A stretch of DNA of 64,000 bases. Origin: Antedon mediterranea. Taxonomy: Eukaryota > Echinodermata > Crinoidea > Comatulida > Antedonidae. Below the pieces are notes generated by a model that made no database searches, was not told the DNA's origin, and saw only the letters and a list, made by a program, of their open reading frames with translations. The translations under genes were made by a program, and so were the position numbers. The number at the start of each line of letters is the position of its first letter. The stretch's first letter is position 1. Shown here piece after piece: positions 1-64,000 of this stretch. The stretch spans positions 23,726,365 to 23,790,364 of the forward strand of contig NC_092678.1 of assembly GCF_964355755.1 (NCBI RefSeq). Direction: 5' to 3'.

Positions 1-2395
1 TTGTATCGGTGACTGTACGTGGATAGTGTACCATACTGAAGAGAAAGTTTTTTTAAAGTTTATACTCAATGATTCTAAAATTGCGTAATACTTTCCATAT
101 TTACCCAACCGTCGAAAAAAATGAATAGTGTGAATGGTGATAAAGATCTAAAAAGACACAGATTTTGTTCAACATCAGTCAACAGAGAACACAGGTTGAA
201 TCGATGACTGTATGCGAATATGTATTAAATGGAAAGTTTGCTTTATCGTTTATTTAATGATTATAAAATTGCGTAATACCTTCGTAGAATAAAGTTTCTA
301 CTGTGAACGAATATAGAGATTGTGGAACGTATTAAGCATAATTATTTTATTTACCACCTCAGATAATACAGTCATATGCCTATTATTAATATTATACATT
401 TGGCGCCATTACTTATAGCATAATAGCTTTTCAAAAGTCACTAAACTCGAGAATTGTTGAAGCAATCAACACACTTTGCGTTAACTGACAAATTAACCAT
501 CTTAGCCTTCATGTAAGATAATGTTTAACATTAGACCACTTTTATATACAGTATGTTTGTACGTAGGCCAATTGTATTGTAACGTTGAGCAGTGGAAAAC
601 ATGTTTTTCTCTAACAGTATATCACATATCATAACTCGGAGCTAATCCAATTCCATTAACACATAGGTGGCCTACTGACCCGACCAAGTTTGACTTTTTT
701 CTAAAGACACCGTACCCCACATGTGGAAATTAATATTGATAGTTTCGGAATAAAAAAAATGATAATAATATTTCTAAATAAAGGTGATTCAGGGCAACAC
801 TGTATACAAACAACAAAAGAAAAAAAAGAATATTAGAAAGTTAAATTTTAGAAGATAAAAAAATGTCGATTGACGCGAGCGGCACCAGATCCTCTCGGAA
901 GACGAGATGATTTAGCCATTGACGTGTTGAATACGATGACAGCAATCGTAAATAAATAGTGTTAAATCAAAGAGGCAAACAGTAACATTTTATTGTTAGT
1001 ATTTCATGCAAAACGAGAGAATTCCACCAATTTATGTTGTTCTCGCCAAGGGAAGTGCGAAAGTTCTGGTCATTAGGTGTAAGGCAGCACCAAGTCTTAT
1101 GATTTCAGTAGGTGAATAGCCGTACTAATGATGTTTTTATTTTGTGACGTAAGACGTCATCGACATCGATTGTTATCGATTGGACAGGCATTAAAAACTT
1201 GAAGTAAATATCTTGAAGGGAGGAAGATGCACTCTAACGAATTAGTTTAAAGTAAAAAATCGACACGTTTACGCCACAAAGAGATACATGCATTGACGGT
1301 ACGCGCGCGTTCGAACGTTGATGATATCGGCACTACTTTGTACGTACGCGCCAACACTGTTATTTTAAAACCATAATATTATACATTATCTTATTTTCAT
1401 TTAATAAGACGATTATAAGTTTTATTTGTTCTCAACCAAGGTTGGTTGTTCCATTTTGTTGGTATAGTAGACTATTTAAAAACAGTTTCTATGTTTGTAT
1501 CGACATTGTTGATAAAGTTAGCTGGTCCGTAAATCATCAATTGAAGGTGGATTTGTAATATAACCCATTGATTTACATTAAAACGTTTTATTTACTAATG
1601 TTACTGAAAACCACCCACGATAGAGACTTATAGTTGTAACATTAGGAGATCTTAACAGAATTTAGTGAAACCAATAATGGTTTCATATTGTTCGGATCCC
1701 GAACTAAAAAGGCGTAATGAAGTTAGTTACTGACATTTAGGTCTAAATCACAGGGACGTAATAAAATTAGTTGCGGGTGTACATCTGAATGACACGTCAT
1801 GTCACGTCATATTAAACGCGTTATAGACCACCAGAGTTGAGTATACAAACTATGGTACGCCAAATATCGATTTAGATCACAGATGATAAGGGGAATCATA
1901 TCTGCATTAATAATTGAATATTAAAGACACGATAAATACGGGTAATTTGGAATAGTATAATGCCTTTTTTAAACACGACTCGAATCTATTCGTATCGTAA
2001 AATGTTTACATCGCGCATTGGAGAACATTGTTGACGCATGTTGCTCGTGGCAAATATGTAATTTAATTAGACGATTATGGGTCACATGGCGTACAATGGT
2101 ACGTAATATTTAACGATCGTCTATAGAATATTTTACAAATTTATTAATTTGGCGTTCCGTACGCTAGTTGCACTTTTAAAAGTGAAAAGTGATTTGATTT
2201 TTTTTTTGTCCGTGGTTCAGCACGCCACATGTTCAGAGGCCTTTTGGCAATGTGAGACTGGGTAACAGCAGGATAGAACTAACATTACTGTAGGCCTATT
2301 AGACTTAGTAAGCCATCATGCCATAATAACTTAATTACCGTTTGCAACTGCAAACAACCTGGTAGGTAACGATGTTAGGTCTCGGATTGTTTGTC

Positions 2396-2521
2396 ATTTT
2401 GAATACTGTTAAATAGTGAAGTTTGTTGTAAGTTCACATTACATGGAGAAGTACGAATCATTTTGAATACTGTTACATCGCGAAGTTTGTTGTAAGTTTA
2501 CACACAGGGAGAAGTACGAAT
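2396..2521. repeat. two-copy direct duplication, about 64 bp each
   Basis: Two adjacent copies share the string GAAGTTTGTTGTAAGTT and end in GGAGAAGTACGAAT. The copies differ by scattered substitutions and a small indel, so the duplication is not very recent. Confidence 0.75.
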
Positions 2522-4664
2522 TAAGTGTAATAAACAATACAGATGTAGTGTCACTGCCTACCATTACATTTATAAAATAAATATTAAAAAAAAAAAGCAA
2601 AAACCGAATCAAAGTACATAAATGAATATAAAATCCACAAGCCTATAATAAATTACTCACGAAGAAGTTTTTGTTAGTAGCCTATACAAATTGTGACAGT
2701 TGCATACTTAAAAATGATTGTACTTTATTTATATAGGCCTAAAGTGAAAAAAGGACAAAATAACAACAATTGTGTTATTTTGTTAATAAAGGTTAATAGA
2801 ATCAAGAAAGCAGATTAAAGTATAGGAAAATAAACGCAATGTAAGCTTTAATATCAAGTGTTTGATCATTAGTGAATTCAGTTGTACTATTAAGTAAACC
2901 AAAATACATTTCATTTTGATTAATGATACGATGACTCTTATAAAAATAATGAATCTCTTTAACTCGTTTTTAAACAAACATGAGTGACGCATGGATGAAC
3001 AATGTGACGTAAAGCTCGGTTCACACTCTATATGACGCAACGCACGAATGACGTAGCCTACGCGCACCGTAAATTGACCAATTAAAAACGCGTATACTAC
3101 TCAATCATTCCGTGGATACTGAGATGGATACACGTGAATAATCTGAAAATACGGTAGCTTTATACGACACGCTTTGCGCATTTCCATTTATCTTGCCACC
3201 AAACTGATAATAAAAGAAATTACCCTTTCAATTAAAACCACACAAAACTTTTAAAGAGGTCTTAAGTCACCCTTGACTTATAAATAAAGGTGTTTATTAT
3301 TGGACAAAAACTCATTAAAGATGTTCTGGCGTATCGTATTCAATCATCAGAACCACTAAATCTACAAAGACTGATTCACATCGACGACAGGTGGCGAGGA
3401 AAACATTCCTCCAATATCAAATTCGTTCTTTTACCCTCGTAGATTTTATTTTGTGGATAGGCATTTTAAAATTAAGAGTTTCAATATGGGTGAAATGTTC
3501 GTTTCAATAGAGTCATAGTGCGTCTAAACACCCTCTAAAGTAACCATGAACCTCAAAAACTTTTTTCCATTTGGGCATAGACTGACCACTGTGTGTTTTC
3601 CCAAGGCCTGATGCATGCATAAAATTGAAATAAATTAAAATATTAAATAAATGTCTGCATATAACGTATTAAAGTTGAGCCAAAATCCTGGTGATTATTT
3701 ATTTATATCTCTTAATATGGGTTAAATTACAACTGATAGTTAGACCAAAGCATGTTTTGCGAAAGTACTATAGTAAATAAGGATTTCATCACGAATATCA
3801 TGAATACGAAACAGCAACTTTATACAACGATACTAGAATCGCGTAGGAATGCATATTCAACCCACACTCTCGGTCGGATACAGACTCCAGCAGACAAGCT
3901 CAATTTCAGCGTTTTGGGACCACAAATATTTGAGTTAGGACTCGTTTGAACGCATCTTCATTGGCGGTAACAATCAAAGGAGTTTAGTTGCATTCCAAAG
4001 TTTAACGAGATTTTGATTAACCCTAACAATCGCTATAGGAATACAAGTATTTACCAAGTGGCACCAGCGTGTGAAAGTACATTGATAAAATTAGTTCATT
4101 CTTAAAATGAAAAAAAAAACAACAAAAAAACAACATTTCATTCAGTTTGGTAACAAGGGACTAATTAGTTACAAAAGTTTGATATTGATAATAGATACTT
4201 AAGTATATACTTAAAAGTAAGGAAGTTTAATTCTACTTCAAAATAAGGTCAGGAAAGAGTGCTTCAAATGGTTATAATAAACTATCATCTTTATAACGGG
4301 AATACAATTATTACGTAATACATTTCTAACTGATGGTTCTTTGGCCATTTCGGAGGTCATCATTTAGATATCATACTCTGATGTAAAGGAGTATTGGTAA
4401 TTCACAAACCCTGCTCCCTAACAAGTCTTGTTATCTCAATATTTTTATTGTTTAACAGACTAACTACTTTAACTCCATTGGGAGATGGAAAGGTATTCTG
4501 TTTTACATTTCTTTATACGAAGAAAAATACTAAAAGTACAATATTAACTTTTACAAACTGTGATTTTCCAAATAATTCTTTTTTAAAACATTGCAGCTGT
4601 TTAAATTGTTACGTTTTTACTTGATTACTTTACATTTTGCGCCACCTTCGTAGTATTAAAAATG

Positions 4665-4745
4665 TGGCACAGTAACACGGCACCATACCACTTCCTAAAC
4701 CACGCGTGATGGGTTCAAATCTCCGGGATTAATTCCTTTAAATAA
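4665..4745 (+). repeat. possible tRNA-derived SINE head
   Basis: A B-box-like GGGTTCAAATC near 4713 follows an A-box-like stretch. No paired acceptor stem is visible, so it is more likely a degenerate SINE head than a tRNA gene. Confidence 0.3.
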
Positions 4746-4787
4746 CCGGGATTGTTTGCTAAGCATATACTACTTAATATTTAATTC

Positions 4788-4812
4788 TTCTTCTTCTTCT
4801 TCTTCTTCTTCC
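4788..4812. repeat. (TTC)n microsatellite
   Basis: Eight or so uninterrupted TTC units. Confidence 0.9.
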
Positions 4813-4926
4813 TTAGACTCTTGGTCTAGGGCATTTATTTACACAGCACATAGGCCAATTCAATTTATCTACAATTTGAAATTGCATTACTAATATAAAC
4901 TATGTACATATGTAAACATAACTTAC

Positions 4927-5047
4927 CAAATTGACCATCACAGTATTGTGTCTGTGGATGGATCTTCAATCTCTGTGAAGGATTACACCCATGCACAGAT
5001 AAACACATAAACAAGCTCACGAAACCTAACCTCCACGTTATATCCAT
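4927..5047 (-). CDS. TIMP-like metalloproteinase inhibitor, first coding exon (TIMP-A)
   Basis: The minus-strand ATG at 5047 opens a signal peptide (MDITWRLGFVSLFMCLSVHG). Cleavage would expose an N-terminal Cys followed by a spacer, HPQ and a second Cys (IHPQTQYCDGQF). This is the layout of mature TIMPs, where Cys1 chelates the target zinc and a Cys follows an HPQ segment. The exon ends TTTG/GTAAGT in phase 1, the same phase as exon 1 of the plus-strand TIMP-like gene at 8024. The family's third-position Cys (CxC) is absent. Remaining exons were not found; they should lie at lower coordinates or outside the window. The ATG was chosen because a signal peptide starts there; only a GTG lies upstream. 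It faces TIMP-B head-to-head, with starts about 3 kb apart. Confidence 0.7.
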
Positions 5048-6004
5048 ATCTAACACAATAAGTTAATTTCTAAAATCCATAAAATATCCAGTATAGGCCT
5101 ATAGTTCCAAAAATATTTATTTCGATTGCGTTAACAAAATACTCAATAAATTCTTTGATAAATATTAGGTGCGAGAAAAAACGATTGTATTACCAAACAG
5201 TCTTCAGTAAAACTTGACAATGAATGAAGTTGTATTTTCCATCAACACACAGCAGACGACCATTCGCGTGACCTAATAATACCGCCCTCAGACAACTCAT
5301 GAAGTAGAAACTGTATGAAAGATCTTTTAGGCCTCATACTATACGTATGCCTATAGGATATTACATACACTAGATTCTTGTAGATAGTTTGTTATAATAT
5401 TGATTTTGGGTAAACATCGACTACTAGGCCTACAAGGAAAGGACTCGTTTCGGGAACAAGGTCAGAAACAGAACAACATATCAGCCTGTCCGCAGGTATT
5501 CTACTACCCTATATAAAATAACCATTTAGAGAGCAAATTAAGACTAGATAACTAACTATACTGAAAACTTGCGACGATCTATTTACAAAATCAAAGAAAT
5601 ATTTTAGCATTCTGCTAGGAAAAGTGATTATTTTTCTGCTGACTTGGTCACATACCAGCAAAGAAATTAAGGACCTATGAGTAAATACGGGTTACTATGG
5701 GTCGTGTATTATGCCGGTGCTGAGTAGAGTTTTCAATCGTCGCATCGGAGATTAGTACCCGGCCCGGCGCTGGAGTCCCTTTGAATTACGAAAGCTTCCG
5801 TAGCAACCGGCTGATTCACGCGCGTAGGACCACGTCATGTTGAAAGATGTAGTAAGGAATTGACCTGTATTAAATAGTTGTGACCTTAATTATAATTAGA
5901 GCAGGTAGTTTATATTTCACTAAAGGCCTATCACTACCTTTCGTAGGCCTACAGTTTATTTCCACATAAATTGTATTAAATGTTAAGTGGTCTTGTATCA
6001 TGCT

Positions 6005-6219
6005 TAAGGCCAATTTACACAGACAAGCGGTAACGGTAAGCAGAAAACCGCGTAGCTTGTCCTACGTAGAATCTGTATCTATCCTGAGTGGAAACCGCCC
6101 GTCCGCTTTCTGCTTTGTGTAAATGGTCATACCATGGAGAAATCTTATTTCTCCATGGTCATACGGAATAACAAAGATTTGTATTACCGTTACCGCTCGT
6201 CTGTGTAAATTGGCCTTTA
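6005..6219. mobile_element. foldback MITE, 215 bp, TA target site
   Basis: The ends are inverted copies: AAGGCCAATTTACACAGAC at the left and its near complement at the right, extending about 35 bp through a GCGGTAACGGTAA block. TA dinucleotides flank both ends. A second perfect palindrome (ACCATGGAGAAAT and its complement) sits in the centre. No coding capacity; the open frame crossing it is spurious. Confidence 0.8.
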
Positions 6220-6704
6220 GTCTAAAACCCGGTTATTTATATAAATTCGAAGATTTGAACCCACCACGCGCGGATTATGGAGTAGTATGGTGTCGTGAGA
6301 CTGTGTCACATTTTCAGTACTACAAAGGTGGCGGCGCTAGACAGGCTTTTAAGTTATTCACTGCATCGATTGCAAAAGTTGTTGCAGAAATTGTGAATGT
6401 TGCCCTCTATTTAACAGTGAAACCAGATTCCTGTAAGTCACCACTATACACTTATTCATACTTTATGTCGGCAATATGTCTACTCATGGAGTTGTACAAA
6501 ATGTAACAGAAACAAAAATGCATGTTATAACATTAATCCGGAAATATAGAGCATTCTTAAGTAGGTCTAACGGTAAAAATGACATTTAAACGAAGATAAT
6601 CGGAAACCTGAAATACAGCAAAATATAATATAACAAAACCTTTTCTAAATAATTGCTAATTAAATGCATACTAACTATTAAAATAAAATAAATTAAGTAG
6701 TAGT

Positions 6705-6800
6705 AGTGGAGCTGTCGCTTGATTATTAACATGCTTGCCTTCCAATCCCAAAGAGGACCAGGGTTCAATCCTGACCTAGTGCCAGGGTTGTAAACTCACG
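6705..6800 (+). repeat. tRNA-derived SINE-like head
   Basis: GTGGAGCTGTCGCTTGATTA resembles an A-box region and is followed about 50 bp later by the B-box GGGTTCAATCC. The same GTGGAGCTGT(G/C)GCTTG start occurs in the minus-strand element at 62.56-62.66 kb, which supports a dispersed SINE family. Confidence 0.55.
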
Positions 6801-8023
6801 AATCTTAACATCACTTCCTAAGCCTCAAATGATACTTAGATTTATAAGCACAATAAATTATAAAATAGTTTATCCATCCTGTAATTGACGAGTCTGTGCT
6901 CGCTGTTGGATGCGTATGAAATAATGGCTTCAATTCCATCCTCAGAGTCAGACAGATATAGACTGGAAATCGTCACATAATAGCAAACTCTTCTTCAGTT
7001 TAGAAGATTTTATAATTGAAGCGACAACATTCTTCATTTTAGCAACCCAAAGTTGAAATGACTCAAAACATTTAAAAGGATTACGATCTACACAGTATAA
7101 TGATAAACACAGAGAGAATCACTCAATCAACACACAATCAACACAACAGAAATATTTCTATAAGAAATCGCATTAGTTCTATTTTCTCTCTAACAAAAAT
7201 GCAGACTTGCTAACGAACTATTACAAGAGCGAAACTACTCAATCACCAACACACAGCAGGAACATTAACAGAAAACAAGAGAATGTTCATACAACAATCA
7301 TAGCTGGCGTTTATAATGATTTCCATTTTGATTATTCATTTTAAATAGCCGTGGTCACACTTGATTTACAGGTTGAAATGAGACATATAAGACCGCAAGA
7401 TTCAATTCTCATTTGTCAAACGACACATGTAAAATGTTTGTATTTATTTACTCAACTCGTTAACAACGTGAGCAGCACGCGCCGGTTGACACCATCTCAC
7501 TGAAATGTCCGAACAGCCAACAGAATACACGCGCTGTCCGAATAACTATTAGAAAACGGAAAGACATGGTAGTCGTTGGTTTCCGGTAAGCAGCTACCCA
7601 ATTTGTCCAACCCATGAGCCAAACGACTGATCTAACTATTTAAATGTTTGTACTTGTTTAAGGTTTCGTCATTTCGGTTTCCTGGATAATACTTTGAAGA
7701 TACAACGATTTAAAATTCAAAGTTTGACGAAAACGGACAGTAGAGGACTAAAATCAACTTTCACGCGCGAGACTTTCCCTACAGGAAAGAACAACAACTA
7801 ACCTGGCCATCTATCTACAAAGGGGTGATGTTCGTTCGTTTTGATGTTTAAAATATGACCTCGCCCATAAACAGGAGAAATACGAGCTGCTGGTGCATTG
7901 GATGAATGTTGCCAACGTCGTACCTCTGATATCATTATAGCTTAATCATTAAATACAGACATACAGAGAAAGTGTGAGCATTCCTCTATCTGCTTCAGCG
8001 TCGTACAGCGAAACATTGTTACG

Positions 8024-11000
8024 ATGTCTTCGTTTTTGTTTCATACTTTGATGTTTGCTTTCTGTGTTTCGTTTTCATTCGCTTGTCACCGATACATTGC
8101 TGCCGATTCAAACTTTTACGTGCACAAACATCCACAGGAGCATTTTTGTGAGGCAGATTTTGGTATGTAAACTTTATTTTAGAACAAATCATTTTTAGTT
8201 TCATGTCCGGAATTTGAATATTTGTTTTTGGTGAGGTGGGGGGACGTAAAATTTATATTAGGATTTGTTTTTAATTGACGCTATTTTTGTTTTATTTTTT
8301 AAAACATCGAGAAATAAGTGAATACAAAATTGTTAGTTGTTGGTGGGAAAATACGATCGAAGCTTACCGATACCACCAGAAAGATATCAACTTGCCATTT
8401 ATATTTAAACTATTAAACAAAGACACATTTAGATTTAAAAACTATTCTTTTCGATTAAGAAAGACAAATTTTAAATTCAAATTTCTTGGATAATTTGTCA
8501 TTACAAATAATATGTGCATTAATTTCCAAAAAAAATCTAGGCCTATACGGTATAACTAATTATTGTAACTTAATTTGTAAAATACAATATTCCGATGATG
8601 GTCAGTTTTTTTTCTTTCGACGCTCTTTTTGATTTCCCATAATTAATATTCACAGTGAAGTTTGATACCGTGTTGGCCGTGAACTTTCGTGTATTATTTC
8701 CTTAATGAGCTTAAAATAGCCTCACAGGCCTTTTATTACACAATCGTAAAGTAGCCATCCAGGTGCCTAAACTAACAACATGGATTAATTAGCTATATAA
8801 GAGATAATGAAAATAGATTCTAGGGAACTGTATCTATAATTTGCCCAGTATTATAGACAAACTCTATAATGCAGTGTCACATGTATCATATATGGCGCCT
8901 GTATCATAGGCCATAAACCCAACCTTTTTTTCTGATGTGTTGCAAGGATCGATAATATTGCACATATTGTTGTGACGATGACCCGAGACTTCTGCTTACT
9001 TCTCCGCCGCATATCAAAGGATCTGTCTACACTATCAGATTTTATGTGACAAACAATGTGATGTGCCTGTCATATTACTACCATATTTGGGCACATATAA
9101 AACTTTTTTGTCAAACTTGTTTGATAGTTTAGACAGAGCTAGCTTAGATGGAATACTGTAGGTTAATTTCTGAAGTCAATTAGAGCATCACATCGCAGAA
9201 CAAGATAATAACATTTTCTTGGCACTTCTGTTAAGCTATAAATTTCCTACTCATTTTATAGTGTTGGCACATACACTCACTTCTACTTGTATACAATATA
9301 ACATTTTCTTGGCATGCTTACATCATAAATCACTAATCTGTATTATATTCAAATGAGAAATCTTCCAGATGTTGGAAAAAGTCCACATTCTCGACAAAAA
9401 CAACTACAAGCATGCAGTACAGTGCCTTCATAAGCATTTGTTTTAGTGAGCATTTTTGTGGAATTGAAGATTGACGTTTAGGGTTAGGCCTACTGTCTAA
9501 ACATCATGAGGGAGTGTGGGATCGTTTCCTTATCTCTGTTTATGATTTAAGTACCAGGTTTATAGTATTGATAATTGCCGTTAAAATGTACCGAAATAAT
9601 ATTACATTGTATGTTTTCAATAATGATAAATTACCCAATTTTATTTTTAGTTTTTACGTAAATCCATTCAATAATGCATATGCATACAATCGGCCATTAA
9701 AATAACTGTTTCAGTTTAAAATAGGAGACAGTGCATTGTTGCAGAACATTAACCAAATACACTTTACTCTGCGCCATAAATGGTTATTTGCCAAGTTTTA
9801 ATAGATAATGTAGAGCAGTGTTACTACTGTCCTAGCCATGCTAATTGTTGTCGGTCTGGGGGTGATCATTGAAAACTAGTTTCATATTGCAAATGACCCT
9901 AAGTGTCCAAGTATATTATCAAGTCTGCTGTTGACGATTCGCAAACCCCGTCTTTTCACAAGTGACAGTACCGGCAGCTTCGAGTTTTCAACACCGATAT
10001 ATAGCGCCTTCAAATACCCGGTATATATTTATGTTGGATCGTGGCAAATGATTAATAAGGCCCATTTACACTAGGACGATAACGATGGACGATAAATATA
10101 TAAACATGCATTTTTTTTACATAAAACAAAATAAATTAGAAAGGTTTTCGTTCTAGAACTATAGGATAATCATTTATGCTGTCTTTGATAAAAATTATAT
10201 TTTTAAAATTCCAATCAAATGACGTCATGATAAATAAAAACAATAAAATCGTATTGTCACGATATTATTGCTCTTACTAATCATGACGTCATTTGATTGG
10301 ACGTGTGAAAATATCATTTTCATCAAAGGAAGCATAGAAGGTTATTATATAGTTCTAGAATGAAAAGTACTATTATACTGTGTGTGTGGAGTGAGGGACA
10401 AAAGGAGTAGGCCTACACTAATTTGTATCATCTTTATATACTGACATTTGGGTTTTTGTGGGCTTACGTCAAATATGTATGTTCTTACCTTATTAACTCA
10501 CCGTCACTGGTTCTGTCGGACTGTAAGTTGTACACCTACAAAACAAAAATATATTTGTATATTGCTACTTGTACGTTGACGAAGGGTTAGTGCTATTCAA
10601 AACTGTGCAAACAAATCTGTCTGGCTGTTTTACTTTATCGTTTTGATTTAGCTTTAAAAAAAATTAAATTAAGATCAAGCTACTATCAGTAATTTCCTCT
10701 TTCATTTATATTATAAATACACTATAAAAGTGTTTCACAACTATTTAAATTCGGTGGTGTCCCACTTTAATTCGTGTCGAGTAAAAGTAGAACAAAGCTG
10801 AAGTATCAACCCAAAGGTCATCCTCCAACCCACAACTCCAGCCTACACGAACAAAGATATTGGCCTACTTTTAGCTAGAATTAATACTAATAAAATAATA
10901 ATTTAATTCTTTCGGATGTTGAGTCGTACCCCATACTGCTACCCTGTCTTATCTTATTGTATTTGTCACACAGTAGACACTGTCTTTGGTATGTTAACAA

Positions 11001-14000
11001 TTTATAAAATAATTGTTACAAATTTGGGTTTTTAGTAATTTTCAAGATTTGATCTTGCTGTTGATTTCATAAGATACTTGTTTTCGGAATTCAATTCAAT
11101 TCAATTTCTTTTTATTTCAGAAATATCTTCCATAGTAATAATTAACAGAAACAGAAAAAGAAAAATTGTAAACTCTAAACTTAAGTATATAGAATGCTTT
11201 TCCATCTACAATATATTTTGGAGTTATGGAGCATATGTTTGGAAACACAAGCAACAAGGATGTTACCACTATTCAACATACGTTGCATGAAACCATAGGT
11301 AGATAAATGTAATCGGTAATTTTAAATTGTTAACCTTCGAATAAAAAAACCTTGGGAATATGGATTCTAGGCCTTGTTCATAATCCGCCCAGACAACAGC
11401 TTTGAATTGAATTGAAATTTATACTGGGTAACCTCTTCAGTCAAAGACTGGTCTCCCAGAGGGCCCAGTTGGTGATCAGTGGCTGTGATGTACTAATACA
11501 CCGGGGTAACCCCCTACTCGTCTCGAAAGATGTACTAGGTTCTTTAAAGTGCACACGAGCTAGATGTGTACACTGGACCTACGGTTTATAGTCCTTATCC
11601 GAGAAGACCCGTTCTACCACCAGAACCATGGAGTGAGTGAGCATCGAACCCAGCTTAGATATTGATTTCCAAAAAGAATTAACTGTGTTCTGCCGCCGAA
11701 TCCTTTTTCAATTTGGTCAAAGTTTTTGTTGGATTCTGACGACAAATCTATCTTTAATTTGTTTGATATTTGTTTCAATTTTTGGTGTATTAAAGAACTG
11801 TAGGCCTAACTGTCACTAGTACTGTATAATTATAGTCAGGGAAGAGTAACATTACACGGTTACGTTTGATCAATTGTTGATGTATTAAAGCTGTATTAAA
11901 GCTGTATTAAACTAAATACAGTCCGGGAAGAGTAAAAGTACTCTGATATTTTCAAACATTACATGTAGTTTTATGATGATGTTTTATGAAAAAATTGCTA
12001 TAGGCCTACAATCACCACATCAATATTGATGTTTCAGCGAATTACTATCCTCGCAAGAAAGATGATTCAGTCATGGTAGGCCTATACCTCAATTGTCTAT
12101 TGCAATTCTACACACACTGTAGGAGAGCGTCCAGTTGTTTCTTCTATTTTTTTGTGTAGAGTATCTCTTTACAGTATTCCCCTATGTCTGGAAGTATAGA
12201 TTTTTCGCAGGGGAGTTGTGCAGATACTCTTAGCGATGATGAGGAGACTTTTGCTCCAGATAATGTTAGCGATATCAATGGTCGCTACCCATGGAGGTAT
12301 ATAAACTAATTTCCACATCGATATTGATGTTCCAACAATTTACTATCAGTAATGGTAGAACCATACCTCAATGGTTTATTCGAATTATACCCACTGTAGG
12401 AGAGCGTTAAACACTGATTGTTAACTTTATTATTCTACTTCCTGTCAGAAGATCATTGGTAGGTGCATGTCCAGTGTGTTGACCTTTCGCTGACCTATCA
12501 GTGTCAACAAAAAGTCAATCTGCTGGACATTGTCTCAAATTAAAGTAAAAAGGTCAGTAATTTCCTTTCGGAGATGACTTTAGACCCGTGACAACAGACT
12601 GAGTCTTTATCAATGATCTAACACACTGACCGAATAAACCTCATAAAGGCACAACATATTTATAATATAAAACAATCGGAAACACTTTTACCATACATTT
12701 TGTTTTTGTTAATTTCTATTGTTGGAATAATCACTACACTCGATAAATATCGACACAGAGTGACATTTTGTCCTATTAAGGCATTTTCCATTTTATACAA
12801 CGTTTTGATCAACTTGTTTTATTTTGTATAATATTATAGGAAATAAATAATATATATGAGAATATGAGAATGAGTATTTAAATGAATTATTTTAATTTCA
12901 GATTTACAGTAAGATATGATATTAATAAGATTGTTTGTTTGTCATGACCACATATGTAAATAAATATGAAAACCAAAAACGCATGGTAGTAGATAAAAAA
13001 AACTTTACAGAAAAATCTATATACAAAAAAAATGTGAAATAAACTATTATTGATAAATATTATTTCTGAAAAATATCAGAATTGAAATACGTAGGCCTCT
13101 ACACTGCTAAGGGAAATGAACAATTATTTGTACGATAAATTACAATCTATTTATTCTATCAAAGCATTAGACACAGCCACCCGGCCTACGCGACAACCTA
13201 AAAATGAATTTAAAGCATTGAATAATTATGTAATGTTATAAAAACATAAACATCTTGCATAACATAGTATCATGCTATGAATGTCAGTACGCTGTCTAGA
13301 AATAATTGCACAACACTTCATGTTATTAACATAGTTCAGAATCATGTTTGACCCTTGATTAAAAATGGTCATAAACACCATGAAACCATGTGGAGTTATA
13401 TTATTATATATTATGGATTACATATAATAATCAATATTGTATTGCTAGGGCAGTAAGTTCCCTCAACCAACCCCTAGCTGTGTGTAGTATTAGAAGCAAC
13501 ATCTATTCATTGACGATATGCGTGTAAATGGACGTCCCAGCAACACCAATTTGATTAAAATTTACTATAGTAAGAATAAAATGTCATTGAGGACCGTGTG
13601 AAGGTTATAGTTGGTGATAACCATATTATACATTTTAAATTACTACGATGCAGAGAAGAAATCGTATTGGCATTTTTTTTTTAAAATGCTGGTGCGTACG
13701 TAGGATTTGAACCCAGAAGTCTGATTGGTGATCAACTTAACCACTAAGCTATAGGCAATTTAACATCAGGCGGAGGAGCCCCGGTTAGCGTTACGTTTTC
13801 AACCATTCCGCGCGCGTTACGTTTTATTTATTATTACGACGTAAAAGGTAATAGTGCCACAAGGAAGCAACGTAAGCGCAACGACGCATGGGATGATCTA
13901 TCGCGCCGTGATGGATTATTCGAACAGTCCCTTGTCATAGGTCAACTCACTTCTTTTGTCTACAGCCTCGCGTTGCGTCCTAGTGGGAACCAAACTTAAA

Positions 14001-17000
14001 TACAAGACAACTACAAGACGATATGCGTCCATACTCCCAGACCAGACTATACATAACCACACATTAAATAAACACGGATTGCACCCACACAGATTTAACG
14101 ATGACAGGAAGAGTTACATTTCCCGTAAATTATGCGCGAAATAACGATGGTAATTTAAATTGAACCAATAGTTAATTATCTTGTCATCATTCTCATATCA
14201 CCATTCTCTTTTATTCAAGAACGAACTTAAGCTGATGTAAGAGCTTGTGTAGCTCATAACTCCGATAGGTTTCGATGTTATGTTACACTACGCACGTTTA
14301 AACGCGAACAAAGTTAAACCGATTGATTGACTGACATAACTCCGATAGATTCGATGTTATGTTATTGACATATACGTTTGAACGCAAACAAAGTTAAACC
14401 GATTGATTGACTGACATAACTCCGATAGATTCGATGTTATGTTACGACATATACGTTTGAACGCAAACAAAGTTAAACCGACTGATTGACTGACGTAACT
14501 CCGATAGATTCGATGTTATGTTACGACATATACGTTTGAACGCAAACAAAGTTAAACCGATTGATTGACTGACGTAACTCCGATAGATTCGATGTTATGT
14601 TATGACATATACGTTTGAACGCAAACAAAGTTAAACCGATTGATTGACTGACGTAACTCCGATAGATCGTGCAAACTTATATTTATACTATTATTTTCTC
14701 TTTAAAAAATTAATCAATGCTAAAATACACCACAAGAAATTTAGCCTGGGATTGGAACATTTGTGGTTTAAATTGAGCCAGGGACGCCTAGACAGAACTT
14801 TATTTTTAGCACATTGTTTTTACATTATTAAAAAAAAATGTTAAAATTGAAATGCTGATAAATAAATCAACCGAACCTTAACTGAAATTCCCGACGGAAT
14901 ACACTGAGATTAAAACGACATAATGATACAATTAAATTGTTATTTGATAGGATTCTGTTCGGCTGATCTTTACACTGCCATAGCATAGGTTACACATACC
15001 GCATACGCGTTATATTAAAATGTGTATTACATAAGTCAAGGCTCAGTTGATACAAATGTATTTACTGTTTATTTCTGGATATTGAAATCAATTACATGTA
15101 ACAGATTGGTTCGTTCACAATTGTAAGAATTATATCTGCGTCCGTGGGGTTTAAATTAGAGTTCATGGTGTGATTAGAACTGAACAAGTTTGCAGCAGGT
15201 CACATACATTTGTTTATTTGGTATTCTTTTCTCTCTCTGTTTTTCTATGATTGAGTTTGAAATAGTCATAAATCACTTTTTAAATCGAACACCCCCACTG
15301 AAATTAAATTAAGGAATCTGTTTTGGAAATATAATACAAGTTATACAAACAGATCTGGCACTAATGGAAAAAACTGTATAATCACAGGTGGTATAATGGC
15401 TTTTAAAAGATGTCTACCCGTTTCTGATAAAATAAACACATAGTTTAATATAATACAAATTATTACATAAAATTAATAAATTATAAACATGTATAGCAAG
15501 ATCCAGAATGATGCGAATACAGATAGGGGAAGGAGAAGAAGGGGAGGGCTGCGTTAAGCAAACTTATAGTTTGAGTTCCCAAAAAGTGTGATATGTCCCA
15601 ATATGGTAGTGATATGTCCCAATATGGTAGTGATATGTCCCAATATGGTAGTGATATGTCCCAATATGGTAGTGATGTGTCCCAATATGGTAGTGATATT
15701 CTTAAATATGGTAGTGATATGTCCCAATATGGTAGTGATATGTCCCAATATGGTAGTGATGTCCCAATATGGTAGTGATATTCTTAAAAATGTATGGGCA
15801 AATCAAATTATGTTGGTCACATAATGTTTGATAGTGGGGACAGATCTTAAGTATATTAATTAGTATACATTATTATATTGAGAATTCAAGGTTTATGTTC
15901 AGAGCTAGAATGCAGCACTGCAACATTAGATTGTAACTGTTGCCACGATTATCAAAATGGATGAATTTAATCAAGATAGTATTAACTACGATGTTGATTT
16001 ACAATCTTAAGTTATTTTTATTCACAGTTTTAAGAGGTCGTATAATAAGTTCACGACAAGTGTTATACAACTCTAGCAACGGCCAAGTTGTTGAGGAACA
16101 TGTTGAGGACAGTGGTGTGGAATCTTTAACCTTACAGCCTAACTTTACACTGAGTTATGATGATGAGGACGGCGTCATCAAGAGAGGAACAATATTCAGA
16201 GTGTCAGTTAGAAATGTGTATAAAGGTGCTGAGCACTTGGGTGAGAATTCTGAAACAGAAATCTTCACGACAGCTAACACTAAATTGATGTCAAGAAAAA
16301 AGGCACGAAAGACCTATGTGTTGACAGGTAAAGTGGTATTCTTATCGATGTGTGTGACCATTTGTACCACCTCAACCGTCTGTTGATGACAATACTTAAA
16401 GATGCATTAACTTTATCTAAAATTCTAAACATGCTGATGAATTCTAAAAGATAACAATATATTTTTATATGAATTGTGATTAATTAAACTGATTGGTTCT
16501 TACTCGGACACAACACAAGTAATTTGACCAATCACGATGCGATTGCGATTTAATCATCAATCATGATTAGTCAAATTACTTGCGTTGCGCGTACGACGTC
16601 CTTGCTCGACGGTTATTTTTAATTATAACTTAGGTGATCATGCCTTATTGATTTACTTTTGTAATGTTTTTATGTTTTTCTTTGTACTTTGTTTGGCGAA
16701 ATAAATGATTTGATAAAACCAAGCTTAATTATGTTTACTTTAATGTTCAGGTTTTTTACGGCGCTCTAGCATTCCAATGGAGTACAGTCACTGTTCGTGG
16801 CTATTTGAACAGGGCCAGAATCCATTTGTCCATGGCTATTTAAACTTTTTAAGTGGATGTAACTGGATGGATGAGTGGAAACGACTGACGCATGAGCAAC
16901 GGTTGGCAATCAGTCGCTACTATAAACGAAACTGTCGATGTGAGGTACGTATGATCCGGCTTGAGTTGACAACATAAAGCTTTGTTCTCACTAGACGTAA

Positions 17001-17962
17001 CGCAAGGACGTAAACGTAACGCAAACGTGTTGACCAATGACAAGCGACCGTTCGAATAATACATCGCTTGTAATTAGTCAACTCACTTACGTTGCGTTAC
17101 GTTCTTGTCTTGCGTCTCAAGTGGGAACCAAGCATAAACAATTCTGTAAATGCGTACACTACAATAATTCAATTCGTCAAACTCGTTCAAAATTAGACAA
17201 TACTTAAGATATTTCTTCGGATGCTTAGCAAAGACATTGGTCCTTTGCGCAATCCTCAAATATAGTTTATACTTTTTATATTTGGTTATTAGTAAAGGCA
17301 TTTCTAAACCTCTAGTCTATGGTTTCCGTATAACAAACATGTCAGATGCAATCATTGGAAGTTTTAGACAAAGTGTGATTCATCCACAAAATGCAATTAA
17401 AAACCGCAAATATTTACGAAGAATTGCTAAATATATTAGGTATATTTCTCAATACAGTAGTGAACTGAAAATATCCTGAACTATCAAATATAAAAGTAGG
17501 TCTATGTAAGAAAGATTTTTACCTTGATTTAAGCGACGAGAACATGTTGGTTCCTTCCAAAGTTATGCCGCCCCTATGATCAAAATGGAGAAAAGCAGGA
17601 AAGAATGTGGAGCTGAGGAAACAACGAAGAGAAAGCAGTTCTTATAAATCTTCATCATTTTGACACCTTCAATTGGGAATAGGTTTGAAGAAATCAACAA
17701 AATAACCAAAAACAAAGATTATTCTGATTTATTAAAGAATTAAACATTTACATTGCAGATTGTTCGGTGCCACGGAAGACAATGGGATCCACACAGCTAT
17801 TGTTCTGGTGATCTGGTACGTGCTGTAAGCGGACACGGATGCACGATGAAGCTGACGAATGAGTACACGTTAACCAGACAAGTCTGTGTCAGGCGAAAGG
17901 GCGAACAGTGCCGATGGTTCACTGTGCCTACCACCAAGACAGAAGAAACAGAACAAGAGTAG
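8024..17962 (+). CDS. TIMP-like tissue inhibitor of metalloproteinases (TIMP-B), 4 exons, 278 aa
   Basis: Exons 8024-8162, 16028-16327, 16751-16944 and 17759-17962 join in phase (837 nt with stop). Residues 1-20 are a signal peptide ending SFA; mature Cys1 is residue 21. HPQEHFCEAD then VLRGRIIS matches the TIMP N-domain start. The block VIKRGTIFRVSVRNVYKG corresponds to the IKR...FKG segment and RKTYVLTG to the KKEYLIAG segment of TIMPs. Exon 3 ends SRYYKRNCRCE and exon 4 starts IVRCHG, as at the TIMP N/C-domain boundary; CVRRKGEQCRWF matches the C-terminal end. By family knowledge it is secreted and inhibits matrix metalloproteinases. All six C-domain cysteines are present, but the N-domain lacks the usual Cys3 and Cys70 and has an extra Cys in exon 3. 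Two N-glycosylation sequons (NSS, NFT) lie in exon 2. A likely polyadenylation signal is at 18200. Confidence 0.85.
9018..9142. mobile_element. MITE family A copy in TIMP-B intron 1
   Basis: Ends CTGTCTACACTATCA and its complement TGATAGTTTAGACAGAG enclose the internal motif CTACCATATTTGGGCACAT that is shared by the other family A copies in this window. Confidence 0.75.
10149..10362. repeat. long imperfect inverted repeat (foldback element)
   Basis: The arm at 10149-10190 (CGTTCTAGAACTATA...) pairs with 10321-10362. Inside, a perfect 21-bp inverted pair centred on AATGACGTCATGA lies at about 10211 and 10281. It probably belongs to a MITE in TIMP-B intron 1; the outer limits are unclear. Confidence 0.6.
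11400..11645. repeat. candidate dispersed repeat in TIMP-B intron 1
   Basis: A GC-richer, complex stretch (CTCCCAGAGGGCCC ... TACTAATACACCGGGGTAA ... TATCCGAGAAGACCCGTTCT) stands out from the AT-rich intron and reads like repeat or retroelement tail sequence. I cannot assign a family, and no second copy occurs in the window. Confidence 0.3.
12012..12408. repeat. pair of direct repeats flanking a coding-like island
   Basis: About 12012-12131 and 12313-12408 are diverged direct copies (ATATTGATGTT ... TACCTCAATTG ... TGTAGGAGAGCGT). Between them lies 12184-12296, an open 113-nt frame starting ATGTCTGGAAG and ending at a donor-like GGAG/GTATAT. Confidence 0.55.
13690..13760 (-). repeat. tRNA-like or SINE head
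   Basis: On the minus strand, TAGCTTAGTGGTTAAGT (A-box-like) precedes CTGGGTTCAAATCC (B-box-like). Acceptor-stem halves do not pair, so I favour a SINE head over a functional tRNA. Confidence 0.4.
13857..13998. mobile_element. degenerate MITE family B copy
   Basis: The right end CGTCCTAGTGGGAACCAA and the internal GGTCAACTCACTTC match the better-preserved copies at 16974 and 19131. The left end has decayed. Confidence 0.5.
14255..14668. repeat. tandem repeat, 79-80 bp period, about 5 copies
   Basis: TCCGATAGATTCGATGTTAT recurs at about 14341, 14421, 14500 and 14579, with a diverged first copy at 14261 and a partial last copy at 14658. Interior copies differ by only a few bases. Confidence 0.9.
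15584..15850. mobile_element. MITE family A copy with a 21-bp internal expansion
   Basis: GATATGTCCCAATATGGTAG is repeated about nine times with 21-bp spacing (one unit reads TTCTTAAATATGG, one is shortened). It is followed by the family A right end TTTGATAGTGGGGACAGATCT. The left terminal repeat is missing. Open frames across it are repeat artefacts. Confidence 0.85.
16494..16614. mobile_element. MITE family B copy in TIMP-B intron 2
   Basis: ACAAGTAATTTGACCAATCA and the inverted TGATTAGTCAAATTACTTGC form the arms; ends resemble TTGGTTCTTACTCGGAC. Non-coding. Confidence 0.6.
16974..17137. mobile_element. MITE family B copy in TIMP-B intron 3
   Basis: The left end TAAAGCTTTGTTCTCACTAG and the right end CAAGTGGGAACCAAGCATAA are imperfect inverted repeats. 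The centre has paired TTGACCAATGACAAGCGA and TCGCTTGTAATTAGTCAA. It lies only about 30 bp downstream of the exon 3 donor. Confidence 0.75.
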
Positions 17963-18199
17963 AACATTAATGTTAAAACATTCAGCTGGTTACTGATTAC
18001 AATTCCTTTGTAGCCTAAGCATGGACCTATGTTTATACCTTCATGGCCTAAGTAATGTTGGGGTCCTCCCAATATACTGTAACATGAGCACAATTATCTG
18101 TCCTCAATCGTACTGAACAAAACCAATCGTCACATTGACGATTGCTTACACTTTTACACCGACTAGAAATGGTAAAGAAAGTTTTAATTTTAGAATTTC

Positions 18200-18205
18200 A
18201 ATAAA
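18200..18205 (+). terminator. polyadenylation signal AATAAA, TIMP-B
   Basis: Canonical AATAAA about 240 bp after the TIMP-B stop codon on the same strand. This sets a plausible 3' UTR length; the cleavage site is not determined. Confidence 0.5.
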
Positions 18206-19130
18206 CTTACACTCTGTCTCTGGTAAAACATATCACCATGATCTCACTTGCGATGTATAGCGGGCAGTTTAATGCTGAATATTACTATCGACGTACATGA
18301 ACGAAATGCTTATATTATACCGAACAAAAACAAATATGTATTTTCAATTATTATTAGTTTAAATCCGGATATAAACAACATTAAAGATTTCAACTACGAC
18401 GCAATTGTGATTTTAACACGAATTATTTTAGATATTTACTAATACAAACCATGATTTAGTCTCGAATTTTCATGCAAAAAGTGTGTGTTTTTATGTAAAT
18501 AGATTTTGAGATTCCGTTTATTTAAATTAATATGCAAATTCTACCTCTATTATACATTGAAGTTAAGATTTCACGAGTTTTTGAATCACCAATATTCCGA
18601 AAATCACTCGTGTGAACGCATCTCAACTTAGCCGGGTTAAGACAAATCCAAACATTTTTCAGTCAAAAACATTTTTTAGTGTAGAGTTTGATATTAAAAA
18701 CCAGTGCCAAGAATGATTGAGTCTAACAATATAGTTTGGCATTAAAACTCAGGGACAACTGCTGATAGAAAACAGCTATTTTGATATTTAGTGTAAGTAA
18801 CAAAAATAAAATGTAGTAGAGAAAACGAAAAAATATATTTCTAAATAGTAGAGAATAGTTGGATAGAGATTTAGTTACAGAATTAACTGTTACGTTGAAT
18901 ATCATACATATTGGGTAACCTAAAGCTTGGTTCCCACAAGGCTAGGACCCTAATCAATGACGTCTGGAGTTTAGTTATAGTGTGAACGCAGTGCCCAAAT
19001 GCACCTACAGATTGGTTCCCACTAGGACGTTACTTAATGACGTCACGTCCGGATTGTAGTGTGAACGCAGTGCACACACGCACAAAGTCTAAACAATAAA
19101 ATAGCTATAAGAAAATGTGTTATGACGTTA

Positions 19131-19244
19131 TAAAGCTTTGTTCCCACTAGGACGACAACGCAAGGGAGTTGACCAATAAATAATCCATCGCTTGTGATTG
19201 GTCAACTCATTGTACTTGCGCAACGTCCTAGTGGGAACTAAGAT
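19131..19244. mobile_element. MITE family B copy
   Basis: TAAAGCTTTGTTCCCACTAG at the left pairs with CTAGTGGGAACTAAGATT at the right. The centre holds inverted GTTGACCAATAAATAATCCA and GTGATTGGTCAACTC. The best-preserved family B member here. Confidence 0.75.
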
Positions 19245-20525
19245 TCAATATTGTAAGCCTGTAATTTGTATCCAATATTAAAAACATTAAAATGCTAGTT
19301 TGACGGTAACAATAATTTATATGCTTTCTCATTTATGAATTTCAAAGTTTTCTGTGTGTAGATATGTAGGCCTCTTATAATGTTTCCTGTGACGTCATTT
19401 GGCGACAGGCACCCGTAAAATCCCAATTTATTATCTTGGTGAATCACAATAAAACACAAAGCTGTTTTTCCAGGGTGTGTATAAAAAACAACGGTTTATA
19501 TTAAACTATTTTTGAAAAATGTACTTTATAAAATGATTGAATGTCGTCTTCCAGGGGCTTAGATATTTTCCTTTAAGTAAGAACTTAACACCAAGATCAC
19601 ATTTCAGAGTAACTAGGACGGAGTCATACGTATTAGCCCCATTACCTATGCGCATTATCACTTACAGTGCAGTTATTTAACAATTATGATCTTACATAAA
19701 TCATGAATATTAGTGAAACCTGCCAAAACATATTTTTTCCGCTTTTTCAAAATCTATTTTTACAAACTTTTAAGAAAAGCGTTTCAGCTTTCTGTGTTAG
19801 ATCTTAAACTGCGATACTGTAAAGTCCAATTTACAAAACAAGGAGCGAAAAGCACTCGTAAGATACAGATTGTACGTGAAACAAGCTACGCGCTTTCCCG
19901 CTTAACAGTTGTTAGAGCTACCCAAAATAAAGTTAAATAAATAAATAACGTTATCTGCAAACTGGATGGATATTTTAAGTGACAAATTAACATTCCACAA
20001 TAGGCCTGGGCAGATATGTTGAAATTAATATGTTCTATGCTTAGTAGATTATGTGGCTACTTTTCACAACGGCGTAAGGAGAGTTGCGAATGCTTGAACC
20101 GTTCAAGAAGTCGAGGGAAATCGCGCCGAAAAAAGACCAATAGCGTACTTCTTTACTTTTGGTAAGACTGCCACGCCTACATTTAGATAGACAACAACAG
20201 ATGCAAGCCGGCGGTCGGGTGGTTAGACAAATCAGGTCATTTTCAGTAAAAATATATAACGGAACATATAATTATATTTCTTTTTAGAAACATTATTGTC
20301 ATTTCCGTTTAAATTCAAACTAAGATTTGTGTCGTCCAATTTTACTCAGCAAAGGAAATGCAAATCAGCTGTGCGTAAGCTAGTTTTCACTACGATAACA
20401 GAAACATAAAGCCGTTACTTTTAAAGGGGAAATTCACCTGTGCGTTCTTACTTTTAATCACAATTAGGGGCCTCATACAGAGGTAGCAGACCAATATGTG
20501 AACTCACTTTTCCTATTTGAAAGGT

Positions 20526-20715
20526 GTTAAGCCCTGTCTACTCTATCCAACTAGTTTGACAAAAAGAAGTGTGATATGCCCAAATATGGTAGTGATATGC
20601 CCAAATATGGTAGTGATATGCCCAAATATAGTAGTGATATAAAATCATCATCATCAATATATGGGCACATCACATTTTTCTGTCACATACAGTTTGATAG
20701 TGCAGACAGAGCTCT
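20526..20715. mobile_element. MITE family A copy with three internal 21-bp units
   Basis: The left end TTAAGCCCTGTCTACTCTAT and the right end GATAGTGCAGACAGAGCTC are inverted. Three units of GATATGCCCAAATATGGTAG (one AATATAG variant) lie inside. Confidence 0.85.
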
Positions 20716-21189
20716 ATACAAAACTGGGAACATTTCGTTAGTAAAAATGTGCTGCGTTAGGTATTATGCATGTGCAGATTTATGTGCGACTATGTAAAAG
20801 TGATCTATCTCAAAATAATAATTGCTCTTTTTGCTTTTTTACAATTTTATTCCCAGTCTGGTGGTAGAGAAATGTTTGTAGAGGTCCTAATGCCTGCACA
20901 TATAAAGTATTCAAATTTATTATTCAAACAAAGCCTGTTGTAAAATACATTTATCCCATAATATTGAAGTTGTCATGATACGGATGCCGATTTCCCCAGG
21001 TACGTCGCCTCTGGGCTTTGTTAAGCATGTTCTCACAGATTTAGGTGTTCCTCACAAACAGGGGTGAAAGTGAAACGATTTATAGGTTTATTTTCAACCT
21101 TCTTATTCCCAGGTCCGTTTTATGACGCGTTGCACGTAGATGTTTTTCAATTCTCTACTGTTCGAAAGCGGGTTACATACGGACAAACG

Positions 21190-24100
21190 GACGTGTCGTG
21201 CGCGCGTAGAGATATGCCATGTGTAGGCCTACTACCCTGCGTTGGTATGACGTGGAACGGCACTGCTTTAGTGTGAACCAATCTTTAATACGTCGTGCGT
21301 ACTATATTCGTTTGTATGACGAGGCACGACCGGGGGCACGACACTTCTTTAGTGTGTACCAACCCTAGATGTGTCGTGCGTAGATATGCGTTTGTACAAC
21401 GAGGTACGACACTGCTTTAGTGTGTACCAACCCTGGATGTGTCGTGCGTAGATATGCGTTTGTACAACGAGGCACGACACTGCTTTAGTGTGTACCAACC
21501 CTGGATGTGACGTGCGTAGATATGCGTTTGTACAACGAGGTACGACACTGCTTTAGTGTGTACCAACCCTGGATGTGACGTGCGTAGATATGCGTTTGTA
21601 CAACGAGGCACGACACTGCTTTAGTGTGTACCAACCCTGGATGTGTCGTGCGTAGATGTGCGTTTGCATGACGAGGCACGACACTGCTTTAGTGTGTACC
21701 AAACATGGATGTGTCGTACGTAGATGTGCGTTTGTATGACGAGGCACGACACCGCTTTAGTGTGTACCAACCCTGGATGTGTCGTACGTAGATATGCGTT
21801 TGCATGACAAGGCACGACACTGCTTTAGTGTGTACCAACCCTGGATGTGTCGTACGTAGATATGCGTTTGCATGACGAGGCACGACACTGCTTTAGTGTG
21901 TACTAACCCTGGATGTGTCGTACGTAGATATGCGTTTGTATGACGAGGTACGACACTGCTTTAGTGTGTACCAACCCTGGATGTGTCGTACGTAGATATG
22001 CGTTTGTACAACGAGGTACGACACTGCTTTAGTGTGTACCAACCCTGGATGTGTCGTGCGTAGATATGCGTTTGTATGACGAGGTACGACACTGCTTTAG
22101 TGTGTTCCAACCCTGGATGTGTCGTACGTAGATATGCGTTTGTACAACGAGGTACGACACTGCTTTAGTGTGTACCAACCCTGGATGTGTCGTGCGTAGA
22201 TATGCGTTTGTATGACGAGGTACGACACTGCTTTAGTGTGTACCAACCCTGGATGTGTCGTATGTAGATATGCGTTTGTACAACGAGGTACGACACTGCT
22301 TTAGTGTGTACCAACCCTGGATGTGTCGTGCGTAGATATGCGTTTGTACAACGAGGTACGACACTGCTTTAGTGTGTACCAACCCTGGATGTGACGTGCG
22401 TAGATATGCGTTTGTACAACGGTACGACACTGCTTTAGTGTGTACCAACCCTGGATGTGACGTGCGTAGATATGCGTTTGTACAACGAGGCACGACACTG
22501 CTTTAGTGTGTACCAACCCTGGATGAGTCGTGCGTAGATATGCGTTTGCATGACGAGGCACGACACTGCTTTAGTGTGTACCAACCCTGGATGTGTCGTG
22601 CGTAGATATGCGTTTGTATGACGAGGTACGACACTGCTTTAGTGTGTACCAACCCTGGATGTGTCGTGCGTAGATATGCGTTTGTACAACGAGGTACGAC
22701 ACTGCTTTAGTGTGTACCAACCCTGGATGTGACGTGCGTAGATATGCGTTTGTACAACGAGGTACGACACTGCTTTAGTGTGTACCAACCCTGGATGTGT
22801 CGTACGTAGATATGCGTTTGCATGACGAGGCACGACACCGCTTTAGTGTGTACCAACCCTGGATGTGTCGTACGTAGATATGCGTTTGTATGACGAGGTA
22901 CGACACTGCTTTAGTGTGTACCAAACATGGATGTGTCGTACGTAGATATGCATTTGCATGACGAGGCTCGACACTGCTTTAGTGTGTACCAAACATGGAT
23001 GTGTCGTGCGTAGATGTGCGTTTGCATGACGAGGTACGATACGACACTGCTTTAGTGTGTACCAACCCTGGATGTGACGTGCGTAGATATGCGTTTGTAC
23101 AACGAGGTACGACACTGCTTTAGTGTGTACCAACCCTGGATGTGTCGTGCGTAGATATGCGTTTGTATGACGAGGTACGACACTGCTTTAGTGTGTACCA
23201 ACCCTGGATGTGTCGTACGTAGATATGCGTTTGTACAACGAGGTACGACACTGCTTTAGTGTGTACCAACCCTGGATGTGTCGTGCGTAGATATGCGTTT
23301 GTACAACGAGGTACGACACTGCTTTAGTGTGTACCAACCCTGGATGTGACGTGCGTAGATATGCGTTTGTACAACGGTACGACACTGCTTTAGTGTGTAC
23401 CAACCCTGGATGTGACGTGCGTAGATATGCGTTTGTACAACGAGGCACGACACTGCTTTAGTGTGTACCAACCCTGGATGAGTCGTGCGTAGATATGCGT
23501 TTGCATGACGAGGCACGACACTGCTTTAGTGTGTACCAACCCTGGATGTGTCGTGCGTAGATATGCGTTTGTATGACGAGGTACGACACTGCTTTAGTGT
23601 GTACCAACCCTGGATGTGTCGTGCGTAGATATGCGTTTGTACAACGAGGTACGACACTGCTTTAGTGTGTACCAACCCTGGATGTGACGTGCGTAGATAT
23701 GCGTTTGTACAACGAGGTACGACACTGCTTTAGTGTGTACCAACCCTGGATGTGTCGTGCGTAGATATGCGTTTGTACAACGAGGTACGACACTGCTTTA
23801 GTGTGTACCAACCCTGGATGTGACGTGCGTAGATATGCGTTTGTACAACGAGGCACGACACTGCTTTAGTGTGTACCAACCCTGGATGTGTCGTGCGTAG
23901 ATATGCGTTTGTACAACGAGGTACGACACTGCTTTAGTGTGTACCAACCCTGGATGTGTCGTACGTAGATATGCGTTTGTACAACGAGGTACGACACTGC
24001 TTTAGTGTGTACCAACCCTGGATGTGTCGTACGTAGATATGCGTTTGCATGACGAGGCACGACACCGCTTTAGTGTGTACCAACCCTGGATGTGTCGTAC

Positions 24101-24366
24101 GTAGATATGCGTTTGTATGACGAGGTACGACACTGCTTTAGTGTGTACCAAACATGGATGTGTCGTACGTAGATATGCGTTTGCATGACGAGGCTCGACA
24201 CTGCTTTAGTGTGTACCAAACATGGATGTGTCGTGCGTAGATGTGCGTTTGCATGACGAGGTACGATACGACACTGCTTTAGTGTGTACCAACCCTGGAT
24301 GTGACGTGCGTAGATATGCGTTTGTACAACGAGGTACGACACTGCTTTAGTGTGTACCAACCCTGT
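21190..24366. repeat. 68-bp satellite array, about 45 copies
   Basis: The monomer runs GATGTGTCGTGCGTAGATAT, GCGTTTGTACAACGAGGTAC, GACACTGCTTTAGTGTGTAC, CAACCCTG. Most units are 68 bp; there is a 66-bp variant (ACAACGGTACG, near 22.42 and 23.37 kb) and a 74-bp variant (GGTACGATACGACAC, near 23.03 and 24.26 kb). The first few units up to about 21.36 kb are degenerate. Each unit carries a hairpin, GTACGACACT/AGTGTGTAC, with a GCTTT loop. Recurrence of the same variants shows higher-order duplication. All open frames across it are artefacts of the repeat. Confidence 0.95.
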
Positions 24367-25788
24367 TTGTCACACAATGTACACACAGTGCGCACGCGTA
24401 CTGTATACATTTAAACAAACATTTCTGAACAACAATAACATTCATCTGTTTCAAACACATTTTATTAATTGTTCAATAATCACATTTTTTGTTACGCTGA
24501 TTAAAAATATGTAGGCCATGAAGAGTTCATCCTGGAATACAAAACATTTCACAAACAAGAATTTAGCTCTTAAACTTTATAAATGTTGACTCTGGCTGCT
24601 GCAAACCGTTCCTAAATCTTTCTAGGATGCGAAAGGTTGATGGATTTATAGTATTCAATGTTAACAAGTTTATTTTATGATAACAATTGACACTAGCCAT
24701 ATTAAATCTTATACTGTATAATCAAATTAAAGGCAGTTACTTTGTTATGGGCACGGCATTGTTCTCACATTTGAATGCGCAGTTTAAAAACAATCCTACA
24801 TTTAGTGTAAAAAAACAATCTTAACTATGGATAGACATTACAGACAAATCACACACAAAAGACAGGCTCATTGCACTATGATGATGAAAACACTGTTGGC
24901 AGTGTGTTTGCACAAAGACAGGGGAAATAGACTAGGCACTGCTCTACACCAATGAGATCTGCAAGCTCCTGTACTATGGGTAAGTGATTGCGCGTGGTTA
25001 GAAGAAGAAAGCGTACTGCAATGTTTCACTCACCCATCCACTGGAAACAGATTGTATCTCATTTCCACAGGTGAGTCTGACTAATGACTGGCCAAAGTGG
25101 TCAGGTCATCGGCCAAAATACGCTGTCAATCAAAGCTAGTAGATCTCACACTGATTGACATGTGTCAGTAAGCTTTCAACATATATTGACTCCTTTAAAG
25201 GACCGAGGATGGGGCAGTTTCTCTATAAAGGAGCCACGTATACAAGGATAAGGTGCATTTGGAAACTTACTTTTAGAAGAGTCAGGTTTAGTCTATATAG
25301 TAATATTATATTCCTATAAAAATACATTATAATATTAACAATAAGTTGAATATTAGTATAACAATAACCGTGCTAAATAATACAATTAAATATACAAAAT
25401 AACGCAGTGATGTTATTAGTAAAAATTATGTTATTCAAAACTAAAATGTATTGGTTCAACCAATTAATCATATTGCATATAATGACTTTTAAAGTACATT
25501 CAGTGACAGGCTTCCCAGAAGCGCTTAGAGAAATTATAACAATTAACAAATTAAAAATTAACAATTCTTACCTCCTTCAACATGAGCTAGCTAGTCAAGA
25601 ACTATCCTAAAGAACACACTAGGCCTACAGTTACCCTCATTCAAAATGGTGTTGAACCACATGCCACGCCTAGAGCTATCCTATTTGAAGTAGATGTTTG
25701 ACATTAAACCACATGCTAGGCCAAGAGCTAGCCTCTTTGAAGTAGATGTCAAAATGCTCCTGCACCTGACAAAGAGTTACCTTGGTGA
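24367..25788. other. intergenic DNA downstream of USP19
   Basis: Between the satellite and the USP19 stop codon. Minus-strand AATAAA-type signals (TTTATT on the plus strand, for example near 24.46 and 24.67 kb) could end the USP19 transcript. No coding exon seen. Confidence 0.5.
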
Positions 25789-40112
<14,324 letters not shown>

Positions 40113-41381
40113 TTTAACAAAGCTAGGCCGAATCCTCGGGCGTCCTATCGGATCACACAGATAATGTTCACAGCAACTGTTGCTTTATCAGCAGACAGGA
40201 ACTAGAAAATACAACAAACAACTCTAAGGCCTAGCCTAGCCTAGATTAAACCAACGCGTAACAGTCGAATAAACTTCATAAACAGGACATGACCTTGTTG
40301 TTGAACAGCAAAAATAGTATATTTAATTAATGAGACAGAAATTGTATAATTTAAAACGGATTTAAAGTATATTTACAGCTTTAAACTGCATCATTATCAC
40401 ATCAATTTTCATCAGACGACAAAAGTTAAACGTTCAATGAAGAAAGGTCAAATGTCATCAACTTTTTTTTATTCTTCTAGCGTCAACATTGAAACAGTAC
40501 AACAAAACGCATTCTTAATCTAAAGAGATTCCTGGAAATTAATATTAATTTTTTTTCTAATTCTGTACACGATTCCTTTTTTTATGTATAGGATAGAAAC
40601 TATTTCTAGATTTTTTTAAAAATAAAATATTAAGGAACTTTTCATTCGTCCACAACGCGTTTACAACGCGTTCAACCTTGGTTCAACGCCACACAAAAAT
40701 CACAGAGGGCGGTCTTCAGTTTCGGAATAAACCCAATATTTTGACAGTTTTTCACATTAAAAATGTATAAAACGTACAATTAAATATCAAAATAACATCA
40801 AATATAATTTTAGCATGTACCTAATAAATTTCATATCATAAAGCCCTACCGGGTGATACCGGGCCCTGTTTGACCCTACCGGGCGTAGATTGGTAAGTGT
40901 TGAGCGCGTGGTGTTTAGATTAGGAGAAACTTATTTATACATGCATGTGTACCTTCAGATTAATGAATTAATTAAGGCTTTAACATATTAAAATACTAAA
41001 AAAGAGCAATTGATGATATAGGTATTATTTTGTTTCCTATATATTGAGTATATTTGGTAAAATGTGTCTTTTTCGTATTCATAAAGGACTAGAACGCTGG
41101 GCCCTCAAGACTCATTGTTTAGAGTGGAAAATTAGAGGTTAATAGGCCAACCTGGGCCATGTTTGTTAGGCGACGCCCGCGAGAATCGAGGTGGAACACA
41201 GGCCTAGACTATATAGCCTCTAAAAATAGATATTACATACAATTACTTAGTTTTAAATACATTTGATTTACACTTTATAAACAATATATAATCAGATTTC
41301 AAGTTTTTTTTTTAATTGTTAAAAATACAATATTTTGTTTGCAATAAATATTTTATTTTGTAATTTTTGTAGAACTTTAAA
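40113..41381. promoter_or_regulatory. divergent promoter region, USP19/CBLL1
   Basis: About 1.27 kb between the two start codons. It includes ACAACGCGTTTACAACGCG near 40.66 kb, a GC-rich CTACCGGGTGATACCGGGCC near 40.85 kb, and a possible 5' UTR donor ATTG/GTAAGTG near 40.89 kb on the plus strand. No TATA box chosen. Confidence 0.45.
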
Positions 41382-42828
41382 ATGGCACAGCCTATTGAAC
41401 CGTATTTTCCATTGCACAGGGGCACACGTTTGAATTGGGATTTTAAGGTACTGTAAAACATGTTGCTTTACCAATTTTAAAATAACATTATTTTATTATA
41501 AATTATTATATTATGTGTGTAAAATGTTTCTTGACTCAAAAATCAGTTTGATTAGCAATTTTGCTAAACAAAGTTACAAAATGAAATTTTTCCCTGGTGT
41601 AAAATGATTATATACTATACTAAGCAATATAGATCTTTGTTATTTAGGTGAATCTAATTGGTGAGAAGGTTGAAGATCCCATGATTCATTGCTGTGAGAA
41701 ATGTAGCCTACCAATTTTAAGTTATGGTCGAATGGTAAGCTTTCTTTGATTTATAATTTGAAAATGCATTAAACAAGTGCTTTTAAATTTCTTTTATATT
41801 TTGTCTTTTACGAATTTCCATCAAGCGTTTCTTTTTTTTTCAGATTCCATGTAAACATGTGTTTTGCTTCAACTGTGCAAAAACAACTGATAAACATTGT
41901 TTAAGGTAAATTATACGAATTTTTTATTTATACTAACAAGGATAATTAAAATAATTAATAGATTTCAGTTACTCTAATTGAAAAATTGTTTTTTTTATTT
42001 TGTAGGTGTGGGGATCCTGTGCAGAGAATTGAACAGTCACCATTAGGCAGTATCTACGTATGTAATATCGGTGCCCCCAAACACAGTCCAAAGGGATGCA
42101 AACGGACTTATTTATCACAGCGAGACCTACAAGCCCATATTAACCACAGACATATGAAATCAGGGCATTCATCATCATCTAACAGAGCTTCAAAATCGTC
42201 CTCTAGTGTAGCACCCAGAGAAGCAGAATATACACCAACACAGCCTGATAGGTACCATCCAACTTCTACAATTGAACACTTGGGCTACAGCGATGTCTCC
42301 TCCCAACAAACTGATAACTACGCTATAAGCAGCATACCTGTAGTCACTGGTGGGCGACCATCAAATTTGATTACTGTCCAGCTGCAAGATGATAAAGAAT
42401 ACCACGAACCGAGAGATCCACGGACATACCAACCAGCAGCTCCACCTCCCCCACCACCAACACAGATTCATTATCCACCAAGTCAAGCCACGGCAGCTAT
42501 ACCACCACATCCCATCACACAGACGCCCTTCGCAACCCCACCACCAACGGCTGTACATAACCCTAGACAACAACCCCAGCCTGCTACTCATTACCCACCG
42601 CCGACGGCCGCACCTCATACACTCCCTCCTGTGCCTCATGTAGCCCCTGGATATGACCCCAGGTATGCCCCAGGTCAGCACCCATCTGAACCAAGCCCAA
42701 CTTTTCATAGTCCAACATCGGTAGCTCCAGGGTGGACGCACCCAGGGGTACCACCCCCAAGACTCCCTAGCGCCCTTCATTCACCACCTGCTGCAGACAA
42801 TGTCTATGGTTCAAATTATTATCAGTAA
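41382..42828 (+). CDS. CBLL1: E3 ubiquitin-protein ligase Hakai (CBLL1), 4 coding exons, 345 aa
   Basis: Exons 41382-41447, 41648-41734, 41844-41905 and 42006-42828 join in phase (1038 nt). A RING finger starts near Cys38 (CEKC...[13 protein letters not shown]...CLRCGDP). It is followed by RIEQ and the Hakai-specific HYB zinc region [20 protein letters not shown], essentially identical to the vertebrate motif. A long Pro/Gln/His-rich tail ends in YYQ, as vertebrate Hakai does. Known roles in the family: ubiquitination of tyrosine-phosphorylated E-cadherin and membership of the m6A writer complex. The exon carrying the ATG opens with a splice acceptor at 41373 and is open upstream (NFK), so an additional N-terminal exon is possible; vertebrate Hakai has a longer N-terminus (491 aa overall). 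It converges on ALDH5A1 copy 1. Confidence 0.93.
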
Positions 42829-42996
42829 TGAGTTTGATAACATTTTGAAATATGAATTTGATGATGAGTATGTAGGTTGTATTCCCATAGCCTTTTACTG
42901 TTTTAAAGACAATTTGAAGACAAAATAATGTAGTAATCAAATGTTGTATACTAAATTGTAAACAGTCTTTAGAGAAACATGTAAGATGTACTGGAA

Positions 42997-43002
42997 AATA
43001 AA
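42997..43002 (+). terminator. polyadenylation signal AATAAA, CBLL1
   Basis: AATAAA about 170 bp past the CBLL1 stop on the same strand, consistent with a short 3' UTR before the convergent dehydrogenase gene. Confidence 0.5.
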
Positions 43003-43204
43003 AAAACAAATGTAAAATTGCAAAACATTGTATAATTTCGGTTTATTGCAAGTTAATTTTAAATCAATTATTTTCCAAACTCTCGAAAGTATTAATGTAG
43101 TACTGTTTAAGAAGATTTGTGACAATCTGTTTATATTCTAAACCACATTTATAATTTCGAGATATAGGAATACACGTAATTTACGTACATTAGATATATT
43201 AGAT

Positions 43205-43407
43205 ATATATATAATAATTTTGATATTGAAAATGTGTGTAGTTGGTCGCTTTCTTGTCGATGCTTTTATTGTAGAACGTAATTTATTTATTTTTCTCTGT
43301 TCTGGGTTGACCAACTAGCATGTGTTTAGCACCTGTTTGGTCTTTCCGTGCCTCCTTTTATAATTGTTTTGTCTTCTTTGTTATGTATATGGCAGAAATT
43401 GAATAAT
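43205..43407 (+). mobile_element. retroelement-tail-like repeat, uninterrupted copy
   Basis: About 200 bp (GAAAATGTGTGTAGTTGGTC ... TTGACCAACTAGCATGTGTT ... GGCAGAAATTGAATAATATT) also occurs at 49989-50100 plus 53518-53610, where a transposon splits it. The A/T-rich GAATAAATAA-type end in the other copy resembles LINE or SINE tails; exact class not assigned. Confidence 0.65.
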
Positions 43408-43511
43408 ATTAAAAAAAAGCTTTTAAGGCACAAATCTGTATAGAACCTAGCATTATAGTACAGTACTGTATGCTTATACTTTAGTGGGAAATAATGACGT
43501 CATGATCATCT

Positions 43512-46500
43512 TTATAATCCACCGATGCAGACATACTTGATATGCAAGTATTCTTCTATTCCATACTTTGATCCTTCGATACCAATTCCAGATTCTTTCA
43601 CACCGCCAAACGGACCTTCGACACACGCCACTAAGGCCCCTTCGTTCACACCAAGGATCCCAACGTTTATCTTATCGGCTACGCGCCAAATTTGTTGGTG
43701 ATCGTTTGAATAGAAATAACCAGCTAATCCAGATCTGGTGTCGTTAGCAATGCGTGTAGCTTCTTCTTCTGTTTTGAACCTAAAAAGTGAAATTAACCAT
43801 TGCAATTTAACTTTGATTAAACGTCACCTATATCAGATCTACCAATTATGACAGTGTAAAGCCTTGCCTATACTATGTAAAACTGTATGTGTCAAAAAAC
43901 TGTCCGTATATGGACACGATGACGTCATATCACTACCATATTTACTACCATAATACTATTTTGATAGTGTATTAATGTCCATTGTGTGTGTAGTGTGTGT
44001 ACAAACCATACATGACTGCGCTTGTTAGAGCGTACACCGTCCTATATACCATATTCTTTGAACTTTACTATAGCCTACTCACTTTATAATGGCAGCCATT
44101 GGTGCGAATGTTTCTTCTGTGCAGAACAGCATGTCGGCGGTTGCATTAGATATGAGAGTTGGCTCAAAGAATGTTCCACCGAGTTTGTGTCTTTTTCCAC
44201 CAAGAAGGAGCTTACCACCGTTTGATAATGCGTTCTTTATGTGGTTTTCAACCTTTCAATATAATAAAATGATCAAATGTTTGGACAAGTTTACAAAAAT
44301 GTTGCTGCACGTTGTTTGTTTGGTTTTCATTTTATCAAAAACTTTACCTTTTCTACCGCCCGTTGGTTTATCAGCGGACCTACAGTACATTTAGCGTCAA
44401 AACCGTCTCCCACATGTAGTTGCTCTTTCATTGCTGCTACCACTTTCTCAACAAAGCTGTCATACATTTTTTCTTGAACAAGAATTCTGTTTGCAGAAAT
44501 ACACGTCTGAAAAGAAAAAGCACAAATCAGTCATATCTGCAAATATCTTGAACCGAAATGATTTAATTAAACATCGTTTTTTCCAAACATTGTGTCAAAG
44601 AGGATTCACCTGGCCGGAGTTTCTGAATTTGCAGACAATCAGACCAGCGACGGCGCGGTCAACATCAGCTGAATCGAACACAATAAATGGAGCATTTCCA
44701 CCAAGTTCCAACGAGAATTTCTTGACGGTACTTGCTCCTGTTTTTAACAGAATCTAGAGTAAAGAGAGAAGGATTTTGTAATTAGAATTTTAAAGTACCG
44801 AATAAGATTATCTAAGTCAATAAAAACTAAACAATAATTAATAACAATGAATTATATACCTTTCCAACAGCAGTTGAACCAGTAAACGAAATCTTTGCAA
44901 CAAGCGGGCTAGTACAAATGGCATTGCCAACTTTAGCAGCATTTTGTCTTGAACACGTGACTACGTTCAGGACTCCTGGTGGAAATCCTGCTTGCTCTCC
45001 AAGCTACAAAAACAAGTTGTATTTTTTTGTAGACTTAATCATGGAGGTATACCTCCATGACTTAATCAACATTGTAAACAAGAATATCAGGTATGGAATG
45101 GGACAGACAGACACATTAATTTGGATATATATGTACTTAGCATGCACCTTTGGTTTATGAATAGTTTAAGCATACCTCACACAAGGCTAAGGCAGAGAAG
45201 GGCGTATCCTCTGCTGGTTTTAGTACAACTGTACATCCAGCAGCCAAAGCGACTCCAGCTTTTCTAGTTACCATTGCATGAGGAACATTCCACTATAAAA
45301 AGATAATTGAGATACTTTATTGGATAGGTTCAAAGGAACCAAAGCTATATACTGTAGGCCATTTATTAGGCGTTTTTATTTTTCAAAAACATTAAATTTG
45401 GTTATTGCAAATGTTGTTGGTGTTGTTACTCGTCGACCTTTTCCATATTGTGAGAATGTAATCGCAAACAATTGGTAAAACAAAAACAAATTGAATAGCT
45501 GAAAAATGGTATGCCTGTGTATTGATTAACATTTTTATTACAAATAGACAGATCAGAACTTACAGGGGTAATCATTCCGGCGACTCCAATGGGTTGCTTG
45601 AAGGCAAATAACTTTCTTCCTTTTGCTGGAGTGGTTATTACGTCACCACAGACACGACGCGCTTCTTCAGCGAACCAATCAACGAACGATGCACCATTGT
45701 CAATCTCCAACATTGATTGTTTTAATGGTTTCCCCTTTCAACAAAAGCATCAATAAATGTTTACAATTCATTCAATTTCACAAGCAATTGTGAATTTTGT
45801 TTTTGTTGATGAATTAGGTTCATAGTACGATGAGTGACATGTAGGCCTACACACCACTATATACTTATCTTAATTCTTACCATTTCTTTAGTTAGTATCA
45901 CTGCCAATTCCTCCTTATGTTTGAGAATAAGGTCGTGCCATTTATGTAAGATTTGACATCGTTCCTAAAAATTATAGTCGGAAGAGTTAAGCCTATTCGT
46001 TGAAACATTATTACATAAAAAACTGAAAAAAAATACCAATCAAGTCCGCCTTTTTACAATGAATAGCAAATACAAGGTTGTGCCAAGTCATCACTGTTAC
46101 CTTTGCTGTTGTCTGCCTCCAGGTCTGAAAAGCCGCATCAGCCGCTGCGATCGCCTCATTGGTGTCTCCTTCAATCATATCAGGCACTTCGCCGACGATT
46201 TCTCCTGTCGACGGATTGATGACGACAAAAACGGTTCTATCCTTGGCGCTAATCCATTTGCCATTTACGTAGCATTTGTTTTTCAAAAGTGAGCTGTTAC
46301 GAATTAAATATTTCGTTATTATTATTTTGTATGGCATAAACAATAATGGTATGTTTGTGTACGTGTTTTATTAGTTTCGACGCCACAATAGCCAAATTCG
46401 ACGCGCGCGGCGTGCGTATCATTTTTACAGCTTTGAATGTGCTCGTCTAATATATTTTTAAATATTTGTGATACTCATTGATGAATGTATTAAAACCTAA

Positions 46501-46512
46501 CCTTACAGACAT
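43512..46512 (-). CDS. ALDH5A1: succinate-semialdehyde dehydrogenase-like, copy 1, 10 exons, 486 aa
   Basis: Exons: 46512-46502, 46293-46101, 45964-45881, 45734-45564, 45292-45176, 45003-44860, 44753-44610, 44506-44348, 44252-44083, 43779-43512; 1461 nt, phases agree. It belongs to the NAD(P)-aldehyde dehydrogenase fold: KCYVNGKW at the start, [22 protein letters not shown] with the general base near Glu256, GQTC with the nucleophile near Cys290, and [11 protein letters not shown] near the end, closest to SSADH (ALDH5A1), which oxidises succinate semialdehyde to succinate in GABA breakdown. The 11-nt first exon encodes only MSV plus part of Ser; an in-frame stop lies just upstream, so no mitochondrial transit peptide is visible. 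Its donor is a weak GTTAGG. Oddities: TCISA replaces the family's TCVC, and one residue is inserted ([10 protein letters not shown]). Tandem paralogue of the gene at 47591-54321. Confidence 0.88.
43857..43972. mobile_element. MITE family A copy, last intron of ALDH5A1 copy 1
   Basis: TAAAGCCTTGCCTATACTAT at the left and TATTTTGATAGTGTATTAAT at the right. The same insertion is present in the equivalent intron of copy 2 (about 48020-48150), so it predates the gene duplication. Confidence 0.7.
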
Positions 46513-46647
46513 GTTCCTATCTTTTCCAACTCACTGAACTAGAACCTAATGTTGTATGACAAAAGTATACACGTATAAATCATTTTATTGCAGTAGACTT
46601 ATTTAAATAAAGCAATAAAGAAAAAAAAAACTGAACTCCAGTTTCAG

Positions 46648-46880
46648 AATCAAAAGTGAGCTGTTATTGAATTATTTCGTTATTTTTGTATTGTATGGCA
46701 TTAATAATAATTGTATGATTTTGTGTCAAATTGGTTTCATCTCACTACGGAAACCTATTGGTTTAGGCCTACACATATAAAGTACCGTACTGCGCCAAAT
46801 ATTCTTTTATCTTTTGTGGAGAAATTTAATTCATGATGTATTACAGATCTTACCTTAGAGACATGTTTCTAGTATGTCCA
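46648..46880 (-). pseudogene. truncated third ALDH5A1 copy (exon 1, intron 1, start of exon 2)
   Basis: 46854-46864 repeats the 11-nt first exon (ATGTCTCTAAG) with donor GTAAGA. CAAAAGTGAG/CTGTTA at about 46651 repeats the exon 2 acceptor and first 10 nt. Homology to exon 2 stops there; beyond it the sequence matches the region upstream of copy 2 (near 54.42-54.46 kb). It therefore marks a duplication junction. It cannot encode a protein. Confidence 0.75.
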
Positions 46881-47590
46881 ACTCGCATGAGACCAGGACC
46901 TTTGCCGTATGACATTGCATTGTCAAAAGTTAAAGTACACGTATAAATAATTGATAATATATAATATAATTTTATACCACCATTAGAATTAATCAAACGA
47001 AGGGTACTCGTCTATAAGGGTATCTTAAGCCAGATAAGAAAATCACGACTTTATAATAATATGGGCTGATAGAGCTGCAAATGGCATTGTGAGAGAAACA
47101 AAATTAATTTGTATTAGGTTTATCGAATTAAACAAAGTTAACTGAAGGCCTGTTTCAAGTACAGTAATTACAAAGTATAAAATGGTTTTGAATTTGTAGA
47201 AGTTGCAAATGGTCTCAATAACAGTGTGTGAGGCGTTTGTTACTTATTAGACATACCACTGATTGATCATACGTTCACACAATAAACAAGAAGTTAAATT
47301 GCAAAACAAATATTCTGTTTGTTGCAACTTACTTGATAGATATGACTATCGATATTTCGGATCCAGATGGGGAAATAACGTACGTTCACAAACTTATCAT
47401 TAAAACACTTTAGTAACAAAAACAAATATTGTACTATTTTCTGTTTATTTGCAATTTAATTTAAAATATCAAATTATTTCTAACGATTTTTTTTAAAGAT
47501 CAACCGGAATACACATTAATCATGAAGTTGAGACACAGATCTGTTTAGAACCTAGAATTGTAGTTGAAGATAATGACGTCATGATCATCT
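46881..47590. other. spacer between ALDH5A1 copies
   Basis: No exon seen. Contains the 3' flank of copy 2 and the 5' flank of the truncated copy. Confidence 0.6.
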
Positions 47591-50500
47591 TTATAATCCA
47601 CCGATGCAGACATACTTGATATGCAAGTAATCTTCTATTCCATACTTGGATCCTTCGATACCAATTCCAGATTCTTTCACACCGCCAAACGGACCTTCGA
47701 CACACGACACTAAGCCTTCGTTCACACCAAGAATTCCCACGTTTATTTTATCGGCTACGCGCCAAATTTGTTGGTGATCGTTTGAATAGAAATAACCAGC
47801 TAATCCAGATCTGGTGTCGTTAGCAATGCGAGTAGCTTCTTCTTCTGTTTTGAACCTAAAATGGTAAATCAACGATTGAACTTTTTAAAGTTGACAGTGT
47901 AAGGTTTACACGTATGTCGACAGGGAACTCAATTGTGTCGACATCTCTGAGCAACTGACCGCAAATTTCAATTTAACTCTGATTAAACGTGTTTGTCACC
48001 TTAAATCTACCAAATATTACAGTGTAAAGCTTTGCCTATACTATGTAAAACTGTACAAAAATTGTCCGTATATGGACACGATGACATCATACCACTACCA
48101 TATTTGGATACATTACTTGTTTTATCAAACTATTTTGATAGTGAATTAATGTCCAGTCTGTGTGTGTAGTGTGCGTACCAACGATACATGACTGCGCTTG
48201 TTCGGACGTATATCTTCCTAGTATTACCGTACTCGTTGGAACGTAAACTGCAGCCTACTCACTTTATAATGGCAGCCATTGGTGCAAACGTTTCTTCTGT
48301 GCAGAACAGCATGTCGGTAGTTGCATTAGATATGAGAGTTGGCTCAAAGAATGTCCCACCGAGTTTATGCCTTTTCCCACCAAGAATGAGCTTACCACCG
48401 TTTGATAATGCGTTCTTGATGTGGTTTTCAACCTTTAAAATAATTGAAAATGTTTGGAAAAAAGTTGCTGCGAGTGTTTGGTTCTAATCATACATACGAC
48501 ATTTATTAACAACCAACCTTTTGCTGGATGTTGTTTGGTTTTAATCATATTTAACAACCAACTTTACCTTTTCTACCGCCCGTTGGTTAATCAGCGGACC
48601 TACTGTACATTTAGCGTCAAAGCCATCTCCCACATGTAGTTGCTCTTTCATTGCTGCTACCACTTTCTCAACAAAGCTATCGTAAACATTTTCTTGAACA
48701 AGAATTCTGTTTGCGCAAACACACGTCTGAAAAGAAAAAGCACAGAATTAAATCAGTCATATTTGCAAATAAATTGAACCGAACCGAAATAATTTGATTA
48801 ACCATCGTTCTTTTACAATCATTTGTCAAAGAGGAATCACCTGACCGGAGTTTCTGAATTTGCAGACCATCAGACCAGCGACGGCGCGGTCAACATCAGC
48901 TGAATCGAATACAATAAATGGGGCATTTCCACCAAGTTCCAACGAGAATTTCTTGACGGTACTGGCTCCAGTTTTTAACAGAATCTAGAGTTTAAAGAAA
49001 GAGACGTACATTGTAATACAATGTAGGATACTGAATACTATTATTTACTATCAGTATAAATGAAGTGAATTATATATACCTTTCCAACTGCAGTTGAACC
49101 AGTAAACGAAATCTTTGCAACAAGCGGGCTAGTACAAATGGCGTTGCCAACTTTAGCAGCGTTTGGTCTCGAACACGTGACTACGTTCAGGACTCCTGGT
49201 GGAAATCCTGCTTGCTCTCCCAGCTACAAAAACAAAACTTGTATTAACATATGTACAAGATGGGAATAATAGGTATAGAACGGCAAACAAGCCTGCGCTG
49301 AAAACGAAACAATGATTTGGTTATACTTAGCAGGATCACATTTATCTATCTATCGTTTATGAATAGTTTAAACATACCTCACATAAGGCTAAGGCAGAGA
49401 AGGGTGTATCTTCTGCTGGTTTTAGTACAACTGTACATCCAGCAGCTAAAGCGGCTCCAGCTTTCCTGGTTACCATTGCATGAGGAAAATTCCACTAAAA
49501 GAAAATAAGTATAGAAATTAAAATACGTAATAAAAAAAATCTATTGAAGTTTGGCTATATATGCGTTTTTAAAACGATAATTACAGGGGTCAACGACTGA
49601 CGACCACGACAACTTCTTCATAAAATGTTCGATTGTTAGAACATGAAACCATAAAAGGGGTGAATTATTAGTTTATGAATGTTCCAGTTTTACAACAATA
49701 GGTCCAAATAATAATAGAACTCACAGGTGTTATCATTCCGGCGACTCCAACGGGTTGCTTGAAGGCAAATAACTTTCTTCCTTTTGCTGGAGTGGTTATT
49801 ACGTCACCATAGACACGACGCGCTTCTTCAGCAAACCAATCAACAAACGATGCACCATAGCCAATTTCGCCCATTGATTCTTTTAATGGTTTTCCCTTTA
49901 AATAAAACATACATGACATCCGCAACTTAAATATTTCTGTTAGTTCTTTTAAAACCAAATTACTTAATTATCTCAATATTTATTTTTAAAATAATTTTGA
50001 TATTGAAAATGTGTATAGTTGGTCGCTTTTTTGTCGATGCTTTTATTGTAGAACGTAATTTATTTATTTTTCTCTGTTCTGGGTTGACCAACTAGCATAG
50101 TAGCAGGGTAACTTAGCACTTTTTTTGTGCACTTTGTGACAAAAGCACCAAATTTGGCACAAACCTTCTTTAGGGTATATCTAACAATCCTAGAAGGGGT
50201 GCCCAAAAATCGGAACAATTTAACGACGTCATTTGGACCACGCCCCTTTTTTAGTATTACGTAATTAGGTGAAAACTTAAATCTCCGTATATACATACCA
50301 AGTTTGGTATCAAATTAAAACTCATGACATGTACATTGCAATACACACATAAAAAATATTTGATTTCTCTTCAGACGGAATATATAGGTCAAATAATGTA
50401 ATTTTCTCTCATATTGAAGGGTATTTCAATCAAAACGCGCCAATATTGTGTTATGTTATGAACATTGTAGTTATAAGAACAACAACATTCATTTTGTAAT

Positions 50501-53500
50501 AGAACTACTAATATATATTTATCCTGTACCAGTTACTTTCCTTTAACATATAATTAGGAACCACTGAAAAAAAGTATTTAAAACATATACTGTATCAAAC
50601 TTGACTCAATAATCACTGGACTATGTAAACAGACAAAAGACCATTTGACTGACAATTATGGCGTTAGCATCCATAACAATACATGGAAGTGATTATCAAC
50701 TTTACTTTTATGAAATTATTTATCTGGAAACAAACACTTATAATGGTACAGAGTTGATAGATGACGAACAAGTTCCACGGCATGGGTAACAAAGACCAGT
50801 GCACTGCTGAACGGCACTTGCAGTTCCCTGAGCAAAAAAGCAACTTTTTGCAGCCACACTTTAGCAATTCCCTACATGCCTTAGATGCTTCAGGTAGTAT
50901 TGTCCAGACTGGTGTCCATGTACTGCCGGTTTTAGTCCAACCAAAGTCTTCTGGTGATGGAGCATTCTGCTGTGGCTGTAGACTGGTGGTCCAAATGCTT
51001 GCTTGGTATATGGATCTGTTGGAATGCTGTAAAAGTGCATCCTGCAATAAACATTTTAAAGATTGGTGTTACCTTTTAATGAAAGAAAAACATGAACCTG
51101 ATAATAAATTATTAAACGACAATTGACAATTATATGGAAGCTCCCCTTACCTGTGTAGGAGGAATGTTGTCCATTGTCCGTGCTTTTCGTGAAAAAAGAT
51201 ATTGTCTTAGCTTAGTAACACTTCTTAAAGTACTTGTCTTGTCGTATAGATGTCTAGCAACTGGAATTGAGATGAGTTGACTCCTAGAGATTTGAAAGGG
51301 TGATGTGCCACGAAAAGAAAGGCTTCTGTGACTGCTGGTAATGAGTTCCACGTCTCCCATGCGGAGTGTTTTGCTTTTCCGAAGAACTGGGATGTAGTAT
51401 CGGACCCAGTAAATGCATGAAAAACTGGCAGCCCTCTTGAATTATCCTCTCCTAGGTTATGGCAGATGGTATTTATATTAAAATATTGGAAGTGCTTACC
51501 CATGCCAAATGGGACCCAGATACACGTACCAGGATAACAGGCTATTAGATTGCAGAAAATACCAACCAGGATAACAATGGCATCAGTAGTACGCACCAGA
51601 ATAACCCTGCTACCTTTCTTTAAGGCATCATCAATGTGAATGCACATCCTGGAGTCGGCCTCTTCATGGTCGCAGATTGACATAGGTTGAGTAGATGTCA
51701 ACATACAACAGACTCGCCTACAGTACATATATCAAGAATTACTTACTAATTTAATATGCCTTTTTAATTAATTATTGGTACGAAACTGTATAAGTAAATT
51801 AATCGTTTGGTTACAAACAAAATGAATTAGTATGTATCATAATAAAACTTACCTGATGTAATGTCAACTTCTTTGCAGTCAGAGTAATCATGGGTAGACA
51901 TCTTTGTAGTTAAAAAGTTAAATAACTCGTCTTTATTTACTGGATCTTTCAGAAAGTCTGGAAAATTCCCTGGAATCTTTGTTTGTCCCCCAACTTTCCT
52001 CCTGACCCCTTTTCCTCTTTTTTTCTCTTGTAGACTGCTTAAGACTATCTGTTCTGTAAGTGTCCCACACTATATCAATTCTGTTACTATTCTGCAGCTG
52101 CTGTCTGGTCCACGGTAGAAAGACCTGTCATACAAATGATACAATAATAACGATCCGCATATAGAAGTGACCAATTATGTGGTGGTTAAACAATAGATAC
52201 AATCCTGAATGCAAAGAAATGTACTCACCTTATTATCACCGTAGTCATCAAATGTAAATGCATGGTTGCTGGAAAGAGCATGGACAATAGCAGCTCCGTC
52301 AAACACCTTTACGTCAAAATATGTAGGAGGTTCAGGCTGGCCTTCAGTCTCCAAATGTTGTAGCAACTCAGACTTCTTAGTTGGTAGTCGAAGCTTTCCA
52401 TTTACTGCCAAAGAGGGTGGCCATGGCTGGTTTTCATGCATGAAAAAGTCTTCCAAATCTCCATCACGAGATTGACTTGCAAATATACAGTCGACTGAAT
52501 AGGCTGCAGTCACTTTTTAAACTCTTAACTTGTTGCTTTGTTTTGGACACACTCATTTTGACCGTGGTGTGTTGAACAACGGCAGCTTATTCTGTTTGAT
52601 GGCTTGTTGAATTGCAACACTTCTGTCGAGAATAACTTCCTTGAAATATTTTTGGTACTGGGTAGTACCTACATCCTGAATTGTACGAACTGTCACTACT
52701 GCACTTTCATTGGCACAATCTCGAGCATCCAAGACCAGAAGTTCTGAACAATTATCGAGGAATGGGTTGCCTGAATTGCTCAGGGAACTGCAAGTGCCGT
52801 TCAGCAGGTCTTTCTTGCACTGGTCTTTGTTACCCATGCCGTGGAACATCTAGCAACTCTGTACCATTATAAGTGTTTGTTTCCAGATAAATAATTTCAT
52901 AAAAGTAAAGTTGATAATCACCTCTATGTATTGTTATGGATGCTAACGCCATAATTGTCAGTCAAATGGTCTTTTGTCTGTTTACCAGTGATTATTGAGC
53001 CAAGTTTGATACAGTATATGTTTTATATACTTTTTTTCAGTGGTTCCTAATTATATGTTAAAGGAAAGTAACTGGTACAGGATAAATATATATTAGTAGT
53101 TCTATTACAAAAATGAATGTTGTTGTTCTTATAACTACAATGTTCATAACATAACACAATATTGGCGCGTTTTGATTGAAATACCCTTCAATATGAGAGA
53201 AAATGACATTATTTGACCTATATATTCCGTCTGAAGAGAAATCATATATTTTTTATGTGTGTATTGCAATGTACATGTCATGAGTTTTAATTTGATACCA
53301 AACTTGGTATGTATATACGAAGATTTAAGGTTTCACCTAATTACGTAATACTAAAAAAAGGGCGTGGTCCAAATGACGTCGTTAAATTGTTCCGATTTTT
53401 GGGCACCCCTTCTAGGATTGTTAGATATACCCTAAAGAAGGTTTGTGCCAAATTTGGTGCTTTTGTCACAAAATGCACAATCTTCATAAAAAATGGAAGT

Positions 53501-54321
53501 TAGCAACCCTGCTATAGGTGTTTAGCACCTGTTTGGTCTTTCCGTGCCTCCTTTTATAATTGTTTTGTCTTCTTTATTTATGTATATGGCAGAAATTGAA
53601 TAAATAAAAAAAATAAAAACATTTATTTCATAAACAATTGAAATTGCATAGTGGAACGAATGTTTGTCATGACGGTTTGTATGTGTTGCTTACCATTTCT
53701 TTGGTTAGTATTGCTGCCAATTCCTCCTTATGTTTCAGAATGAGGTCGTGCCATTTATGTAAGATTTGACATCGTTCCTAAAAAATGATACTCATAAATA
53801 TAAATCGTTACCAATAGTTAAACTGTAACTTCAATGAACAATTTACGAAATACGTCATCCCGAATTAAAAATAATGCAAACAGATTTTACCTTTGCTGTT
53901 TTCTGGCTCCAGGTCTGAAAAGCCACATCAGCTGCTGCGATCGCCTCATTGGTGTCTCCTTCAATCATATCAGGCACTTCGCCGACGATTTCTCCCGTCG
54001 ATGGATTGGTGACGACAAAAACGGCTCCATCCTTGGCGCTAATCCATTTGCCATTTACGTAGCATTTCTTTTTCAAAAGTGAGCTGTTATGAATTAAATA
54101 TTTCGTTATTATTGTTTCTATGGCATAAACAATAATTGTATATTTGTGTACGTGTCGTATTAGTTAAAAGTCTTTCGACGCGCGCCACAATATCCAAATT
54201 CAACGCGTGGCGTGCGTATACTATTACAGCGTTGAACGTGCTCGTCTAATATACAGTATTTTAAATATGTGTGATACTCATTGATGAATTGTACTGTATT
54301 AAAATCTTACCTTACAGACAT
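47591..54321 (-). CDS. ALDH5A1: succinate-semialdehyde dehydrogenase-like, copy 2, 10 exons, 485 aa
   Basis: Exons: 54321-54311, 54083-53891, 53777-53694, 49895-49725, 49494-49378, 49223-49080, 48984-48841, 48726-48568, 48432-48263, 47855-47591; 1458 nt, phases agree and no disruption seen. Every exon matches copy 1 in length except the last (3 nt shorter, giving [10 protein letters not shown] as in other SSADHs). The catalytic Cys region reads GQTCVCANR, retaining both cysteines of the redox switch described for human SSADH; the general base is in SLELGG. The first exon is again 11 nt (MSV plus part of Ser), here with a good donor GTAAGA, and an in-frame stop precedes it, so no transit peptide is seen. 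Intron 3 (49896-53693) holds a 3.4-kb DNA transposon. Same reaction as copy 1 is expected; functional divergence is inference. Confidence 0.88.
48020..48150. mobile_element. MITE family A copy, last intron of ALDH5A1 copy 2
   Basis: TAAAGCTTTGCCTATACTAT ... ACTACCATATTTGGATACAT ... CAAACTATTTTGATAGTG. Positionally equivalent to the copy at 43857-43972. Confidence 0.7.
50101..53514. mobile_element. 3.4-kb DNA transposon with about 735-bp terminal inverted repeats
   Basis: Ends TAGCAGGGT and ACCCTGCTA are complementary. The inverted repeats run from 50101 to about 50833 and from about 52776 to 53514. A 3-bp TAG on each side (50098-50100 and 53515-53517) is the likely target-site duplication. 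The right terminal repeat has about 10 bp more near its tip than the left. The interior carries a decayed minus-strand transposon protein gene. Superfamily not assigned. Confidence 0.85.
50790..52775 (-). pseudogene. decayed transposon-encoded protein, [13 protein letters not shown] family
   Basis: Minus-strand segments in order: LLVLDARDC and VRTIQDVG (52.55-52.77 kb); [19 protein letters not shown] (52.2-52.5 kb); [19 protein letters not shown] (about 51.9 kb); [31 protein letters not shown] and [20 protein letters not shown] (51.3-51.7 kb); [14 protein letters not shown] and IPPTQ (51.15-51.3 kb); then, after an intron, [34 protein letters not shown] and [10 protein letters not shown] (50.8-51.05 kb). 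I recognise this as a multicopy uncharacterised protein widespread in marine invertebrate genomes. A frame change between the 51.3-kb segments and lack of a clear N-terminus indicate it is broken. The acidic motifs could be catalytic, but that is inference. Confidence 0.6.
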
Positions 54322-56748
54322 GTTTCTATCCCTTCAAACTCACTGAACCAGAACCTAATGTTCAAAAGTATACACGTATAAATCATTTTATTGCAGTAGA
54401 CTTTATATAAATAAAGCAATAAAAAAATAAACTGAGCTCCAGGTTTTAGAATCAAGCAAGACATTCTTCATTTTAAAGATATTAATATTTGCTAAAACTG
54501 AAACAGGTGATTCCGGTCGTATTAGTAACATTTAAATTAAGCAGATGTACGAGGGAGGACGTCTATGGGGGATATAGCAAATGTGATATTTAAATGAATT
54601 GATTAAAGCTGCAAATGGAATTGGTTTTAAAATAATCTTAAAAAAAAAAATCAAATTTAGATTTGAATACTATAAAATGAGCAATTAATTAGGTCATATA
54701 TAATATTGATTTAGAGCAATGCCACTAATGGTATCACATATTTTTAATTTTTTGTTTTAATTGTATATCTAATTATCTAAATATGACGTGGTTCCTTTTT
54801 ACCACCTACTTATGACAATGCCCATTTGTTAGGCACCTGTGAACGCATGATGTTTGATTAACAATTCCCTGGTAATATAATACCACTGATTTGTCACGTA
54901 CGTATACATACACATGCAACCCGACGATCGTAGTTACTAAAGACTTATCTTGCGCACAAATTAAGAACTTAAACCATTTATAATCAACAGTAATATATAT
55001 TATAATGAACTAAGTTCCTTTAGGTGGATTTTACTTAACTTTTGAGCAGACCGTTTTGCAAGCCTGTGTCTCAGCTTTGGATTTGCAACACGAAAGACCT
55101 GGGCAAAGGTCTATTTCTTTTTATCAACAAGTGATGATCGTGTCATATTGAATTTATTGGGATATTCCATTACTGAATAGAGAGGTTTAATACGATAACG
55201 AAAACGATACGTAAAACATTTCTTTTTAACTTCTGAGTTGATCCCTGTTTAATATTCCGCTTTAGTCATTTCTTCATATTCAGTAAGTACAAAATAGTTT
55301 AGAATTGAATCAAGATTGCATCTTAAAATAATTCAGCTAGATTGGGCTGCGAATTTTTTGGGACTTTTTAGATAAATTTGGCAATAACGTATGGTTTAAG
55401 TAATTGGATAATAATAATGCCAGTTGTATAAATGTGGGCGTCACAACACAAAACAATCAAACAGAAAAATACCATTATGAAGTTAGTAATTTTAATAACA
55501 AAATATACAAATTAGCAGAAAGGGGGAGCAATAACGTTATTGTGTTTAAAATATTATGTAAAGGGTATTAATGTGGTTTAACATCACCATTTAATTAATC
55601 AATTCTTTATTTTGAAATACAAATAGTTATGTACATGACAATGAATAGATCCTTAATAATTAAAACAATTCGTAAAACAGTAGTACAACAACTAGGATGA
55701 AATATTCGTTAAAATATTAATAACAATTTTAAATACAGTATTTACATTTTTTATTATTATTAAAGTTAAATAAAAAAAAATTCCCGTGTTAGTTAGCAAT
55801 GTGATCGTTAAAACCGTACTTATTAAATACACACACAAATACCACCCACATGCCCCACTTAGTAAAAACAATTAGGTTGGTAAATGCTGTCTTTGTGTGT
55901 AAGCCAATAATCTTGTACTGAACAGGTCAAAGGTTAAAGAAAAACTAAATACCAATTTATGGTATTGTCATTTCACCAAAATAACCCTTTTTACATTTCT
56001 AATACAAAATATACAGTATTATAATTGATAAAAGTAATTAAATATTAATAAAGCATTGAAATATTATCATATTTACAGCATTTTTACATTCCTCTTATAC
56101 AATCTGGATTAAATGGTACGGATGAATTGGCATAAAATGTGTCAGTTTTCTGGGATTTTTTTTTAAAATTCAGGCTGGAATAATTATCTTATTGAACTGA
56201 AAAGTTATACGGTCTATTTATCATACAATGGCTTTAAAATAATTGTATAGAAACTTATATTAACACCTATGTTTTGCTATGTTGATGAAAAGTAAAAGAA
56301 AATAAAGGTGGGTGATTCACATGAAAGATAAAAAAACATAAAATGGCTAATGACAAAATATAATATCCAGCCAGCACCATGTGAAACAAAAGGTTCTATG
56401 AATGTCTATTGGATTGCAAGGTACAACTAGCCTAAAAGCAAGCACCGTGAGAAACATCTGGCATGACATGTCTGGACTATTATAATGTCTATTGTAACAG
56501 TGGACTACTACGGTGAGGGATAAATGGCCAAGCACCATGTCAAATCCATCCAATGGAAGACATCACAATCAAGGCTTCTGACGACATAAACAACTTCTAA
56601 AAAGATAAAAAGAAACAGATATTATTATTTTAAATACAATCATAACATTAGCATACATACTTATTACAAAAGTGTAAAATTAGTAGGGTTTTATTGGGCC
56701 AACATACCGACACTATTCTAGTAACTATAACTATAGACACAAACTTCA
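54322..56748. other. 5' flank of ALDH5A1 copy 2 and probable MANBAL 3' UTR
   Basis: No exon recognised. 54.34-54.46 kb is homologous to the flank upstream of copy 1 (46.53-46.65 kb). The part nearest 56.7 kb is probably the long AT-rich 3' UTR of MANBAL; TTTATT (minus-strand AATAAA) occurs near 55.6 kb. Confidence 0.45.
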
Positions 56749-57161
56749 TCATCGTTTTTTCTTTTTTTCATGTTTTGCCTTTTTATTCTGGTTTTCTAAC
56801 TGCAGACGTGTTGAATTTGAGTTAGAGTTGATATCTTCTGTATTCTATTGAAAAAAAAAAATTAATTATCCTTGAACAAAACACTGGGACGAAACGACTC
56901 GGGCAACGATTCTCACCCATAAAAAAAATGAGACGGACTTTAAAAAAAAGCAAGCAGCCTTTCTTCTGCCTAGATACAAGGGCAAGGCCTAGCTATTGGC
57001 ACAAAGATTTATAGGTAAAAAACGGCAATTTTAACCAGACTTACGTTATCTGATCCCTGACTAGGTAGTACAAATATTGCTGCAATAGCTATAATTTGAA
57101 AAATTGCACCGAATATTAAACCGTAATGAAGAATATCACCAACAAAATCTACTTCCGTCAT
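56749..57161 (-). CDS. MANBAL: MANBAL homologue, small single-pass membrane protein, 2 exons, 70 aa
   Basis: Exons 57161-57045 (39 codons, donor GTAAGT) and 56844-56749 (31 codons plus stop) join in phase 0. The first exon begins MTEVDFVGDILHYGLIFGAI, continues FQIIAIAAIFVLP, and matches the vertebrate MANBAL core ENLLRYGLFLGAIFQL...AI. A single hydrophobic helix spans about residues 13-33. The second exon is hydrophilic and ends in a Lys-rich KHEKKKKR tail, as vertebrate MANBAL ends KKETKKKR. The family's function is not established. At 70 aa it is a little shorter than the human protein (85 aa). It is head-to-head with GTSE1, starts about 775 bp apart. Confidence 0.85.
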
Positions 57162-57935
57162 CTTGTTATTTTTTGGCTAGGTTACCTCGACCTCTGACCC
57201 TCTTCTTCAGCAATAACCAATCAAAACGCAAGAACCAATTGGGCAACCGCGACAATTTAAAAATCTTTATACCACCACCACGTACCACCGTGCACCACCA
57301 GCTGATCTGCAGATAAAACTACATTTTCGTGAGAAAAATACTTTTTATACTTATTTATTACATGCCAAATTAATATTGAATACATAAAGTACACTGAAAC
57401 AACGTTATATAGCAAGCAAATGACACATTAAAGGTGGTTCTTAGACATTTATAATAGGCCTAGCTAGGCTCTGCTTCTAGTTTGTTTTTATATCATTTGG
57501 CACGACTGGGGGTCCATTTATCCGTCCTTGTCGTGGCTTAATTGTGAGGCGGTCTAGGCCTAGGACATAATTTTGAGTGGTGGTGGTGGCTACGAAATGC
57601 GCATTTTTAGAGAACTAAACCGAGTATAAATGTTTAGTTTGAATCAATTTATAGTTCAAGACCCAACCAACATGACATGAAAAAATATTCTATAGGCCCT
57701 AGTATAATTTAGCTTCTTTCCATTTCAGGCACGCTCCATACAAAATACCAGACAGAGGTGGATTTGGTCGCAAGACTGTAGATTTGCATAATCTGTAGTT
57801 TTTTTTTTAAAATCACACTTTTTCATTTTTTGTTTTATTTATAAAATGTTTTAAATATTTTATTAATTAGATCTTTTTGCTGAAAGGAAACTGAACTGCC
57901 TGTTAATCTCAACAAACAAAAAGCCAATTAACAAC
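57162..57935. promoter_or_regulatory. divergent promoter region, MANBAL/GTSE1
   Basis: 774 bp between start codons. It contains several AGGCCT motifs (about 57.46, 57.55 and 57.69 kb). No TATA box chosen. The short open frame at 57.1-57.3 kb on the plus strand is antisense to MANBAL and not credible. Confidence 0.45.
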
Positions 57936-60900
57936 ATGAACCAAGACATATCAAATGGTAAGCCATGTCAATAAACTTGAATAACCTTTACGGATAACTT
58001 CCATGACATTTATACATTCTTTCTATGACATAATTAACATCTATTTGCAGGTGCCCAAGTGGGAATTCTGATTGAACTTGGGTCTCCATTCAACACTGAC
58101 CAACAATTAAAAAGTGCAGAATGTACTGCTGAGAGATCCATTGAAAAAAAATCTACCACAGAGGAAATATCAACCACAGATAACACATCTGGAACATCAT
58201 CAGGTAACATTTTTTGGTGGATAATGAATGAATTTTACAACCAAAAATATTTCCCTTGTTCCCCAGGGTTGTCATATCTGTTTTCTCAATATATACCTCC
58301 ATGATATTACCAACCTGTGGAAAAGACTATAGTAAAACTTAAGTTTGGTCTAGTAATTTTAGCCCAACTAAATCATGGTCTAGCATATTACTTTTTTTAC
58401 AGCCCTGAGAGTTTGTTCTTAAAATGCTTGTTCTTAACTTGTATTCCACTTAGTATGTTTGACCATTAAACTTGGTTTGCTTATTTTTTTTTTAGAATCC
58501 AGTGAGAAAAAGGACGAGAATATAATTGAGCCAGAAACAGAAGTAAATCAAGAATTAAGATGGAGTGAAGGTAAAATTGATAAGACGGACTTTTAAAAAG
58601 AAAATTGTATGCATTGTCAATAAGCACTTAATTGCAATATTTGATATCTAAATGTTGTTTCACTCAACAGAAAAGGTTCAAATTGTTTTCAGATTTTAAA
58701 AAATCGGAAAAAGAAATGATTCACTCACCATTTTTCAAAAGAAATTTAAGTAGCCAATCACAGTACAGGTTATTACGTCATCATTGACGTCAAATACGAG
58801 GCAGTCTCATTGGATAATGATGACTCACTCTTCAAATTATAAAAGTACACTTGATGTCAAATTAGTTTTCAGTTGAACGATTTACTATTTGTTATTACTG
58901 TTGTTCTATTGTAACCGAAGTGATTTCTTTCTTTATTCATCCAAAAAATACATAAACATAACATAATAATATAAAACATTAAAATAATTGGATAAAAAGG
59001 AAGAAGAGAAAAGGCAACTTCATGCCTATCTAGCTCTACTCCCTGTATAACTAAAAGATTTCAATTTTATTCAAATCAAACAAATCATATTATGATAGAA
59101 TTTAATTACTAATAAATAATAGTAATAATAATAATAGATGTATATATATATATATATATATATAAATCATACTGTAAATTATATATATACTGTATAAGTG
59201 CAGTAGTATGTAGTTTTTAATAGTGGTTTTGCAGATATAATATATAAAATGAAACTATTAATGTTTTTTCTTTAATCTACCAATACTTTTTGTATAATTT
59301 TTTATAAATTTATAGTTTATTATAACTTTTGTAAACAATTTAATAGGACGTCAGGTTATTAACCTGATAGTGCAATTATGAACACTGATTTGAACAAAGT
59401 TTTACAATTGTTGGCGTCAAATGAAGCAAACTCAAACCCCAGAACTTTCCGGTTGAGTAAGCTATGAAGAGATGACTGACCCCAGCACCGTTTGGTTGAG
59501 TTGACCCATCAGCTGTTGCCTAAATCATGACTAAACACAACAATTGTATTTTCAACACATTGTTATTGTAGAAACTCCCTCATCTGTTGATATAAATACA
59601 ACTCATCTACATCAACATCTTCATTTATAATTTGATTACTCTCTCTCTGTACTCTCTTTTGGATTAAGTTGTTGTAAAACTTAAGAATGGTAGTTTTTGT
59701 AGGATTTCTTGGTTCTTCTGAAAAGTATGGAATGCGAAATTATTGGCGTAAGAATGTTTTATTTTTTAATTTTACTTGATAAACATCTATGTCTGTACTT
59801 GCAATTTTTTAGACTCTTTTTGAATATGTCAATACATAAATCTGTCCGTGTCATTGAGTTTTTTTTTACTTTGCAGACATACCACTTGTGGAAAATGAGC
59901 AGTTTGATTTTGATCTCTCACTATCACCAAAGTAAGTAGATGTTTTACTCACTGCTGTTCTAGCCATATATTACAGTGGATTTTCTGCAGGAACCTTTGT
60001 TGTTTGTTTTAATGGTAACTTACTTCAAAAACCATTATACAAATTCTCAAAAATTCATAACTGCTATACTGTACATCAATACCTTACTTAATTCTTTATT
60101 CTAGTTGCACGAATGATGAAGACTTGCAGGAGGAAGAAGATGAAGTGTTCTTTGGACCCGTTAATCATCGCGAGAAGTGCGTACGAGCTGGAAAGGAGAT
60201 TGACTCTGTAAAACCACTAAGTCCGCTAACCAACGAACAATATGCTGAACTATTTAAAGAAGCTATCGGACTTGTGATGGATTTACAACAAGATGACACA
60301 AAAACAAAACAGAAGAAAACATCGGGAGAAACCGAAGAATTTATTAGTAAAACTCTGGAAACGTTAAAATTAAGTAGCCAATATGAGTCGTCGCCGGAAT
60401 TACCTATCGACTACGGTAATAAAACTGCTATTACGGAAACTAAATGTTTTAAACGCGAACAAAAGAAAATGATACGAAGTCCGAGAAGGCAGACGTATGT
60501 AGTTAACAGAAATCCAGAAGCAGAACTCCCAAAAGCTAGTGAATGCGTGTCCAAGATGAAACCAGGGAATAATGTGGTTTTCAAAGCAAAGGGTGCCGTG
60601 CAACAACACATACATAAACCATTACCAAAGAAAAAAAATGTTCTTAAAAGTAACCTTCTTCCAAATAAACCTGTCTCTAAGAAGAAGCAAGAGGCATCAA
60701 AACCAGTGGTAAGGTGATAAGAGTGTTGCTAAATGAATACCACTTAAAAGAAATTCTTTAATATTTATTGACTTAAGTGAAATACTTAAGTGTGCTTAGT
60801 TGCTCTTGGTCTTGGGTTATGTCCAAATAATTCAATTCCATAAACTCTGTATAATTTCAGCATCTTTTGTGTGTTCTTCATTTAGGACAGTATAGGCCTA

Positions 60901-63900
60901 TAATAAAACACACACAAACAATACTGTATGTCTATAAATCTAATATCCTAAAATGTAATTCTTTATAGATATCTAAACAGTTTTTACGAACCAGTCCACC
61001 AAAGAGGACAAGAAAAAGCAGCGTGTGTTCTGATGACAGCTTCTCAGACACATCAAGTATCATGTCAGATATGAGTGAGGCCTCTACCTCAAGTATTCCA
61101 ATACCAGGACGGAAACGATCTCTACCTGTACCTAAGGTAAGACACCAAAGTTCTTCAAAACCAGCTATTTAATTCTTGTATTTTAGACTGGTCATAGGTG
61201 GTAGGTTAACCCAGCCAAAGTCACTTCAACCTATTTTAGACTGGTCATAGGTGGTAGGTTAACCCAGCCAAAGTCACTTCAACCTATTTTAGACTGGTCA
61301 TAAGTGGTAGGTTAACCCAGCCAAAGTCACATCAACCTATTTTAGACTGGTCATAAGTGGTAGGTTAACCCAGCCAAAGTCACTTCAACCTAGTTTATAG
61401 TCTTCTACCCAGTTTTCATTCAGAAACTAACAGCCTCTAACACCTTTTGAAAAATTCTAATGCAGCAATCAATGTTAGTTCTCTAAAATAGTTATTCCTA
61501 CTTGATTTTAACAGCTTAAAAAATCTGGATTGGCTATGCCAACAAGAACTGCAAGTGAAAGGACAAACGCTTCCAAAGGTAATTACTAATCAGTACAGTA
61601 CTACAGTAAATCTGTTTATACCCAATATTTTTTTTACATACTCTGCTGATATCTGTTTGTTTTAATACATTGGCCCACTGCTTGGTTGATAGTTTCATGA
61701 TTTTGTTATATTTTCAGTTCCATCAAACAAACCCACGTTAATGAAACCGGGTACCTTTCAACGACGAACACTGACTGTGAGCCGAAGTGTAAAGACGGAC
61801 TCAACAACCAAAGGACAGCAACAACCTCTGAAAGCTACCATGTCACTGAAATCTACTAAAAAGACAACACCAAATAATAGCAAAACACAACCAGGTAAGC
61901 TCAGTACATGTTAGGTTAAAGCTCTGTCTACATTATCAAACTAGTTTTACAAATAAAAAGTGTGATGTGCCTAATTTGGTAGTGTTATTCCAAAATACGG
62001 TAGTGATATGACATCATCACATCCATATATGGCCACATCACATTTTTTTGATAGTGTAGACAAGGTTTTAGAGTTATTTAGTTAATATTGTTACAGCTGA
62101 AAGTTAGACCAATAGTTTCACACATTTGCAGTGCTACCTACTCACATTTCTTACTACTTTTATTATGGATGTGTGATTTTTCTTTGTCCCAGGAACAAAA
62201 GATCGCACAAAAATGATTGGAAAAACACCTGAACCAAGCATAAGTAGATGTCCACAACTTAAGAAAGGTAGCCTAAGCACAACACTCCCAGCCACCCCAG
62301 TATTCCAGGAGAAAAGAGTTGTGCCGAAAAGGATCATATCATCTAGTTCAAAATCAGATGCATTGAAAAAGTCAACATCAAGGTACATCAGTCTTGTGAA
62401 TAAAGTTTATTTTTTATTTTTTTAAATTTTATTTCATACTCATCCGCCAATTGCAGGATGGATAAACTATTTAATAATTTCACAAGACAAACATATACAC
62501 AAGATGCTCTACATAAACAAAGACTTATTATTAAGTCTTTGGGAGTGGAGTTGTAATTTGTCATGAGAAAAAAACCCTGACATATGACAGGGCTTGAACC
62601 CAGGACCCTTAGATTGGTAGCCAAGCATCATAACCACCAAGCCACAGCTCCACTACCATTTATATATATTTAATAAAAAAAAAAGATAATGTATAGCGCA
62701 AGATAGATAAGAACGGCTTACTAGTAATCTACCCTAAACTACTTAAAGTCATCCTCTGGTACTCTACCTATATATTATAAATTCACACTGTACAACTACT
62801 TTTAACACAGCACCAGTAGTCCGACATCAGCAATGTCTTTAAGAACGACACCATCAACTCCGTCTGTTACCGTACGTCCTAAGGGGTCGGCTTCAACCAC
62901 TGGTTCTGCACGTCGGCGGTCTGGCATACCTACACCAATGAGGTCAACAACCAAAAGTAGATTCAGCTTTAATAATGTACCACCACCGAGGTAAGTTGTG
63001 AAATATGGTTTATTATGGTGTCTTGTAGAGCTCATTGTCCCATTGTTTGATAGCATTGGTAGGCCTATCGCTAATACCGAAACTAAGTGTTTAAAACATT
63101 AACTTGCTATCCAATCATTGGGAATAGAAACTATATTATTATTTGTGGATAGGCTGAGGGAAGCCTGTATTTACAAAATGTATACACATGAAGCTTGGTT
63201 AACCTCTTGTACCATAATGAAGCAATCATATCATATAATTGAGCATTTCTGTAATCCTAATTACTGTGATTTTATTATTGTTTTTTATTTTTTTATTTAG
63301 TCCACTCCCAATGCGAATGAGCCAAAGTTCAACTAGCAGTAGTGTTTCTGATTCGCCAGTCTCACCAGATGTCATCCAAGAAAGGGCAGCCTTCACCAGA
63401 AAGCAAGAGCAATCTGCATCACCAGTATGCACACATGTGATAGAGAAGAAAGGAAACGAGGAACAGGCTCAAGACCCGCAGCCTCCTGCCACTGGTGATC
63501 TTAACCCAGTGATGTTGGAGATCACCAGTAAGCTAGAGCACTTAGATTCTCCAGTTTTTGAGAATAAAGCAGAGAAGAATGACAAAAGGCATTTGTTTGC
63601 TGCTTCTGGGAATGCTAAGCAACAGCTTAAGTGTGATGTGAAACTTAGTCCAGCTAAAACACCAGTTGTAAGTTAGAATTTAACAGTAAAATAAGAAATT
63701 AAATGTACTTTCATTAGTCACTGATAATGACAGCATTATAGACATCATTTTTTCTACATTTTATTTTATTTTTATTTTATTTTATTTTATTCAATCAAAA
63801 CCAACAGCGATAAATACCGCCACTAACAGGTTTGAAACATAAAACAATACAACATCAAAAACGGTTAACAATAAAATACAGATAAAATATATATATATAA

Positions 63901-63992
63901 ATATAAAACATAGATTGGCATGCCATAAAAAATTTCAATTAAAACAGGTTATGCAGACTGTTCAAGAAGTGAACACATCATCGTCCTCTTAA
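57936..63992 (+). CDS. GTSE1: G2 and S phase-expressed protein 1 (GTSE1) homologue, 12 exons
   Basis: Exons 57936-57957, 58051-58203, 58496-58570, 59877-59931, 60105-60708, 60969-61136, 61515-61578, 61718-61894, 62193-62382, 62811-62990, 63301-63667 and a tentative last exon 63948-63992; phases agree (2100 nt, 699 aa). Identity rests on the N-terminal block NEQFDFDLSLSP followed by DEVFFGPVNHREKC, which matches GTSE1 (EKFDFDLSLS...DEVFFGP.GHKERC), and on YAELFKEA. The rest is basic, Ser/Pro/Lys-rich and mostly disordered. SxIP microtubule-tip motifs occur as SSIPIPGRKRS (exon 6) and RRSGIPTPMRS (exon 10), consistent with GTSE1 binding EB1 at plus ends; GTSE1 also restrains p53 and MCAK in vertebrates. 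The last exon gives VMQTVQEV and a short Ser run; the LIDL-type clathrin-binding repeats of vertebrate GTSE1 are not seen, so the true 3' end may lie beyond the window. Confidence 0.85.
59139..59164. repeat. (TA)n microsatellite in GTSE1 intron 3
   Basis: Uninterrupted TA run. Confidence 0.85.
61181..61393. repeat. 53-bp tandem repeat, 4 copies, GTSE1 intron 6
   Basis: TTTTAGACTGGTCATAGGTG starts units at 61181, 61234, 61287 and 61340. Units are nearly identical (AGG/AAG and CTTC/CATC variants). Confidence 0.95.
61917..62070. mobile_element. MITE family A copy in GTSE1 intron 8
   Basis: TAAAGCTCTGTCTACATTAT at the left and TGATAGTGTAGACAAGGTTTTA at the right, with an internal AAATACGGTAGTGATATGAC unit and TA flanks. 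Confidence 0.85.
62555..62660 (-). repeat. tRNA-derived SINE-like head in GTSE1 intron 9
   Basis: On the minus strand, GTGGAGCTGTGGCTTGGTGG (A-box region) precedes CCTGGGTTCAAGCCCTGTCA (B-box region) by about 50 bp. It shares its start with the plus-strand element at 6705. Confidence 0.65.
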
Positions 63993-64000
63993 AATAACCA

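Follow-up and report, generated by a model that had tools for sequence, protein, structure and literature searches.

The two tandem genes for succinic semialdehyde dehydrogenase (SSADH; ALDH5A1-like) in the analysed window, i.e., a whole 64,000-nucleotide stretch of the Antedon mediterranea genome, differ at the redox-switch cysteine of an enzyme that helps degrade the neurotransmitter GABA. As the first-pass annotation had noticed, the catalytic loop reads TCISANR in copy 1 and TCVCANR in copy 2. The reading that we favour, and to which we give about an even chance, is that copy 1 would be an intact tandem duplicate of the ALDH5 family, of some age (dS 0.17), whose active site has been altered as a whole, the loss of the switch being one of several changes.

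Both copies are encoded on the minus strand in 10 coding exons each (Table 1), and the ten-exon models end exactly at the outer coordinates that the first-pass annotation had given. Introns follow the GT-AG rule throughout, and neither a stop codon nor a frameshift interrupts either model. Exon 1, which contributes 11 coding bases, was inferred from conservation between the copies and from its donor site, which is GTAAGA in copy 2 and the weaker-looking GTTAGG in copy 1. In the 5' region of copy 1, parts of the window at 46640-46914 repeat 46270-46562 with 76-83% identity, and a possible second version of its first exon is included in Table 1. In-frame stop codons lie a short way 5' of the ATG that opens the modelled N-terminus, MSVSSLLK(K/N)KCYVNGKW; as modelled from DNA only, so that a further upstream exon is possible, neither copy carries a mitochondrial targeting peptide. 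Intron 3 of copy 2 (49896-53693) harbours an insertion some 3.4 kb long (roughly 50099-53517), nested in another repeat. The inserted element has the ends TAGCAGGGT...ACCCTGCTA and inverted arms of about 710 bp that are 95% identical (50125-50835 and 52776-53480), and an empty version of its host repeat is located at 43204-43417, 3' of copy 1. For a minus-strand ORF within the element (51225-51731), which contains the motif HEEADSRM, Pfam gave no match.

Table 1. Features of the tandem SSADH genes (positions in the window).
Feature	Position	Strand	Description
Copy 1	43512..46512	-	SSADH (ALDH5A1-like), 10 coding exons, 486 aa, loop TCISANR
Copy 1 exons	46502-46512, 46101-46293, 45881-45964, 45564-45734, 45176-45292, 44860-45003, 44610-44753, 44348-44506, 44083-44252, 43512-43779	-	
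Copy 1 catalytic loop	44506-44486	-	ACG TGT ATT TCT GCA AAC AGA = TCISANR; Cys340 kept, Val341Ile, Cys342Ser (codon TCT)
Copy 1 exon 4	45564..45734	-	Glu152Gln, Gly155Leu, Tyr159Asn, Tyr175Cys, all at near-invariant sites
Copy 1 exon 5	45176..45292	-	Phe206Val: PWNFP motif becomes PWNVP
Copy 1 last exon	43512..43779	-	Ser498Ala and one extra codon before it (NEGALVAC; copy 2: NEGLVSC)
Possible duplicated or alternative first exon of copy 1	46854..46864	-	ATGTCTCTAAG, then GTAAGA donor (good)
Copy 2	47591..54321	-	SSADH (ALDH5A1-like), 10 coding exons, 485 aa, loop TCVCANR
Copy 2 exons	54311-54321, 53891-54083, 53694-53777, 49725-49895, 49378-49494, 49080-49223, 48841-48984, 48568-48726, 48263-48432, 47591-47855	-	
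Copy 2 catalytic loop	48726-48706	-	ACG TGT GTT TGC GCA AAC AGA = TCVCANR; Cys340 and Cys342 (codon TGC)

Membership in the SSADH subfamily was tested with the NCBIfam model TIGR01780, for which the curated cut-off is 646.35 bits. Copy 2 scores 681.8 bits, well over this value, whereas copy 1, with 650.2 bits, lies barely over it and 31 bits under copy 2. In a maximum likelihood tree, copy 1 is the sister of copy 2, and both form a clade with a third SSADH-like gene of the same genome and with human SSADH (support 100/99). By phylogeny, the predicted protein of copy 1 is still an ALDH5 member despite its Ser342.

Aligned over 1458 bases, the coding regions of the pair show 80 differences, spread over nine exons, and copy 1 has one inserted codon in addition; at the protein level, 26 amino acid differences accompany the inserted residue and the copies are 94.6% identical. 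Given a dN/dS of 0.15 (dN 0.026, dS 0.17) and exons that are far more alike (92-97% identical) than introns (51-87%), the pair has been under long constraint, both copies having been preserved at the protein level through most of their history. The coding differences, the dS and the intron divergence also exclude that the copies are two haplotypes of one gene. Assuming an even split of synonymous changes between the branches, we estimate a dN/dS of about 0.20 for the copy 1 branch.

Alignment to human SSADH (2w8n) identifies the nucleophile as Cys340 and the differing residue as Cys342, confirming that copy 1 keeps the former and has lost the latter. In the human enzyme, a disulphide between these two cysteines closes the catalytic loop, blocks the active site and inactivates the enzyme (PMC2823781, PMC11681614). 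Our survey of relatives comprised 59 bacterial proteins, the sequence of one human structure and this genome's three paralogues. Among the bacterial SSADH-like proteins, which share 47% identity or more with copy 2, residue 342 is Cys in 57 of 59 and Ser in the other 2, and Ser342 in copy 1 is therefore a real departure. Since the protein predicted from copy 1 lacks Cys342, a human-type Cys340-Cys342 disulphide cannot form in it. The combination of Cys342, Lys214 and Arg334 has been reported as specific for ALDH5, with Cys342 described as conserved (PMC11681614); copy 2 encodes all three residues, whereas copy 1 combines Lys214 and Arg334 with Ser342. The general base Glu306 is present, together with Cys340, in both copies. 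In the predicted protein of copy 2, all residues needed for a human-type switch are present; two active-site cysteines, however, do not guarantee that an enzyme is redox-switched.

The loop is not the only part of the active site that has changed in copy 1. Three residues, Ser498, Arg213 and Arg334, hold the carboxylate of succinic semialdehyde (PMC11681614), Ser445 being the E. coli counterpart of Ser498 (PMC2823781), and Ser498 is considered essential for binding this substrate and conserved in all SSADHs (PMC11681614). Copy 2 possesses all three, whereas copy 1 retains Arg213 and Arg334 and has Ala498. Among the losses of copy 1, that of Ser498 matters most. The residue that copy 1 has gained just before position 498 is shared by none of the 59 bacterial relatives (0/59). 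We take Phe206 and the helix 152-160 to line the substrate tunnel and the loop 495-498 to be the aldehyde anchor loop, as in the structure of ALDH2; on this structural analogy, the changes of copy 1 seem to cluster around the substrate.

Conserved sites were defined as the 156 positions with at least 90% conservation across the 59 bacterial relatives, human SSADH, E. coli GabD and the third paralogue. Of these, eight are changed exclusively in copy 1 (E152Q, G155L, Y159N, Y175C, F206V, V341I, C342S, and S498A), and no such change is private to copy 2 (binomial p = 0.008). The conserved-site changes are thus placed on the branch of copy 1, which in the maximum likelihood tree has a length of 0.061 as compared to about 0 for copy 2. 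Total replacements per branch are not significantly uneven (17 for copy 1 versus 8 for copy 2, p = 0.11), and the roughly 17 changes of copy 1 show no excess at conserved sites over random placement (8 versus 5.5 expected, P = 0.14). Two further positions deviate in both tandem copies, which have Ile at Arg514 (last exon), the neighbour of the catalytic-network residue Glu515, and Ala at the conserved Gly441 (exon 9). Arg514 is invariant in the bacterial relatives (59/59) and is also found in human SSADH and in the third gene. Judging by Arg514 and Gly441, the tandem pair had already moved away from the SSADH norm before its duplication.

The third gene (C9:25656086-25660151, minus strand) lies on the same contig at a distance of 1.9 Mb from the tandem pair, is 55-57% identical to its members and has the same exon borders where these were compared. 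It is the next best match after the pair, and no further near-identical SSADH copies occur among the genome matches listed. Its loop also reads TCISANR, encoded with ATA AGC where copy 1 has ATT TCT, a difference in codons that excludes the third gene as the donor of the copy 1 loop in a gene conversion. Ser498 and Arg514 are kept. The third gene carries N335G, G495S and P503A at otherwise conserved sites. As Cys is common elsewhere and present in copy 2, and as the two Ser codons differ, two independent losses are the simplest history, and the switch cysteine was probably lost once in copy 1 and once in the third gene. An ancestral Ser with a reversion in copy 2 is less parsimonious, given that Cys is conserved elsewhere and that the two serines derive from different codon families.

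Copy 1, the altered copy in the reading that we favour, retains the catalytic pair Cys340/Glu306 along with Arg213, Lys214, Arg334 and Glu515. Missing from it are the resolving Cys342, the Ser498 that anchors the substrate and the Phe of the PWNFP motif, and it has gained a residue in the loop before position 498. Such an enzyme would be predicted to be insensitive to the Cys340-Cys342 switch and either to bind succinic semialdehyde poorly or to prefer another aldehyde, while copy 2, with CVC and Ser498, would be the expected human-type SSADH and possibly redox-sensitive. The loss of the switch in copy 1 is then best read as one by-product of relaxed or redirected selection on this copy rather than as a selected trait.

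The main rival to an altered active site is ongoing decay of copy 1, in which past purifying selection was followed by relaxed constraint, the function being left to copy 2 and the third gene and the loss of Cys342 being one hit among others. We regard this as doubtful but worth serious attention. It would fit the existence of two other SSADH genes in the genome, the weaker-looking donor of the first exon of copy 1, the eight conserved sites changed in this copy only, and the near-random rate at which its changes fall on conserved sites; plain loss of constraint explains changes at such a rate as well as redirected function does. However, the sole indel is a whole codon, and the dN/dS estimated above for the copy 1 branch is well below 1. 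A pseudogene inactivated by a stop codon, a frameshift or the loss of a splice site was looked for in the 10 exons of copy 1, all of which were found free of stops, frameshifts and broken splice consensus.

Redox sub-functionalisation, with copy 2 switched by oxidation and copy 1, free of Cys342, working on succinic semialdehyde under oxidative stress, is closest to what the first-pass annotation had proposed, namely one redox-regulated and one constitutively active copy. Such a clean partition is possible but not favoured, and we think it rather unlikely. Copy 1 does lose Cys342 yet keeps Cys340, and a human Cys342Ala variant is reportedly active and even faster than the wild type (Kim et al., 2009, as cited in PMC11681614), so that loss of Cys342 should remove the switch without killing the enzyme. 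Also, the TCIS motif of the third gene, which occurs with Ser498 intact and with AGC instead of TCT, suggests that this position changed twice. Copy 1, however, has also been deprived of Ser498 and of six further near-invariant residues, and its anchor loop is longer by one residue. The switch of copy 2 is putative, and with no targeting peptide in either model, the human switch's proposed mitochondrial context may not hold for these copies. Of the proposed split, the absence of the switch cysteine from copy 1 stands; constitutive SSADH activity does not follow from it, given the other active-site losses of this copy, as Ser498Ala, the inserted residue and five more changes at near-invariant sites all argue against it. 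For an SSADH that is active without the switch, the third gene, in which Ser498 and Arg514 are kept, would be a more plausible candidate than copy 1. That the double loss of the resolving Cys has split GABA catabolism between one oxidation-sensitive and two oxidation-insensitive enzymes is conceivable but improbable. That the loop codon merely reflects an error of assembly or sequencing is very hard to believe, for although GTT TGC and ATT TCT differ in a local cluster of 3 out of 6 bases, the change is in frame within an otherwise clean exon, the pair shows its 80 coding differences over nine exons, and the third paralogue has the same amino acids by way of other codons.

If both enzymes are active, these tandem copies, nearly identical but for differences such as that at the switch cysteine, would constitute a natural experiment on the importance of the SSADH redox switch in vivo. 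More probably, the pair teaches caution: because copy 1 has also lost the substrate-binding Ser and other invariant residues, divergence of paralogues at one motif is no sufficient reason to infer that they are regulated differently.

Human SSADH (ALDH5A1; PDB 2w8n/2w8o/2w8p/2w8q) belongs to the same family and is 61% identical to copy 2 and 59% identical to copy 1. It has Cys340, Cys342, Glu306, Arg213, Lys214, Arg334, Ser498 and Glu515 in common with copy 2, whereas copy 1 shares neither Cys342 nor Ser498 with it and is longer by one residue ahead of position 498. Both tandem copies differ from the human enzyme by Ile for Arg514, by Ala for Gly441 and by a modelled N-terminus that lacks a transit peptide. 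Drosophila SSADH, we believe, has Ser at the position of residue 342 as well. A reversible disulphide at the catalytic Cys that closes the substrate pocket is also known from another aldehyde dehydrogenase, the L-sorbosone dehydrogenase (SNDH) of Gluconobacter oxydans (PMC10602560), although there the nucleophile pairs with the residue that directly precedes it (Cys295-Cys296) and not with the one two positions after it, and the substrate is unrelated. The contrast between a one-Cys and a two-Cys SSADH within one organism has already been published for E. coli, where GabD has two cysteines and Sad (YneI) a single one; without the dual cysteines, Sad may not be redox regulated (PMC2823781). In contrast to gabD and sad, which represent deeply divergent families with 32% identity, the genes described here are tandem ALDH5 copies with 94.6% protein identity. 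What the present genes add, then, is the contrast between such close tandem ALDH5 copies, together with the probable parallel loss of Cys342 in two of three paralogues.
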